64,000 bases of DNA from Acidithiobacillus acidisediminis. Its GTDB lineage: Bacteria > Pseudomonadota > Gammaproteobacteria > Acidithiobacillales > Acidithiobacillaceae. Below the pieces are notes generated by a model, which saw nothing but the letters and a program-made list of their open reading frames with translations, had not been told where the DNA came from and ran no database searches. Shown here one piece after another: positions 1 to 64,000 of the stretch. A program made the position numbers and the translations under genes. How positions within the stretch are numbered: position 1 is the first letter of the stretch; every line of letters starts with the position of its first letter. The stretch is from assembly GCF_023277115.1 (NCBI RefSeq), contig NZ_JALQCS010000001.1:862001-926000 (forward strand), written 5' to 3'.

Positions 1-2468
1 ACATGCTGCATGAGGGCAAGATTGCCGAGATGCGCACTGGCGAAGGCAAGACCCTGGTGGCCACCCTGCCGGCCTATCTCAACGCCCTTTCTGGTCAGGG
101 GGTGCATGTGGTGACAGTCAACGACTATCTGGCCAGTCGCGATGCGGAATGGATGGGGCGGGTACACCGCTTTCTGGGGCTCTCGGTGGGAACCATCATT
201 GCCAATCTTTCCCCCGAAGAACGGCGGGCCGCCTACGCCGCCGACATCACCTATGGCACCAACAACGAGTTTGGCTTCGATTATCTGCGCGATAACATGG
301 CCTTTTCTCCGGCCGAGCGGGTGCAGCGCGGCCTGCATTACGCCATCATCGACGAAGTGGATTCCATTCTCATCGATGAGGCGCGTACACCCCTCATCAT
401 TAGTGGGCCTACTGAGGAAAATACCGATCTCTATCGCCGCGTCGATACGCTCATTCCGCAGTTTGTGGCGGAGGAAGACTTCAGCATCGACGAAAAGGCC
501 AAGCAGGTCCTGCTCACCGAGGAAGGAGTGGAGAAGGCCGAGCAGTTGATGATCGACAACGGCCTCCTGCGTGAGGGGAGCCTCTATGATGTGCAGAATG
601 TCAGCCTGGTCCACCACCTCAACCAGGGCTTACGCGCCCATCACATCTACAAGCGAGAGACGGATTACATCGTGCGCGATGGCGAGGTCTGCATTGTCGA
701 TGAGTTCACCGGACGGATGATGACCGGGCGGCGCTGGTCTGACGGCCTGCACCAGGCGGTGGAAGCCAAGGAAGGGGTGGAGATCCAGAACGAGAGCCAG
801 ACCCTTGCTTCGATCACCTTCCAGAATTATTTCCGGATGTACGAAAAACTCTCGGGAATGACCGGTACCGCCGACACCGAGGCCTTTGAACTAAATCAGA
901 TCTATGGGCTGGAAGTGGTCGTCATTCCCACCCATCGGCCCGTTCAGCGCCGCGATTTTGCGGATCAAATCTATCGCACGGCAGCGGAAAAATGGGATGC
1001 CATCATTGCCGACATTGCCGATTGTCAACAGCGCGGTCAGCCTGTTCTGGTGGGTACCACTTCCATTGAACACAATGAATACCTTTCGCATCGCTTGCAG
1101 CAGGAAAAGATCGCCCATTCCGTGCTCAATGCCAAGCAACATGAGCGGGAGGCGGAGATTATTGCCCAAGCGGGTGTGCCAGGCGCGGTGACCATTGCGA
1201 CCAACATGGCGGGTCGCGGCACCGACATCAAACTGGGTGGGAATGTCGAACACCAAATCGAGTTTCTCGAGGCCGATCCGAATCTTGCCGCTGAGGAAAA
1301 AGAAAGTCGCGCCCAGGCCCTGACGGATGGTTGGGCGGCACTACACGAGCAGGCCCTGGCCGCCGGCGGTCTGCACATCATTGGCACCGAGCGCCATGAG
1401 TCGCGCCGAGTAGACAACCAGCTGCGCGGTCGTTCCGGGCGTCAGGGCGACGTTGGCAGCAGTCGCTTTTACCTCTCCCTCGAGGATCCGCTGATGCGGA
1501 TTTTTGGTAGCGATCGCCTGGGTGGGCTGATGCAGAAACTGGGCATGAAGCCCGGTGAAGCCATCGAACATCCGTGGGTGAACAAATCCATCGAAAACGC
1601 CCAGCGCAAGGTCGAGGCACGCAATTTCGATATCCGTAAACAGCTCCTCGAATATGACGATGTCGCGAATGAGCAGCGCAAGATCATCTACGCCCAGCGC
1701 AACGCCTTCATGGACAGCGAAAATCTCCAAAACGAAGTGGAAAGCCTGCGGGAAGACGTTCTCGCGGCCCTGCTCGAGGATTATGCGCCCGCCGGAGTGA
1801 TGGAAGAGCAATGGGACCTCGAAGGTTTGGAAACCGCCTTGGAGCGGATCTTTGCCGAGAAATTTCCCGTGGGTGACTGGCTTGCCGCGGATCGCACGCT
1901 GAATCACGCGGGCCTGCAAGAGCGGATCCTGACGGATGTACACGCCCGCTGGCAAGAGCGAGAGGGCCTGATGGGCGAGGAGATGGCTCGCCACCTGGAA
2001 AAGAGCGTCACCTTGCAGGTGCTGGATAGCCAATGGAAAGACCACTTGGCCAGTATGGATCACCTGCGCGAAGGAATTCACCTGCGCGGCTATGCGCAGA
2101 AGAATCCCAAGCAGGAGTACAAACGGGAGTCTCTGACGCTCTTCAACGCCATGCTGGCACGGGTGCGTGAGGAAATCGTGAGTACCCTTGCCCATGTGCA
2201 GGTCAGCCCAGTATCAGAAACGGCGCCGGAACCCATCGACTGGAGCGCACTCTTCCCCAACCGCCCGAGCACCCAGGGTTTGGTGTTTCAACACCCCGAC
2301 CTCGCTGGCGGCTCGGCCCAGGACGAAGATCTCGACCTCCCCGCAGTGGCTGCGCTCGGTGCGGTTGCAGCCGCGCCTTTTCAGGCGCCGCACAAGGTGG
2401 GTCGCAACCAACCCTGCCCTTGCGGTTCCGGGAAAAAGTACAAACACTGTTGTGGTCGCCTCGACTGA
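1..2468 (+). CDS. secA: Protein translocase subunit SecA (5' end outside window)
   Basis: ATP-driven motor that pushes preproteins through SecYEG at the inner membrane. The reading frame is open at the left edge, so roughly the first 80-90 residues of the usual ~900 are missing; the visible 821 residues begin just before the Walker A segment (MRTGEGKT). Further landmarks are the DEAD-like [41 protein letters not shown] and [10 protein letters not shown] of the second nucleotide-binding fold, and a C-terminal SEC-C zinc motif ([13 protein letters not shown]) that binds SecB. argJ follows after 9 bases on the same strand. Identity is certain; only the start is unknown. Confidence 0.97.
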
Positions 2469-2477
2469 GAAATTGCC

Positions 2478-3695
2478 ATGCCTGTTGCCCTCAATCCCCC
2501 CAGTGTGCTTTTGCCAGTTTCCGGTGTGCGGATTGCCGTTGCCGAGGCGCAGATCCGCTACGCGGGACGGCGTGATCTGACCTTGCTGGAGCTGGCGCCT
2601 GGCACCCAGGTGGCTGGCGTCTTTACCCGCAATCGTTTTCGTGCCGCCCCCGTGCTGGTGGCCGAGGCCCATCTAGCGGCGCGGCAGGGCATTCGCGCCT
2701 TGGTGATCAATACCGGCAATGCCAATGCGGGCACCGGCAGCGTCGGTCAGCGGGCCGCAGAGGACAGCTGCCGGGTGGTGGCCGCAGCCCTCGGCTGTGC
2801 GCCGGAGCAGGTCCTGCCTTTCTCTACGGGGGTGATCGGCGAGCCGGTAGATCTCGCTGGCAAGATTGCCGCGGTTTTGCCCCAGTGCCAAGACAATTTG
2901 AGCGAGGATCAGTGGCTGGCGGCGGCAGAGGCCATCCGCACCACCGACACCGTCGCCAAGGGCGCATCGCGACAGGTACAGGTGGCGGGGCAGACCGTGA
3001 CGGTGACGGGCATTGCCAAGGGCTCGGGCATGATTCGCCCGGATATGGCGACCATGCTGGCCTACATCGCCACCGATGCGGCCCTTGCGCCAGAGGCCTT
3101 GCCGCCGATCCTGGAACAGGCGGTGAACCGTTCCTTCAATCGCATTACCGTCGATGGGGACATGTCCACCAATGATGCCTGCATCCTCATGGCGACGGGG
3201 GCGGCGGGGAATCCGCCCCTGAGTCTGGCTCAGGCTGGAGCCCTGGCGGACGCCATCACCGCGGTGGCGCAGGAGCTGGCCCAGGCCATCGTGCGCGACG
3301 GGGAAGGGGCGACCAAGTTCATCCCAATCCGGGTCAGTGGCGGGCGCAGTCCCGAGGAATGCCTGCAGGTGGCCTATCGTATGGCCCACAGCCCCCTCAT
3401 CAAGACCGCGTTCTTTGCCTCGGACCCCAACTGGGGGCGTCTGCTGGCGGCCATTGGCTCCGCTGGGGTGGCCGACCTGGAGGTAGATCGGATTCAGGTC
3501 TGGCTGGACCAGGTGCAGATCGTCCGTGATGGCGCCCGCGACCCGGAGTATACCGAGGCAGCGGGGCAGACGGTGATGGCGCGTTCAGAGATTCCGATTC
3601 ATGTAGACCTTGGCCGGGGCACGGCGGAAGAACAGATCTGGACCTGTGATCTCTCCTATGATTACGTGCGTATCAACGCCGATTATCGGAGCTGA
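2478..3695 (+). CDS. argJ: Bifunctional glutamate N-acetyltransferase / amino-acid acetyltransferase ArgJ
   Basis: Transfers acetyl from N-acetylornithine to glutamate (and can acetylate glutamate from acetyl-CoA) in the cyclic arginine pathway. The 405-residue length is typical. The self-cleavage site is visible as GMIRPDMATMLAY, with Thr192 the expected nucleophile that splits the precursor into alpha and beta chains. The C-terminal end (SYDYVRINADYRS) is the usual family ending. It lies between secA and a Nudix gene with 3-9 base gaps, suggesting co-transcription. argB is elsewhere in the window (36.3 kb). Confidence 0.96.
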   Translation: MPVALNPPSVLLPVSGVRIAVAEAQIRYAGRRDLTLLELAPGTQVAGVFTRNRFRAAPVLVAEAHLAARQGIRALVINTGNANAGTGSVGQRAAEDSCRVVAAALGCAPEQVLPFSTGVIGEPVDLAGKIAAVLPQCQDNLSEDQWLAAAEAIRTTDTVAKGASRQVQVAGQTVTVTGIAKGSGMIRPDMATMLAYIATDAALAPEALPPILEQAVNRSFNRITVDGDMSTNDACILMATGAAGNPPLSLAQAGALADAITAVAQELAQAIVRDGEGATKFIPIRVSGGRSPEECLQVAYRMAHSPLIKTAFFASDPNWGRLLAAIGSAGVADLEVDRIQVWLDQVQIVRDGARDPEYTEAAGQTVMARSEIPIHVDLGRGTAEEQIWTCDLSYDYVRINADYRS

Positions 3696-3698
3696 GTC

Positions 3699-4697
3699 AT
3701 GGCGGTAGTCCCGGTGGCGACGGGGGTGTTGCAGCGCGCCGATGGCCGGGTGCTGGTTTCGCTGCGGCCCGAGGGCAAGCCCTGGCCCGGCTACTGGGAG
3801 TTTCCTGGGGGTAAGATCGAGCCGGGGGAGGCCCCGGAGGCGGCCCTGGCGCGGGAGCTGGAAGAAGAGATTGGCATTCGCGTGCGGCAGGCCGAGCCCT
3901 TCCTGCGCCGCGATCACCCCTACCCCGAGCGCACCGTCGCCCTGCATTTTTTTCGGGTAACGGCCTGGGATGAAGAACCCTACGGGCGCGAGGGGCAACA
4001 GATCCGCTGGGTGCAGCCCTGGGAAATTGCCGCCCTGGATTGTCTGGCGCCCAATTTACCCGTGGTGGCGAAGTTATTGACGGAGATGCTACCGCAGCCG
4101 CCCCTCTGGCTCATCGCCGACCCGGCGCGGGTGGCGCCGGAGCGGTTTCTCCCGGCCCTGAGGGCCGCCATCGACGGGGGTTTGCGCGCTGTGGTCTTGC
4201 GCATCAAGGAAGCCATGGCGCCAGAATTGGCGGCTGCCTTGCCAATCTTCTTACAGCAGGTGCAAGACCAGGGCGTGCAGGTCTTTCTCAACCATCCAGA
4301 GCCCTTACCCGAATGGCCCTGCACGGGGCTGCACTGGACCGAGGCCCGCATGCAAGGCGCGTCCCAAGCGCCGGGGCGGGCCTTTGGCGTCTCCTGCCAT
4401 TCCCCAGCCTGCCTGGAGCGCGCTGCCCAGCTCGGGGCGCGCTATGCCTTGCTCTCGCCCCTTTTTGCCACCCAGACCCATCCCGATGCCGCGGCCCTGG
4501 GGCCGGAGCGCTTTGCCGAATGGGTGGCTCCCGCCGCCCTGCCGGTACTCGCCCTGGGTGGGTTAACGCCGGAGCGGGTAGCCGTGGCGCGAGCGGCGGG
4601 TGCGCAGGGGGTGGCGGTCCTGTCCGGAATCCTGGAGGCCGCAGACCCGGCCCATGCCACCCAAGCCTTTCTTTCTGCCTGGGAATCCCATGCCTGA
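3699..4697 (+). CDS. Nudix hydrolase fused to a thiamine-phosphate-synthase-like (TenI) domain
   Basis: A 332-residue two-domain protein. The N-terminal half is MutT-like: the Nudix box spans residues 38-60 (G-x5-E-x7-REUxEExGU, seen as GGKIEPGEAPEAA then RELEEEIGI), fitting an 8-oxo-dGTP sanitising pyrophosphohydrolase. The C-terminal ~190 residues form a TIM-barrel-like segment similar to ThiE/TenI (FGVSCHS, YALLSPLF, LALGGLTPERV). This fusion is known in several proteobacteria next to secA or argJ, where the second domain's activity is unclear. The next gene starts inside its 3' end (8-base overlap). Confidence 0.88.
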   Translation: MAVVPVATGVLQRADGRVLVSLRPEGKPWPGYWEFPGGKIEPGEAPEAALARELEEEIGIRVRQAEPFLRRDHPYPERTVALHFFRVTAWDEEPYGREGQQIRWVQPWEIAALDCLAPNLPVVAKLLTEMLPQPPLWLIADPARVAPERFLPALRAAIDGGLRAVVLRIKEAMAPELAAALPIFLQQVQDQGVQVFLNHPEPLPEWPCTGLHWTEARMQGASQAPGRAFGVSCHSPACLERAAQLGARYALLSPLFATQTHPDAAALGPERFAEWVAPAALPVLALGGLTPERVAVARAAGAQGVAVLSGILEAADPAHATQAFLSAWESHA

Positions 4698-5646
4698 ACT
4701 CTCCGTCGTGATCCCCCTGTACAACGAAATCGACAACGTCACCCCCCTGGTGGAAGCGCTGCGCGCGGCCCTGGGGGATGCCGATGCCGAGGTCATCATC
4801 GTCGATGACGGTAGCCGCGATGGCAGTGCCGCGGCCCTGGACCGGGCGGCGGTAGACTGGGCGCCGACCCTGAAGGTCCTGCACCTACAGCGGAATTTTG
4901 GGCAGACGGCGGCCATGCAGGCGGGCATCGATGCCGCCCGGGGGGAGGTGATCGTGACCCTGGACGCCGACTTACAGAACGATCCCCTGGACATCCTGCC
5001 CCTGGCAGAGCGTCTGCAGAAAGAGCGTTTGGATGTGGTCGCGGGCTGGCGCAAGAATCGTCAGGACGGATTGTTCTTGCGTAAGATCCCATCGCGCATT
5101 GCCAACCGCCTCATCCGGCGTCTGACGGGGGTGCGCCTGCATGACTACGGCTGTACCCTCAAGGCCTATCGCGCCTCGGTGCTGCAGAGTGTGCGCCTCT
5201 ATGGCGAAATGCACCGCTTCATCCCGGCCTGGCTGTCCACCCTGACCTACACCGACCGCATTGTCGAGGTGCCGGTCCGCCATCACCCGCGCCGCGCCGG
5301 CAAGAGCAAATACGGCATTTCGCGCACCTTTCGGGTGCTGGTCGACCTGCTCTTCGTCAAGTTCTTTCTCGGCTACAGTCAGCGGCCCATGCATTTTTTT
5401 GGCGTCATCGGGCTCTTTTCCCTGTTTGTGGGCTCAGGAATGTTGGTGTATCTCTTTATCGACAAGTTCGTCGAGGGTGCGGCAATTTCCGGGCGGCCCA
5501 TGCTCATCGCGGGGGTCCTGTTTTTCCTGGCCGGCCTGCAGTTTCTCAATACCGGGATCGTGGGCGAGATGCTCTCCCGCATCTATTTCGAGGCCCAGGG
5601 CAAGACCACCTACGTCATCCGCCGGGGAGTGAATCTGGAACCGTGA
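4690..5646 (+). CDS. Family 2 glycosyltransferase, polyprenyl-phosphate type (DPM1/ArnC-like)
   Basis: Predicted to transfer a sugar from a nucleotide donor to a polyprenyl phosphate carrier at the inner membrane. The N-terminal GT-A fold shows VVIPLYNE, VDDGSRDGS (Asp39-Asp40) and TLDADLQNDP. The C-terminus carries two membrane segments (around MHFFGVIGLFSLF and LIAGVLFFLAGLQF), as in ArnC, GtrB and dolichol-phosphate mannosyltransferase relatives. I chose the ATG at 4690 (318 residues) because MPELSVVIPLYNE is the family start; the frame is open 30 codons further up. It sits in a tight run with a deacetylase and a GT4 gene, suggesting one surface-glycan pathway. Confidence 0.85.
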   Translation: MPELSVVIPLYNEIDNVTPLVEALRAALGDADAEVIIVDDGSRDGSAAALDRAAVDWAPTLKVLHLQRNFGQTAAMQAGIDAARGEVIVTLDADLQNDPLDILPLAERLQKERLDVVAGWRKNRQDGLFLRKIPSRIANRLIRRLTGVRLHDYGCTLKAYRASVLQSVRLYGEMHRFIPAWLSTLTYTDRIVEVPVRHHPRRAGKSKYGISRTFRVLVDLLFVKFFLGYSQRPMHFFGVIGLFSLFVGSGMLVYLFIDKFVEGAAISGRPMLIAGVLFFLAGLQFLNTGIVGEMLSRIYFEAQGKTTYVIRRGVNLEP

Positions 5647-6365
5647 TGGCGCGGCCCATCCCCATCCTCATGTATCACAACATCGCCCGGGCACCCCGGG
5701 GGGTAAAGCTGCGTGGGCTCTACGTGAGCCCGGGGCGATTTGCGCGCCAGATGCAGCTCTTGCGTCGCCTGGGCTATCAGGGCCTCTCCCTGACCCGGGC
5801 CCTGCCCTGGCTGCGCGGCGAGCGGGACGGTAAGGTCGCCGTGATTACTTTTGATGACGGCTATGTGGATAACCTGGAACATGCCCTACCGGTGCTGCAG
5901 TCCGTGGGATTCGGCGCTACCTGCTATGTGGTGAGTGGTCAGATCGGACAATACAACGCCTGGGATGCCGAGGCCTTGGGGGTGCGCAAGCCCCTGATGG
6001 ATGTGGTGGCGCTGCGGGCGTGGCAGGAGGGGGGGATGGAGATCGGCGCCCATACCCGGAGTCATCCCCACCTGCCCCAGCTGCCGGCGGAGAAGCTGGA
6101 GGCCGAGATCCGTGGTAGCCGGGAGGACTTGGAGGATCTGCTCGGCAGCCCGGTGGAGCAATTCTGCTATCCCTATGGTGAGGCAGGTGCACGGGAGATC
6201 GCTGTGGCGCAGGCCGCTGGCTTTGTCAGCGCCGTGAGCACCAGGCGGGGGCGGGCGCGGCCTGGCGAGCCCCTCTGGTCCCTGCCGCGGGTGAGTGTGG
6301 GCGGGCATCATGCCCCCCACGTCTTTCCCCTGCAGCTCCTCACCCGTCACGAGGACCGTCATTGA
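5643..6365 (+). CDS. Polysaccharide deacetylase (NodB-type carbohydrate esterase 4)
   Basis: 240 residues with a NodB homology domain: ILMYHN near the start, the catalytic/metal motif TFDDGY (Asp71-Asp72), and the metal histidines in HTRSHPHL (His137, His141). This is expected to remove N-acetyl groups from a glycan or lipid-linked sugar. It most resembles IcaB/PgaB-like deacetylases rather than ArnD. No signal peptide is evident, so cytoplasmic or membrane-associated action is possible. The GTG at 5643 overlaps the previous stop as GTGA; an ATG follows directly at 5646 and may be the true start. Confidence 0.85.
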   Translation: MMARPIPILMYHNIARAPRGVKLRGLYVSPGRFARQMQLLRRLGYQGLSLTRALPWLRGERDGKVAVITFDDGYVDNLEHALPVLQSVGFGATCYVVSGQIGQYNAWDAEALGVRKPLMDVVALRAWQEGGMEIGAHTRSHPHLPQLPAEKLEAEIRGSREDLEDLLGSPVEQFCYPYGEAGAREIAVAQAAGFVSAVSTRRGRARPGEPLWSLPRVSVGGHHAPHVFPLQLLTRHEDRH

Positions 6366-7453
6366 GCCCTGCGCCGCGCCTGCTCTGGGTGGGCACCAAT
6401 CCCGGCGGTGGCGGTACCGAGACCCACATGATCACCCTCTGCCGTGCCCTCGCCGATGCCGGGGTGGAGATGCATGCGCTGGTGCATCCCCAGGGTCAAA
6501 TCGCCCAGGCCCTGCGTGGCTCAGCGGTACAGCTGCATTACGGTCGCTTTCGTAACAGCGCGGATCCCGATGGCGTGGCTGCCCTGTGGCGCGCCCTGAG
6601 ACAGGTTCGTCCTCAGTGGGTGATTGGCAGCTTCAGTAAGGAATACTGGCCCCTGGCACTATTGAGTCGTGCCGCAGGCGTGCCTCTGCTCCTGTTTCGG
6701 CACATGGATCTGCGTCTGCGCCCGAGTACCCGTTGGCTCTTGTCCCACTGGCCCTTGCGCCTGGTGGCGATTTCGACCTATCTGCGCGAGCGGCTCGTGG
6801 CCCAAGGGCTTCCGCAGGCGCGGGTGGAGCTGCTCCCGAACCCGCTGATCTTGGCGGAGTTCACCCGCAACGAGGCGGCGCGGCGACAGTTGCGTGCCGG
6901 CCTAGGGCTGGACGAGGGGGATTTTGTGCTGGGCTTTGTCGGGGCTTGGCATCGCGGCAAGGGCGTCTTTGTCCTTGCCGATGCCCTGGACGCCGCTCAT
7001 GCCGTCGATCCGCGGGTACACGGCCTGTGGTTGGGGGGGGGTGCCCAGGAAGCCGAGCTGCGCGAACGTCTGGCCGGTCGGCCGGGACATCACCTGATGG
7101 GCTGGCAGCAGCCGGTCACTCCCTGGTACAGCGCCATGGATGCCCTGGCCCTGCCGTCCATCGAGCCCGATACCTTTGGTCGCGTCTGCCTGGAGGCTCA
7201 GGCCTGCGGCACTCCCGTCCTGGGTGCCGCCATGGGGGGGATTCCCGAGAGCTTCGTCCCGGGGCAGACTGGGCTCTTGCTGCCTCCGGGCGATATCACG
7301 GCGTGGCGTGACGCCATCCTCCTTCTAGCCATGGATACCACCGAATCTCTGCGCCTAGGCGCCGGTGGCTCGCTATTTGCCCAATCCTTTGCCGCAGAGC
7401 GGATTGCCCACGCCCTTCTGCGATCCCTTGATGCCGAGCCACCACCAGTGTAA
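6362..7453 (+). CDS. Family 4 glycosyltransferase
   Basis: 363-residue GT-B-fold retaining glycosyltransferase. The N-terminal glycine-rich loop (GTNPGGGGTETHM) and the C-terminal donor-binding segment with the family E-x7-E pattern (PSIEPDTFGRVCLEAQACG) are visible. Likely extends a surface glycan made by this cluster. The start is a TTG overlapping the stop of the deacetylase (TTGA); no closer ATG precedes the conserved N-terminal loop. It is the last gene of the secA-side run, and the accessory segment begins right after it. Confidence 0.85.
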   Translation: MSPAPRLLWVGTNPGGGGTETHMITLCRALADAGVEMHALVHPQGQIAQALRGSAVQLHYGRFRNSADPDGVAALWRALRQVRPQWVIGSFSKEYWPLALLSRAAGVPLLLFRHMDLRLRPSTRWLLSHWPLRLVAISTYLRERLVAQGLPQARVELLPNPLILAEFTRNEAARRQLRAGLGLDEGDFVLGFVGAWHRGKGVFVLADALDAAHAVDPRVHGLWLGGGAQEAELRERLAGRPGHHLMGWQQPVTPWYSAMDALALPSIEPDTFGRVCLEAQACGTPVLGAAMGGIPESFVPGQTGLLLPPGDITAWRDAILLLAMDTTESLRLGAGGSLFAQSFAAERIAHALLRSLDAEPPPV

Positions 7454-7570
7454 ACATTGCTAGCGGCGTGCGGTCGTCAGCGTCGGTCAATCAAGCGCCT
7501 AACACAAAGGATAAGCACACCATGGTACAGAACGACGCCGCTCTGGTGCTGGGAAAGTGGGGATGCCATT

Positions 7571-7675
7571 CTAGACAATGCCAACGGCTCTACATTTCAG
7601 GAAATCGGTAATGGCCTGCTACCTAAACTCATCTCCGGCGAGCTGCGCATTGCAGATGCCAGAGCAATTTCTGGA
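7571..7675 (+). pseudogene. Remnant of a type I restriction specificity subunit (hsdS) with an internal deletion
   Basis: Two short HsdS hallmarks are joined directly in one frame: [11 protein letters not shown], which normally lies in the second target-recognition domain, and [15 protein letters not shown], which is the extreme C-terminus of HsdS proteins. In intact proteins these are separated by roughly a hundred residues, so the sequence between them has been lost. The piece is in frame with the downstream ATPase gene but has no start of its own. About 50 bases upstream a good AAGGA site precedes an ATG at 7521 that opens only a 29-codon frame. It marks the left side of an island that once held a type I R-M system. 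Confidence 0.6.
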
Positions 7676-7684
7676 GCAATTTTG

Positions 7685-8890
7685 ATGACCGCAGTTGCCC
7701 AACCACCGCGCATTGAACGCCTACAAGTCAGAAATTACCGCGCGCTGAAGGATGTCACGCTGGAGAAGATGACTCCGCTCAACGTGCTACTCGGACCGAA
7801 CGGTAGTGGTAAGTCAACGGTGTTCGATGTATTCGCCTTTTTGGCCGAGTGCTTCACCGATGGCCTGCGAAAGGCCTGGGATCGCCGGGGGCGTTTCAAG
7901 GAACTGCGCAGCCGGGATCAGGATGGACCGATCGTGATAGAGCTTCAGTATCGCGAGAAGCCCAGAACGCCTTTGATCACCTATCACTTGGAGATTGAGG
8001 AGAAGGCCAGGGGCCCGGTGGTGGCACGGGAGTTCCTGCGTTGGAAGCGTGGCCATCCGGCAGCGCCGTTTCATTTTCTTGACTATCAGTACGGCACGGG
8101 TAGAGTCATAACCGGAGATGCGCCGGAATCGACCGACACGCGTATCGAAAAACCGCTTTCTGGACCGGATGTGCTCGCTGTCAGCACTCTGGGCACGTTG
8201 GCAGAAAATCCGCGCGTCATCGCGCTACGCAACTTCATTACCGGTTGGCATCTATCTTACCTGTCGGCAGATGCCGCCCGCGGTAATCCGGAGGCCGGCG
8301 GGGAGGAGCGGCTCTCGCCTACGGGCGACAATCTGCCGAACGTTATCCAATATTTGCGGGAACAGCACCCCGAGCGACTCGAGCAGATCTTCGCAACCCT
8401 GCGCCGGCGCATTCCCCGCATCGAGCGGGTGCAGGCCGAAGTGCTACAGGATAGCCGCTTGCTGTTGCTGGTGAAGGATGCGCCATTCTCTACGCCGGTG
8501 CTGGCACGTTTCGCCTCTGACGGTACGCTTAAGTTGCTGTCCTATCTGTCCGTGCTTTACGATCCTGCTCCGCCGCAATTGGTTGGCATCGAGGAGCCGG
8601 AGAACTATCTGCATCCTCGCCTATTGCCGGAACTGGCTGAGGAATGCCAGCAGGCGGCGGACCGCACCCAGTTGATCGTCACCACGCACTCGCCTTTCTT
8701 CATCAATCCGCTGCGCCTGGAGGAGGTGCGTGTGCTCTACCGGGGTGCTGACGGGTACACCAGAGTGCGGCGGGTTGCCGATATGCCCGGCATTGCCGAC
8801 TTTCTCAAGGAGGGCGCAACGCTGGGTGAGCTTTGGATGGAAGGCCATTTTGATGTGGGTGATCCCCTGGTGATGGGAAACGCCGAATGA
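7685..8890 (+). CDS. AAA (OLD/SMC-like) ATPase of a two-gene putative defence module
   Basis: 401-residue P-loop ATPase of the AAA15/AAA21 (COG4637-like) type. It has [16 protein letters not shown], Walker [10 protein letters not shown] (residues 37-45), a signature-like [13 protein letters not shown], Walker B plus catalytic glutamate [12 protein letters not shown], and a switch histidine TTHSPFF. There is no nuclease domain in this protein; the next gene, overlapping it as ATGA, supplies a TOPRIM-like fold. The ATG at 7685 was chosen because the conserved domain starts there; the frame runs further upstream only because of the hsdS scar. Family knowledge: paired ATPase/TOPRIM genes (OLD class 2, PARIS, Gabija) are anti-phage systems. 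Its own function here is inferred. Confidence 0.82.
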
Positions 8891-9585
8891 TGCGGATAGA
8901 ATTCTTGGTTGAGGAGCAGTCCGCCGAAGAGGCGTTGAAGCACTTGCTACCGCGATTGATAGATGGGCGCGCTCAGTGGAAGCTCATTAACCTGAGCAGC
9001 AAATACAAGCTGCTCAAGGTGCTTCCGCAACGGCTGGCCGCTTACCGGAGGTGCATTGACCAGAGCGAAGATTTGCGGATAGTCGTGCTGGTAGATCGTG
9101 ACCTAGATGACTGCATAGCGCTTAAACGTCAGATGGAAGATACAGCAAAGAGCGTCGGGTTGAGCACTAAATCGGTGCCCGGCCCGGATGGCCGGTTTCT
9201 CGTGGTCAATCGCATCGTCATTGAAGAACTGGAATCCTGGTTTATCGGTGACCCGGTGGCATTGCGTAAGGCATTCACCGGTTTGCCTTCAATGGATCCG
9301 ACAAAAGGCATTTTCCGTAATCCCGACAATGGTGGTTCCTGGGAGGCCTTGCATCGCTTTCTCAAGAGGCATGGCATCTACAAAAGCAGCTATCCCAAAA
9401 TTGACGCTGCTCGGCGAATAGCGCCGCACTTGGGTCTTCAGTCCAACCGCTCGCGCAGTTTCCAGGTATTTCTCGATGGGGTGGAATCCTTACTGACACA
9501 ACCCGCATCCCCGTCAACCTCGAGTTGCTTACCCGAGCGTTCCCAGAAAGGTAGCACCCCAGCCACCAGCAAAAAGGAGGGGTAA
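8887..9585 (+). CDS. DUF4276-family TOPRIM-like protein, partner of the ATPase
   Basis: 232 residues in total, with family similarity ending near residue 204. The acidic pattern of a TOPRIM fold is visible: [10 protein letters not shown] near the start, [12 protein letters not shown] (Asp70, Asp72), and [11 protein letters not shown] (Glu114, Glu116). DUF4276 proteins regularly accompany AAA ATPases of this type and are presumed nucleases or nuclease-like effectors. Translation is coupled to the ATPase by an ATGA overlap. The last ~28 residues ([14 protein letters not shown] onward) are low-complexity and are the antisense of the neighbouring chrA relic, so the native stop was probably lost at the junction near 9500. 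Confidence 0.75.
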
Positions 9586-10516
9586 AGATGGTGATCAAGG
9601 GCGTTAGACCCCCTATCCAACCTGAGGGGGCGGTCTTCATGGCCGCGCCCAGAAAGGCAGCGAAGGTGAAGAGAGGACCGGGAACCATCTGCACCGCACC
9701 ATAGCCTGCCAGAAAGGTGCCATTGCTGATCCAGCCCGAGTCGACGACCGTGCTCTGCAGAAGTGGTAGCACCACATGGCCGCCGCCAAACACCAGGGCC
9801 CCGGCACGGAAAAAGCCGTTGATCAGCATTATGGCCGGCAGGGGTAGCCACGCTGCCAGCGCCGGCAGGCCTAACAGCAGGGCAAAGAAGACCATCAGCC
9901 AAAGTAGTCCTGCCCGATGGCTGATCGCAAAAGGCAGCGCGGGCGTATCGCTCGGTAACGCTGCGGCCTGGAACAGAAGCAGGCCCAAAAGCCCGGAGGC
10001 GAAGATGATGGCCACCTGTCCCATGGGCGTTGGTAGCAAAAGAGCAAATCCGGCAGCCATGGCCATAAGGGTGATCCGAACGCGACTGGCACAGAGACTG
10101 TTCCCCATTTGCCAAACCGCCTGGGCGACGATGGCCACTGCAGCAATCTTCAGGCCGTGGAGCAAGCCATTAGAGAGGAATTGGGCGTGATGGGTAACGC
10201 CGTAGGCAAAGGCGATCATCACCACCGCCGAGGGCAGCGTGAATCCCAGCCAGGCGAATAGTGCGCCCAGGTAGCCCCGGCGCAGCAGCCCCAGGGTCAT
10301 GCCCAGCTGACTGCTGGCGGGCCCGGGCAGGAATTGGCACAGGGCAACGAGGTCGGCGTAGTTTGCTTCACTCAGCCAGCGGCGCCGATGAACGAATTCG
10401 TCTCGAAAATTTCCTAAGTGGGCGACCGGGCCGCCAAAGGCTGTCAGCCCCAGGCGCAGAGAGGCGCCGAAGATTTGTGCGAGACTCTCCACTTTGGGAG
10501 GGTGATGGGTAGTCAT
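9537..10516 (-). pseudogene. chrA: Chromate transporter ChrA, 3'-truncated and frameshifted
   Basis: Starts with MTTHHPPKVESLAQIFGASL and shows the N-terminal family signature (TAFGGPVAHLG), the QFLPGPASSQLG motif, and the second-half repeat FGGGHVVLPLLQ. It should continue to about 400 residues. Two defects are visible. Near 9577-9583 one base is missing, so the frame leaves the family sequence at ITIFTPPF and resumes one frame over as [15 protein letters not shown]. After PFWER the similarity stops at about 9537, where the ATPase/TOPRIM segment abuts it, losing the last ~70-80 residues. A nonfunctional relic is the best reading, although the one-base shift could be a sequencing error. Confidence 0.75.
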
Positions 10517-10903
10517 GGATGAGGTACCCCGGTCCGCCGAATGGCCTGCAAAGCTGCTGCGATCCTGGAGCCTTTGCTGGTACCGGGAGCCAGCCAAGAA
10601 AGCAGCGCCGGAGCGGGCAGCGACATAGAGACCTCGGTCGATGGAAGCATCGGAATTATCGCTAGAACGTGTCTGGAGTCAATCGCTCGAGAAAGTCTCT
10701 CTAGATCGCTGGTATTGCCCAAAAGGAAAATCGAACGAGGTTTGGTGGTACTTGGACGCGCAGACTGGCGATCCCAGTTGATGCCCTCCTGCTGCCAGTG
10801 CAATGATTACCTGGGGCGCCGCATGGGCAGCGCCGGAAATGGTGTGGCGTGACTGGATATGGCAGGCCCATCTCGAGCACTTGGGCTGCACCGGAGCATA
10901 ACA
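10517..10903. other. 387-base stretch without a convincing gene
   Basis: Lies between the chrA relic and the HepT fragment. Several short frames cross it, none recognisable. The most protein-like is a 46-codon + strand frame at 10641-10781 (begins MEASELSLERVWSQ, ends YLDAQTGDPS), which has no clear ribosome binding site. No repeats, tRNA or transposase remnants were seen. It is probably decayed sequence of the accessory segment; the missing 5' part of hepT is not present in any frame here. Confidence 0.4.
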
Positions 10904-11107
10904 ATGACCCTGAATGTAGAACACCTTTTGCGTACGGCAGACACTTTGGAGCAGGCCCTGCTCGCCTATCGCGCTAACCGCAACAGCACGGCCCATGACT
11001 ACGGCGAAGGCTTTGCCAACGAAACATTGAAGTTGTTGCCTCAGTATTTGCAGGATGTCCGGCAACTGGCGCCCGCCATACAGGCCGTATTTGATGCCGC
11101 GTCTTGA
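10904..11107 (+). CDS. HepT-like HEPN toxin, N-terminally shortened
   Basis: 67 residues from the ATG at 10904. It contains the HEPN catalytic motif R-x4-H-x-Y (RNSTAHDY) followed by GEGFANETLKLLPQYLQD, matching the C-terminal half of HepT/HI0074-type proteins, which are usually about 130 residues. The upstream helix bundle is absent and the frame closes 15 codons before the start, so this is either a truncated remnant or a minimal form. In the known system HepT is an RNase neutralised when its partner MntA adds AMP units to the motif tyrosine, which is retained here. The mntA gene overlaps its 3' end. Confidence 0.6.
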   Translation: MTLNVEHLLRTADTLEQALLAYRANRNSTAHDYGEGFANETLKLLPQYLQDVRQLAPAIQAVFDAAS

Positions 11108-11423
11108 ACTGTCGCGGCTACTCATGCCGCCGCAACACCTGCGCACCCTGCAAACCTTGCTGGCAGAAGAGGTGCCACATGCCGAGGTATGGGCCTACGG
11201 CAGCCGCGTTACCGGTGGCGCCCATGAAGGCAGTGATCTGGACTTGGTTCTGCGCCATCCCGCGGATCTGACCCAGGAGGTCCCAGGCTGGATAAATCTT
11301 CAGGAAGCGCTGCAAAACAGCGCGTTGCCCATGCTGGTGGACCTGCATTTGTGGTCGCGTCTGCCCGAAGCGTTTCAGCGCAATATCGAGGCGGGGTATG
11401 TGGTCCTGCAGGATGAATCGTGA
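11094..11423 (+). CDS. MntA-like minimal nucleotidyltransferase (antitoxin)
   Basis: 109 residues with the minimal nucleotidyltransferase signature GS-x10-DxD (GSRVTGG through SDLDLVL) and a C-terminal third acidic residue in LVDLHLWSRLPE. MntA-type proteins AMPylate the adjacent HEPN toxin to silence it. The ATG at 11094 gives a 14-base overlap with the toxin frame; an ATG at 11124 is an alternative and neither has a strong ribosome binding site. The gene looks intact even though the toxin is short, a state expected when the toxin decays first. Confidence 0.72.
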   Translation: MPRLELSRLLMPPQHLRTLQTLLAEEVPHAEVWAYGSRVTGGAHEGSDLDLVLRHPADLTQEVPGWINLQEALQNSALPMLVDLHLWSRLPEAFQRNIEAGYVVLQDES

Positions 11424-11430
11424 AGAAAAC

Positions 11431-11459
11431 AAAAACCCCCAGCAGAACTGGGGGTTTTC
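11431..11459. terminator. Bidirectional rho-independent terminator
   Basis: CCCCCAG (11436-11442) pairs with CTGGGGG (11448-11454) around a five-base loop, flanked by A5 on the left and T4 on the right, so it can stop both the mntA transcript and the converging peroxiredoxin transcript. Confidence 0.9.
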
Positions 11460-11482
11460 TCCAACTCGGGCGATGAAAGCGC

Positions 11483-12139
11483 TTACTTCTTGGGCGCCTT
11501 GGCAAAACGCAGGTAGGGGAGCTTGATGTCGATGTCACCAAACTTCTCTTTGGCCTGCTCGTCGGTCAAGGACAGGGCCACGATCACGTCCTGACCAGGA
11601 ACCCAGTTGGCCGGGGTGGCCAAGGGGACGCCGTCGGTGGCTTGGATGGCGTCCAGGGCCCGCAGGATCTCCGCAAAGTTGCGGCCCACGGACATGGGGT
11701 AGGACATGGTCAGGCGCACCTTCTTGTCCGGTCCAATGATGAAGACCGTACGCACGGTGGCGGTGTTCTTGGCGTCACGCTTCTCGGGCAAGTAGGCCTC
11801 GGCGGGGAGCATGTCGTAGAGCTTGGAGACATGCAAAGACGTGTCGTCAATGATGGGGAAATTAGCCGGTGCGCCCGCCGTCGCCTCAATGTCCCGCTTC
11901 CACTTTTTGTGCTCTTCCACGGTATCCACAGAAACGCCCATGACCTTGGTATTGCGCTTCTCGAACTCGGGGGCCAACTGGGCCACGGCGCCGAACTCGG
12001 TGGTGCAGACCGGGGTGAAGTCCCGGGGATGGGAAAAGAGGATGGCATAGCTGTCGCCAATCCACTGATGCAGGTTCAACTCCCCAGCGGTGGAGTCGAC
12101 GGTGAAATCTGGGGCTACGTCATTGATACGAATAGACAT
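11483..12139 (-). CDS. 1-Cys peroxiredoxin (Prx6 family)
   Basis: Cytoplasmic thiol peroxidase reducing hydrogen peroxide and organic peroxides. 218 residues; the peroxidatic cysteine is Cys45 in DFTPVCTTE, with the conserved arginine-containing GVSVDTVEEHKKW. No second cysteine is present, so it belongs to the 1-Cys Prx6 class and needs an external thiol for recycling. A good ribosome binding site (TGAGGAGAG) precedes the ATG. It is monocistronic, closed by the terminator at 11431-11459, and divergent from a MarR gene with a shared ~190-base AT-rich control region. Confidence 0.93.
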   Translation of the reverse strand: MSIRINDVAPDFTVDSTAGELNLHQWIGDSYAILFSHPRDFTPVCTTEFGAVAQLAPEFEKRNTKVMGVSVDTVEEHKKWKRDIEATAGAPANFPIIDDTSLHVSKLYDMLPAEAYLPEKRDAKNTATVRTVFIIGPDKKVRLTMSYPMSVGRNFAEILRALDAIQATDGVPLATPANWVPGQDVIVALSLTDEQAKEKFGDIDIKLPYLRFAKAPKK

Positions 12140-12193
12140 GAAACGCTCTCCTCAAGATAGAACCGATGAAAACAACAGCTAGTGCTCATGCAC

Positions 12194-12222
12194 AGTCTAA
12201 TGGATCGGATGGTGACTGTAAA
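12194..12222 (-). promoter_or_regulatory. Candidate promoter of the peroxiredoxin gene
   Basis: On the minus strand TTTACA (12217-12222) and TAGACT (12194-12199) are separated by 17 bases, about 55 bases upstream of the peroxiredoxin ATG. Moderate match only. Confidence 0.4.
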
Positions 12223-12263
12223 TAGTTTAAATTGATACTAAGTCTAATACCGAAGGGGCCATC

Positions 12264-12292
12264 TTGTATTTAATTAGAAATCTAAGTATAAG
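12264..12292 (+). promoter_or_regulatory. marR-emrB promoter with an embedded palindromic operator
   Basis: TTGTAT (12264-12269) and TATAAG (12287-12292) are exactly 17 bases apart. Within the spacer lies the inverted repeat TTAGA-AA-TCTAA (12274-12285), the typical placement of a MarR autorepression operator. A related half-palindrome (CTAAGTCTAA) lies at 12238-12247, towards the divergent peroxiredoxin promoter. Confidence 0.6.
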
Positions 12293-12327
12293 CTTTCTTC
12301 CTATTCAGTGATACGAAGGCGCACTCC

Positions 12328-12771
12328 ATGAACGCCGACCCGATATACGAAGCCTTTGCGCTGGCCCTGCATGACAGTGCGCGGGCCTGGCGCCACGCCC
12401 TGGACCAGCGGCTGAAGCCGTTGGGCTTGAGTCAGGCGGGTTGGATGAGTGTGGCCTTGTTGGCTCGGGCGGCGGCCCCAATGACCCAACGGGCCCTGGC
12501 GGAGGCCCTGGGGGTGGAGCCAGCGACGGTGGTCTCCATGGTGGATCGCCTGCAGCGCCTGGGTTTGGTGCGTCGGGAGATGGCCCTGGAAGATCGTCGG
12601 ATACGCCAACTGTTTCTGACAGCTGAGGGCGAGCGCGTCTATGCCGAAGTGCGGCGCATCGCCGCCGATTTTCGTCGCGAACAACTGGCGGCCATCGATC
12701 CCGCCCTGCTGGCGACCAGTACGGAGACCCTGCAACAGCTGCTGCACGCCTTGCACGCCCTCCCCCGATGA
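12328..12771 (+). CDS. MarR-family transcriptional regulator
   Basis: 147 residues with the winged helix-turn-helix of MarR proteins: MTQRALAEALGVEPATVVSMV as the recognition region and the wing motif LEDRRIRQLFLT carrying the conserved D-x-R. Presumed repressor of the downstream exporter, released by a small aromatic or lipophilic ligand. The emrB-like gene begins within its stop codon (ATGA), so both are one operon, and the palindrome in its own promoter suggests autoregulation. Confidence 0.88.
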   Translation: MNADPIYEAFALALHDSARAWRHALDQRLKPLGLSQAGWMSVALLARAAAPMTQRALAEALGVEPATVVSMVDRLQRLGLVRREMALEDRRIRQLFLTAEGERVYAEVRRIAADFRREQLAAIDPALLATSTETLQQLLHALHALPR

Positions 12772-14318
12772 GCCCCCAGACAAGCGCTACCGGGGCTGGG
12801 GAGGCGTTGAATCGTCCCCTGATCACCCTCTCGATCATGTTGGCGACCATCATGCAGACCCTGGACAGCACCATTGCCAATGTGGCGCTACCCCATATGC
12901 AAGGGAGCCTGTCGGCGACCCTCAATCAGGTCGGTTGGGTCCTGACCTCCTACATTGTGGCCACCGCCATCGCCACACCCATGACTGGCTGGTTGGTGGA
13001 CCGCTTTGGCAAGCGGCATGTCATGCTGGCATCCATCATCGGCTTTACCTTGGCCTCCATGTGGTGCGGGATTTCCACCTCTTTGGGGGAGATTGTCTTG
13101 GCACGCGTGTTTCAGGGGGCCTTTGGTGCCGCTTTGGTCCCCTTGGCGCAGACGACCTTGCTGGACATCAATCCCCGGGAAAAGCAGGGCGCCGCCATGG
13201 CCATGTGGGGGATGGGGGTCATGGTGGGTCCCATCATCGGCCCCACCTTTGGGGGTTGGCTCACCGACAGCCTGGGCTGGCGCTGGGTGTTCTTCATCAA
13301 CGTGCCCGTCGGGATCCTCGCGACCCTCGGCGTCTTGCGCTCCTTTCCCCGTGCGGATCAGCGTCGCCATACGCCCTTTGACATGGCAGGCTTCATCAGC
13401 CTCAGTCTGGCCATTGGGGCTATCCAATTGCTGTTGGATCGGGGGCAGCAATTGAATTGGTTCAGTTCCAAGGAGATCTGGGTAGAGGCCTACCTGGCCG
13501 GCTTTGCCGGGCTGTATTTTGTTTGGCACACCTGGCGCTCCAATCCCGAACGGGCATTTTTTGACTATCGCCTGGTACTGAACCGGAATTATGTGACGGG
13601 CCTGTTTTTCATCTTTGTCGTGGGGTTGGTGCTTTTTGCCTCCCGCGCCCTGATTCCCACCATGCTCCAGGATTTGATGGGTTATACGGCGGAGGATGCC
13701 GGCTGGGTGACGGCGCCCAGTGGCCTGGGGACCATGGTCGCCATGTTGATTGTGGGGCGCTTGGTGGGCAAGGTAGACCTCCGCCTGCTCCTGGCCGTGG
13801 GTTTTGGCTTTACCGCCTTTTCCCTGTGGCAAATGCAAGGTTACAGTCTTGTCATTACCCAGGGCGACGTGATCTGGCCCGGGGTGTGGCAGGGCCTGGG
13901 CATTGGCCTGGTCTTCGTTCCTCTCAGCACGGCGACCTTTGCAACCCTGGCCCCGGAGATGCGCGCCAGTGGCACCGCTATCTACAGTCTGGTGCGGAAT
14001 GTGGGGAGTAGCATCGGGATTTCCCTGGTGGAGACCTTGCTCACCCGCAACACCCAGACTGCCCACGCTAGCCTTGCCGCCCACCTGGACCCTCAGAATC
14101 CGGGCTTTGCCAACGGGAGTGTCGCCAGCCTGTATGACCTGCATACGCGCTTGGGGCAGGCCCTGCTCAATGCCGAGGTCACGCGTCAGGCGAGCATGAT
14201 TGCCTACATCGACGATTTTTGGCTGATGCTGGTCCTGACCCTGGCGATATTTCCTCTGCTGCTCTTCATCCGCACGCCCCGGGGCCCGGGGAAGGTGGAG
14301 GCCGTGGTTGCGGAGTGA
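12768..14318 (+). CDS. emrB: DHA2-family drug:H+ antiporter (EmrB/QacA type)
   Basis: 516-residue inner-membrane exporter with 14 predicted membrane segments. Family marks include LDSTIANVALPHM (motif D1), the cytoplasmic loop GWLVDRFGKRHVML (motif A) and motif C GMGVMVGPIIGPTFGG. EmrB proteins normally work with an EmrA adaptor and an outer-membrane channel; no adaptor is adjacent, but an EmrA-like gene stands alone at 38.5-39.5 kb. Expected to be derepressed through the MarR regulator cotranscribed with it. Confidence 0.9.
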   Translation: MSPQTSATGAGEALNRPLITLSIMLATIMQTLDSTIANVALPHMQGSLSATLNQVGWVLTSYIVATAIATPMTGWLVDRFGKRHVMLASIIGFTLASMWCGISTSLGEIVLARVFQGAFGAALVPLAQTTLLDINPREKQGAAMAMWGMGVMVGPIIGPTFGGWLTDSLGWRWVFFINVPVGILATLGVLRSFPRADQRRHTPFDMAGFISLSLAIGAIQLLLDRGQQLNWFSSKEIWVEAYLAGFAGLYFVWHTWRSNPERAFFDYRLVLNRNYVTGLFFIFVVGLVLFASRALIPTMLQDLMGYTAEDAGWVTAPSGLGTMVAMLIVGRLVGKVDLRLLLAVGFGFTAFSLWQMQGYSLVITQGDVIWPGVWQGLGIGLVFVPLSTATFATLAPEMRASGTAIYSLVRNVGSSIGISLVETLLTRNTQTAHASLAAHLDPQNPGFANGSVASLYDLHTRLGQALLNAEVTRQASMIAYIDDFWLMLVLTLAIFPLLLFIRTPRGPGKVEAVVAE

Positions 14319-14358
14319 GTTAGATGCCTTGGGGCGGGTCTATCTGACGCGCCGGCTC

Positions 14359-14387
14359 ATGACAATGATCAGGCTTCCCCTTATGAT
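14359..14387 (+). promoter_or_regulatory. Candidate promoter of the LPS core operon
   Basis: ATGACA (14359-14364) and TATGAT (14382-14387) are 17 bases apart on the + strand, leaving a leader of about 125 bases before the first gene of the cluster. Confidence 0.5.
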
Positions 14388-14417
14388 GCGGACCAATCGG
14401 GACTGTTGGAGAGAAGG

Positions 14418-14504
14418 ATGCCTGTCTTTGTTGCTGGACGTAGTTCACGTGCACAGCCGTGAGTCGCCCCGTGGTGATTTCGCGTAATCACCGGGCACCG
14501 GGGC
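14418..14504 (+). promoter_or_regulatory. Leader with a 14-codon upstream frame and a strong hairpin
   Basis: A GGAG-preceded ATG at 14418 opens a frame that stops at 14462 (MPVFVAGRSSRAQP). Directly after it, GCCCCG (14466-14471) and CGGGGC (14499-14504) bracket an inner stem GGTGATT (14473-14479) / AATCACC (14486-14492). The structure lies just before the ribosome binding site GAGGTGAG of the first LPS gene. It could act as an attenuator or RBS-control hairpin. This is a suggestion from structure only. Confidence 0.35.
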
Positions 14505-14517
14505 GAGGTGAGATTCT

Positions 14518-15606
14518 TTGAGCCGTCGCTCGCTGACGAAGGATCCCCAACGCATTGTGCTGATCAAGTCCCACAGTGCCGGGGTAGGCGATATCCTGCG
14601 CAGCTCTGCCGCTTGGGCGGCCCTGCATCGATGTTGGCCTGAGGCCGAGCTACACCTGCTGTTTCTAACCCGCTGGCCGGGCTATCCCAGCGAATCCTTG
14701 ATCCAGGGCCACTATCTCTTGCGTAGCGCCCATTTCCTAACTCTGATCGAGGGGCGCTTTGCCGGGATGCGCGGGGTGGGTCCCAAGGGCTGGAGCACGC
14801 TGTTACCCCCATTGCGGCGCCTGGGCCGGGAGATTCAGCCGGACCTGATCGTTGACCATGAGGCCCATGGCATCGAGACTTCCATTGCGGCGCGGGTGCT
14901 CCGGGCCCAGAGTCCGGGCGCCGTTACCGTGGGTCTGGCCCAGGTACCCGGACGGGGTTGCTTGTATGATCTGGCCGGACCGAGTTTGAGGCGTTATGCC
15001 CAAGCGCGGGGTTTACCGGATCCCATGGATTATACCGAACGGGATTTTGCGGCCTTGACTGCCCTGGGCATAGAACGCAACGGCCAGCAGATTACCCTCG
15101 GGGTAGGCGAGGATGGGCGGGCTTGGCAGACGGCGCACCCTCGTCAGCCCGGGGAATGGCGGATTGGCTTGAACATCGGTTGTGGTACCTCTGACGCTGT
15201 ACCTAGACGCCCAAATATTGATTTGCTTGTGGAGGCATTGGATCCAAGCGCCTTTGAGAAGCCATTTTCCTTATTTTTGACGGGCGCGGTAAACGAGTGG
15301 GGAATTAACGAGGAGTTTATTCGTCTTTATGGGCAGCGCTGGCGACAGGTGAGGCACATAATGAATTTGGCTGGCACGGGCTCGCTTGATGTTCTCTCTG
15401 GAATCATCGCCAGTTGTGACGTTTTTGTCTCCGGAGATTCTGGTCCCTATCATATGGCTGTAGCCCTGGGGACGCCGACCGTGGCATTGTTTCACTGGCT
15501 CAATTTAGAAGCATATCACCATGTGCCTCATCTTACCGTACTTACAAGTTCATCTGCCGAGGAGCTGATGAAGGCTATCAATCATTTTATAAAAATTGCG
15601 GAGTAA
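14518..15606 (+). CDS. Family 9 glycosyltransferase (heptosyltransferase-like), mosaic composition
   Basis: 362 residues of GT-B fold related to LPS heptosyltransferases: IVLIKSHSAGVGDILRSSA at the N-terminus and the donor-binding stretch FVSGDSGPYHMAVALGTPTVALF near the C-terminus. It likely adds a heptose or other sugar to the LPS core. A TTG start at 14518 is supported by GAGGTGAG upstream. Base composition changes sharply at about 15170: a sample line near 14881 is 75% GC whereas one near 15541 is 38% GC, so the C-terminal half looks acquired by recombination. Confidence 0.85.
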   Translation: MSRRSLTKDPQRIVLIKSHSAGVGDILRSSAAWAALHRCWPEAELHLLFLTRWPGYPSESLIQGHYLLRSAHFLTLIEGRFAGMRGVGPKGWSTLLPPLRRLGREIQPDLIVDHEAHGIETSIAARVLRAQSPGAVTVGLAQVPGRGCLYDLAGPSLRRYAQARGLPDPMDYTERDFAALTALGIERNGQQITLGVGEDGRAWQTAHPRQPGEWRIGLNIGCGTSDAVPRRPNIDLLVEALDPSAFEKPFSLFLTGAVNEWGINEEFIRLYGQRWRQVRHIMNLAGTGSLDVLSGIIASCDVFVSGDSGPYHMAVALGTPTVALFHWLNLEAYHHVPHLTVLTSSSAEELMKAINHFIKIAE

Positions 15607-15609
15607 GCC

Positions 15610-16809
15610 ATGCGCCTTCGTATCCCTGACCCCTGGATGTTCAGTCTTTACGCCCTGCCGTTGTTCTTTTTTCCCTTGAGCACGGCGGGGTCGGGTATTT
15701 CCATGGGCCTACTGATTCTGGCCTACGGGTTCAGCGGCCATTGGCGCAACTGGCGCACTATTGGCGAGCGCGGCTGGTACTTGCCGTGGTTGCTTTTGAT
15801 GGCTTGGACCGCGATCGGTTTGTTGTGGACGAGCAATATGTTCTTTGGTCAGAAGGTGACGATATCCACTTTCGACGCCATTTTTGCCTTCATGGGCGCC
15901 ACGCTGCCGTGGCAGGAACGCTGGGTCAAGTGGGTAATCCGCTGGTTTCTGGCGGGAATCGTCGTCAACGAAATTCTGGCCTTTTTGATGACCTGGAAGA
16001 TTCTCCCTTGGCAAAATACGGACTGGATTCCCTACACGGGTTTCTGTGACCATATTTTTCTCTCCCTGGTATTGGCCCATGCCATCCTGTGGCTGGTCTA
16101 CGACCAAAAGCAGCGCTGGAATTTTCCGCGCTGGGCCAATTGGACATTGATCCTTTTCTTTGCCTTGCAGATGGCGTTGACGCCGGGGCGTTCAGGGCAA
16201 CTGTTGCTGGTGCTCTTACTCCCTGTCGCCTTGTTCCTGCTCTATCCGGGGCGTTGGCGCTGGGCCTTGCCCATTCTCGGGGTCTTGGCAGCGGTGCTCT
16301 TGTTTGCCATCCCGGAGGTACGGGCGCATTTCCTCGTCGGAGTCCACGAGCTGCTGGCCTTTTCGCCGGCCCAGGCGGATGTGAAGAGCAGTTGGGGGAT
16401 TCGCTTGGTGGCCATGTGGGCCGGCGCCTTGCTGTTCTGGATGCACCCCCTCTTTGGTGTGGGCACCGGTGATTTTTATCCGGCAGTACTGCATCTGCAG
16501 GCCCAACATCTGGTGCCGGCGACGGGCGATTTCATCATGAATACCGCCGCCAATAGCTATTTGAGCGAGGCGGCGAGCCTGGGCATCATTGGCATCGTCC
16601 TGTTTCTGTGGGTGTTGTGGGCCATTGGCAAGGAGTCTTGGCGCGCCCGCTTCAGTCCCCAGGGCTGGTTTGTACTGAGCTATTTCGCCATTTATGTGAT
16701 CGGCGGTGTTTTTGATTCCCTAAGTTGGGGTTATGCGGATGCGGTCAATATTGCGCTCTTTGCGGGCATGCCGTTGCTGATGCGCTGGCCGCTGCCGGGG
16801 CGCGGATGA
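15610..16809 (+). CDS. O-antigen ligase family protein (WaaL/Wzy-like)
   Basis: 399-residue polytopic membrane protein with about 11-12 hydrophobic segments and a large periplasmic loop around residues 270-320, where HPLFGVGTGDF, the Wzy_C signature region, is found. Such proteins join O-antigen from undecaprenyl diphosphate to lipid A-core (ligase) or polymerise it. Context in a core-assembly operon favours the ligase. The next gene starts inside its stop codon (ATGA). Confidence 0.82.
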   Translation: MRLRIPDPWMFSLYALPLFFFPLSTAGSGISMGLLILAYGFSGHWRNWRTIGERGWYLPWLLLMAWTAIGLLWTSNMFFGQKVTISTFDAIFAFMGATLPWQERWVKWVIRWFLAGIVVNEILAFLMTWKILPWQNTDWIPYTGFCDHIFLSLVLAHAILWLVYDQKQRWNFPRWANWTLILFFALQMALTPGRSGQLLLVLLLPVALFLLYPGRWRWALPILGVLAAVLLFAIPEVRAHFLVGVHELLAFSPAQADVKSSWGIRLVAMWAGALLFWMHPLFGVGTGDFYPAVLHLQAQHLVPATGDFIMNTAANSYLSEAASLGIIGIVLFLWVLWAIGKESWRARFSPQGWFVLSYFAIYVIGGVFDSLSWGYADAVNIALFAGMPLLMRWPLPGRG

Positions 16810-17570
16810 CGTCCTTATCGGTGGTGTATGTGGCCCAGGACTGCGCCGCGGCGCTGGCCCGTTCCCTCGACAGTGTTGCCGGGCTGGCCGCCGAGATCCT
16901 GGTGGTGGATGGTGGATCTCGGGATAATACTGTGATGCTGGCACAGACGCGGGGTGCCCGAGTCGTTGAGCACCCCTGGGCGGGCTTTGGGGCACAGCGC
17001 CAGTTTGCCGTGGCCCAGGCACAGAACGATTGGATTTTGATGCTCGACAGTGATGAGTTGCTGCGCCCAGAGGGGCGAGCGGCGATCGAAAGACTCCTGG
17101 AAGCGCCAGTAGAGCACGCCGCCTACTATTTGCGCCGCTGCAGCTATTTTCATGGGCGCCGCATTCGGCATGGCGATTGGGCCAAGGATCAGGTTTTGCG
17201 GCTCTTTGATCGCCGCCAGGGCCGTTATGACCCGACCCAGCAAGTCCATGAGTCGTGGCAATGCAGCGGATCGTTGGGAACCGTGGCGGCCCTGGCGTTG
17301 GACCATTATTCCTACGGGAGTTACGCCCAGTTGCTGCAAAAAATGCAGAAATACGCAGAGCTCAACGCCGAAAAGGTCTATGCCCGGGGTCGCCCAGTGC
17401 CGGCCCATGCCCCCCTGTCTCATGCCATGGCAGCCTTTATGCGCGGCTATCTACTGCGTCTAGGCTTTCTGGATGGGGTCGATGGTGCCGCCATCGCCTG
17501 GACCAACGCCCTGGGGGCATTCATGAAATACGCCATGGCCCGCGAACGGCAGCAGGCGGAGCGGCGGTGA
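16806..17570 (+). CDS. Family 2 glycosyltransferase of LPS core (WaaE/KdtX-like)
   Basis: 254 residues from the ATG at 16806. GT-A features: SVVYVAQDC at the start, VVDGGSRDNTV, the metal-binding MLDSDE, and the family feature FHGRRIRHGDWAKDQVLRLF. WaaE-type enzymes add a beta-linked glucose to the inner-core heptose. The gene overlaps the ligase stop (ATGA) and is itself overlapped by waaC (GTGA), so translation is coupled throughout. Confidence 0.87.
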   Translation: MTSLSVVYVAQDCAAALARSLDSVAGLAAEILVVDGGSRDNTVMLAQTRGARVVEHPWAGFGAQRQFAVAQAQNDWILMLDSDELLRPEGRAAIERLLEAPVEHAAYYLRRCSYFHGRRIRHGDWAKDQVLRLFDRRQGRYDPTQQVHESWQCSGSLGTVAALALDHYSYGSYAQLLQKMQKYAELNAEKVYARGRPVPAHAPLSHAMAAFMRGYLLRLGFLDGVDGAAIAWTNALGAFMKYAMARERQQAERR

Positions 17571-18637
17571 AACTCCTCCTCGTCCGCCTGAGCTCCCTGG
17601 GCGATGTTCTGCATACCCTACCAGCGTTGACGGATATGGGGGCGGCGCATCCAGACTGGAGGCTAGATTGGCTGATTGAGCCGGGCTTTGGGACGGTGGC
17701 GGCTTGGCATCCGGCGGTGGGTCGGGTGCTGCCTTTTTCCCTAAGGCGTTTCAAGGGCAAGGCGGGCGGGTTGGTGCCGGCCCTGTGGGCGTTGCGGCGG
17801 GAGCTGCGGTCGGCGGATTATGGGGCGGTGCTGGATAGCCAGGGGCTCTACAAGAGTGCGCTGCTGGCGCGCTTGGCGGGGCGACCGGTCTGGGGGCTGG
17901 ATCGGCAGAGTGCCCGGGAGCCGGGAGCAGCACTCCTGTACGCGCGGCGTTTTGCCGTCCCCTGGGGGCGGCCGGCCATCCAGCGGAATCGCGAGCTCTT
18001 TGCGGCGGCATTGGGGTATCCCCTGCCCCAGGGTCCGGCAGACTATGGTCTTGGGCAGGTAGCGGAGGGCTGGCGAGCAGAGCGACTGCCCCCACCCTGG
18101 GACGCATTGACCCAGCGCCCCTTTGTCCTCGGCTTTCATGCCACCTCCGGCGCCTGGGAAAATAAGGAGTGGCCCGTCAGCCATTGGCAGGTGTTGGCGC
18201 AGAGATTGGGCGCGGCGGGCTTTCGCCTGCTCTTGCCCGCTATGGGTGGGCGCGAGCAGGCGCGGGTGGCGGCCATCGCCAAGGGTCAGGAGAATGTCGT
18301 ACCCTTGCCTTCGGCAAATTTGCAGGAGCTGGCGCAACTGATGGTGCGGGCAGAAGCCTTTGTGGGCATGGATACGGGATTGTCCTACCTGGCGGCGGCC
18401 CTGGGCTTGCCGGGCCTGACCCTTTACGGCCCGACGGTGGCACAGCAGGGGGGGGCGGATTCGCGCTGGCCGCAGCTGCGCAGTGCCGAACCCTGTGCCC
18501 CCTGTGGTGCAGCGCGCTGCCAGCGCCGGGACCGCGCGCCGGGCAGCATCCCCTGTCAGGAATCCCTGGTCCCCGATCAGGTCTGGGCCAAGCTGCAGCC
18601 CTTGCTCACCCTAGGGGATCGCAATGCCCAGCACTAG
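17567..18637 (+). CDS. waaC: Lipopolysaccharide heptosyltransferase I
   Basis: Adds the first L-glycero-D-manno-heptose to Kdo2-lipid A at the cytoplasmic face of the inner membrane. 356 residues starting with GTG: VKLLLVRLSSLGDVLHTLPAL is the WaaC N-terminus, followed by VLDSQGLYKSALLARL, FHATSGAWENKEWP and the ADP-heptose site FVGMDTGLSYLAAALGLPGL. The frame is open further upstream within the previous gene, but the family start and the GTGA overlap fix 17567. Confidence 0.92.
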   Translation: MKLLLVRLSSLGDVLHTLPALTDMGAAHPDWRLDWLIEPGFGTVAAWHPAVGRVLPFSLRRFKGKAGGLVPALWALRRELRSADYGAVLDSQGLYKSALLARLAGRPVWGLDRQSAREPGAALLYARRFAVPWGRPAIQRNRELFAAALGYPLPQGPADYGLGQVAEGWRAERLPPPWDALTQRPFVLGFHATSGAWENKEWPVSHWQVLAQRLGAAGFRLLLPAMGGREQARVAAIAKGQENVVPLPSANLQELAQLMVRAEAFVGMDTGLSYLAAALGLPGLTLYGPTVAQQGGADSRWPQLRSAEPCAPCGAARCQRRDRAPGSIPCQESLVPDQVWAKLQPLLTLGDRNAQH

Positions 18638-19316
18638 CCTCTCGGCGCGGGACTATCGGCGCTTTCGCCGGCATCAGTTCTGGACCGATCACGGCATTTT
18701 TCGCGAGCTGTTCTACGCCAATTTCCACGAGATCGCGCCGGGGGTGTTTCGCTCCGCCCAGCCCTCGCCAGCCCAACTGCGCGCTTGGCACCAGCAACAT
18801 CACTTTCGTACGGTGCTCAACATCCGCGCCCCCGGGCCCGACGAGCCCCATTATCGTCTAGAGCAGGACATCTGCGAGCAACTGGGGATTCGCCATCTGC
18901 CCCTGCAGGGTTTTGGCTCCCGGGACCTGCCGGTGCGGGACCGTCTACTGGCGGCCTTAGACCTATTTCCCCAGATCGAAAGGCCGCTGCTCATCCATTG
19001 TAAGTCCGGTGCCGATCGGGCGGGGTTGATTGCCGCGCTCTACACCTGGCAGGTGTGCGGCTGGTCCCTGGAGGAGGCACGGCGGCAATTGCGGCTTTGG
19101 CCCTACGGGCATATCCGGCACGCCAATACGGGTATTCTCGACTGGTTCTTTGTGCAGGTATTGGAGGCCGCCCAGGGGCAAGCGGCTCAGGGGAGGGAAA
19201 AATTCGATCTGCGGCGCTGGGTGGCCGAGGACTACGATCGGGAGGCCCTGCTGCGCAGCTTTCGCCCGTGGTACCGGCTGGACTGGCTTACCGATCGGAT
19301 TCTGCGGCGCGAGTGA
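18624..19316 (+). CDS. Tyrosine/dual-specificity-like phosphatase embedded in the LPS operon
   Basis: 230 residues with a cysteine-phosphatase P-loop HCKSGADRAG (C-x5-R) and an upstream segment APGVFRSAQPSPAQL typical of the fold, which includes PTEN-like and DUF442-type enzymes. The general-acid aspartate would be near GFGSRDLP. It sits between waaC (14-base overlap) and waaA (one-base overlap), so it is made with the core enzymes. Possible substrates are core or heptose phosphates or a regulated tyrosine kinase; none can be read from the sequence. Confidence 0.78.
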   Translation: MPSTSLSARDYRRFRRHQFWTDHGIFRELFYANFHEIAPGVFRSAQPSPAQLRAWHQQHHFRTVLNIRAPGPDEPHYRLEQDICEQLGIRHLPLQGFGSRDLPVRDRLLAALDLFPQIERPLLIHCKSGADRAGLIAALYTWQVCGWSLEEARRQLRLWPYGHIRHANTGILDWFFVQVLEAAQGQAAQGREKFDLRRWVAEDYDREALLRSFRPWYRLDWLTDRILRRE

Positions 19317-20563
19317 TGCTGCGCCGTCTGTATGCCTTTCTGCTCTGGCTCCTCACGCCGCTGATTCTGCTCTTCACCCTCTGGCGCGCCTGGCGCCGTC
19401 CCCCGTATCGCGCCTTTTGGTGGCAGCGTTTTGGTTTTGTGCCCCCGCGCCGGGATCGGCCTCTGTGGATCCATGCCGTGAGTGTGGGGGAGGGCATCGC
19501 CGCACTGCCCCTGATCCGGGCCCTGCAGGCCCGCTATCCGGCCTTGCCGATTCTACTGACCAGCACGACACCCACGGGGCGGGCGCTGTTGCGCGAGCGC
19601 CTGGGCGATTCAGTGACGCAACTCTACCTGCCCTATGACACTCCCGGCGCAGTGGGGCGGTTTTTACACCGTCAGCAACCGCGCCTGGGGCTTTTTCTGG
19701 AAACGGAGATCTGGCCCAACCTGTTCCAGGCCGCCCAGCGCCAGAAGATTCCCCTCTTTCTCCTCAATGCCCGCTTGTCGGTACGTTCCCTGCGCGGCTA
19801 TGCCCGTTGGCGCGGCCTTTTTGCCCCCGCCCTGGCCGCGCTGGAGGCCGTGGCCGCCCAGAGCGAGGCCGATGCCGAGCGCTTTCGGGCCTTGGGTGCC
19901 CCCCGGGTCGAGGTGTTGGGCCAGCTGAAGCTGGATCTGCAGATCGACCCCCAGCAGCGGCAGCAGGGAGAGCAGTGGCGTGCTGCCTGGCATCGGCCGG
20001 TTTGGGCCTTCGTGTCGACCCATGCCGGCGAGGAGGCGCTGGCAGCAGAGATCTTGCCGCGCTTGCAGGCCCGTTTCCCGGAGCTTTTATTGCTGCTGAT
20101 CCCCCGCCATCCCGAGCGCGCCGCCGAGATCCTCGGGCACTTGTCAGACTTCCGGGTCGTCCAACGGAGCCGAGGTGAGGCCGTAGGCGCCGACACGGAG
20201 GTCTATCTGGTGGATACCCTGGGTGAGGTCATCGCCTTCTGCGCTGCGGCGGACGTGGTCAGTATGGGCGGCAGCTTTGTGCCCCATGGCGGTCACAACC
20301 CCCTGGAACCGGCGGCCTTGGGCAAGCCGGTGCTGGTCGGTCCACACATGGAAAACTTTCAGGGCCTGACCGATGCAATGCTGGCAGCGTGCGCGCTACA
20401 GCGTTGCCCGGATACTGAAACTCTGTACTCAGCCCTGCTGCGTCTGCTCCAGGAGGAAGCCGAAGCGGCAGCCCTGGGCAACCGCGCTGCCACTTGGGTG
20501 GCGAGGCAGACGGGCGCACTGGAGCGGACGCTGGGGATATTGGGGCCCTATCTCGAGCGTTGA
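19316..20563 (+). CDS. waaA: 3-deoxy-D-manno-octulosonic acid (Kdo) transferase
   Basis: Transfers Kdo from CMP-Kdo to lipid IVA, the first committed core step. 415 residues: an N-terminal membrane anchor (LLWLLTPLILLFTLW), IHAVSVGEGIAALPLI, LFLETEIWPNLF, and the CMP-Kdo-binding GGSFVPHGGHNPLEPA. The ATG at 19316 overlaps the phosphatase stop. It is the last gene of the operon; a weak stem at 20565-20580 without a U-tract follows. Confidence 0.95.
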   Translation: MLRRLYAFLLWLLTPLILLFTLWRAWRRPPYRAFWWQRFGFVPPRRDRPLWIHAVSVGEGIAALPLIRALQARYPALPILLTSTTPTGRALLRERLGDSVTQLYLPYDTPGAVGRFLHRQQPRLGLFLETEIWPNLFQAAQRQKIPLFLLNARLSVRSLRGYARWRGLFAPALAALEAVAAQSEADAERFRALGAPRVEVLGQLKLDLQIDPQQRQQGEQWRAAWHRPVWAFVSTHAGEEALAAEILPRLQARFPELLLLLIPRHPERAAEILGHLSDFRVVQRSRGEAVGADTEVYLVDTLGEVIAFCAAADVVSMGGSFVPHGGHNPLEPAALGKPVLVGPHMENFQGLTDAMLAACALQRCPDTETLYSALLRLLQEEAEAAALGNRAATWVARQTGALERTLGILGPYLER

Positions 20564-20738
20564 GCCCAGGGGCCGCTGGGGGCATCAATCACGCTACGAG
20601 GAGCATGCCCGTCAGGGCGGTATTCGCAAGCTGCAATGCAAATGCGCTGTATGCCGCCTGCCGTCAGGCCCTGGAGCGGCGCGGCTCAGCTGAAAGCTGG
20701 GAGTGGATTTAGCCGTACCTCCCCCGCCAACTCCTTCC

Positions 20739-21878
20739 TCACCCCCCCAACGCCCGACATAACCGCTCCACTCCCTCCGCCACGGTGACTCGGGGTGCGG
20801 CCACATTCATGCGCAGGTGACCACTACCGCCTGGGCCGAAACTCGGGCCGAGATTTAGGCCCAGGCCGGCCCCCAGCAGGGCGCTGGCGATGTCCGGATC
20901 GTCACCGTAACTGCGCACGTCCAGCCACGCCAGGTAGCCAAAGTCCGGTGGGCGGTAACCCAGCTCGGGCAGGCGCTGGGCCAGGGTGCTCTGCAAGAAC
21001 GCCAGATTCTCTTGCAGATAGGGGCGCAAGGCATCCAGCCAAGCGGCACCCGATTCCCAGACCGTTATGGCGGCGATCAGGCCCATTTCGTTCAGGTGAT
21101 GGCATTGGCTGCGTTCCAGCTCGGCGCGCAACAGGGCGCGACTATTGGGATCGGCACAGACGGCGATGCCGCCTCCCAGGCCAGCAATATTGAAGGCCTT
21201 GCCAGCGGAGCTGAGGACGATTGCCTCGGGCGCGATCTGTGCCAAGGGGGTATGGGGCTGGAAACTCAGGTCGGCGTGGATCTCGTCACTGATCATGGGT
21301 ACCCCCGCGTCCTGGCAGAGTGCGCTCAGTCGGCGGAGCTCGTCGGCAGTCCAGACGCGGCCTACGGGATTGTGGGGCGAGCAGAGGAGGAGCAGGCGCG
21401 ATCGAGCCAAGGCCGGCTCCAGGGCATCCCAGTCCATTTGATAATGGCCCCCAGCATCGGCGCGCAGGGGCACCAGCTCCAGGCGCCGCTGGTTTTGCTT
21501 CACGGCGTCGAGGAAGGGCGGATAGATGGGGGGCATCACCAGCACCCCGTCACCGGGGGCGGTAAAGGCCCGGACGCTGGCAAAGAGGGCAGGGACCACC
21601 CCGCTCACCGGGAGCAATGACTCCTGAGCCACAGACCATTGGTAACGATGTTGCCACCAGCGGCGCGCTGCCTGCCCAAAGGCCTCTTCCCGATGGGGGT
21701 AGCCAAAGATCGGGTGTTCCAGACGCTGGTGCAGGGCATTGAGGATACTGGGGGCAATGGCAAAATCCATATCCGCCACCCAGAGGGGCAAGACCTCGCC
21801 GCCAAAGCGTTCCCGGGCGCCGTCCCATTTCACGGAGCCGGTGCCCTGTCGGGAAATGACCTGGTCGAAGTCCGTCAC
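20739..21878 (-). CDS. PLP-dependent C-S lyase (PatB/MalY fold), probable ovothiol C-S lyase OvoB
   Basis: 379 residues, fold-type I aminotransferase-like. The PLP lysine is in SSAGKAFNIAGL; other marks are LPLWVADMDF, SPHNPVGRVW and ISDEIHADL. On its own it would be called cystathionine beta-lyase PatB/MalY. Its gene starts inside the stop of an OvoA gene (ATGA). Established knowledge: OvoA makes 5-histidylcysteine sulfoxide, and a PLP lyase (OvoB) then releases 5-thiohistidine. The arrangement therefore argues for that role here, without excluding methionine metabolism. Confidence 0.82.
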   Translation of the reverse strand: MTDFDQVISRQGTGSVKWDGARERFGGEVLPLWVADMDFAIAPSILNALHQRLEHPIFGYPHREEAFGQAARRWWQHRYQWSVAQESLLPVSGVVPALFASVRAFTAPGDGVLVMPPIYPPFLDAVKQNQRRLELVPLRADAGGHYQMDWDALEPALARSRLLLLCSPHNPVGRVWTADELRRLSALCQDAGVPMISDEIHADLSFQPHTPLAQIAPEAIVLSSAGKAFNIAGLGGGIAVCADPNSRALLRAELERSQCHHLNEMGLIAAITVWESGAAWLDALRPYLQENLAFLQSTLAQRLPELGYRPPDFGYLAWLDVRSYGDDPDIASALLGAGLGLNLGPSFGPGGSGHLRMNVAAPRVTVAEGVERLCRALGG

Positions 21879-23995
21879 GATCGACGCTGCCAGACCGTCA
21901 CCTGGGCGATGCTATGCTGGTACTTGCGCGCCGTTTCGCGGATGACGAAGGGGAGGTCCTGGGGAAAGCCCGGTTGCAGGTCGAAATGACTGCCCAGGAT
22001 CGCCCGCAGACCCTGCAGGGTGTTCCGGCTCTCTCCGTCCTGGCGCACACCGCCGATCCAGCGCTCCTTGGGGGTGAAGTCCTCCAGCCACGTGTAGGGT
22101 GAACTCAGTACCAAGAGTCCCCCAGGGACGATGCGCTCGGCCATGTCGCGCAGAAATTGGGCCGGGTCACTGAGGCGGTCGATCAGATTGGCGGCCAGCA
22201 CCAGATCGAAGTCCCGATGCATCGGCTTGAGATTGCAGGCATCGCCTTGGACGAACTGGCAGCGTGCCGCGGTCTCCGCCAATCCGAGCGTGCTGAGGTC
22301 GGCCCATTGATGACTCTGGAGTTCGCCCTCTTCGGTGATGGCATAAGGAAAACGCCCTTTTTCCTGTAGACGGGCCGCCACCTGGACGAAGCGGGTGGAA
22401 AAGTCGATGCCGGTGACCTGCTCAGCGCCCCGAGCCAACGCAAAACTGCTGCGCCCCACGGAGCAACCGATATCCAGGGCCCGGCGCAAGGGCCGATCGC
22501 CCCAGGCCCGCAGGGCCAGATCGGCAATGGCCTGGGCGTAATTCGCTACCCCAAAATAATCGGGACCGAAGTGGAAATGACAATATTGGGCCACGGCGGT
22601 GTCGGTTTCGTAAACCGGCGTCTCGGGCAAGGCATTGTCCGAGGCGACGTAGCGGAAGCCCGCATGCTGAAAGAAATGTCGCCGAAAGGCGTAGCGGGCC
22701 TCGGTCTGGGTCTCGTTGCCCAGGCTGATGAAAGAACCACCCTTCATGAGGTTATGGCGCTGGTCGAAGGTGGGGACGGTGAAGTCGTCGTAGTAGGGGT
22801 GGACGCGGAAGCCATCAAAGGGATAGATGGGGGTTTCGGTCCACTGCCAGACATTGCCGACCACATCATAGAATGCGCCGTGCTGGTAACGGTCCACGGG
22901 GCAGGGCGACGCCCCATGGGCCAGGCCAATCTGGGCTGGGGCGAGTTCCCCCCAGCTATCGTGATTGGCGAGTCCCGAAAGGTCCCGTAGGCGCCGCCAC
23001 TCGTCCTCGCTGGGTAGACGGATTTTCTTGCCGAGCTGGGCCGATTTCCAGCGACAAAAGGCCGCCGCTTCGTGATAATTGACCTCTACGGGCCAGTTCC
23101 ACGGCATGGGGCGCTCTTCGGCAATCAGCCGCAGGCGCCAACCGGCGGGGCTGGGTACCCAGAAACTGGGGTGCTCGGTATGGGTGAAGCGCCGCCACTC
23201 GTCCCCTTCCTCGCCCCACCAACGGGCTTCTCGGTAGCCGCCATCCTCTACAAAGCTCAGAAATTCGCCATTGCTGACCAGATGTTGGCTGGCGGCAAAA
23301 TCCTGCAATTCCTGCTGATGGCTGCCGTATTCATTGTCCCAGCCGTAGTGGAGGTCATCGTCTGCCTTGCCGAGTTGCACCCGTCCACCTGCGACGGGCA
23401 GCAAGGGGTTACCCGGAAGTGCCTCTGCAGCGGGGGCCAGGGGCTCGGGGGTAAAGGCAGCCACGGGCCGTACCCGATCCAGGGGCAATTGGCGGATGAG
23501 GACCGAGCTGGTTTCGATGTGGATGTTCTCATGCTCGATACCCATGAGCACCGCCCACCAGGGGGAATCCCAGGTAATGGGGAGGTCCAGGGGCAGGCGG
23601 CTGATCACCCCATCCACCATCTCCCGCACCTGATTCCTGTAGGGGCGCACGCGCTCGACGCTGGGCCAGTCGTAGTGGGTCTCGTCGAGATCGTCCCACG
23701 ACATCTCATCCACCCCCACCGCAAAGATGGATTCCAGATCGGCATCCAGGTGCTGGTCGATAAGACCCGCCACCAGGAATTTGTTGGTGTAGAAGGTGGC
23801 CGTATGGCCAAAGTAGAAGATCAGCGGATGCCGCAAGGAGATGGCCTGGGTAAACCAGGCAGCGTCACCGTGCAAATGCTCATAGAGTGATTCATTCAGA
23901 CTGAAGGTTTGATGGAAGACGCGTCGAATTTCTTCGCGCTTTTCTTCACCGTGTCGGCCGTCCAAACGTAAGGGGTGAATCCGCATTTCGCCCAT
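21875..23995 (-). CDS. ovoA: 5-histidylcysteine sulfoxide synthase / 4-mercaptohistidine N1-methyltransferase OvoA
   Basis: Makes the ovothiol precursor from histidine and cysteine with O2, then methylates the imidazole. 706 residues in three parts: an N-terminal DinB-like iron domain with H-x3-H-x-E (EHENIHIETS), a middle FGE/sulfatase-modifying domain (RLPSEDEWRRL, GNVWQWTETPIYPFDGFRVH), and a C-terminal SAM methyltransferase (ALDIGCSVGRSSFAL). The ATG at 23995 was chosen for its GGGAGGA site; the frame is open 23 codons upstream. First gene of a two-gene operon with the PLP lyase, insulated from the upstream transporter by the terminator at 24063-24086. Confidence 0.93.
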   Translation of the reverse strand: MGEMRIHPLRLDGRHGEEKREEIRRVFHQTFSLNESLYEHLHGDAAWFTQAISLRHPLIFYFGHTATFYTNKFLVAGLIDQHLDADLESIFAVGVDEMSWDDLDETHYDWPSVERVRPYRNQVREMVDGVISRLPLDLPITWDSPWWAVLMGIEHENIHIETSSVLIRQLPLDRVRPVAAFTPEPLAPAAEALPGNPLLPVAGGRVQLGKADDDLHYGWDNEYGSHQQELQDFAASQHLVSNGEFLSFVEDGGYREARWWGEEGDEWRRFTHTEHPSFWVPSPAGWRLRLIAEERPMPWNWPVEVNYHEAAAFCRWKSAQLGKKIRLPSEDEWRRLRDLSGLANHDSWGELAPAQIGLAHGASPCPVDRYQHGAFYDVVGNVWQWTETPIYPFDGFRVHPYYDDFTVPTFDQRHNLMKGGSFISLGNETQTEARYAFRRHFFQHAGFRYVASDNALPETPVYETDTAVAQYCHFHFGPDYFGVANYAQAIADLALRAWGDRPLRRALDIGCSVGRSSFALARGAEQVTGIDFSTRFVQVAARLQEKGRFPYAITEEGELQSHQWADLSTLGLAETAARCQFVQGDACNLKPMHRDFDLVLAANLIDRLSDPAQFLRDMAERIVPGGLLVLSSPYTWLEDFTPKERWIGGVRQDGESRNTLQGLRAILGSHFDLQPGFPQDLPFVIRETARKYQHSIAQVTVWQRRS

Positions 23996-24062
23996 GAAGT
24001 CCTCCCGTATTTCTGCCAGATTAGCACAAGATACCGGCCGGTCGGAAACGTGGGAGAGAAAC

Positions 24063-24086
24063 AAAAACCCCGCCGAAGCGGGGTTT
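24063..24086 (-). terminator. Rho-independent terminator after the MFS transporter
   Basis: Read on the minus strand: CCCCGC, loop TTCG, GCGGGG, then five T's (arms at 24078-24083 and 24068-24073). Lies 20 bases past the transporter stop and just upstream of ovoA. Confidence 0.92.
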
Positions 24087-24105
24087 GGTGCTTGCAGTTT
24101 GCAGT

Positions 24106-25506
24106 TCAGGCATGCGCCGGAGTGTGCTTGCTGGGGTGCTGTACGACATTGTCTTCGCCGCTGACTTCTTCCAGAGTCTTGCCGCTGGGTTCGGGGATGA
24201 AGAAGATGGTCAGGAGCAATCCCGCTAACGCAAAGAAGAAAGTGATCATCAAGGTACCATGCAGACCGAAGTCATGCAGTAAGACCGGGAAAATGAAGGC
24301 GCCGATGAAGGCCCCGACCTTGGCTGTTCCCGCCGAGAGACCGTGACCGGTAGTGCGTAGGTTCACCGGGAAGACTTCGCCCGCAATGACGAAGGTGGTG
24401 GTGTTGGGGCCATATTCCGCGAAGAAGTAGGAGAGGCCATAGATCACCATGAAGACACCGATGGAGGCGGACACCACCGGGAAGGCACCGATCAGCAAAA
24501 ACATCAGACCCATCATGAAAAAGCCCAGCATCTGTAGGGTCTTGTGGCCAATGCGGTCGATGGTGAAGGCGGCCAGAAAGTATCCTGGTACCGCCGCCAC
24601 GGCAAAAACGATCAAGCTCAAGGCCGTGCTCTGAATCACGTCTGCATGGGGCGCCAGACGATGCATGATCATCGGCGTCGAGATGGTATTGCCGTAATAT
24701 GCGTAATCGAAAACGAACCAGCTGCCGGCGGTGCCAAGTAGCGTCAGTAGATATTTGCGCAAAGGTTGCTTGATGACCTTGGCCTCGGGCTTCCGCGCCA
24801 CGGCGGTGCCAAGACTGAAAGAGGCCAGCTCCCGCGCAGCGGCGTCGCCGTCGCCTTTCACCCGCGCCAACCAGCGGGGCGATTCCGGCAGGGTGCGGCG
24901 AATATAGATCACCGCCATGGCCGGCAGGGCACCCAAGCCCAGCATCAGGCGCCAGGCGAGATCGTGGTTCATGCCCGCAGCCAGCAGGGTCAGGGCCACG
25001 ATCGGTCCAACCACCAAGCCAATCGCCTGGGCGGAAAAGACCAGCGAGACCATGCGTCCCCGGGATTTGGCATTGGCATACTCGGACATCAACACGGCAG
25101 ACATGGGATAGTCGCCACCAATCCCCAGGCCGAGGATGATGCGGGCGATGATCAACACCGTCACGCTGGGCGACACGGCAGATAGCAGGGCACCGATGGT
25201 CATGAGCAGGGCTTCGAGGCCGTAAATCTTTTTGCGGCCCAGCTTGTCGGCGAGGATTCCGAATACATAGGCGCCGACGAAGGTGGCAATCAGAGAGATG
25301 GCGCCCACCAGCCCGACCTCGTCGGGGCTGAGGTGCCATTGCTCCTTGATCAGCACCAACGCGGTGCCAATGATGAAGAGGTCATAGGCGGAGGTAAAAA
25401 AGCCCATGGAGGAGGCCCAGATGGCCTTCAAGTGAAAGGGGCTGAATCTTGCGGTATTGAGGGCGTCGGAGATATCGCTATCGGCGACGTTGGTAGCGTT
25501 TGTCAT
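24106..25506 (-). CDS. MFS transporter of the phosphate:H+ symporter (PHS) type
   Basis: 466 residues, 12 predicted membrane segments. Family marks: SAYDLFIIGTALVLI, GILADKLGRKKIYG, the GLGIGGDYPMSAVLMSEYAN segment characteristic of Pho84-like symporters, and FIPEPSGKTLEEVSGE at the C-terminus. The ATG at 25506 has a GGAGGA site; the frame extends 22 codons upstream into the promoter. The Pho box immediately upstream supports inorganic phosphate (or a phosphorylated compound) as substrate and PhoB control. Confidence 0.87.
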   Translation of the reverse strand: MTNATNVADSDISDALNTARFSPFHLKAIWASSMGFFTSAYDLFIIGTALVLIKEQWHLSPDEVGLVGAISLIATFVGAYVFGILADKLGRKKIYGLEALLMTIGALLSAVSPSVTVLIIARIILGLGIGGDYPMSAVLMSEYANAKSRGRMVSLVFSAQAIGLVVGPIVALTLLAAGMNHDLAWRLMLGLGALPAMAVIYIRRTLPESPRWLARVKGDGDAAARELASFSLGTAVARKPEAKVIKQPLRKYLLTLLGTAGSWFVFDYAYYGNTISTPMIMHRLAPHADVIQSTALSLIVFAVAAVPGYFLAAFTIDRIGHKTLQMLGFFMMGLMFLLIGAFPVVSASIGVFMVIYGLSYFFAEYGPNTTTFVIAGEVFPVNLRTTGHGLSAGTAKVGAFIGAFIFPVLLHDFGLHGTLMITFFFALAGLLLTIFFIPEPSGKTLEEVSGEDNVVQHPSKHTPAHA

Positions 25507-25551
25507 GGTGAATCCTCCGTTTTGCGGCACAGAAGAAGGTGCACTGGAGAG

Positions 25552-25605
25552 ATTACACTTTAATTGTGACATTATGATGAAGATTTTATGACACTTTTAT
25601 GACAG
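25552..25605 (-). promoter_or_regulatory. Pho box (four PhoB half-sites) and promoter of the MFS transporter
   Basis: On the minus strand four 7-base repeats recur every 11 bases: CTGTCAT (25599-25605), GTGTCAT (25588-25594), TCTTCAT (25577-25583) and ATGTCAC (25566-25572), separated by 4-base AT-rich spacers. This is the PhoB tandem-repeat layout. A -10-like TGTAAT (25552-25557) follows 8 bases later in place of a normal -35/-10 pair. Confidence 0.82.
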
Positions 25606-25606
25606 T

Positions 25607-26086
25607 CTACACCCCGCCGGGATAACCGCATTGTCGCCATGCCTCAAAGACGGCAATGGCACAGGAGTTCGACAGATTCAGGCTACGCTGGCCGGCGCGC
25701 ATGGGCAGCCGGAGCAGTCGATCGCTCGGGAAGGTGGCGAGCAGGCTGTCTGGTAGGCCGCACGTCTCGGGGCCAAAGAGCAGGACGTCGCCCGGCAGAA
25801 AGCGGGCGTTGGCAAAGCTTCCTGGAGCGCCCTTGGTGGTGAAGGCGAAGATTCGGCGATCAGGCAATGCGGCGACACAATGTTCCCAGTTGGCATGCCG
25901 CCGTACCTCGGCAAATTCGTGGTAATCCAGCCCGGCACGGCGCAAACGGCGGTCATCCCAGGCAAAGCCGAGGGGCTCGACTAGGTGCAAGCGGGTGCCG
26001 GTGTTGGCGCAGAGGCGGATGACGTTGCCGGTATTAGGGGGAATCTCGGGCTGGTACAACACCAATTCCAGAATCGGCTCCGTCAT
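25607..26086 (-). CDS. trmL: tRNA (cytidine/uridine-34-2'-O)-methyltransferase
   Basis: SPOUT-class methyltransferase acting on the wobble base of tRNA-Leu isoacceptors. 159 residues with ILELVLYQPEIPPNTGNVIRL, LLFGPETCGLP and LRLPMRAGQRSLNLSNSCAI, the knot motifs that bind SAM. The ATG at 26086 overlaps the comF stop (ATGA). Its stop lies two bases from the Pho box of the next operon. Confidence 0.93.
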   Translation of the reverse strand: MTEPILELVLYQPEIPPNTGNVIRLCANTGTRLHLVEPLGFAWDDRRLRRAGLDYHEFAEVRRHANWEHCVAALPDRRIFAFTTKGAPGSFANARFLPGDVLLFGPETCGLPDSLLATFPSDRLLRLPMRAGQRSLNLSNSCAIAVFEAWRQCGYPGGV

Positions 26087-26799
26087 AGGGCGCGTGCCAA
26101 CATCCAGAGGTCCACCCGCGCGACTCCTTCGGCTTTGAGCAGTTGCGCCAGGGCCTCGGCGGTGCTGCCGGTGGTCAGGACGTCGTCTACCAGGGCGACG
26201 TGCTGCGGCAATCTTGCCCGCAGCGCAAAGGCGGCGCGCAAATTGGCGCGGCGTTGTTCGCGACTGCCGCCGACCTGATGCGGGGTATTGCGTACCCGGC
26301 GCAGCACGTCCCGCACCGGTACGTGGTAGTGCCGACCCCACTGGCGTGCCAGCAGTGCGGCCTGATTGTAGCCGCGTTCGCGCAGGCGGGCAGGGTGTGC
26401 CGGCACCGGGACCAATGCTTCGGGACGCAGCGGGGCTTCCCGCGCCCAGGCCTGGATCCAGGCGTTGGCCAACGGTCGGGTCCAATCCAGTCCGGCGTGA
26501 AACTTCCAGGCACTGATCGCTTCTGCCAATGGCGAGGTATAGACGAAAGGGCAAAAGGTATAGTCGTAACTTGGCGTTTCGATGCTGCAGACCGGGCAAT
26601 CTCCGCCATCATCTACTGGCAAGGCGCACCAACTGCAACGATCACTGGGAAGACGCGGCAACTCCCGCTGACAGTCACTGCAGATCGCCGCGCCAGGTGC
26701 GGAACAGAAGCGGCAATTTTCCGGCAGTAGCCAGGATACGCTGGCTTCGCCTCCCCGGCGCCAGAGCGTGGGTCGCCACCACTGCATCGCTGCCTGCAT
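26083..26799 (-). CDS. comF: ComF-family phosphoribosyltransferase-like protein
   Basis: 238 residues. Two N-terminal zinc-binding pairs (CRFC/CSDC and CSWC/CPVC), a middle segment VPVPAHPARLRERGYNQA and a PRPP-binding motif VALVDDVLTTGST. ComF proteins are linked to DNA uptake and processing, though the exact reaction is not settled. Operon with trmL, divergent from the biotin genes across a short 83-base gap. Confidence 0.9.
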   Translation of the reverse strand: MQAAMQWWRPTLWRRGGEASVSWLLPENCRFCSAPGAAICSDCQRELPRLPSDRCSWCALPVDDGGDCPVCSIETPSYDYTFCPFVYTSPLAEAISAWKFHAGLDWTRPLANAWIQAWAREAPLRPEALVPVPAHPARLRERGYNQAALLARQWGRHYHVPVRDVLRRVRNTPHQVGGSREQRRANLRAAFALRARLPQHVALVDDVLTTGSTAEALAQLLKAEGVARVDLWMLARAL

Positions 26800-26846
26800 T
26801 CAGTCCTCCCGTTGCCGCGGGTGCATTGTTGCGCTCGCCTGCGGCA

Positions 26847-26876
26847 TTGACAAGGCGCGCCAGGCTCCCCTATACC
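26847..26876 (+). promoter_or_regulatory. Promoter of the biotin operon
   Basis: TTGACA (26847-26852) and TATACC (26871-26876) are 18 bases apart. The predicted transcription start falls at about 26883, on the first ATG of bioF, which would make the transcript leaderless or nearly so. Confidence 0.55.
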
Positions 26877-26882
26877 GTGCCC

Positions 26883-28052
26883 ATGGCGATGCTGAGTTCC
26901 TTACAAGCAGACTGGGAAGATGGACTGGCCGCGCGCCGTAACGCCGGTCTCCTGCGGCAAACGGAGGTCTTGCAACCCCTGCCGGAGACGCGTCCGTATT
27001 TCCGTGACGCACAGGGCGTGCGGCTACTTTCTTTCGCCAGCAATGATTATTTGGGCTTGACCCGGCATCCGGCGTTGCGCGAGGCGGCGCGGGAGAGCCT
27101 GGAGGGCAGCGAATATGGGGTCAGCGCGGCGCCTTTGCTGGGTGGCGTGCGCCCCACGCATGAGGCGCTGGCGGCGAGTCTTGCCGCTTGGTTGGGGGTG
27201 GAGGCGGTATTGCTCTTTGGCTCCGGCTATCTCGCTAACCTCGGCGTCTTGAGTGCCCTGGTTGCGGTGCAGGATCACCTCTTTCTCGACCGTCTCGCCC
27301 ACGCCTCCCTGATCGATGGGGCGCGCCTGAGCGGCGCCCGGTTGCAGCGCTTTCGTCACAACGATCTTGATCATCTGGAGACACTCTTGCAGCGCCCACG
27401 CAAGGGACGAGCCTGGATTGTCACCGAGGGTGTCTTTTCCATGGATGGTGATCTTGCGCCACTGCCGGAACTGCTTGCCCTGGCTGCCCGCTATGATGCC
27501 GCTGTTCTGCTCGATGAAGCACACGCCTTTGGGGTGCTCGGAAAGGAGGGGTGCGGCAGTCTCGACCATTGGGGGCTTGCGGCAGAGCAAGTGACATTGC
27601 GCATAGGTACCTTGGGCAAGGCGTTTGGCAGTTATGGCGCCTTTGTTGCCGGTCCCACACTCCTGATCCGTTGGCTGCAACAGGCGGCACGGAGCTATCT
27701 CTTTCACACCGCCTTGCCAGCAAACGTTGCTGCCGCGAGCCTTGCCGCCCTCGAATTGCTGCGGGGCGGGGATGCACGACGTCAACATTTGGGCGATCTC
27801 CGCGACGCCTTGCAGCTTGGGCTGCAGGGGCGATCCTATCTGCCGAGCACTACGCCCATCCAAGGCTTGATCCTGGGCAGCAATGAAAAGGCCCTGCAGG
27901 CGGCGGCGCAGCTACGTGCGTCAGGTATCTACTGCCCCGCCGTGCGGCCGCCCACCGTCCCCGTCGGACAGGCACGGTTGCGCATCAGCCTGAGTGCCGC
28001 GCATGCGGCAGAAGATATTGCGTCCCTGCTCGACGCCCTGGAGCCCCGATGA
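26883..28052 (+). CDS. bioF: 8-amino-7-oxononanoate synthase
   Basis: Condenses pimeloyl-ACP with L-alanine in biotin synthesis, PLP-dependent. 389 residues; FASNDYLGL, the PLP lysine in RIGTLGKAFGSYGAF, and DEAHAFGVLG are visible. ATG 26883 is used although ATG 26889 is equally plausible; neither has a clear ribosome binding site. bioH, bioC and bioD follow with overlaps. bioA is not in the window, bioB is at 40.3-41.2 kb. Confidence 0.94.
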   Translation: MAMLSSLQADWEDGLAARRNAGLLRQTEVLQPLPETRPYFRDAQGVRLLSFASNDYLGLTRHPALREAARESLEGSEYGVSAAPLLGGVRPTHEALAASLAAWLGVEAVLLFGSGYLANLGVLSALVAVQDHLFLDRLAHASLIDGARLSGARLQRFRHNDLDHLETLLQRPRKGRAWIVTEGVFSMDGDLAPLPELLALAARYDAAVLLDEAHAFGVLGKEGCGSLDHWGLAAEQVTLRIGTLGKAFGSYGAFVAGPTLLIRWLQQAARSYLFHTALPANVAAASLAALELLRGGDARRQHLGDLRDALQLGLQGRSYLPSTTPIQGLILGSNEKALQAAAQLRASGIYCPAVRPPTVPVGQARLRISLSAAHAAEDIASLLDALEPR

Positions 28053-28813
28053 CTCTGGGTCAGTTCCAGGAGCGCCCGACCCTCGTTTTGCTCCATGGTT
28101 GGGGTATGGAGAAGCGCGTTTTTACGCCCTGGTTGCCGTTGCTGGAACCGGATTTCCGCGTGCTGGCCTGGGATCTCCCTGGGCACGGAGCGCGCCCTTG
28201 CCCATCGGCGGGATGGCAGTGGGAGTCTGGTCTTGATGATTTGTCCGTAGCCCTTGCGGCCCTGTCCACGCCACCCATCCTCCTCGGCTGGTCCTTGGGC
28301 GGTCTGCTCGCCCTGGCCTTGGCCCTGCGGCCCTCCGTCCCCCTGGCAGGCTTGGTTCTCGTCGCCAGTTCACCCTGTTTTCGCCAACGCCCGGACTGGT
28401 CTGCCGGCGTTTCCCCGGAACTGCTGCGGAATTTTGCGGCGGAGCTGGACCAAGACGCACAGGGCCTGCGCCGACGGTTTTTCGCCTTGCAGGTTCTCGG
28501 GGATAGCGCGGCGCGTGCGCAGTTGCCCAAGGTAGACGATTGGCCTTTACCTGCCAGCGCCTGCCTGCAGGCTGGCCTGCAGTTTTTGCAGGACATCGAT
28601 CTCCGCGCCTCCCTGCATGCCTTGGCCATTCCGGTTTTGCTCCTGCACGGCGAGGGTGATCGGATTGTACCGCCGGCAGCGGCAGAATATCTGCACCAGG
28701 CGCTCCCTGGGAGTGTGCTGCGTGTTGTCCCGGCTGGTCATGCGCCCTTTTTGGGTCAGCCCGCGGCCTGTGCCGAGGCCCTGCGCGAGGTCTTTGCTCA
28801 TGCCGCTGAATAA
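28049..28813 (+). CDS. bioH: Pimeloyl-[ACP] methyl ester esterase BioH
   Basis: Alpha/beta hydrolase that frees pimeloyl-ACP from its methyl ester after chain elongation. 254 residues with LVLLHGWGMEKRVF (oxyanion region), the nucleophile elbow GWSLGGLLAL, and the C-terminal histidine in PAGHAPFLGQP. Start overlaps the bioF stop (ATGA). Together with bioC it completes the BioC-BioH pimelate route. Confidence 0.9.
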   Translation: MTLGQFQERPTLVLLHGWGMEKRVFTPWLPLLEPDFRVLAWDLPGHGARPCPSAGWQWESGLDDLSVALAALSTPPILLGWSLGGLLALALALRPSVPLAGLVLVASSPCFRQRPDWSAGVSPELLRNFAAELDQDAQGLRRRFFALQVLGDSAARAQLPKVDDWPLPASACLQAGLQFLQDIDLRASLHALAIPVLLLHGEGDRIVPPAAAEYLHQALPGSVLRVVPAGHAPFLGQPAACAEALREVFAHAAE

Positions 28814-29642
28814 GCGCTTGGTGCGGCGCCACTTCGCGCAGGCAGCATCCAACTATGAGGCGCGCGCCACCCTCCAGGATCGGGTCGGGCAGGAGATGCT
28901 CGACCGTCTAGATTTCTTGAAGGTCGACCCGCAAGTGCTCCTGGATCTGGGCGCGGGTACGGGGCTACAGAGCCGCCGGCTGAATCGACGTTTTCCCCGC
29001 GCCTGGATCCTGGCCCTGGATCTCGCTTTGCCGATGCTGCAGGAGGCACGGCGACGCAAGGGGTGGCGCCAGCGGCAATGGTTTTTGCAGGCTGATGCCG
29101 AGTCTCTCCCGCTGCGCGCGCAGAGTCTGCAGATGATTTTCAGCAACTTTGTCCTGCAGTGGTTGCCCGATCCGCGCCCCGCACTGCGCGAAATGCGCCG
29201 CGTACTGCAGCCGGAGGGGTTATTGCTCTGCAGTTCTCTCGGACCGGATAGCCTGCGCGAGCTGCGCCAGGCATTTGCCAGCGTGGATGCCGAAGCGCAC
29301 GTGCATACCTTTCTGGATATGCATGACCTGGGAGATGCCATGGTGCAAGCGGGCTTTGCCGATCCCGTTCTCGATGTCGAGCACTATGAGCTGCACTATG
29401 CGGACCTCGACAGTCTGCTTCGTGACCTGCGTGGCATTGGGGCGGCGAACTCCATGCCCCGAGCTGGATTGTTTACCCCGCGCAAGTTGCAACGTCTGCG
29501 TTGCGCCTATGAGGAGTTGCGCACGCCGGAGGGTAAACTCCCCTTGCATTACGAGGTGATCCATGCCCACGCCTGGCGCGTTGCGGAGCGTCACACGTCG
29601 GAGCTGCACCCGTTACAATTCCTGCCGCGGACACGTGACTGA
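28800..29642 (+). CDS. bioC: Malonyl-[ACP] O-methyltransferase BioC
   Basis: SAM-dependent methylation of malonyl-ACP to disguise it for fatty-acid elongation. 280 residues from the ATG at 28800 (MPLNKRLVRRHFAQAASNYE is the family start). Motif I is LLDLGAGTGLQSRRL, and FSNFVLQWLPDP is the typical post-motif II stretch. Overlaps bioH by 14 bases and touches bioD by one base (TGATG). Confidence 0.92.
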   Translation: MPLNKRLVRRHFAQAASNYEARATLQDRVGQEMLDRLDFLKVDPQVLLDLGAGTGLQSRRLNRRFPRAWILALDLALPMLQEARRRKGWRQRQWFLQADAESLPLRAQSLQMIFSNFVLQWLPDPRPALREMRRVLQPEGLLLCSSLGPDSLRELRQAFASVDAEAHVHTFLDMHDLGDAMVQAGFADPVLDVEHYELHYADLDSLLRDLRGIGAANSMPRAGLFTPRKLQRLRCAYEELRTPEGKLPLHYEVIHAHAWRVAERHTSELHPLQFLPRTRD

Positions 29643-30283
29643 TGGCGCAGGGATATTTCATCACCGGCACCGATACGGAGGTGGGCAAAACCCGGGTTAC
29701 GGCAGCCCTTGCCCGCGCCTTTGCCGCCCGCGGTGAGCGGGTTGCGGCTCTGAAGCCTTATGCCTCAGGACAAGAGGCGGATGGCAGCTGGACCGACATC
29801 GAGCAGCTCCGCCAGGCCAGTCATCCCCCCTTGACCGTTGATGCATGCAATCTCTATCGCTTTGTTCCACCCATTGCCCCGCATTGGGCGGCCCGTCTTG
29901 TGGGACAAGAGATGGATCGCCAGACGCTGACGGATTTTGTGCAACAGCGGGCACGGCAGGTCGATCGTGTTTTGGTGGAGGGTGCAGGCGGCCTTCTGGT
30001 ACCCCTCGGCCCCGCGTGGGATACCTTGGACTGGGCCGAAGAGCTGGGCTTGCCGCTGATCCTTGTGGTCGCCTTACGTCTTGGCGCGATCAACCATGCG
30101 CGTCTGACGGAGGCGGTGATTCGCCAACGCGGCGTTCCCTATGCCGGGTGGGTGGCAAATCATGTTCAGGATGGGGTCGTGGCGGCTGGCACCCGGGAGT
30201 CGTTACAGCTATGGATGCAGGGGCCTTTTCTCGGTGAGATCCCTTATCAGGGCACGGAATGGTCCGCGACTGCTCTTCCGTAA
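29642..30283 (+). CDS. bioD: ATP-dependent dethiobiotin synthetase
   Basis: Closes the ureido ring of dethiobiotin from DAPA and CO2. 213 residues with the P-loop GTDTEVGKTRVT at the N-terminus, KPYASGQEADG, and VEGAGGLLVPL. Last gene of the bioFHCD operon; no obvious terminator follows in the 84-base gap. Confidence 0.93.
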   Translation: MAQGYFITGTDTEVGKTRVTAALARAFAARGERVAALKPYASGQEADGSWTDIEQLRQASHPPLTVDACNLYRFVPPIAPHWAARLVGQEMDRQTLTDFVQQRARQVDRVLVEGAGGLLVPLGPAWDTLDWAEELGLPLILVVALRLGAINHARLTEAVIRQRGVPYAGWVANHVQDGVVAAGTRESLQLWMQGPFLGEIPYQGTEWSATALP

Positions 30284-30367
30284 TGATAGGCTTCCGTTTA
30301 CACTTTGCTGATTGATAAGGCGTAGGAAAAACGCCGACATGCCGCAACACTGGGATGGGAGCGTGGA

Positions 30368-31225
30368 ATGGCGTGGATCAAGGCAGGGTGGCTGCTAATT
30401 CTGAGTAGTGTCCTCGTGACTGGGGGCATTCTGTTGCTCGTTTATTTGCTCTCCCTTACTCTGTCTGTTTGTTGCGTCCTGCCTTTCTCTGCCGTTCCTC
30501 CGCTTTTGCTGGCGACAGTCGTTTTCGGCCTGGTCTTGCTCAGCGCGCTGCTATCGGGCTTGTTGATGCCCTTCCTGGTCAAGGGTGCGTTAGGGGTGCA
30601 AGCCTGGGAGGAGATTGCGGAGGGCCAAGTGGCCATGCGCATTACCCGCGAACTTGCCCAACGCCTGGGAGTGAAGCCGCCGCGCCTTTATCGCTATGCG
30701 TCTGCCATCCCCAATGCCTTTGTGCTGGGTTTTGGTCATCGGCACGCAGATCTCCTGCTTTCCTCTGCGCTGCTCGAGCGGGCCTCGGATGCCGAATTAC
30801 GCGCCGCCATTGCCCATGAAATGGGGCACATTTATTCCGGTGACATGCTCAGCATGCAGCTTTTGCAAGGGACGACCATCGTCCTTGGGTTAGGCCTTAC
30901 CCAGATCCTGACACATCTGTTTCAACTGCATCAGCCCGCCCGAGCCCTACCCATTCTGCTCCTACAGATGCTTTTTTTGGTCTTCTCCTGGTTGCCCACT
31001 GCCCTGTTCTCGCGGCGGCGCGAGCTGCGTGCAGATCGTTTTGCGGCAGAGCAGTATGGCGCTGCAGGCATGATTTCCCTGTTACGCAACCATGCTGCGG
31101 CCGCAGAGAATGAAGCTTGCTTTAGACCCCTCGCCTTCTTATCCATGTTTGGTGTTAGCGAGGGGATTTTGTCCAGTCATCCCGCGGCGGAAAAGCGCAT
31201 CGCTGCATTACAGAAATTCGAGTGA
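30368..31225 (+). CDS. M48-family membrane zinc metallopeptidase (HtpX-like)
   Basis: 285 residues with two N-terminal membrane segments (residues ~8-35 and ~45-70), the zinc motif HEMGH in AAIAHEMGHIYSGD, a further hydrophobic pair, and the third zinc ligand in SRRRELRADRFAAEQ. HtpX-like enzymes degrade damaged membrane proteins. The C-terminus SSHPAAEKRIAALQKFE matches the family ending. Not in an obvious operon. Confidence 0.88.
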   Translation: MAWIKAGWLLILSSVLVTGGILLLVYLLSLTLSVCCVLPFSAVPPLLLATVVFGLVLLSALLSGLLMPFLVKGALGVQAWEEIAEGQVAMRITRELAQRLGVKPPRLYRYASAIPNAFVLGFGHRHADLLLSSALLERASDAELRAAIAHEMGHIYSGDMLSMQLLQGTTIVLGLGLTQILTHLFQLHQPARALPILLLQMLFLVFSWLPTALFSRRRELRADRFAAEQYGAAGMISLLRNHAAAAENEACFRPLAFLSMFGVSEGILSSHPAAEKRIAALQKFE

Positions 31226-31305
31226 AAGCGGCGCGCAAGTCTGTTGCCAGACCGCAGTAGTAGCTTTTTGTTATACTCTGGGTTCCTTCCTCCATCGGGA
31301 TCTGT

Positions 31306-32085
31306 ATGAGTTACGCCGCGACAGGCCTGTTCAGCCAGTTTTCGCCTTGGGCAATTGCCGGAGTCTTCGGCCTTTTGGGCAGCGCCTGGGCCCTGTCCGC
31401 CTGGCAGAGTCTGGGCGTTGGCCGAGAGCTCTGGTGGTCCGCGCTGCGGGCGACGGTGCAGCTCGCGCTCATGGGTTTTGTTCTGGGCTGGCTGTTTCGC
31501 CAGCAATCGCCGCCGCTACTGATTCTCTTTCTCGCGCTTATGATCGTTGCGGCAGGTTTCTTCAATCGCAAGCGCGGTGCAGGCATTCCCCATGCCTATT
31601 GGGTGGGAACCGGGAGTATCTTTCTTGCCACCAGCGTCACCCTGGCGTGGATGCTGGTTTCTGGTCTGGTCACCTGGCAGGGCCAGTCCCTGGTGCCGAT
31701 CGGGGGAATGATCATCGGCAACTCGATGAATGCCGTCTCCCTGGCCCTCAATCGTCTGCGCAGTGAGGTAGATCAGCGGGAGGACCTGCTGCTGGCCATG
31801 CTGGCCCTCGGCGCGACGGAGCGCCAGGCAATGCGGCAACTGTATGCCATGGTCGTGCGTAGCTCGCTGATTCCGACCTTGGACAGCCTGAAGAGTGTGG
31901 GCATGATCCACATTCCCGGCATCACTGCGGGCATGATCCTGGCTGGCATGGCACCGCTGGCTGCAGTATCCATGCAACTGGTGGTGATGTTGATGCTGAC
32001 TGCGGCAGTCAGCATCAGCGTCGCCAGCGCCGTTGTTCTGGCTGGCCCGCGTGCCTTGCGCTTTCCGGCGCGGACAATGGCATGA
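31306..32085 (+). CDS. fetB: FetB/UPF0014-family ABC transporter permease
   Basis: 259 residues with about seven membrane segments and family sequences IGGMIIGNSMNAVSLALNRL, ALGATERQAMR (cytoplasmic coupling helix) and SVGMIHIPGITAGMILAG. In E. coli FetAB exports iron and protects against oxidative stress. The partner ATPase (FetA) is not adjacent. A -10-like TATACT lies at 31272-31277. rnt starts within its stop codon. Confidence 0.86.
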   Translation: MSYAATGLFSQFSPWAIAGVFGLLGSAWALSAWQSLGVGRELWWSALRATVQLALMGFVLGWLFRQQSPPLLILFLALMIVAAGFFNRKRGAGIPHAYWVGTGSIFLATSVTLAWMLVSGLVTWQGQSLVPIGGMIIGNSMNAVSLALNRLRSEVDQREDLLLAMLALGATERQAMRQLYAMVVRSSLIPTLDSLKSVGMIHIPGITAGMILAGMAPLAAVSMQLVVMLMLTAAVSISVASAVVLAGPRALRFPARTMA

Positions 32086-32735
32086 CGACGACACCGATAG
32101 GCGGACGGATCCGTGGCTTCTTGCCGGTAGTCGTAGACCTCGAAACCGCAGGCTTTGACTGTCAACGTCACGCGCTGCTGGAAATTGCCGCCGTTGTCCT
32201 GGCGGGGGACAGCGGTTCCTTGCGTCCGGTGAAAACCCTGCATTACCAGGTACAAGCCTTTCCTGGCGCGGAACTGGATCCCCAGGCCCTGGCGTTCAAT
32301 GGCATCGACCCGGAGCATCCACTGCGCGGGGCGTTACCCGAGGGGGAAGTGCTGCGCGATCTTTTTCAAAAATTGCGTGCCCAGGTCCGCGCGCATGGCT
32401 GTCGCCGCGCCGTGCTGGTGGGGCATAACGCCAATTTCGACCTTTCTTTTTTACATGCCGCCGCCGCACGGCAAAATCTGCGCAATAGCCCGTTCCACCC
32501 CTTTAGTACCCTCGATACCGTTACCTTGGCTGCGTTGCAGCTGGGCGAAACGGTGCTTGCCAAGGCGGTGATGAAGGCGGGGTTGGATTGGGATGGTAAA
32601 CAGGCACATTCGGCCCTATATGATGCCGAGAGAACCGCCGCATTATTTTGTTGGATTTGGAATCGTTTTGACCAAAGTACGCTTTCGCCTTTTCATCCGC
32701 TTGCGGGGGATGCGATCCCTGCCCGACAGGAGTAG
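32082..32735 (+). CDS. rnt: Ribonuclease T
   Basis: DEDDh 3'-5' exoribonuclease that matures tRNA CCA ends and 5S/23S rRNA. 217 residues: ExoI VVVDLETAGFD, ExoII VGHNANFDLSFLH, ExoIII AHSALYDAERTAALF. Start overlaps the fetB stop (ATGA), an unusual partnership without an evident functional link. Confidence 0.92.
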   Translation: MTTTPIGGRIRGFLPVVVDLETAGFDCQRHALLEIAAVVLAGDSGSLRPVKTLHYQVQAFPGAELDPQALAFNGIDPEHPLRGALPEGEVLRDLFQKLRAQVRAHGCRRAVLVGHNANFDLSFLHAAAARQNLRNSPFHPFSTLDTVTLAALQLGETVLAKAVMKAGLDWDGKQAHSALYDAERTAALFCWIWNRFDQSTLSPFHPLAGDAIPARQE

Positions 32736-32738
32736 CTC

Positions 32739-33758
32739 ATGACTTATCGCTTACGAATCGAACCCAGTGGCCATGAGATGGATATCGAGGCCAATGAAAC
32801 CATTCTCGAGGCCGCCCTGCGCCATGGGTACGCCCTGCCCTATAGTTGCCGCAGTGGTACCTGTGCTACCTGTAAGGGAAAAATCGTCTCCGGTTCGGTG
32901 GATTATGGGGAAGTGGATGAAAAGATGCTTCCCGATACCGAGATGGAGGCGGGTTATGCGCTTTTCTGCCAAGCCACGCCATTAACCGATGTCTGTATTG
33001 AAGCACGGGAGGTGGGAGCGGCGGCAGGAATCGAGATCAAGACGCTGCCGTCGCGGGTGGCACGCATTGTGGACCTTGCACCCGAGGTCCGTGCCCTCTT
33101 TCTGCAATTACCCAGCACCCAGGAATTCCGTTTTCTACCGGGACAGTATATCGACATCCTGCTCAAGGACGGCAGTCGGCGCGGCTTTTCCCTGGCCAAT
33201 ATCCCCGGCCCGGGCGCGCAACTGGAGCTGCATATCAAGCATGTGCCGGGCGGCCAGTTTACCGGTCATGTTTTCTCCACCATGAAGGAAAAGGATATCC
33301 TGCGCTTTGAAGGGCCGCTGGGCACCTTTTTCATTCGCGATGACTGGCCGGAGCGACCCTTGTTGCTGGCCGCGACGGGAACGGGATTTGCGCCGCTCAA
33401 AGGCATGCTGGAGCAGCTCTTTGCCAATGGCGATGGCCGGGATATTCACTTTTACTGGGGCGTACGTTACCCCCAGGAGTTTTATTATCAGGATTTGTTA
33501 AAGCAGTGGCAGATGGAACACGCAAACTTTCATTTCCATCCGGTGGTTTCTCGCCCGGACGATAGCTGGACAGGAAGGACTGGCTATATCACTGCCGCCA
33601 TTACCCAGGATTTTCCCGATCCCAAGCTTTTGGTCGCCTACCTCTGTGGCCATCCAGACATGGTTTTTGACCTATCGCAATGTTTGGAACAAGCAGGATT
33701 GGATGGACAATATATCTTTTCCGATGCATTTGTATTTGCGAAAACGAAAACGACCTGA
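32739..33758 (+). CDS. 2Fe-2S ferredoxin / FAD-NAD(P)H reductase fusion
   Basis: 339 residues. N-terminal plant-type [2Fe-2S] domain with CRSGTCATC plus a later Cys in ALFCQA, then a ferredoxin-reductase module: FAD motif RRGFSLANIP and pyridine nucleotide motif AATGTGFAPLKGM. Similar to CDP-6-deoxyglucoseen reductase (AscD/RfbI) and to the reductase components of oxygenases. The electron acceptor cannot be read from the neighbours (rnt upstream, an unknown coiled-coil protein downstream). Confidence 0.87.
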   Translation: MTYRLRIEPSGHEMDIEANETILEAALRHGYALPYSCRSGTCATCKGKIVSGSVDYGEVDEKMLPDTEMEAGYALFCQATPLTDVCIEAREVGAAAGIEIKTLPSRVARIVDLAPEVRALFLQLPSTQEFRFLPGQYIDILLKDGSRRGFSLANIPGPGAQLELHIKHVPGGQFTGHVFSTMKEKDILRFEGPLGTFFIRDDWPERPLLLAATGTGFAPLKGMLEQLFANGDGRDIHFYWGVRYPQEFYYQDLLKQWQMEHANFHFHPVVSRPDDSWTGRTGYITAAITQDFPDPKLLVAYLCGHPDMVFDLSQCLEQAGLDGQYIFSDAFVFAKTKTT

Positions 33759-33818
33759 CATAATCGCCGCTATTGGCGCAGCAGGTGCCAAAAATTGGTT
33801 CAATGGGGAGCTCGGGAA

Positions 33819-34187
33819 ATGGAAAAGACAAAGCAGAAAAGACATCGCCGCACGGCGGAAGAGCGCTTGGCCGATCTGGAAGCCAAGCGACAACAGATGG
33901 AAGCGCGGATGCGCGAGCAAATGAATAAAATTGAAGAGCAGAAGCGCCGCTTGCAGGAAAATCCAAAACTGAAGCGCGAGCGCGATGCGCAGCGGCGTAT
34001 GCTCGTCGACCGTATTTCCCGTCTCGCGAACGGCTGGGAAGCGACGCAAATTTTGGCAGCCGTAGCGGAAGTCTACGAAAAGGCGGACGGCAATGAGGCC
34101 AAAATGAGCGCTTTGCATGCGCGGGGTGAGGAGCTCATGCGGGAGCTCAAGCCGCGCCGTGGTCGCCGTCCGCGCAACAGTATCTGA
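33819..34187 (+). CDS. Unknown charged coiled-coil protein
   Basis: 122 residues from the ATG at 33819 (an ATG 24 bases upstream is possible). Lysine/arginine/glutamate-rich: residues ~10-60 form a continuous heptad-like helix (ERLADLEAKRQQMEARMREQ), followed by a helical middle and a basic tail PRRGRRPRNSI. It faintly resembles relaxosome accessory (MobC-like) helices, but nothing else nearby is mobile, so no function is assigned. Closed by the terminator at 34221-34246. Confidence 0.65.
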   Translation: MEKTKQKRHRRTAEERLADLEAKRQQMEARMREQMNKIEEQKRRLQENPKLKRERDAQRRMLVDRISRLANGWEATQILAAVAEVYEKADGNEAKMSALHARGEELMRELKPRRGRRPRNSI

Positions 34188-34220
34188 TATTCGACTATCT
34201 GTTAGTGGTAAGTAAGCGAA

Positions 34221-34246
34221 AAAGGGCCTGCAGCGTCAGGCCCTTT
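34221..34246. terminator. Bidirectional rho-independent terminator
   Basis: AAAGGGCCTG (34221-34230) pairs with CAGGCCCTTT (34237-34246) around a six-base loop; A-rich on the left, T-rich on the right. Serves the two convergent genes on either side. Confidence 0.9.
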
Positions 34247-34259
34247 CTCATGGGGTGTA

Positions 34260-34562
34260 TTATCTTCTTCGCCAGCGCGCCAAGGTGGTGATGCGGTGCG
34301 CCATGTAGGCGCGAATATACCAAGGCTGATTGCGTTTGCGCAGCAAGTTGCGCACGCGCTGTTGCATCTGCCGTAACTGCAGATCAGGTTCCTTGAACGC
34401 GCCAGACGCATAGCAAAAACTGCAAAATTCCTGGCTGCGGCTACCGTCCGCCTCTGTACCGCCGCCTTCGGGGTCGAAGCAGAGTGGCATGCCGCAGCTC
34501 TGGCAACGCTGTTTTTCCAATTCCCACTGCCGTTTCAGTTTATTCATCCCGTCCTTCATCAT
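34260..34562 (-). CDS. Small zinc-ribbon protein
   Basis: 100 residues with a putative zinc ribbon: CQSCGMPL, a spacer rich in Gly/Glu (DPEGGGTEADGS), then FCSFCYASGAF, matching the zf-ribbon_2 type family of unknown role. The tail is basic (AHRITTLARWRRR). The ATG at 34562 overlaps the stop of the upstream membrane protein (TAATG); ATG 34547, with AAGGAC before it, is an alternative start. Translational coupling suggests a joint role with the membrane protein. Confidence 0.72.
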   Translation of the reverse strand: MMKDGMNKLKRQWELEKQRCQSCGMPLCFDPEGGGTEADGSRSQEFCSFCYASGAFKEPDLQLRQMQQRVRNLLRKRNQPWYIRAYMAHRITTLARWRRR

Positions 34563-35497
34563 TACAGGTCTTCCGGAGCCTCTAATTCCAGGGCTTCCAG
34601 ATACAGATGTGCCATGCCCAGCAAAAACACGACACTCGGCAACAAAAAGGTAAGAATGGCTGCGGCACCCCAAGACAAACGCTGTCCGCTGTGGGTCCAA
34701 TGAACAATGGGTAGCACGGTTTGTTGCCATTGCTGCGCGGCTACATTGAGATTGGGTAGCCAATCGAGAAAGAGGGCTTCGCCACCACCATGATCCAAAA
34801 GAGCGCTGCCCAGAAAAGGGGTCGCCGCAGCCAGGGTCAGGGCGTAGCCACCATACAGAACGAGGATGGTGACAAAGGCGACCGCGCCACTGAGTAGTCC
34901 CAGCAATAGCATCATCAACAATACCGATCCAGGACGTTTTCTCGCGATGGCGATAGTGTGACGCAATGCCTTTGCGACTCCCTCGCCATGCCAGAGTGCG
35001 GGTCCAGAAAGATTGAAGACAATGACTGCCAGGATGAGCAATACCGCATTGAAAAGCATCGCCAGCGGAAACAGTGGCACGACAAGATAAGGGCCAAATG
35101 CAGGCAGTCGAGTCAGGCCAAACCCCAGCATTTCCACCACGCCAATTCCCAGTAGGAGCAATCCCTCCATGACCACCAAAAGCAGCAGTCGGGGCCAGGT
35201 TCGCAGCGCAAATCCCAGGCTATGCCAAATCCCAGGGGTACGCTCGCCGCGGGCATCAAATACCAGCAGTCGACCGGCAGCCAAATAGCCGACCAGAATC
35301 GAGAAGACGAACAGGATGATGCCCAATAGGGCGCCAGCCGCGCTTTCTGCCCAGGCATCGATCGCCTCCCAAATCACGGCACCCAGCAGGATGCTGGCCC
35401 CATATATGGCATTGGGGCGCCACAAGGTAACGCCGCGCAAGGCCTGCAACAGCAGCCCGAAAGAGAGATCGCTATGACTATTCTGCTGGTGAAACAT
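34562..35497 (-). CDS. Multi-pass membrane protein of unknown function
   Basis: 311 residues from the ATG at 35497 (AAGGAAG upstream). About six hydrophobic segments are visible: near residues 30-45, 55-75, 100-120, 130-165, 195-230 and 285-305. The segment ALWHGEGVAKALRHTIAIARKRPG resembles the connecting loop of DUF4013/glycerophosphoryl-type membrane proteins, but I do not recognise the family with confidence. Upstream of a zinc-ribbon gene and divergent from the TetR gene. Confidence 0.65.
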   Translation of the reverse strand: MFHQQNSHSDLSFGLLLQALRGVTLWRPNAIYGASILLGAVIWEAIDAWAESAAGALLGIILFVFSILVGYLAAGRLLVFDARGERTPGIWHSLGFALRTWPRLLLLVVMEGLLLLGIGVVEMLGFGLTRLPAFGPYLVVPLFPLAMLFNAVLLILAVIVFNLSGPALWHGEGVAKALRHTIAIARKRPGSVLLMMLLLGLLSGAVAFVTILVLYGGYALTLAAATPFLGSALLDHGGGEALFLDWLPNLNVAAQQWQQTVLPIVHWTHSGQRLSWGAAAILTFLLPSVVFLLGMAHLYLEALELEAPEDL

Positions 35498-35587
35498 AGA
35501 GCTTCCTTGGGAGAATGTGACGTAGGATAGCAAATGGCGGCGGTGGACGCATTCGCTCGCCTTGTGCGATAGTCCGATGCTAGGCAG

Positions 35588-35605
35588 GCTGACCGACGAG
35601 TCAGT
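35588..35605. promoter_or_regulatory. Palindromic operator upstream of the TetR gene
   Basis: GCTGACCG-AC-GAGTCAGT, an imperfect 18-base palindrome 24 bases before the TetR ATG. It matches the same consensus (ACTGACCG-NN-CGGTCAGT) as the site at 39639-39656. Confidence 0.55.
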
Positions 35606-35628
35606 ATCGGGTGGTTTGGGAATTGTGC

Positions 35629-36264
35629 ATGGGAAATGACGTCATCGGCGCGTGCAGTGAGGGCGACGGTTACCGCAAGATCATTGCGGCGGCCGAAAAG
35701 CTCTTTGCCGACCATGGTTTCGATGCGGTTTCCATGCATGCCATTGCCAGTGCAGCCGGCATCAGCAAGGCCAATATCTACCATTATTTTTCCAATAAGG
35801 ATGCCTTGTATCTCGCGGTCTTGCAGGGTGCCGGCGCGAGCTTGCGAGCCTTGTTGCAAGAGGTGGTAGACAATAACGGTAGTGCCAGTGACGCGCTGCG
35901 TAACTTTGCCGTCCGCCATCTGCAGCATCTGCTTGCGCGCCCTCGCCTGGTACGACTTTTTCTCCGTGAATTGCTGGAAAAGGGCGAACCGCGCGCGCGC
36001 GATCTCGCCGATGCGGGTCTGGCGGACCTTTTTGCCAGCCTGGTGCAGATTTTGCGGCTTGGTCAGGAGCGTGGCGAATTGCGCCCGGACTTCGATCCGG
36101 CCCTAGTGGTGACCATGCTCTTGGGCGCCAACATGATCTTTTTCCAATCCCGAGATCTGTTGCGACAATATCCTACCGTCAGTTTCGTCGACCTGCCCGA
36201 GGAGTATGATCGGGCCATGGTGGACATATTGCTCTCTGGAATTCGTCAACCCTCCCCCGACTAG
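35629..36264 (+). CDS. TetR/AcrR-family transcriptional regulator
   Basis: 211 residues. N-terminal helix-turn-helix: IIAAAEKLFADHGFDAVSMHAIA then GISKANIYHYFSNKDALYLAVL, which is the standard TetR DNA-binding region. The C-terminal ligand domain contains MLLGANMIFFQSRDLLRQY. Related regulators commonly control adaptor/efflux genes. A palindrome just upstream suggests autoregulation. argB follows after 12 bases. Confidence 0.9.
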   Translation: MGNDVIGACSEGDGYRKIIAAAEKLFADHGFDAVSMHAIASAAGISKANIYHYFSNKDALYLAVLQGAGASLRALLQEVVDNNGSASDALRNFAVRHLQHLLARPRLVRLFLRELLEKGEPRARDLADAGLADLFASLVQILRLGQERGELRPDFDPALVVTMLLGANMIFFQSRDLLRQYPTVSFVDLPEEYDRAMVDILLSGIRQPSPD

Positions 36265-37847
<1,583 letters not shown>

Positions 37848-37871
37848 AACCAGACAGAACGGAGGTGTACC

Positions 37872-38510
37872 ATGAAAGTCCGCAAAATCTCCCTGGCGAT
37901 CACGTTGTTGTCCCTCGGCAGCTTCTCTATTGCCAGTCTTGCCGCAGCGCAGTATCACACCTTGCAGGGCAACCCCGATGGTCTCTATCGTATCGATCCT
38001 GCGCATAGTGGCGCCTATTTCACCATCGGCCATGTCGGAATCACCGAGCTCACAGGGCGATTCAACCAAATCTCGGGTACCTATCGCTTCGATGTCCAGG
38101 ACCCGGCCAAGGACCGCGTAGATATCACCATTCCCGTAGCCAGTATCGATACCGACAATCCGGCCCGCGATGCGATTCTTCGCAGTAGCCAGTTCTTTGC
38201 GGCGAAGAAATACCCTGATATTCGTTTCGTCGGCAGCAGCTACCGCGCCACGGGCGCGAAGACCGGACTGCTCACCGGCAAGCTGAGCTTTCATGGAGTC
38301 ACCCATTCAGTGACTTTCCGGGTGCAGGAGATTGGCGCTGGCGATGTGTCGTACCTACCCAAACCCTGGGGGGGATATCTCTCCGGATATGTGGCCCGCA
38401 CCACAATCGAGCGCTCCCATTATGGGCTATTGGCCTATCTACCCCAGGGGCTCTCCAACCGCATCAAGATCAAGGTGGAGATCGAAGGCAAGCGTATCGG
38501 CCCGGCCTGA
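37872..38510 (+). CDS. YceI-family periplasmic lipid-binding protein
   Basis: 212 residues with a signal peptide (hydrophobic core LSLAITLLSLGSFSIASL, cleavage near AAA) and a YceI beta-barrel: YRIDPAHSGAYFTIGHVGI, FDVQDPAKDRVDITIPVASIDT and LTGKLSFHGVTHSV. Family members bind isoprenoids or fatty amides in the periplasm. GGAGGTG ribosome binding site. Convergent with the EmrA-like gene. Confidence 0.9.
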   Translation: MKVRKISLAITLLSLGSFSIASLAAAQYHTLQGNPDGLYRIDPAHSGAYFTIGHVGITELTGRFNQISGTYRFDVQDPAKDRVDITIPVASIDTDNPARDAILRSSQFFAAKKYPDIRFVGSSYRATGAKTGLLTGKLSFHGVTHSVTFRVQEIGAGDVSYLPKPWGGYLSGYVARTTIERSHYGLLAYLPQGLSNRIKIKVEIEGKRIGPA

Positions 38511-38521
38511 CAAACAGCGGG

Positions 38522-39535
38522 TCAGAAGTAGGGTTGCAGGAAGGTCACCCAGCCGGGCACGTTCTTCGTGGTCACGGTAACCGTGGCACTGGTGCCAATC
38601 CGCAAGGGCAGCTTGGGATCTGGATTCAGCACTTCCACTCGTACGGGCACGCGTTGCGTGACCTTGACCCAATTGCCCGTGGCATTTTCTGGGGGCAAGA
38701 GGGAGAAGGCGTTACCGGCACCGCCACTGATGCTCACGACCTGCCCCTGGAAGCTATGGTTGGGGTACATATCGATATTGATCTTCGCCTGTAGACCGGG
38801 ATGAATTCGATCCAGATCGGTCTCCTTATAATTGGCTTCGATCCAGTACGCCTCATTGCCAATCAATGGAAAGAGATCCTGATTGACGGTGACAACATCG
38901 CCGACATGGATTTTGTCGACCTTACTCACCACCCCGTCCATGGGCGCGTACAGGGTGGTCTCGGATAGGTCGAGCTTGGCCATGCGAACCGCCGCCTTGG
39001 CCGCCGCAATCCGCGCCTTGTTGAGGGTGTTCTGGGCGACAGCGCCGGAGAGATTGGCATGATTGGCCTGGATTTGGGCCTGGTACTCTGCCGCTTTGGT
39101 TTGCGCGTTGTCCGCTGCCTGGACCGAGAGATAGCGTTTGGCGGCGAGCGCCTTGGCGCGCTCGGCGTTGCGTGCAGCGTTGGCGTAATTGATCTGGTTG
39201 GCGTGCATCTGTGCTTGCGCGGAGGCAATATTGGCGGCTATGCTCGCCCGTTGCCGTTCTGCCTGTGCCAGTTCCGCCTCGGCCTGCTGCAATTTATATT
39301 CATAGGCGCGTGGGTCGATCTTCAGGAGTTCCTGACCTTTCTTGACGACCTGATTGTCCCGTACGTAGAGCGCGATGACATGGCCGGTAACGCGCGGAGC
39401 GATGTTGACTACATGGGCATGGACGTAGGCGTCGTCGGTGCTGGGGTAGTAATCAGAGATCTGGAAGTAGGCATAGGCGCCAAAGGCAACCAAGACAACG
39501 ATGATGATCACCGCAAATCGTTTGATCCAACGCAT
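38522..39535 (-). CDS. emrA: EmrA/HlyD-type membrane fusion adaptor
   Basis: 337 residues: one N-terminal membrane anchor (FAVIIIVVLVAFGAYAYF), the STDDAYVHAHVVNIAPRVTG biotinyl-lipoyl start, a long alpha-helical hairpin rich in Ala/Gln (residues ~80-190), and the return strand TTLYAPMDGVVSKV. EmrA-class proteins bridge an inner-membrane MFS pump to TolC. No pump or channel gene is adjacent; the EmrB-like protein at 12.8 kb is the only candidate partner here. Its divergent promoter region holds a TetR-like operator. Confidence 0.9.
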   Translation of the reverse strand: MRWIKRFAVIIIVVLVAFGAYAYFQISDYYPSTDDAYVHAHVVNIAPRVTGHVIALYVRDNQVVKKGQELLKIDPRAYEYKLQQAEAELAQAERQRASIAANIASAQAQMHANQINYANAARNAERAKALAAKRYLSVQAADNAQTKAAEYQAQIQANHANLSGAVAQNTLNKARIAAAKAAVRMAKLDLSETTLYAPMDGVVSKVDKIHVGDVVTVNQDLFPLIGNEAYWIEANYKETDLDRIHPGLQAKINIDMYPNHSFQGQVVSISGGAGNAFSLLPPENATGNWVKVTQRVPVRVEVLNPDPKLPLRIGTSATVTVTTKNVPGWVTFLQPYF

Positions 39536-39612
39536 GGCGATTTCTCTTCTCCCGCAGCAAACCCCGAGCTTCTACAATACTGCTTTGTTCCCGCTGGCGC
39601 GGGTAACAGGCT

Positions 39613-39656
39613 TTGACGCAATTCGTAACAAAAGACATACTGACCGTTCGGTCGAT
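39613..39656 (+). promoter_or_regulatory. pagL promoter with a TetR-type operator, shared with divergent emrA
   Basis: TTGACG (39613-39618) and CATACT (39636-39641) lie 17 bases apart. Overlapping and directly downstream of the -10 is ACTGACCG-TT-CGGTCGAT (39639-39656), whose core GACCGTTCGGTC is a perfect palindrome. It matches the operator before the TetR gene at 35588-35605. Confidence 0.6.
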
Positions 39657-39718
39657 AAGGTAGCGCATGGCGCGCTGCTGGGCAAGTCATTTTTCAGTAG
39701 AGATAAAAGGAGCATGGA

Positions 39719-40264
39719 ATGGGGATTTTTCGTACCAGGACTTGGGTGATGGCATTGGCTGCGCTGGCCTTCGCGCCCGTTGCCAGCGCCGAAGGTTTGC
39801 ATGTCATTCAGGGTGGCCCCGCTTACCTCAGTGCGGGTGTGGGGATATTCAACGGTGTCGGAGTTCGCCCGATTTCCGGCCCGAATCCGCGCGTACCCGA
39901 GATCAACGTCGAATACCAGTCTGCCTCCAAACTCTTTGGTATTGGCGCGGCCTGGGGTCTGATGGCCAATACCCGCGGTGGCTTCATGGGCTATACCGGC
40001 TTCTATTCAGACATTGCCTGGGATCGTTGGGTGCTCACGCCAATGCTCGGTTTTGGCGGCTATGATGCCGGCAATGGCAAGCAACTAGGCAGCATCTTTG
40101 AATTTCGTCTAGAGCTGGGGCTGGCCTACCAGTTCGCCAATGGCGGGCGTTTGGGCCTCAAGATCGCCCATATCTCCAATGCCTACATCGTCTCCCAGGA
40201 TCCGGGGGAGAACGAGGCCCTGGTTACCTATTCCTTCCCCTTATCCTTCGGCGATCATGGCTGA
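39719..40264 (+). CDS. pagL: Lipid A 3-O-deacylase (PagL-like)
   Basis: 181 residues with a signal peptide ending near ASA. The C-terminal stretch GGRLGLKIAHISNAYI followed by DPGENEALVTYSFPL carries the His-x-Ser pair and nearby Glu of the PagL catalytic triad; the protein would be an outer-membrane eight-strand barrel that removes the 3-O acyl chain of lipid A. AAGGAG precedes the ATG at 39719 by six bases. Divergent from emrA with a shared control region. Confidence 0.82.
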   Translation: MGIFRTRTWVMALAALAFAPVASAEGLHVIQGGPAYLSAGVGIFNGVGVRPISGPNPRVPEINVEYQSASKLFGIGAAWGLMANTRGGFMGYTGFYSDIAWDRWVLTPMLGFGGYDAGNGKQLGSIFEFRLELGLAYQFANGGRLGLKIAHISNAYIVSQDPGENEALVTYSFPLSFGDHG

Positions 40265-40286
40265 AGACTAGACAGCGGGCGGGCGC

Positions 40287-41234
40287 TCATCCCGCCGCTT
40301 GCAAGCCCAGCTTGGCGAAGAGCTGAGCGTCGTGATCCGTACTCGCGTTATCGGTAGTCAGCAGGCGATCACCGAGGAAGATGCTGTTGGCACCTGCCAG
40401 GAAGGCCAAAGCCTGCAGACTGTCACTCATCTTTTCGCGTCCTGCTGCCAGGCGCACATAGCTCGTGGGAAAGAGAATCCTCGCCACCGCAATGGTACGT
40501 ACGAATTCGATCTCGTCGATGGGCTCGGCCTCTGCCAAGGGAGTCCCGGCGATGGGAACGAGGGCGTTAATGGGAATGCTCTCCGGCACGGGGTCCAAGG
40601 CGGCCAGGCTTTGCAATAGACGGGCGCGGTCGCGGCGGCTTTCCCCCATCCCCAAGATTCCGCCACTACAGACCTTGATTCCGGCATCGCGCACCGCCGC
40701 CAGGGTGTCGAGGCGTTCGGCAAAACTGCGTGTCTGAATCACGGCGCCATAATATTCCGGAGAGGTATCGAGATTATGGTTGTAGTAATCCAGCCCGGCT
40801 GCGGCGAGTTGCTCTGCCTGTCCAGCTTTGAGCATGCCCAGGGTGACGCAGGTTTCCAGTCCAATTTCCTTTACGGCCTGCACCATCTCTGCCACCCGGT
40901 CCAGATCACGCTGGTGTGGGCTGCGCCAAGCGGCGCCCATGCAGAAACGCTGCGCGCCCCCCGCCTTGGCAGCCTGCGCCGCAGCGATGACCTCGTCCAG
41001 GGGAAGGAGCGGGGTAACAGGAAGCTTGGCCTGATGGTGAACACTCTGCGCACAGTAGCCACAGTCTTCCGGGCAGGCGCCGGTCTTGATCGACAGGAGC
41101 GTTGAACATTGCAGTTCCGTGGCGCGGAAGTGGGTACGATGCACTTGCTGTGCTTGAAAGAGAAGATCGGGAAATGGCAGGGCAAAGAGCGCAAGAATGT
41201 CATCCAGGGCATTGCCAGAAGCGTGATCGGTCAT
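40287..41234 (-). CDS. bioB: Biotin synthase
   Basis: Radical-SAM enzyme inserting sulfur into dethiobiotin. 315 residues from the ATG at 41234 (a TTG five codons upstream is also possible). The 4Fe-4S motif is [14 protein letters not shown]; the 2Fe-2S ligands and [15 protein letters not shown] are present, as is [17 protein letters not shown]. Separate from the bioFHCD operon 10 kb away. Downstream of yggT in a minus-strand run beginning at yggS. Confidence 0.95.
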
Positions 41235-41276
41235 GACGGGATATTCCAAAATAGATGACTGGATAGATTGCTGTAG

Positions 41277-41546
41277 TTAAAGGCTGCCAAAAAACAAGCG
41301 CGGAAGAAGCATTTTCGCAGCCTCGATGAGCAGCATGGCGACCAGAGGACTGAGATCGATGCCACCCAGATTCGGTAGATGCCGTTGCAGTGGGCGGAGG
41401 ATTGGATCGGTAACGCGATCAAGAAAACGCACAATCGGGTTGTAGGGATTGGGTTGCACCCAGGACAGGATGGCGCGCAGGAAGATCGCCCAGAACAGTA
41501 AGGTCAGGGCCAATTCGAGCAGGCGGTACAGGTCAAAGAGCAGCAT
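41277..41546 (-). CDS. yggT: YggT-family integral membrane protein
   Basis: 89 residues with two hydrophobic segments and the family core WVQPNPYNPIVRFLDRVTDPILRP. Role unclear in most bacteria (linked to osmotic shock and to cell-division or plastid membrane proteins). Two bases after proC, the usual yggS-proC-yggT order. Confidence 0.9.
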   Translation of the reverse strand: MLLFDLYRLLELALTLLFWAIFLRAILSWVQPNPYNPIVRFLDRVTDPILRPLQRHLPNLGGIDLSPLVAMLLIEAAKMLLPRLFFGSL

Positions 41547-41548
41547 GC

Positions 41549-42373
41549 TCAGAGCTCTTTGGCGAGGGTGTTCGCCAATTCCTGGCTGCGCGCGCTAGCG
41601 GCATCCAGGGCCCGCTTGGCGAGGGGGCGCAGCGCCTCCTCCCAAACCGCCAGACCTGCTGCGGTGGTTCCCCCCGGGCTGGTCACTTGATGGCGCAGCA
41701 GGGTCGGCGCCAATTCGCTCTGCACTGCGAGCTCCGCTGCTCCGCGCAGGGTGGCGAGGGCCAGGCGCCGCGCCTGATCGCGATACAAGCCTCCGGCTAC
41801 GGCAGCGTCCTCCAGGGCCTCCAGGAACAGAAACACATAGGCCGGCCCGCTACCCGCGAGGGCGGTGGCCATGTCCATGCTCTCTTCGTCCGGCAGCCAT
41901 TCCGCCAGACCAGTGCTTTGTACCAGAGTCTCCGCCTGCTTGCGCCGCTCTGCCCCGACGTTCGGCGGCGCGTATAAGGTGCTGGCGCCAGCACCGATCT
42001 GGCTCGGGGTGTTGGGCATGACCCGCAGGACATCCACGTCGGGGACCAGCTGCTGCAGAGCACTGACGCGAATGCCAGCAGCGACGGAGATGAGCAGGGC
42101 TTGGGCGTCGCGCAGGGGCTGCGCCCAGGCGCTCAGTACCGCGCGTATCTGCTTGGGCTTGGCGGCATAGACGACGATGGCACCCGTCGGGAGCGCGCAG
42201 GGCTCGGCATTGCAGCTCTGTATGCCAAATTCCGCCGCCAGGGCATCGCGACGCTGCGGATGCGGGGCGTGCACTTGGATCTTCTGGGCCGGGAAACCCT
42301 GCTTGCGGATTCCGGCGATGAGGGCGCGGGCCATGTTCCCCGCCCCAAGAAATACGATATTCTGCTCTTGCAA
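41549..42373 (-). CDS. proC: Pyrroline-5-carboxylate reductase
   Basis: Last step of proline synthesis, NAD(P)H-dependent. 274 residues with IVFLGAGNMARALIAGI (Rossmann), RVMPNTPSQIGAGA and ALAGSGPAYVFLFLEAL, plus the C-terminal RHQVTSPGGTTAAGL. It starts with TTG immediately after the yggS stop. proB is present at 59.7 kb. Confidence 0.95.
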   Translation of the reverse strand: MQEQNIVFLGAGNMARALIAGIRKQGFPAQKIQVHAPHPQRRDALAAEFGIQSCNAEPCALPTGAIVVYAAKPKQIRAVLSAWAQPLRDAQALLISVAAGIRVSALQQLVPDVDVLRVMPNTPSQIGAGASTLYAPPNVGAERRKQAETLVQSTGLAEWLPDEESMDMATALAGSGPAYVFLFLEALEDAAVAGGLYRDQARRLALATLRGAAELAVQSELAPTLLRHQVTSPGGTTAAGLAVWEEALRPLAKRALDAASARSQELANTLAKEL

Positions 42374-43036
42374 TTACGGCTCCTTGGAACGCGCGCCAAA
42401 GAGCGCAGTCCCCAGTCGAATTTCGGTCGCCCCGTGGGCCAAGGCCTGAGGATAGTCGTCTGAGGTGCCCATGGAAAGGGTATCGATGCGTTCCTGCGGG
42501 AATTGTGCTTGCAATTGGCCATACCATTCCCGCATCTGGGCAAAATTCTGCTGGGCCTGTTCCAGTTCGGGATGCACCAGGGCCATCAGCCCGCGTAGGC
42601 GTAGATTCTTGCTGGCAACAATAGCCTGTGCCAAGGCAGGAATGTTGCCGGGGGCGGCGCCGCCCTTACTCTCTTCCCCACTGGCTGCAACCTCGATCAG
42701 CACCTGCAGTGGCGGCAGACCACTCCGCTCGCGCTCCAGGCGCTCGACCAGCAATGCGCGATCGACGCTCTCGACCCAATCGAAGTGCCGCGCAATGTCC
42801 CGCGTTTTATTGCGTTGAATGCGGCCAATGAAGTGCCAACAGAGCGGTAAATCTGCCAGCGCAGTCATTTTCTCCAGCGCTTCTTGGAGGTAATTTTCGC
42901 CAAAATGGCGCACGCCCAACTGGTACGCCGTGCGCAGCCGCTCCGCCTCCACCCGTTTGCTCACGGCCAGCAGGCGCGTTGATGGGTAATTACGTAGCTC
43001 GTCATTCAGGGATTGCAGGCGCTTGCCGAGGTCCAT
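42374..43036 (-). CDS. yggS: PLP homeostasis protein (YggS/PLPBP)
   Basis: 220 residues. Single-domain PLP-binding barrel; the PLP lysine is in LLAVSKRVEAE, followed by HFGENYLQEALEK, WHFIGRIQRNK and SMGTSDDYPQALAHGATEIRLGTALFG. Maintains free PLP and amino-acid pools. First gene of the yggS-proC-yggT run, divergent from pilT. Confidence 0.94.
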   Translation of the reverse strand: MDLGKRLQSLNDELRNYPSTRLLAVSKRVEAERLRTAYQLGVRHFGENYLQEALEKMTALADLPLCWHFIGRIQRNKTRDIARHFDWVESVDRALLVERLERERSGLPPLQVLIEVAASGEESKGGAAPGNIPALAQAIVASKNLRLRGLMALVHPELEQAQQNFAQMREWYGQLQAQFPQERIDTLSMGTSDDYPQALAHGATEIRLGTALFGARSKEP

Positions 43037-43044
43037 GGTATCTC

Positions 43045-43074
43045 TTGGGCGGAATTCAAAAGCTCGACTATAGT
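43045..43074 (+). promoter_or_regulatory. Candidate pilTU promoter
   Basis: TTGGGC (43045-43050) and TATAGT (43069-43074) separated by 18 bases, 39 bases before the pilT ATG. Confidence 0.45.
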
Positions 43075-43113
43075 AAGGGCTTATCGCTGGTTCCCCAAAT
43101 GAGGACGTCGCAG

Positions 43114-44172
43114 ATGAGCCAAATGGATGTGACCGATCTGCTCGGTTTTGCGGTAAAGAATAATGCCTCGGATATCCATATTTCTTCCGGCCTGCCGCCT
43201 ATGGTGCGCATCAATGGCGAAATCAAGCCGGTCAATGTGCCGCCGCTCTCGAAGGAGGTGGTGCATGCCATGATTTACGACATCATGAATGACGCCCAGC
43301 GCAAATGGTATGAAGAGAACCTGGAAATCGATTTTGCCATTGACGTGCCGCAGGTGGCGCGCTTCCGGATCAATGCCTTTCAGCAGGACCGCGGCCCGGC
43401 TGCCGCCTTTCGTACCATTCCGGCCAAGGTCTTGAGCCTGGAGGAATTGAATGCGCCCACGGTGTTCAAGGAGATCATCGACGTGCCGCGTGGCTTGGTT
43501 CTGGTCACCGGACCGACGGGCTCCGGTAAGTCCACCACCCTGGCGGCGATGGTCAATCACATCAATGGCAACCGTCACGACCATATCATTACCATTGAGG
43601 ATCCGATCGAGTTTTTGCATACCCCGAACAAATGCCTCATCAATCAGCGTGAGGTCGGCCCCAATACCAAGTCCTTCGAGAACGCACTGCGCTCGGCCCT
43701 GCGTGAGGACCCGGACGTGATTCTGGTGGGCGAATTGCGTGATCTGGAGACCATGCGCCTGGCCTTGACCGCGGCCGAGACCGGCCACGTGGTCTTTGGT
43801 ACCCTGCACACCAGTTCGGCACCCAAGACCATCGACCGTATCATCGACTCCTTTCCCGGCGGGGAAAAGGACATGGTGCGCGCCATGCTCTCGGAATCGT
43901 TGCGTGCCGTCATCGCCCAGACCCTGATTCCTACGGCTGACCACCGGGGCCGGGTAGCGGCGCATGAGATCATGATTGCCAATCCGGCGATCCGTAACCT
44001 GATACGCGAAAACAAGGTGGCGCAGATGTATTCCGTCATCCAAACGGGACAGAACCAGGGCATGCAGACGCTGGATCAATGCCTCGGCAACTTGTTGCGC
44101 GCCCATCAGATCAGTCGCGATGATGCCTTGCGTCGCGCGCAGAACAAAGAAAGCTTTGCCAATGTCGCCTGA
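43114..44172 (+). CDS. pilT: Type IV pilus retraction ATPase PilT
   Basis: 352 residues from the ATG at 43114, which has a GAGGA site. Marks: MDVTDLLGFAVKNNASDIHI, Walker A GPTGSGKST, Asp box ITIEDPIEFLH, Walker B DPDVILVGELRD and His box FGTLHTSSA; the C-terminal AIRNLIRE is the retraction motif. Powers pilus disassembly for twitching and attachment, relevant to a mineral-attached cell. Followed by pilU after 14 bases. Confidence 0.95.
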   Translation: MSQMDVTDLLGFAVKNNASDIHISSGLPPMVRINGEIKPVNVPPLSKEVVHAMIYDIMNDAQRKWYEENLEIDFAIDVPQVARFRINAFQQDRGPAAAFRTIPAKVLSLEELNAPTVFKEIIDVPRGLVLVTGPTGSGKSTTLAAMVNHINGNRHDHIITIEDPIEFLHTPNKCLINQREVGPNTKSFENALRSALREDPDVILVGELRDLETMRLALTAAETGHVVFGTLHTSSAPKTIDRIIDSFPGGEKDMVRAMLSESLRAVIAQTLIPTADHRGRVAAHEIMIANPAIRNLIRENKVAQMYSVIQTGQNQGMQTLDQCLGNLLRAHQISRDDALRRAQNKESFANVA

Positions 44173-44186
44173 CGGGAGAACCTTAG

Positions 44187-45323
44187 ATGCCAGTGCTTGA
44201 CGAACTTCTGCGCATGATGGTGCAGAAAAACGGCTCGGATCTGTATTTTACTGTTGGCTCGCCACCCGTAATCAAGATCGACGGGCGTGCCATCCCGGTG
44301 GGGGAAGAGCCCTTGAAACCGGCGCAGAGCCTAGCTTTGGCCAAGGAAATCCTGGGCCTGGAACGGCTGCAGGATTTTCAGCACGAAAAGGAAGCCAATC
44401 TCGCCCTGTCCGTACCTGGGGTCGGTCGCTTCCGCGTCAATGGATTTTTCCAGCGGAATGAGATTTCCTTTGTCATCCGCGCCATCAAGACCCAGATTCC
44501 GACCTTGGATCAATTGCACATGCCGCCGATTCTGAAGGATCTGGCGATGACCTCGCGCGGTCTGGTGCTTTTCGTCGGTGCTACCGGGTCAGGAAAAAGT
44601 ACCTCGCTGGCTTCCATGCTGCAGCATCGCAATGCGAGTTCGGCGGGGCATATTCTGACCATCGAAGACCCCATCGAATATCTACACAAGAATATCAAAT
44701 CGATCGTCAATCAGCGGGAAGTCGGTATCGATACCCGCAGTTATGAGAATGCCTTGGAGAATGCCCTGCGTGAGGCGCCGGACGTCATCCTGATCGGTGA
44801 GGTGCGCAGCCGCGATACCATGGAACATGCCGTGGCCTATGCAGAAACCGGTCACCTGTGCATGTCGACCTTGCATGCGAACAATGCCAATCAGGCGGTA
44901 GAGCGCATCATCAATTTTTTCCCGGAAGAGCGAAAAAGGCAGTTGCTCATGGATCTCTCCCTGAATCTTCGGGCGGTGGTTTCGCAACGCCTACTGCCAC
45001 TCAAGGGCCGCTCGGGACGGATTGCCGCCATGGAGGTGCTGATCAACACCCCGACCATCGCCGACCTCATTTATCGGGGCGAGGTGGGTCTGCTCAAGGA
45101 CGCGATGGCGCGTCCCAACGATGTCGGGATGCAGACCTTCGACCAGTCTATCGTCAAACTGTACATGGATGGTTTGATCGAGTACCAGGATGCGATTCGT
45201 GCTGCGGATTCGCAAAATGACCTGCGCCTGTCCATCAAGATGGAATGTATGAAGCGCGGCCTGGAAGATCCGGGAGCCAAGGCTGAGGGCGCAATGAATT
45301 GGCGGATCAGCGGGGATAGCTGA
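44187..45323 (+). CDS. pilU: PilT-like ATPase PilU
   Basis: 378 residues: MMVQKNGSDLYFTVGSPPVIKIDG, Walker A GATGSGKSTS, IEDPIEYLHKN, Walker B APDVILIGEVRS, and MSTLHANNA. PilU assists PilT-driven retraction. Shares the pilT operon; the next gene begins at its last stop base (TGATG). Confidence 0.94.
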   Translation: MPVLDELLRMMVQKNGSDLYFTVGSPPVIKIDGRAIPVGEEPLKPAQSLALAKEILGLERLQDFQHEKEANLALSVPGVGRFRVNGFFQRNEISFVIRAIKTQIPTLDQLHMPPILKDLAMTSRGLVLFVGATGSGKSTSLASMLQHRNASSAGHILTIEDPIEYLHKNIKSIVNQREVGIDTRSYENALENALREAPDVILIGEVRSRDTMEHAVAYAETGHLCMSTLHANNANQAVERIINFFPEERKRQLLMDLSLNLRAVVSQRLLPLKGRSGRIAAMEVLINTPTIADLIYRGEVGLLKDAMARPNDVGMQTFDQSIVKLYMDGLIEYQDAIRAADSQNDLRLSIKMECMKRGLEDPGAKAEGAMNWRISGDS

Positions 45324-46456
45324 TGCTGCTGGCGTTCGCCATTGCCGAAGTGCTGGCATGGCTGGTTCTCTACCTGGGGCGGGGAAATTTCTGGCGCGCG
45401 GATCAGCGTCTCGAGGCGGGCGAACTTGCCGCATGGCCCGCGGTGACGGCGGTCGTACCCGCGCGGAATGAGGCCGAAGGCATCGCCGCGTGCGTGCGCG
45501 GTATTCTTGGACAGGATTACCCCGGCGAAGTGCGGCTCATCGTCGTCGACGATCAAAGTAGCGATGGCACCGCAGAGTTGGCCCATGCCGCCGCCGCTGC
45601 CATCGGCGCAGCGACAAGGCTCTCCGTCCTGGCTGGGGAAAATCTGCCCGCTGCGTGGGCGGGCAAGGTCTGGGCGATGGCGCAAGGCGTCGAAGCGGCT
45701 GGTACTGTACCTTACCTTTGGTTTACCGATGGTGACATCGTGCACCAACCGCAGGTGCTGCGCGCGCTGGTTGCCAAGGCAGGAACGGAAAATCGGGTCC
45801 TAGTTTCCCTGATGGTGCGTCTGTCTTGCGAGACCCGGTGGGAGCGCTGGTTGATTCCGCCCTTCCTCTTTTTTTTCCAAAAACTCTATCCCTTCCCCTG
45901 GGTAAATGATCCGCGCCGCCGTACGGCGGGGGCGGCCGGGGGGTGCATGCTCGTTGCCCGCGATGCCCTGCTGGCCAGTGGCGGTCTGCAAGCCATGCGT
46001 GGTGCGTTGATTGATGATTGTACCCTAGCGGCGCAACTGCAGGTGCAGGGGCCTATCTGGTTGGGGCTCGCGGAGCAGAGTGAGAGTCTACGCCGCTACC
46101 AGCGGCTTGGAGAGATCTGGCGCATGGTGGCACGCTCGGCCTACGTACAGCTCGAGTTTCGGCCGTCCCGCCTGCTTCTGGCTACCCTGGGCATGCTTTT
46201 TCTGTACCTCTTACCCTGGGTCTTGTTCATCTTGGGCTTGCTGCAGAACAAACCCTGGGTCTGGGCGCTGTCCTTGCTCAGCTTGCTTCTTTCCTGGCGC
46301 ATGTTCTGGCCGACCCTGCGCGATTACCGGCTTTCTCCTTTCTGGATCTTCAGCCTGCAGCCTGCGGCTTGGCTCTATACCTTGATGACCCTGGATTCCG
46401 CGCGCCGCCACTACCGAGGTCGGGGCGGCGCCTGGAAGGGGCGCACCTACCCCTGA
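45323..46456 (+). CDS. Hopanoid-associated glycosyltransferase, HpnB type
   Basis: 377 residues, GT-A family 2 with membrane segments at both ends. Features: VVPARNEAEGI, VVDDQSSDGTAEL, WFTDGDIVH, GGCMLVARDAL and the tail GRGGAWKGRTY, all typical of HpnB proteins from hopanoid clusters. No squalene-hopene cyclase is in the window, so the acceptor is inferred only from family. Ends 10 bases into the convergent SQR-like gene. Confidence 0.83.
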   Translation: MLLAFAIAEVLAWLVLYLGRGNFWRADQRLEAGELAAWPAVTAVVPARNEAEGIAACVRGILGQDYPGEVRLIVVDDQSSDGTAELAHAAAAAIGAATRLSVLAGENLPAAWAGKVWAMAQGVEAAGTVPYLWFTDGDIVHQPQVLRALVAKAGTENRVLVSLMVRLSCETRWERWLIPPFLFFFQKLYPFPWVNDPRRRTAGAAGGCMLVARDALLASGGLQAMRGALIDDCTLAAQLQVQGPIWLGLAEQSESLRRYQRLGEIWRMVARSAYVQLEFRPSRLLLATLGMLFLYLLPWVLFILGLLQNKPWVWALSLLSLLLSWRMFWPTLRDYRLSPFWIFSLQPAAWLYTLMTLDSARRHYRGRGGAWKGRTYP

Positions 46457-47589
46457 GGCCGCGGGCGGTAAGGGGCCAGGTAGCGCCACTCGAAAGCCCG
46501 TTTGGCGAGATGCCACCACGCGCCGGGCACAACCCGGGCAAGGCTGGGGGAGCGATAGACGAGGTTGCCGCCGTCGAGACTATCGACAATGCAGATGAGC
46601 TCCTTGCGAAACTCTTCCTCTGCTCCCTGACCTTTCAGGTAGCGCAAGGCGTTGCGTACAGCGGTTTTCGCCTGCAGGTCGGCACTGTGCCCCTGTTTTG
46701 GCAGCCAGTCGGGGCTGGCGCTGTAAGAGGCCGCATCGCCGATTACGTAGACGCCGGGCACCCCGGGTACCTGGCAGTGATTGTCGGCTTGCAGGAATCC
46801 TCCGGAGGAGAGGGGTAGGGCGCTGTTGGCCGCAAAATCTGGCCCCGTCATGCCGGGCATGAAGAGGATCAGGTTGGCATCGATATCGCCGCCTCCCGTA
46901 TGCACTTGTTGCGCATCAAAACCGCTGATCTTGTGCCCGAGGTGGGTATGGATCTGACGTTTTTCCATCTCTGCCAGGAGCCCGGCCACGGCCTCCGCCC
47001 CCAGACGGTTGCCGGGCTCGCGCATGGGGTTGAAAAAGGTGAGGGTGAAGGCTTCGCGTCGGCCTTGGCGGCGCAGCCAGGTATCGATGCCGAAGAGCAG
47101 CTCAAAGACCGGCCCGCCACGCACGGCACTGGGTTCCTGCGGGTTGCCGGCAAAGCCAAAGGCGATGCTGCCTCCTTGCATGGCATGCAGGCGATCTCGA
47201 ATCTGCTGCGCCACCTCGATCCCATCACAAATCGCCAGGCTGTGCTCGATACCCGGCAGCTTGCGCAAGCCCCGACCGCCCGCGGCAATGAGCAACACGT
47301 CTTGCTCCAGGATCGTGCCGGTTTCGAGGGTCACGCGCCCCTGTGCATCGATGGATTGGACCTTACCGGGGACGAAGTCGATCTGTTGGCGAGCAAAGAA
47401 ATCACGTAGGTCGATGCGCAGCTCTTCACCCTGGCGCAGACCCGTCGGTACCCAGATCAGGCTCGGGTAATAAATAAACTCGGGTTTGGGCGCGACCAGC
47501 CGTATCTGTAGCTCCGGATCTTGGCGGCGCAGTTCACGCACCGCTGTCAGGCCGCCGAAGCCGCTACCAATAATCGTCACTTGGGTCAT
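46447..47589 (-). CDS. SQR-like FAD-dependent pyridine nucleotide-disulfide oxidoreductase
   Basis: 380 residues with dinucleotide motif IIGSGFGGLTAVREL, second FAD motif VYVIGDAA, and the sulfide:quinone reductase-like segment LICIVDSLDGG. Compared with the Acidithiobacillus SQR cysteines (128, 160, 356), Cys121 and Cys333 appear in equivalent places, but the middle one is missing: the segment reads EPSAVRGGPVFEL. A third cysteine, Cys272, lies elsewhere. It may be a divergent SQR, a persulfide/quinone reductase, or an NDH-2 relative. Neighbouring sulfur dioxygenase supports a sulfur role. Same strand as the sdo operon, 33 bases downstream. Confidence 0.8.
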   Translation of the reverse strand: MTQVTIIGSGFGGLTAVRELRRQDPELQIRLVAPKPEFIYYPSLIWVPTGLRQGEELRIDLRDFFARQQIDFVPGKVQSIDAQGRVTLETGTILEQDVLLIAAGGRGLRKLPGIEHSLAICDGIEVAQQIRDRLHAMQGGSIAFGFAGNPQEPSAVRGGPVFELLFGIDTWLRRQGRREAFTLTFFNPMREPGNRLGAEAVAGLLAEMEKRQIHTHLGHKISGFDAQQVHTGGGDIDANLILFMPGMTGPDFAANSALPLSSGGFLQADNHCQVPGVPGVYVIGDAASYSASPDWLPKQGHSADLQAKTAVRNALRYLKGQGAEEEFRKELICIVDSLDGGNLVYRSPSLARVVPGAWWHLAKRAFEWRYLAPYRPRPQG

Positions 47590-47622
47590 TGCAAGATCCT
47601 CCTTTATCCTGTTCAGGATAGC

Positions 47623-48108
47623 TTAGCCCAGAACGCGCTGATAGGCCGCCGGTAGGGGACTCTCTTGTTGCGCTTGCGCGCCGCCGTGGGCGACGAAGAG
47701 GTTGATGACCTGACCGTGCGCCTGAATCAAGGTGACCACATTCGGATCGTCGCTGGTTTCTTCGATCAAGACACCATCCGGGAGCAGGGTCAGCTCCATG
47801 TGAACCTTGCCATGCTGGGCGAAGAGCTCGGCAAAGGCGGGATCCCAAAAGCGCAAGCCAAAGTTCTCTTCCAGACGTTGTTTCATGGAGGGCACATGGT
47901 CGTGCAAGAGGGCAACGATTTCCGGATCGTCCGAGCGTGTTCGCGCACGTATGCCATTGGGCAGGTACTCGAGCTCGCGTTGAATGCGCTCATGCAGAGC
48001 CAGCAGACGATGAAATACCGCCTGGTCATGCTGGTGCCGGGCAGCCCGAGCCGGGTCGCCGCCAGCACGTCCAGCACCGCGGCGCAGGGGAATCAGAGCT
48101 TCGTTCAT
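47623..48108 (-). CDS. Unknown protein made of two 60-residue repeats, in the sulfur cluster
   Basis: 161 residues from the ATG at 48108 (AAGGAG before it). The protein is a clean tandem duplication with a 60-residue period: Phe32/Phe92, His39/His99, LPNG 49-52 / LPDG 109-112, SDDP 59-62 / SDDP 119-122, and His71/His131. No signal peptide or membrane segment. The paired histidines and aspartates could bind metal, but this is a guess. Located between the persulfide dioxygenase (10-base gap) and the SQR-like gene on the same strand, so likely co-expressed with them. I do not recognise a named family. Confidence 0.75.
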   Translation of the reverse strand: MNEALIPLRRGAGRAGGDPARAARHQHDQAVFHRLLALHERIQRELEYLPNGIRARTRSDDPEIVALLHDHVPSMKQRLEENFGLRFWDPAFAELFAQHGKVHMELTLLPDGVLIEETSDDPNVVTLIQAHGQVINLFVAHGGAQAQQESPLPAAYQRVLG

Positions 48109-48118
48109 GGTTTTCTCC

Positions 48119-48808
48119 TTAGTGTTCCGTGCCACAGAGCCGGTTGGCGGGTACGGCCACGTCAATCAGTTTCGGTTTGGGGAGATCCAGGTTGTGCATG
48201 ATCTCGATGAATTCCTGTCGTGACTTGCCGGCAAGACGCGGGTTCAGCTGTTTTTCCTCAGCGATGCAGCTCACCCGCCGACCCTGGTAATCGTGCCCGG
48301 GATAGACCAGGGTCTCCTCCGGGAGAACAAACAGTTTTTCGGTGATGCTGTCGTAGAGGGTTCCGGCATCGCCGCCTTGGAAATCGGTACGGCCGCAGCC
48401 ACCAATGAGCAAGGCATCGCCGGTAAAGACCCGATCGTGCCAGCGAAAACTCAACGACTCTGGCGTATGCCCGGGGGTAGCAAGGACGCGGATCACGTCA
48501 TCGCCCAGGACCAGGAAATCGCCGTCACTCACCTGCAGATCGGCACAGTCGGCCCCGGCAAGCGCGCTCAGGACCACCTGGGCGTCGGTAACCTCGCGCA
48601 GCTTTTTCGCTGCGCTGATATGGTCGGCATGGAGGTGGGTCTCGAGGATATGGGTCAGATGCAGATCCTGCTCACGCAGGGTAGCGAGCACCGCATTCGT
48701 GGCGTCGGATACTGCATCGATGACGACGGCGTCGCGCCAGGTACTATCGGCGAGGATGTAGGTGTAAGTACTACTCTCGGGATGAAATAATTGGCGAAAG
48801 AACATCAT
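48119..48808 (-). CDS. sdo: Persulfide (sulfur) dioxygenase, ETHE1-like
   Basis: Oxidises glutathione persulfide to sulfite with O2. 229-residue metallo-beta-lactamase fold: THLHADHIS (His58, His60, Asp62, His63), TPGHTPESLSFRWHDRVFTGDALLIGG, and CGRTDFQGGDAGTLYDSI, which with YPGHDYQGR is specific to ETHE1 rather than glyoxalase II. Mononuclear iron expected. AAGGAGTGA precedes the ATG. First gene of a probable operon with the repeat protein and the SQR-like gene, driven from the Fnr-box promoter at 48851-48892. Confidence 0.93.
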   Translation of the reverse strand: MMFFRQLFHPESSTYTYILADSTWRDAVVIDAVSDATNAVLATLREQDLHLTHILETHLHADHISAAKKLREVTDAQVVLSALAGADCADLQVSDGDFLVLGDDVIRVLATPGHTPESLSFRWHDRVFTGDALLIGGCGRTDFQGGDAGTLYDSITEKLFVLPEETLVYPGHDYQGRRVSCIAEEKQLNPRLAGKSRQEFIEIMHNLDLPKPKLIDVAVPANRLCGTEH

Positions 48809-48850
48809 TCACTCCTTGCCCAAGGGGCAGAACGCTCTGTGCTTGGGGGC

Positions 48851-48892
48851 ATTGTCCTGCACCTGCCCCTCCGCTGCATTGACAAAAGTCAA
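48851..48892 (-). promoter_or_regulatory. Fnr/Crp-type box and class II promoter of the sdo operon
   Basis: Perfect palindrome TTGAC-N4-GTCAA at 48879-48892. On the minus strand GACAAT (48851-48856) follows 22 bases later as a -10 element, which puts the box centre at -41.5, the position of class II Fnr-activated promoters. Predicted start near 48844 leaves a ~36-base leader before the sdo ATG. Confidence 0.75.
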
Positions 48893-48903
48893 TCCTGAGT
48901 GAA

Positions 48904-49602
48904 TTAGTCGGGTTTGGCTGCGGCAATGTCCTCCAGCCGGCCGCTGGCCAGAATTTCCAATTGATTGCGACTCTCCTGCAGCAGGCCTTGCCGCTTGAAC
49001 TCCGCCATCAAGCGACTGACGTGCTCCACCGAGAGGCCCAGAAAGGCCGCCAGATCCTGGCGGGTCAACGGAAAGGGAAGGCTACGAAGTTGCGGATAGC
49101 GGCTGGCCCACTGCAGGAGAAAGGTGGCCAGACGGGCCTCTGCCTTTTTTGCGCCCAGTTCCACGACGCGCTCCTCACTATCGCGTAATGCCTCCTGCCA
49201 ACGCCGAAAGATGGCTTCGCGAATTTTTGGCAGGCGCTCGGACAGAACTTGCAGTTCGATCAGGTCCAGGCGGCAGACCTTGCCCTGCGTCAGGCTGATG
49301 GCATCGTGGCGATGCAATTCTTCCTGCATCCCCTCAAAGCCAAAGAGATCGCCATGGTGCAGAAGACGCAGGATGACCTCCTGACCTGAGCGCAAGGGCT
49401 TGACCAGTTTTACCGCGCCCTCACGCAAGGTGTAGGCATAGCGCGCCGGATCGCCGGTGCGGTAGAGAACTTCTCCAGGCGCGCAATCGAGGTCCTGTAC
49501 TTCCATGCCCAGAGTACAGAGTTCGACGGGATCGAGGCCGGCGAAGATGCTCTCGCCGCGCATCTGACAATGCAGGCAGTCGGAAAGGCGGGCTGCCTTC
49601 AT
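48904..49602 (-). CDS. Crp/Fnr-family regulator with partial Fe-S cysteine set
   Basis: 232 residues from the ATG at 49602, which overlaps the trmB stop (ATGA); an ATG four codons upstream is an alternative. N-terminal CLHC (Cys9, Cys12) and Cys110 in KVCRLDL correspond to three of the four FNR cluster ligands, but the third N-terminal ligand is replaced (SIFAGL where FnrN proteins have a Cys). The recognition helix SVEHVSRLMAEFKRQ keeps the E-x2-S-R pattern of FNR, fitting the TTGAC box found 12 bases past its stop. Probable local activator of the sdo operon. Confidence 0.87.
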   Translation of the reverse strand: MKAARLSDCLHCQMRGESIFAGLDPVELCTLGMEVQDLDCAPGEVLYRTGDPARYAYTLREGAVKLVKPLRSGQEVILRLLHHGDLFGFEGMQEELHRHDAISLTQGKVCRLDLIELQVLSERLPKIREAIFRRWQEALRDSEERVVELGAKKAEARLATFLLQWASRYPQLRSLPFPLTRQDLAAFLGLSVEHVSRLMAEFKRQGLLQESRNQLEILASGRLEDIAAAKPD

Positions 49603-50294
49603 GGCGCCTGCCATTGAAAACGGAGATCGAAAACAGTATGGCCGAGGGCGGTTCCGCGCCGCTCGAAGCGGGTTTGGATGCGGTTTTCCGGTGCCGGGGA
49701 GAAATTGCCCGGGCCGGCGAGATTGCGCCAGCCGGGTTCTGCTTCGACGACTTGCAGCATCTGCTGGGCGTAGGGCTCCCAGTCCGTCGCCAGTTGCAGT
49801 TCGCCGCCGGGCCGAAGGATATGCTGCAGAATCTGCACAAACTCGGATTGGATGAGGCGTCGTTTGTGGTGCCGTTTCTTGGGCCAGGGGTCGGGGAACT
49901 GAATGACGATCATGGCGAAGAGACCAGCGGGAAGGGCGCGCAACCAGGGCACGACATCGCTGTGCACGATCCGCAGGTTCTGCAGCCCCAGTTCTTCAGC
50001 CCGTAAGAGTAGCGCACCCACGCCGGGGGCATGGACCTCGGCGCCTACGCAGCCCCAATCTGGATGCTGCTGTGCAAATTGCGCCAGATGCTCCCCATTG
50101 CCAAAGCCAATCTCGAGCAGTAGCGGCGTGTTGCTAGGCCAAGGCGAGTGCCAGGGGGACTGCGCATCCACCAGATACGACTCTGCACCCTCCCGCAGGA
50201 TGCGCGCCTGCGCCGTCGTCAATCGGCCTTGGCGCAGGACGAAACTCCGGATGGGGCGGATTTCGGGCTTGAGACTCTCCTTCATGCCCGGCAT
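49599..50294 (-). CDS. trmB: tRNA (guanine-46-N7)-methyltransferase
   Basis: 231 residues with the SAM motif LLLEIGFGNGEHL, EVHAPGVGALL, and the catalytic IQFPDPWPKKRHHKRRL. Modifies G46 in the tRNA variable loop. Divergent from purE; upstream of the Fnr-like regulator with a four-base overlap. Confidence 0.95.
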   Translation of the reverse strand: MPGMKESLKPEIRPIRSFVLRQGRLTTAQARILREGAESYLVDAQSPWHSPWPSNTPLLLEIGFGNGEHLAQFAQQHPDWGCVGAEVHAPGVGALLLRAEELGLQNLRIVHSDVVPWLRALPAGLFAMIVIQFPDPWPKKRHHKRRLIQSEFVQILQHILRPGGELQLATDWEPYAQQMLQVVEAEPGWRNLAGPGNFSPAPENRIQTRFERRGTALGHTVFDLRFQWQAP

Positions 50295-50332
50295 TATAAC
50301 CAGTTTCCGGCACGAGGCCGAAGGAGAAAAGG

Positions 50333-50833
50333 ATGCAGCAAGGGCCGCTCGTCGGCGTGGTCATGGGCAGCCAGAGCGACTGGGACGTCATGCAGCGCGC
50401 TACGGAGATTCTCACGCAGTTGCAGATCCCCTTCGAGGCGCGCGTGGTCTCCGCCCATCGCACCCCCGATCTGCTGTTTCGCTATGCCGAAGAGGCCGCC
50501 CCGCGTGGCTTGCAGGCGATCATTGCTGGGGCCGGCGGCGCTGCTCATCTGCCCGGTATGCTGGCGGCCAAAACGCTGGTTCCGGTACTTGGGGTGCCGG
50601 TCCCTTCGCGGCACCTGCAGGGGCAAGATTCCTTGCTCTCCATCGTGCAAATGCCCAAGGGGGTTCCCGTTGCCACCTTTGCCATCGGTGCTGCCGGCGC
50701 CGCCAATGCCGCACTCTTTGCGGCGGCGCAGCTGGCCTTGCAGGATTCCGACTTGCAGCAACGGCTGCAGCAGTTTCGTGCCGCACAAACCGAGCAGGCC
50801 TTGCACAGCAAGATCCCGCCGGATCCAGCATGA
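50333..50833 (+). CDS. purE: N5-carboxyaminoimidazole ribonucleotide mutase
   Basis: 166 residues: [39 protein letters not shown] and [14 protein letters not shown]. Converts N5-CAIR to CAIR in purine synthesis. Coupled to purK by an ATGA overlap. Confidence 0.96.
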
Positions 50834-51954
50834 TTGCCCCCGGCAGCACCCTCGGGGTTCTGGGTGGTGGGCAGCTGGGCTCGATGTTCGTCTTGGCCGC
50901 GCGGCGCCTCGACTATGCCGTCTGGGTCTTTGACCCCGACCCCCATGCCCCGGCAGCGGAGCTTGCCACCCGGCATTTCTGCGCCAGTTTCACCGATGCG
51001 AGCGCTCTGGCTGAATTCTGCGCGGGGGTGGCGGCCATCACCGTGGAGCGCGAGCAGATTCCCCTCTCCAGCCTGGCTTTCTGCGCAGAACAGCGGCCTC
51101 TACGGCCTGGCCTGGAGGCACTCCGCATTGCCCAGGACCGCCGCTTAGAGAAAGAATTTTTCCGCAGTTTGGGTTTGCCGACCGCGCCCTTCCTGGTCGT
51201 GGAACAGGAAGCTGACCTGCAGAGGGCAACGGGGTTGACCTTTCCCGCTATCCTCAAGACGGCGCAAGAGGGCTACGACGGGAAAGGGCAGATCGGCGTG
51301 GACGATGGCCGTGCGCTCGCGTCCGCCTGGCAACAATTGCGGCAGCGGCCGGCAATATTGGAAGAGCGGGTGCAGCTGCAACAGGAATTCTCGGTGATCC
51401 TGGCACGCAACAGCGATGGCTTTGTGGTGTTCTATCCCATCGCCGAAAATCGCCATCAGCACGGCATTCTGGACCTCAGTATCGTGCCCTGTGAACTATC
51501 TCCCGAGCATCAGGAGCAGGCCAGGGAGTGGGCCTTGCGGTTGGCGGAGGCACTGGATTATGTTGGCGTGCTTGCCGTCGAATTTTTCCTCACCCAAAAC
51601 GGCAAGTTGCTCCTCAACGAGATGGCGCCGCGCCCGCACAATAGCGGACACTTCACCCTTGATGCCTGCGTCCACAGTCAATTCGATCAGCAGCTACGGG
51701 CCCTGGTGGATTTGCCGTTTGGTGATACACGCTTGCTCTCACCGGTGCTGATGCTGAATCTCCTCGGCGATCTCTGGCAGGACTCGGATATCGACTGGCA
51801 AAGCTGGCTGCGGCATCCCCAAGTAAAACCCTATCTCTATGGAAAGAAAGAGGCGCGCCCAGGGCGCAAGATGGGGCATCTCAATATCCTGGCCGAAAGC
51901 CGTGCGGCTGCCCTGCACACGGTGGCAGATTTGCGTGGCAGCGACGTGACCTAG
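50830..51954 (+). CDS. purK: N5-carboxyaminoimidazole ribonucleotide synthase
   Basis: 374-residue ATP-grasp enzyme: [40 protein letters not shown], and [16 protein letters not shown]. Makes N5-CAIR from AIR, bicarbonate and ATP. The ATG at 50830 is chosen for the purE overlap; the frame is open far upstream only by chance. Confidence 0.95.
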
Positions 51955-51957
51955 TCC

Positions 51958-52833
51958 ATGGACCTGGCGCGGCTGCTGGCGGAACGACTCGGTGGCGACT
52001 GGAGTGTCGAGGCGAGTGGGGCGAGCGACTTTTTTCGCTTCTATCGGGCGCGGAGTGCGGACCAAACCCTCTTTCTCAAGCTCGGACAGGAGCGTGAGCA
52101 GCTCGAAGCGGAGGCGGATGGGCTGCAGGCCCTGCGAGCGGCCGGGGCGCCAGTGCCAAAGTTCTATGGTGTATGGGACAGCGGCGGGGAGGTGGTTCTC
52201 GCGCTGCAACTGCTGAACTTCGGGCACAAGGGGCCCGATGCCTGGGGGCAGTTGGCGCGCGTGTTGGCAGACCTGCATCGCCCTGCTTGGCCCTGTTTTG
52301 GTTGGTCACGGCACAACTTTCTCGGTGCTACTTCGCAGCACAATGCGCAAACGTCCAGTACAAGCGCTGAGGACTGGATCTCTTTCTTTCGCGAGCAACG
52401 CTTGCAGGTGTTATTGGAGCAGCTCGAGCTATCGCGGGCGGAGGAACAGCTCTTCACCGGTCTCCTCGCCGCTCTGCCAGAGATATTGGGCGATCATGCC
52501 CCACAGGGGTCTCTCACCCACGGCGACCTCTGGTCTGGCAACTGGGGTGCTGGCGCCGAGGGTGGAATCTGGCTTTTTGATCCTGCCGTAGCCGTAGTCG
52601 ATCGAGAAATGGATCTTGCCATGCTGGAACTCTTTGCCCAGCCGCCAGAGCTGTTTTGGCAGAGATATAGCGAGCTAGCGGCGCCGAATTTTGTCTTGGC
52701 CGCCTACGCGCGCCGTCGCCCGCTCTATCAGCTATACCACTTGCTCAACCATTGGCTGCTGTTTGGCGCCGCGTATGCTGGGCAGGCCCAGGTGGCTGCA
52801 CGCGCCGCACTCAGCGGCGTCGCTTCTGGGTAA
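51958..52833 (+). CDS. Fructosamine/ketosamine-3-kinase family protein
   Basis: 291 residues, APH/choline-kinase fold: ASGASDFFRFYR (nucleotide loop), LFLKLGQE with the ATP lysine, GWSRHNFLGATSQHN, catalytic loop LTHGDLWSGNW and FDPAVAVVDREMDLAM with the metal aspartate. Bacterial relatives phosphorylate ketosamine adducts so they fall off proteins. Directly follows purK (3-base gap) and overlaps dsbB tail-to-tail by 23 bases. Confidence 0.87.
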   Translation: MDLARLLAERLGGDWSVEASGASDFFRFYRARSADQTLFLKLGQEREQLEAEADGLQALRAAGAPVPKFYGVWDSGGEVVLALQLLNFGHKGPDAWGQLARVLADLHRPAWPCFGWSRHNFLGATSQHNAQTSSTSAEDWISFFREQRLQVLLEQLELSRAEEQLFTGLLAALPEILGDHAPQGSLTHGDLWSGNWGAGAEGGIWLFDPAVAVVDREMDLAMLELFAQPPELFWQRYSELAAPNFVLAAYARRRPLYQLYHLLNHWLLFGAAYAGQAQVAARAALSGVASG

Positions 52834-53338
52834 GCACTGCCACCATCAAGAGCAGCGCGCAGCCCAGAAAGAAGGCGACACTCCAGTGCGTGATCGGCCA
52901 ATGCGCTAGCTTCTGTTGTCCAGCGATGGCACAGGAGCCGTGACCAGCCAGCGCTGCCGTCAGTCCGCCGCTGAGGCTGCCGGTAGAGAAATCCTGACTC
53001 GGCCAGAGTTGTATGGTGGCACAGGCCTGCACCCGGTCTGCCGCCGCATTCGCCAGATGCCATTGCCAGCCGGCCAGGGCTGCCCCGCTCAGGGCAGAGA
53101 GGCTGGCTAGAGACCAGAGCCAGCGCCGTAGGATAAAAAAACCCAGGAGAATGGCGATCATCATGAGTAAGTCTGCCAGCCGCTGATAGATGCACAGACT
53201 GCAAGGCTGGACGGCCTCGGCGAACTGCAGGTACAACACGGCTCCGAGTGCCCCCAAGCCCGCGAGCAGAGAAAGGGTGGCGAGGGCGCGAGAGAGCGCG
53301 CCGGGATTCAATGATCCCCGTGAAGGATTTCCTGCCAT
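52811..53338 (-). CDS. dsbB: Disulfide bond formation protein DsbB-like
   Basis: 175 residues, four membrane segments. First periplasmic cysteine pair PCSLCIYQRL and a second pair in the loop (ACATIQ and GSCAIAG), the pattern needed to pass electrons from DsbA to quinone. Its 5' end overlaps the next upstream gene by 31 bases, implying coupled translation with a DsbG-like protein. Confidence 0.88.
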   Translation of the reverse strand: MAGNPSRGSLNPGALSRALATLSLLAGLGALGAVLYLQFAEAVQPCSLCIYQRLADLLMMIAILLGFFILRRWLWSLASLSALSGAALAGWQWHLANAAADRVQACATIQLWPSQDFSTGSLSGGLTAALAGHGSCAIAGQQKLAHWPITHWSVAFFLGCALLLMVAVLTQKRRR

Positions 53339-53919
53339 TGTTGCTGATCCGGAAGGGTGGGGAGATAACGGACCTGCTGTTGGTAGCGATACACCAGCAG
53401 CGGAACAGTGACATCACCTGGTGGAACATTGGGCAGGAGGGATTCCTTGCCCCAGAGAAAGGCATAGTTGCGCTGTAAAATGCCAGACTCCTTCTGCACC
53501 AGTGCCGGCGCAGCGGGGGCGATGCCGCCCATAGGCTCGCCATTGACGATGGCAAAATCCTCTTCATTTTTCTGGAGAGCGGTGCGGGGATCCTTTGCTC
53601 CCAAAATGGCCGCGGCCTTCGCTTGACTGTTCTCTGGCACCAGGAACCCGACGACCACGATGCGCAGGCGTATCTCGTTCTTCGCGACCGGATTCTGCAG
53701 CCAGGTATAGAGTTCATGACAGTAGGGACAGTTGGGATCCAGGAACAGATAGACCACCGGCCCCTTCTCACCCTCCTGAATGTACTGGGTGTGGGTCAGG
53801 GCCTGCCAGAAAGTGTCGTCATGCTCGGCATCCGCTGCCCAAACGGGAGAAAAAGAAAATCCCGCTAAGAGAACCAAGGTGCTGCAGAGCAGGAGAAGAG
53901 GGAGAAGCTTACTTTTCAT
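53308..53919 (-). CDS. Periplasmic thioredoxin-fold protein, DsbC/DsbG-like
   Basis: 203 residues from the ATG at 53919: signal peptide (LLPLLLLCSTLVLLAGF, cleavage near VWA), thioredoxin motif LDPNCPYCHELYTWL, a helical insert, and the cis-proline region DVTVPLLVY. The short N-terminus lacks an obvious full dimerisation domain of DsbC. Likely a thiol-disulfide exchanger paired with the DsbB-like protein. Starts inside the last codons of the ArnT-like gene. Confidence 0.82.
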   Translation of the reverse strand: MKSKLLPLLLLCSTLVLLAGFSFSPVWAADAEHDDTFWQALTHTQYIQEGEKGPVVYLFLDPNCPYCHELYTWLQNPVAKNEIRLRIVVVGFLVPENSQAKAAAILGAKDPRTALQKNEEDFAIVNGEPMGGIAPAAPALVQKESGILQRNYAFLWGKESLLPNVPPGDVTVPLLVYRYQQQVRYLPTLPDQQQWQEILHGDH

Positions 53920-55561
53920 CGATTCGTACCAGGGTAATTTTTTGTCGACTATAGAGCTCATAGCTGGCGTAGAGTTCCGTGCTGCTTTCTGTTGCCGTCA
54001 AATTCCGGCGCAGCGCGGGAAGGTCTTTTTGTGGCAGAACCAGGAACAAGGGTCCATGGCTATGGGCAAGAATCTCCGGGATCTGCTGTTTTGGCCGTTG
54101 TATCTGGGTCGCAGTCATGCTGCCACGCCCGGCGTAGAAGAGGTAGCTGGGTTCCCACCAGTTCCAGGTGGCGATCGTATAGGGTGCATTGCCGTCCAGA
54201 CTATGCACCATTTCCCCCATGGTCACCGAAGGCTTGAGACGATTGAGGGCCGGCATCAATAACAACAGCATGCAAAAAGCCAGAGCCACGGCGCCTGCTC
54301 CTAGGCTGCCTATGACCCCGATAAATTGTCGGCGATAGACAAAAACCAGGGCTAGCAACGCGGAACCCAGATAAGGGAGGCCCAGATACGCCACCGAGCC
54401 GAGGGGAGGAATCTGTTGCGGGACCAAGCTGGCCCCGAGGCCCAGAAGGATCGCGCCGACGGCAGCCAAGGCGGCCAGGGAGGCGATAATGCCGCGACCA
54501 GAGAAGGCATGTACGCCCGTCAAGGCGATATCCATGCGCCAGGCCAGCAGGGCGAGGAGGGGCGGGTACGCCTCCCAGACATAGTTGGGCAGCTTGGTAG
54601 CGCCAAGACTGAAAAAAGCGATCCAGATCCCGGCCCAGAGACCAAAAAACAGGAGATCGGGGCGGGAGCGAAAATATTCGCGGCGCTGCAGCCACAGGGT
54701 GGCAAAAACCTGGGGAAAAAATACCGACCACGGCAGAAGACCAAGGAAGGTGGTAAAGAGATAATAGACAATGGGCCCTTGATGCCCCTGCATGGACCCC
54801 GTATAACGCGCGACATTTTGTTGCGCGAGGAAAAGCAGATCCCAGCGCCAATGGGTTTCGAGGCCTACCGCGATATACCACGGCAGGGTGAGGAGCAAAA
54901 AAATCGGCAAGCCCCAACGCAGTTGTCCCTGACGCCACAAATGGGGGAGGTCGCGGCGCAGTAGTAAGAACAGGGTAATGATCAAGCCTGGCAGCAGAAA
55001 AAAGATTGGCCCTTCGCTGAGGGTGCCTAAGCCCATGGCGCCATAAGAGAGCAGATATTGCCAGCGCCGCTCTTCGGGATAGCGATAGCCGCGCAGATAA
55101 CTCAACAGGGCGACGGTGGTGAAAAGGATCACCAAAGGATCGGGTACTGCAGCACGGAAAATGATCTGACTATGTAATGCCGTGGCGGTGAACAGGCCCG
55201 TCAACAGGGCCGCACGTGCACCGAGCAGACGGCGCAGCGCCAGACTCAGGTAGAGGACGAGCAATGCCCCCAGGGTCACCGAGCCCATGCGTAGCCCCCA
55301 ACTGTTCATCCCGAGGCTGCGTACCCCAAGATCCATCAACCAGTAGTTGAGAATCGGCTTGTCCGGTCGCAGATGGCCGTTGAAGGTAGGCACCACATAA
55401 TTGTTATGGGCAATCATTTCCTTCAGGCACTGGGCGTTATTCGGTTCGTCGATGTCCCACAGGCTGGCATCACCGGTATGAAAGGCGAAGAGCCAGAAAG
55501 TAAAGACGAAGAGCAGCAGTGCATGCAGGAGATGCCGATCCGCTTCCTGCGTCTTAGCCAT
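53909..55561 (-). CDS. ArnT-like family 39 glycosyltransferase
   Basis: 550-residue membrane protein with about 12 hydrophobic segments. Periplasmic loop 1 carries [15 protein letters not shown] (the DE catalytic pair of GT39/GT83 enzymes) and [15 protein letters not shown]. ArnT-class enzymes transfer sugars from undecaprenyl phosphate to lipid A or proteins. The GT2 at 4.7 kb is a possible donor-maker, by inference only. ATG 55561 overlaps the smpB stop by eight bases. Confidence 0.85.
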
Positions 55562-56018
55562 CGCGGGCGCCACCCTTGAGGATGCGGGCCTTGTCGCGTT
55601 GCCACTCGCGTTCCTTGAGCGTCGCGCGCTTGTCATGCGCCTGCTTGCCTTTTACCAAGGCGATTTCCGTTTTGGCACGGCCCTGTTTCCAATACATCGC
55701 CAGGGGGACGATGGTGAAGCCCTTCCGTTCGACTGCGCCGATCAAACGATTGATCTCCAATCGATGCATCAGCAGCTTACGGGTACGGGTAGGATCGGGC
55801 TGAATATGGGTACTGGCGGTGGGCAACGGGCTGACATGGGCCCCGAGCAGCCAAAGCTCACCATTCTTGATGACGACGTAGCTATCCTTGAGTTGCAGGC
55901 GACCAGCGCGCAGAGACTTCACCTCCCAGCCTTCGAGGGCAATTCCGGCCTCGAAACGCTCTTCGATGAAATACTCGTGTCTGGCCTCGCGATTGAGGGC
56001 AATGGTACTGCTGCTCAT
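55554..56018 (-). CDS. smpB: SsrA-binding protein
   Basis: 154 residues: [43 protein letters not shown] and [17 protein letters not shown]. Partner of tmRNA in rescue of stalled ribosomes. ATG at 56018 (MSSSTIALN) used; an ATG four codons upstream also exists. No ssrA gene is visible nearby. Confidence 0.96.
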
Positions 56019-56157
56019 GCTATTCCGCATCCCCGCTGTCGAGCCGCGATCTTAGCGCAAAGCGCAGCACGACGCATCGCCGGGGCGCTTGTCTGGTCGC
56101 TTGCCAGCGCATCGGCTAGACTGCTCCCTATTCCATGCAGCGATAACGACAGAGCTC

Positions 56158-57312
56158 ATGAACACTGGCAACCCCCGGCGTAGCCCCATCTGGATGCCAG
56201 CAGAGGATTGGCTCCTGCTGGCGGAAATGCCCGCAATTGCACGTTCTTTGGTCGCTAGATTACGTGCCGCCGAGCGGGAAATCCTCATCGAGAATTACAT
56301 CTTTCAGGCTGGCGACTGGCCCGAGGAAATCCTGGATATTTTGTGTGCCAAGGCGCGAGACGGGCTGCGAGTGCACCTGCGTCTCGATGCCGTCGGAAGT
56401 TATGGCTTTCCGGAATCCTGGGTTGCGCGATTGCGCGCCGCGGGTGGCGAGTTTGAATGGTATCATCGTCTCGTTTGGCGCAGTTGGCAGAGGAGTCTGC
56501 GGCGCAGCCACCGCCGCATGGTGCTGGTGGACCAGGAGTGGGCAGCTGTAGGCGGTTTTGCCTTTGCGGATGCCTGGCTGCGCGGTGATCCCGGGCAAGT
56601 CCCCTACCGCGAGCTGCTCTATGCCTGCGCTGGGCCGGTGGTACTCCTACTGCGGCGCCTCTTTCTGAAAAATCGGCCCTTGTCGCGACAGGAACTGCGC
56701 ACCGTGCCCAGTGCTGATATCGACGTGGGAGCGAATGCCGTTCTGCGCCTGTTGGCGGGGTCGCCGCCAGACCGTTACACCATTCGCCGGCGCTATTTGG
56801 CGGCGTTTCGCTCGGCGCGGGAGAGCGTCTGGATCGCCACCCCCTACTTCAACCCCGACCCGATAGTTCTGTCGGCACTCTATGGTGCCGTGCGCCGCGG
56901 TGTGGACGTGCGCGTGCTGCTCGCCGGGCGAGTAACGGATCATCCCCTTTTACGCCTGGGTATTCAGGCGTATTATCAAAAGCTGTTGCGACATCGTGTG
57001 CGCGTCTATGAATATCAGGAAAGTTTCCTGCACGCCAAATATATTTTGGTGGATGGTCAGTGGGGAACCGTGGGCTCCGCCAATCTCGATTTCTTGAGCC
57101 TGTGGTTCAACCGCGAACTGAATCTGGAGCTGAAAGGGCTGATCCCCCTGACCTTGCTGCGCACCCTGTTTCTGCGCGAATTTGCCCGTTCCCAGGAAAT
57201 TTCTGTGGAGCACTGGCAACGTCGCCCCTGGTGGCGGCGTCCGCTGGAGTGGCTGTTGGCTCAGGTCGATCGTCGCATCCAGGCGCGAGCACTGGGCTCG
57301 CGTCGTTATTGA
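56158..57312 (+). CDS. Cardiolipin synthase-like phospholipase D family protein
   Basis: 384 residues, ClsB type, no N-terminal membrane anchor. Two HKD motifs expected: the second is perfect (HAKYILVD followed by GSANLD), the first reads HRRMVLVD, so its lysine is replaced by arginine. Predicted to join phosphatidylglycerol molecules or transfer a phosphatidyl group. The frame is open 23 codons upstream; the ATG at 56158 starts MNTGNPRRSPIW. ratA follows after 13 bases. Confidence 0.85.
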   Translation: MNTGNPRRSPIWMPAEDWLLLAEMPAIARSLVARLRAAEREILIENYIFQAGDWPEEILDILCAKARDGLRVHLRLDAVGSYGFPESWVARLRAAGGEFEWYHRLVWRSWQRSLRRSHRRMVLVDQEWAAVGGFAFADAWLRGDPGQVPYRELLYACAGPVVLLLRRLFLKNRPLSRQELRTVPSADIDVGANAVLRLLAGSPPDRYTIRRRYLAAFRSARESVWIATPYFNPDPIVLSALYGAVRRGVDVRVLLAGRVTDHPLLRLGIQAYYQKLLRHRVRVYEYQESFLHAKYILVDGQWGTVGSANLDFLSLWFNRELNLELKGLIPLTLLRTLFLREFARSQEISVEHWQRRPWWRRPLEWLLAQVDRRIQARALGSRRY

Positions 57313-57325
57313 GTCGAGGAGCTCG

Positions 57326-57781
57326 ATGCACCACATCCGTAAGACGGCGGTGCTGCCGTATAGCGCCGAAGAAATTTTTGCCTTGGTAGAAGATATCCGC
57401 AGTTACCCGCAATTCTTGCCCTGGTGTGGTGCGACGCGCATCCTCCAGGATCGCGGCGACGAAGTGGTCGCCGAGATTCGCATCGCGCACAATTCCTTTG
57501 GCAAAGCCTTTTCTACCCGTAACCGTTATCAGCGCCCGAAGCTCGCTGAGGTCCGTTTGGTGGACGGCCCATTTCGCTTTCTCGAAGGGCTCTGGCAGTT
57601 GGAGCCCGTGGACGGCGGCACCCGTGTGACCTTGGACATGCGCTTTGAGTTTGCCAGCCGCCTGATCGGCGCCTTTCTCGAACCGATCTTCAAACAGGCG
57701 GCAGAGACCATGGTGCAACGTTTTGGGCAACGTGCCCGTCAGGTTTATGGCAGTGCGCGCCTGGCGAAGAACGAAAACTGA
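57326..57781 (+). CDS. ratA: RatA/Coq10-type START-fold protein
   Basis: 151 residues: VLPYSAEEIFALVEDIRSYPQFLPWC, AFSTRNRY and VDGPFRFLEGLWQL define the Coq10-like family, which includes RatA (ribosome association) and ubiquinone-binding chaperones. GAGGAG ribosome binding site. The usual ratB gene is not adjacent; ratA here sits tail-to-tail with bamE with a three-base gap. Confidence 0.9.
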   Translation: MHHIRKTAVLPYSAEEIFALVEDIRSYPQFLPWCGATRILQDRGDEVVAEIRIAHNSFGKAFSTRNRYQRPKLAEVRLVDGPFRFLEGLWQLEPVDGGTRVTLDMRFEFASRLIGAFLEPIFKQAAETMVQRFGQRARQVYGSARLAKNEN

Positions 57782-57784
57782 GCC

Positions 57785-58120
57785 TTAGCCCTTTTCTGGT
57801 TTTGCCGCCCGCACGTCGCCATCAATGCTTTGCAGCGCGCCGTCCGCGTTGAAGTGCAAGATGATGTTGCGCACCTTGGTGCTGCCGTAGGCAGGCTTAT
57901 CACTGTAACTGTACACCCATTCATTGGAGTGCCACGGATCCTGCAATAAAGGTGCGCCCAGAATGGCACTGACCTCGGCTTGGGTCATCCCCTGGTGAAC
58001 TTGTGCCAGTTCCTTCTGGCTGACGACGTTCCCTTGTTGCACGTTGACGCGATAGATGCTGCAGGCACTGAGTCCGGTGCAGAGCAGGAGGATACTGGCG
58101 AGTAGAGAGAGTGTGCGCAT
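57785..58120 (-). CDS. bamE: Outer membrane assembly lipoprotein BamE
   Basis: 111 residues with a lipoprotein signal (LLCTGLSAC, lipidation at the Cys) and the SmpA/OmlA domain: GNVVSQKELAQVHQGMTQAEVSAILG and NEWVYSYS. Part of the Bam complex inserting beta-barrels. Divergent from fur, the arrangement common in proteobacteria. Confidence 0.94.
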   Translation of the reverse strand: MRTLSLLASILLLCTGLSACSIYRVNVQQGNVVSQKELAQVHQGMTQAEVSAILGAPLLQDPWHSNEWVYSYSDKPAYGSTKVRNIILHFNADGALQSIDGDVRAAKPEKG

Positions 58121-58125
58121 GGTCC

Positions 58126-58154
58126 TTGTCTTGGGCGTACGGTGCCACTATGCT
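58126..58154 (+). promoter_or_regulatory. Candidate fur promoter
   Basis: TTGTCT (58126-58131) and TATGCT (58149-58154) 17 bases apart, 33 bases before the fur ATG. Confidence 0.45.
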
Positions 58155-58187
58155 ACTAAAACAGAGCGCTACTTGCCATTGGAACGA

Positions 58188-58631
58188 ATGAATAGCGAAG
58201 AACTGAAACGCGCTGGTCTCAAGGCCACTCTGCCGCGCCTACGCATCCTGCAGATACTGGAAGCGAGTGATACCCGTCACCTCACCGCAGAAGAGGTGTA
58301 TCGGCAATTACTCGATGCCGGTGAAGAGGTCGGGCTGGCTACGGTCTACCGGGTGATGACCCAGTTTGAAATGGCCGGGCTGGTGCGTCGCCATCATTTT
58401 GAAGGGGACCGCGCGGTATTCGAGCTGAATGAGAGTGGGCATCACGATCACATGGTCTGCACCGCCTGCGGAAAGGTGCTCGAGTTTTACGATCAGACGC
58501 TGGAGACTCGTCAACTACAAATCGCTGCTGAGCGTGGGTTTCACATCACCGATCACAGTCTTTCGCTCTACGGAACCTGCAAGGGGATGCAAGAGCGGGG
58601 GGTCTGTTCCTTGGAGGGACAAGGGAGCTAA
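58188..58631 (+). CDS. fur: Ferric uptake regulator
   Basis: 147 residues: ELKRAGLKATLPRLRILQIL, HLTAEEVYRQL, VGLATVYRVMTQFEMAGLV as the recognition region, metal-binding HHDHMVC, CTACGK and a second Cys pair CKGMQERGVC. Iron-responsive repressor. In this organism iron control would touch the divergent bamE only through shared promoter space; no clear Fur box is seen there. Confidence 0.95.
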   Translation: MNSEELKRAGLKATLPRLRILQILEASDTRHLTAEEVYRQLLDAGEEVGLATVYRVMTQFEMAGLVRRHHFEGDRAVFELNESGHHDHMVCTACGKVLEFYDQTLETRQLQIAAERGFHITDHSLSLYGTCKGMQERGVCSLEGQGS

Positions 58632-58636
58632 CGAGC

Positions 58637-58738
58637 TTACTCGCCCGCACGTCGGCGTAGAGCAGCGATACGCTCCTCCAGTGGATAGTTACGCATGAAT
58701 CCTATTCCCTTCTCCTCCTGGGTACCGGAGGCCTGCAT
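58637..58738 (-). pseudogene. Short relic resembling the C-terminus of an M48/HtpX-type protein
   Basis: A 33-codon frame ending RNYPLEERIAALRRRAGE. The LEERIAALR ending is reminiscent of HtpX-family C-termini (HPPLEERIAALR). No upstream part of such a gene exists; the CDF exporter gene begins on the other strand 45 bases away. Could equally be a chance frame. Confidence 0.25.
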
Positions 58739-58782
58739 CGATTTGGGCAGGTGAGAAAAAGCAGCGCAGGGGAGAGTCAATA

Positions 58783-59709
58783 ATGGAAGCGCACCATGAA
58801 CACCACCATCACCATGCGCATCATCATGTACCAGGGCATTTTGGACGTGCCTTTGCCATTGGTATCGGCCTGAATCTGTCCTTCGTGTTGGCGGAAGTCG
58901 CCTTTGGCATCCTGGGCGGCTCCCTCGCCCTACTGGCCGATGCCGGTCATAATTTCGCCGATGTTTTTGGCCTGATCCTGGCCTGGACGGGCGGCAGGTT
59001 GGCGCAGCGTTCTCCCACCCTGCGCTTTACCTATGGTCTACGCGGTGCCTCGATCCTATCCGCCCTGGCGAATGCCATATTTCTCCTCCTGGTGACGGGC
59101 GGGATCGTCTGGGAGTCTGTGCTCCGCCTCTTGCATCCCGAACCGGTGCTGGCGTGGGACATCATCATTGTCGCGGCGGTGGGGGTGGTCATCAATACCG
59201 CTACCGCCCTGCTCTTCGTGGCCGGGCAGAAGACGGATCTCAACCTGCGCGCGGCCTTTCTGCATATGGCGGGCGATGCCGCGCTTTCCCTTGCGGTGGC
59301 GGGCACCGGTGTCCTAATTCTTTTGACCGGCTGGCTCTGGCCCGACGCGGCGGTCAGCATCATCGTCAGTGGCTTCATCGTCTGGTTTACCTGGGGGGTA
59401 TTGCGGGAATCCATGGGCTTGGCCTTGCATGCGGTGCCGATGGGTATCGACCCTGTCGCTGTGCGCCGATTTTTGCTCAGTCAGCGGGGTGTCGAGGATG
59501 TGCATGACCTGCATATCTGGGCCATGAGTACCACGGAGAATGCGCTAACTGCCCACCTCATCATGCCCGGCGGAACTCCGGGGGACGACTTTCTGCATCA
59601 TTTGGCAGAAGATCTGGACCAGCAATTTCGTATTCATCATCCCACCCTGCAGGTGGAAACCGGGGGGGGCACCCACGACTGCGCCTTGGCCCCCGACGCC
59701 CACGTCTAG
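58783..59709 (+). CDS. Cation diffusion facilitator (Zn/Cd/Co exporter)
   Basis: 308 residues with a His-rich start (ten-plus histidines in the first 16 residues), six membrane segments, the metal sites HNFAD (segment II) and HMAGD (segment V), and a C-terminal cytoplasmic domain (VEDVHDLHIWAM). CzcD/ZitB type zinc or cadmium proton antiporter. Its position after fur may be incidental; no operator was recognised. Confidence 0.92.
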   Translation: MEAHHEHHHHHAHHHVPGHFGRAFAIGIGLNLSFVLAEVAFGILGGSLALLADAGHNFADVFGLILAWTGGRLAQRSPTLRFTYGLRGASILSALANAIFLLLVTGGIVWESVLRLLHPEPVLAWDIIIVAAVGVVINTATALLFVAGQKTDLNLRAAFLHMAGDAALSLAVAGTGVLILLTGWLWPDAAVSIIVSGFIVWFTWGVLRESMGLALHAVPMGIDPVAVRRFLLSQRGVEDVHDLHIWAMSTTENALTAHLIMPGGTPGDDFLHHLAEDLDQQFRIHHPTLQVETGGGTHDCALAPDAHV

Positions 59710-59716
59710 GGCTCTC

Positions 59717-61999
<2,283 letters not shown>

Positions 62000-62016
62000 T
62001 ATCCCGATGGCTGTTT

Positions 62017-62274
62017 TCAGCCGTTGATGACGCTGACGGTACGGACCTGGCGCGGTCCCTTGCGCTCGAACTGTACCACCCCATCGCTGAGGGCGAAGAG
62101 GGTGTGATCCTTGCCGATCCCGACATTGGCGCCGGGGTGATACTGCGTGCCGCGTTGGCGGATAATGATGTTACCAGCGATGACGGCCTGCCCGCCGTAA
62201 CGCTTGACCCCCAGTCGCTTGGACTCGGAATCGCGGCCGTTGCGTGAGGAACCGCCTGCTTTCTTGTGTGCCAT
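62017..62274 (-). CDS. rpmA: 50S ribosomal protein L27
   Basis: 85 residues starting [20 protein letters not shown], with [22 protein letters not shown]. Near the peptidyl-transferase centre. Between rplU and obgE in the conserved order. Confidence 0.98.
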
Positions 62275-62288
62275 GGATCTTGTCTCCC

Positions 62289-62600
62289 TTACGCGTCGAT
62301 GCTGGTAATCCGTACTTCGGTGAAGTACTGGCGATGACCCTGCCGCTTGCGGAAATGCTTGCGACGACGCATCTTGAAAATATGGATCTTGTCTGCCCGC
62401 CCCTGGCTGAGGATGGTCGCCTTGACCGAGGCACCAGCCAAAATTGGCTGCCCGATCTGCACCTCTTCCCCTTCGCCCAGCATCAGTACACGGTCCAGAA
62501 CCAGCTCGCTACCGGCTTCGGCCTCGATCTTTTCCAAGCGCAGCTTGTCCCCGACCGCTGCTCGATATTGTTTGCCACCACTCTCGAATACCGCGTACAT
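62289..62600 (-). CDS. rplU: 50S ribosomal protein L21
   Basis: 103 residues: [18 protein letters not shown] at the start, [16 protein letters not shown] at the C-terminal side. GGAGG ribosome binding site before the ATG at 62600. First gene of rplU-rpmA-obgE-proB. Confidence 0.98.
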
Positions 62601-62646
62601 CAGAACCTCCACAGACTGCCGGCGGGCGTTGCCGGAAAAGGTCTAA

Positions 62647-62675
62647 ATCATAGGGAGAAAGCCCTGTGCCGTCAA
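62647..62675 (-). promoter_or_regulatory. Promoter of the rplU-rpmA-obgE-proB operon
   Basis: Minus strand TTGACG (62670-62675) and TATGAT (62647-62652) with a 17-base spacer; near-consensus, with a ~40-base leader before rplU. Confidence 0.75.
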
Positions 62676-62694
62676 GCTGCGCTAGCTTGCCAGC

Positions 62695-63849
62695 TTAGAG
62701 GGCATTTTCTGCCTCGTGCCAGAGGGTGCCGACGGTTCCTGCGGGTTTGCTGCTTTGCGTGGCAAGCAGCGGCGTTTCGCCCACGACCTTGCCGTGCAGA
62801 GTGATGCGCAGTTGTCCGACGACCCCCCCAGCCGCGACGCCGTGGTCGCCTAGTTTGTCATAGCTGACACTGCGTTGCAGATTTTTCTGCTCGCCGCTGG
62901 GGACAGTCACCCAGACGTCGCGCGCCGCCCGTACGGCAAAGGCCTCGGGATCGAGCTGTGGATCGCGGTATTGGCCCAGAATGGTGCCCTCCTTCACGGC
63001 CTCCACATCCTGGGTAAAGGAGTAGCCATAATCGAGCAGGGCGACAACGTCATGGACTCCAGCTGGCCAACTGGGGGCCCCCATGACCACGGCGATCAGC
63101 CGCCGTCCATCACGAATCGCCGTTGTATCCATGCAATGCCCGGCAGCGTTGGTGTGCCCCGTCTTCAAGCCATCGATGCTTGGGTGCCCAAAGAGAGCGG
63201 GATTCCAGCTCCGCTGGGTAATGTGATTGTAGCGGTAATACTTGATCTTGGAGATCTGGATGACCTGCGGGTAATGCTGAATCAGATTGCGGGAGATGGT
63301 CGCGATATTGAGGGCGGAAAGGTGCAGTCCGGGATCCGGCAGACCATCGACATCCGTATAATGGGCGCCCTGCAGCCCCATCTTGCGCGCTTCCGCATTC
63401 ATTTCGTCGACGAAGGTAGCGCGATTTCCTGCTACGGCCTGGGCGAGTGCCACGGCGGCATCGTTACCCGAGTCGATAATCAGGCCATGCATGAGCTGCT
63501 CCACCGTTACCGGAAGATTGGGCTGAATGAACATGCTGGATCCGCCGGTGTGCCAGGCGACATTGCTGACCGGAATCCGCTCGTGCCAGTGCAGGCGGCC
63601 ATCCGCCAAGGCGCGATAGGTGAGGTAAGCCGTCATCAGCTTGGTCAGACTGGCGGGTGGGAGCTGTAGGTTGGGATCCTTCTCCGCGATGATGGCGCCA
63701 GTTTGAGAATCCATCAGCACATAGCTTTTGCAGTCTGGAATCGGCGGCGCCGGCGGTTGCAGGTCCGTAGCGCTAGCCAGGGGGCTGGCGAGGGGCAGAA
63801 GGGCAAACACAAGAAGGGGCGCCCGCAGGCGCCGCAAGGGGAACAGCAT
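62695..63849 (-). CDS. D-alanyl-D-alanine carboxypeptidase (DacA/DacC type)
   Basis: 384 residues. Signal peptide (LLVFALLPLASPLASA), penicillin-binding motifs Ser67-x-x-Lys70 (SLTK), SGN 127-129 and KTG 229-231, then the all-beta C-terminal domain and an amphipathic tail (GTLWHEAENAL) for membrane attachment. Trims pentapeptide stems in the periplasm. Confidence 0.94.
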   Translation of the reverse strand: MLFPLRRLRAPLLVFALLPLASPLASATDLQPPAPPIPDCKSYVLMDSQTGAIIAEKDPNLQLPPASLTKLMTAYLTYRALADGRLHWHERIPVSNVAWHTGGSSMFIQPNLPVTVEQLMHGLIIDSGNDAAVALAQAVAGNRATFVDEMNAEARKMGLQGAHYTDVDGLPDPGLHLSALNIATISRNLIQHYPQVIQISKIKYYRYNHITQRSWNPALFGHPSIDGLKTGHTNAAGHCMDTTAIRDGRRLIAVVMGAPSWPAGVHDVVALLDYGYSFTQDVEAVKEGTILGQYRDPQLDPEAFAVRAARDVWVTVPSGEQKNLQRSVSYDKLGDHGVAAGGVVGQLRITLHGKVVGETPLLATQSSKPAGTVGTLWHEAENAL

Positions 63850-63861
63850 AGGCCGAGATCC

Positions 63862-64000
63862 TTAGTCTTTAGAAAGATGAATGACCACAAAGAGGCTGTT
63901 GTGCCCTTGCCGTACCAAGAGGGAGATCGGTTGGTGGGCGGGAAGTCCTTTGACGATTTCGGCCAACTGTTCTGGAGTATTGACGGGCTGCTGCGCGATC
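63862..64000 (-). CDS. Do/DegQ-type serine protease, 3' end only
   Basis: The last 45 codons of a minus-strand gene cut by the window edge. The sequence VNTPEQLAEIVKGLP followed by PISLLVRQGHNSLFVVIHL matches the C-terminal PDZ domain of periplasmic DegP/DegQ proteases (the element preceding the terminal strand). The protease domain lies outside the window. Confidence 0.7.
   Translation of the reverse strand, partial: IAQQPVNTPEQLAEIVKGLPAHQPISLLVRQGHNSLFVVIHLSKD

Follow-up and report, generated by a model that had tools for sequence, protein, structure and literature searches.

What controls the genes for sulfide and persulfide handling that lie behind an Fnr-type regulator gene in Acidithiobacillus acidisediminis? 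In the window, the whole 64-kb stretch of DNA that was analysed, the minus strand carries in order a trmB-like gene, fnr, a palindrome, sdo, orfX and sqr (Table 1). The palindrome falls in the 95-bp gap between the fnr stop codon, which ends at 48904, and the sdo start at 48808. An earlier note on this DNA had taken it for an Fnr box through which the neighbouring regulator activates sulfur oxidation. The sdo product is related in sequence to solved ETHE1-type enzymes (4chl, 4ysb); the sqr product is related to solved sulfide:quinone reductases (SQRs; 3hyv, E 2e-21; 3kpk, E 7e-19) and scores under every NCBIfam cut-off. Judged from sequence comparison, the site is a real and strongly conserved Fnr-type promoter, whose target is read here differently from the first proposal.

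Table 1. Features of the fnr-sdo-orfX-sqr locus (window coordinates)
Feature	Coordinates	Strand	Basis or remark
sqr: sulfide:quinone reductase-like flavoprotein, AFE_0267 position	46447..47589	-	family and structure matches
orfX: 161-aa protein, no family assigned	47623..48108	-	orthologue comparison, structure model
sdo: ETHE1-type persulfide (sulfur) dioxygenase	48119..48808	-	matches human ETHE1 4chl (E 5e-63) and 4ysb (E 4e-86)
Shine-Dalgarno-like AAGGAG of sdo	48812..48817	-	sequence
Predicted transcription start, 7 bp past the -10 element	48844	-	
-10 element GACAAT	48851..48856	-	first base 29.5 bp from box centre
TGC directly 3' of the box, about -34 to -32	48876..48878	-	sequence
Fnr-type palindrome, TTGACTTTTGTCAA on the transcribed (-) strand	48879..48892	-	centre 48885.5
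fnr: Fnr-type regulator, orthologue of A. ferrooxidans FNR (AFE_0270)	48904..49614	-	
trmB-like tRNA methyltransferase gene (Methyltransf_4), overlapping the fnr start	49599..50294	-	

The palindrome behind fnr

The palindrome, TTGACAAAAGTCAA at 48879-48892, has the perfect TTGAC-N4-GTCAA form that the earlier note had described between the Fnr-like gene and sdo, and so belongs with the TTGAT-N4-ATCAA-like palindromes of class II FNR-type promoters. No other TTGAY-N4-RTCAA site occurs in the 64-kb window, where 0.15 would be expected by chance; for the 95-bp gap the expectation is ~0.0002. FixK-type boxes, TTGA-N6-TCAA, have the same outer half-sites, and to our knowledge FixK has no Fe-S cysteines.

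Conservation was assessed by using the regulator as a query against 29 genomes of the family. Full orthologues (59-100% identity) were found in 18 of them and one cut by a contig end in another (G012), and the palindrome lies behind all 19, counted per genome among relatives that are not independent. The match to TTGA-N6-TCAA is exact in 18 of the 19; the single mismatched box, in L028, has GCAA in place of TCAA. The 25 loci compared were reduced to a set of 20 sequences, namely the 19 orthologue loci and L048, a 49% paralogue beside an sdo that was included for showing the site. Left outside the set were another paralogue without a box (L049), a locus treated as a duplicate of G019 (L016) and three distant loci without a box (L017-L019). 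Within the set, TTGA-N6-TCAA is exact in 18/20 sequences and the fully symmetric TTGAY-N4-RTCAA is present in 11/20, the half-site reading TTGAC in the window and TTGAC or TTGAT in the relatives. In the alignment of the relatives, pairwise identity is 94-97% in the half-sites, 61-62% in the N6 core, 50-66% on the upstream side where fnr ends, and 28-34% in the spacer before the -10 element and in the DNA beyond. The TGC directly after the box recurs at all 19 orthologue loci and at L048. Since the alignment anchor demands CAATGC, the identity of CAA and TGC (100% for TGC) arises partly by construction, and no orthologue locus was lost to this requirement.

Beyond the family genomes, a search of a contig collection with the regulator returned four loci, one from Acidithiobacillus (L016) and three, 34-36% identical, that lack a box downstream, and a plasmid collection gave no match. 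In two genomes of the sister family the best regulator matches reach 28-30% identity, and palindromes occur near those genes. The conservation is strong comparative evidence for the site, and the palindrome is evidently not due to chance, because it sits behind all 19 orthologues of the regulator.

Spacing of the promoter elements

If transcription starts 7 bp past GACAAT (48844), the box centre at 48885.5 falls at -41.5. The earlier note had counted the same distances, and they hold. Of the 20 sequences, 19 have a hexamer with A in its second and T in its sixth position whose first base is 29.5 bp from the box centre; in L028 the distance is 30.5 bp. When the 20 sequences were averaged over 47 offsets with an assumed -10 scoring matrix, 29.5 was the best position for a -10 element (3.31 bits; runner-up -1.91), and nine representatives gave the same peak (2.19 bits; runner-up -2.33). 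None of 5000 base shuffles, which do not keep the relatedness of the sequences, reached the 29.5 score at any offset. Single sequences give a weaker signal: a simple score places 29.5 first or joint first in 18/20 and alone in first place in 12/20, with another hexamer ahead in L022, the 30.5 hexamer ahead in L028 and ties in six others. GACAAT alone is a mediocre -10 element, and its conserved part is the A at position 2 and the T at position 6.

At 16-18 bp from the hexamer, the best match to a -35 element is no better than 3/6 in all 20 sequences, which points to the absence of a functional -35. A standard sigma-70 promoter with a -35 element was discarded on this ground, and a scan of 48700-49000 detected neither a sigma-70 promoter pair nor a terminator. 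A terminator reading of the box region was dropped after the same scan, and a known structured RNA after a search of 48600-49100 against Rfam returned nothing up to E 0.1.

Class II FNR-activated promoters of E. coli have the site centred at -41.5, and this spacing, together with a missing -35 and a kept -10, is the layout of activator-dependent promoters. Because of the palindrome, the kept distance to the -10 element and the lack of a usable -35, the site resembles a class II Fnr-type promoter that the family has conserved. It shares with the E. coli promoters the half-site geometry, a spacing that would put the centre at -41.5, the presence of a -10 element and a poor -35, and differs from them in the half-site (TTGAC, or in relatives also TTGAT), in the TGC after the site and in having a sulfide/persulfide operon as its target. 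Its probable role is that of a class II Fnr-dependent promoter of an sdo-orfX-sqr operon, read by the neighbouring Fnr.

The regulator and other candidate controls

The window regulator is a Crp/Fnr protein with Cys20, Cys23, Ser29 and Cys122, in what we take to be the sequence and residue numbering of E. coli FNR. Its orthologues retain Cys20, Cys23 and Ser29 in 17/17 cases that reach the N terminus, and Cys122 in 18/18. By a strict four-Cys definition of FNR (positions 20, 23, 29 and 122) it falls short, with Ser at 29 and the other three Cys in place. Its best NCBIfam match is Fnr NF008365, at 97 bits against a cut-off of 228; FixK, at 90 bits, is also below its cut-off. A. ferrooxidans FNR (AFE_0270) is an orthologue with the same Cys20/23/122 and Ser29. 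In the literature searched, no study of the window regulator itself was found.

Evidence that such a protein can function comes from work on FNR_AF, which was reported to hold ~4.5 Fe per monomer, to be unusually stable in air and slow to react with it, and to drive E. coli PnarG at ~70% of the level of E. coli FNR (PMC6659574). Given that FNR_AF holds this iron with the same ligand set, the three-Cys regulator may, by analogy, work like FNR. Ser29 and Cys40 were weighed in that study as alternatives for the fourth cluster ligand (PMC6659574). Cys40 is present in only 15/18 orthologues and Ser29 in 17/17, a comparison that favours Ser29. The same paper reports no FNR site upstream of A. ferrooxidans fnr and describes the predicted role of FNR_AF as being without an experimental test as of 2019. 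The box just downstream of fnr falls within a reverse primer of its Table 2, and the available text holds no discussion of that box (PMC6659574). Gene order, place and this primer indicate that genome G007 is A. ferrooxidans ATCC 23270.

The earlier note proposed the neighbouring Fnr as the reader. The box is kept beside fnr, and 18/18 orthologues have Glu209, Ser212 and Arg213 (E. coli numbering) in the recognition helix. These residues are not specific to the regulator. Five Crp/Fnr matches were found in the window genome, the regulator and four paralogues, and all four paralogues have Glu209/Ser212/Arg213, so that the neighbouring Fnr is the presumed reader. None of the four has Cys122. The box might thus be read mainly by another Crp/Fnr paralogue, for example the one beside a globin gene, with nitric oxide or nitrate as the signal. 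The same half-sites do precede narG and two globin genes, one of which lies beside a paralogue gene. Against this, this fnr has the box beside it in 19/19 genomes, and its core is mostly A/T-rich at the sdo/orfX promoter versus mixed at the globins. The only close sdo in a genome without fnr, that of G024, has no box, which says little about the paralogues because no Crp/Fnr was found in that 61%-complete genome. Control mainly by a paralogue is on balance unlikely, and the neighbouring Fnr is retained as the preferred reader.

The window genome has 15 perfect TTGAY-N4-RTCAA sites, versus 3 for the reversed control; tatA, sdo, two globins and narG are the genes with such a site in promoter position. 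ORF calls around the genome-wide boxes are crude, with tatA, narG, the globins and gltX checked against NCBIfam; by these calls most remaining perfect sites lie inside ORFs. Three are uncertain: L003, L002, which rests on a weak ORF, and L007, at an ORF end just before a presumably RNase PH-like gene. The search for the same box before other sulfur genes that the earlier note suggested came back empty, with no second sulfur gene recognised, on these crude calls, behind any of the 15 sites. A wider sulfur regulon in the window genome was set aside, the sdo site being the only one of the 15 to precede a recognised sulfur gene.

Across the family, a pattern with an A/T core, defined after the boxes were known, has 24 matches in 17/29 genomes: 15 at this promoter, one at a second sdo locus, four at a molybdopterin-reductase operon and four elsewhere. 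By its domains, the molybdopterin-reductase operon fits the sulfur reductase sre. A box precedes it in G001, G003, G007 and G008, and there is none before the sre-like operons of G025, which has fnr, and G021, which has not; by first gene, four of six close orthologues are boxed, that of G001 being a fragment at a contig end. The hexamer at 29.5 is unfit there (GTAGCA), and TAGCAT one base further would put the -10 at 30.5. TGC is absent after the sre-like boxes.

Globin genes adjoining Fnr paralogues carry TTGAY-N4-RTCAA as well (L141:3294-3307, L168, L177, L179, L184 and L187), with a hexamer, CAGACT or GATACT, at 29.5 bp. These boxes are probably a parallel promoter class that serves another sensor. 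Two further pairs of a Crp/Fnr paralogue and an orfX paralogue were seen at L142 (G000:C1:2002935-2004427) and L143 (G000:C1:2046256-2047801), and by eye the orfX paralogues of both begin with an apparent signal peptide.

A different alternative is that Fnr binding represses the operon and that the promoter is driven otherwise, for example by read-through from trmB-fnr. Position alone does not give the sign of control, the operon genes follow fnr on the same strand, and the scan of 48700-49000 showed no terminator. The -41.5 spacing, the missing -35 and the kept -10 are nevertheless the layout of an activator-dependent promoter, and sdo12 has been reported to rise anaerobically (PMC12016491), which makes repression improbable. 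Quorum sensing through AfeR could instead be the main control, with the Fnr box secondary. Lux-box sequences were reported for AFE_0269, and afeI overexpression lowers AFE_0267 and AFE_0269 transcripts on S0 (PMC7984328). This proposed action of AfeR on AFE_0269 is counter-evidence to exclusive control by Fnr. The lux-box is, on the other hand, predicted from sequence in a single species, the Fnr box is conserved family-wide, and the two controls are not mutually exclusive, so AfeR is improbable as the main control. That the palindrome arose by chance, or that the stretch is retained on some other account such as the fnr end, a terminator or a structured RNA, is scarcely credible: the box does follow the fnr stop codon closely, and in L023 and L028 the two overlap, but the -10 spacing is kept while the distance from box to stop ranges from -4 to +40, ~0.0002 such sites are expected in the gap, and the scans gave no terminator and no Rfam match up to E 0.1. 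Activation by the neighbouring Fnr is the reading carried forward below.

Proposed targets and mechanism

The earlier note had named the sdo operon as the target. The box does precede sdo in the window and in 11/19 genomes overall. In seven (G022, G025, G026, G016, G011, G001 and G017) sdo is absent behind the box, two of which (G016 and G011) carry sdo at another locus, and G009 has a remnant, judged by eye. The box and the -10 element are thus retained in 8/19 genomes in which sdo is missing there or a remnant, which argues against sdo as the constant target. On a poorly resolved tree of 18 fnr orthologues, built without G012, sdo presence requires three changes, at least two of them forced by well-supported branches. 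In contrast to sdo, orfX is constant: at 68% identity or more it occurs in exactly the 19 fnr-bearing genomes and in 0/10 others, with relatives of 33-34% only in G020 and G021, which lack fnr. The comparison makes it likely that orfX is the constant target and sdo an accessory. Because fnr and orfX adjoin, their co-occurrence may reflect gain or loss of one block.

A box lies ahead of 14 of the 15 sdo orthologues with at least 63% identity, exact in 11 and with one mismatch in three. Boxed copies include those at second loci, of which G011:C46 and G016:C35 have no fnr match in the flank examined; the sole unboxed one is that of G024, a 61%-complete genome without an fnr match. Nine further sdo copies are at ~52% identity, and the six of them examined have no box. 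No box was found before 12 sqr homologues at 60-68% identity away from fnr (one with 195 upstream bases only), and in 6/19 genomes (G016, G011, G001, G017, G009 and G010) the best sqr homologue has no box and is distant or on a different contig. G016:C35 (L202/L213) is a degraded second copy that comprises a perfect palindrome, TTGATATTTATCAA, an orfX paralogue, a second box, an sdo with an internal stop in the match and a truncated orfX.

For the orfX product, a structure model (pLDDT 81) shows a duplicated helix-strand-strand-helix. The model has no PDB match at E 0.001, the best score in a second comparison (Z 5.0) is common background, and domain searches assigned no family. Three His are invariant in 13 aligned proteins.

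Published genetics of sdo points both ways. AFE_0269 was shown to be an active persulfide dioxygenase, and an A. ferrooxidans AFE_0269 mutant grows much more slowly on S0 (reviewed in PMC6335251), which counts against sdo as an accessory. In A. caldus, growth of sdo mutants on S0 is normal (PMC5584763). The repeated loss of sdo fits a gene that is useful only in some niches.

With respect to the signal, the "activation of sulfur oxidation" of the earlier note leaves out low oxygen, the likely signal in view of the activator's FNR type and of published expression data. Wild-type A. ferrooxidans expresses sdo12 and sreAC more strongly under anaerobic conditions, and an overexpressed AFE_0267 SQR has a phenotype only anaerobically (PMC12016491). 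These data fit low-oxygen activation, with the caveat that the "sdo12" of PMC12016491 is not plainly AFE_0269.

A mechanism along these lines would begin with a [4Fe-4S] cluster in the neighbouring FNR_AF-type Fnr, held by three Cys and probably Ser29. At low oxygen the Fnr dimer would bind at -41.5, contact RNA polymerase in place of the -35 element and recruit it. The operon would thereby be turned on, yielding SQR, SDO where present, and the orfX product for sulfide and persulfide handling. Anaerobic activation of the oxygen-requiring sdo is paradoxical and speaks against this explanation. Since FNR_AF is reported to be slow to react with air, the promoter may stay on in micro-oxic settings that still allow the oxygen-using SDO to work; alternatively, SDO under Fnr would make sense if the module were needed at the oxic-anoxic border. 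A more specific version is offered tentatively, as possible and somewhat short of probable: an oxygen-tolerant FNR with three Cys and one Ser would run a micro-oxic sulfide/persulfide module from which the dioxygenase has been repeatedly lost, leaving the promoter and orfX as its core.

Osorio's work of 2009 reportedly predicted FNR-regulated genes. An Fnr site before sdo is described in none of the available texts of PMC6659574, PMC5584763, PMC12016491, PMC6335251, PMC10322971, PMC5506826, PMC7984328, PMC13188885 and PMC12170894, and an earlier prediction of it is possible. In the available text of the RegA study, sqr is AFE_1792 and "sdo" does not occur (PMC5506826). SqrR, BigR and FisR likewise control persulfide dioxygenase or other sulfur-oxidation genes; they are sulfur-sensing proteins of the ArsR or Fis type, whereas the candidate here is a Crp/Fnr iron-sulfur protein (PMC12170894).

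The A. ferrooxidans-type FNR thus gains a concrete candidate promoter, conserved wherever the regulator is found in the family, and orfX is singled out as a protein worth study. The finding also bears on the question of the fourth cluster ligand of FNR_AF. For such genes, the available text of PMC12170894 names regulators that sense sulfur. The site suggests that oxygen rather than sulfur controls the sulfide/persulfide genes here, which in bioleaching bacteria would tie the handling of sulfide and persulfide to the sensing of oxygen. If this is true, control of persulfide oxidation would lie with oxygen and not with a sulfur sensor.
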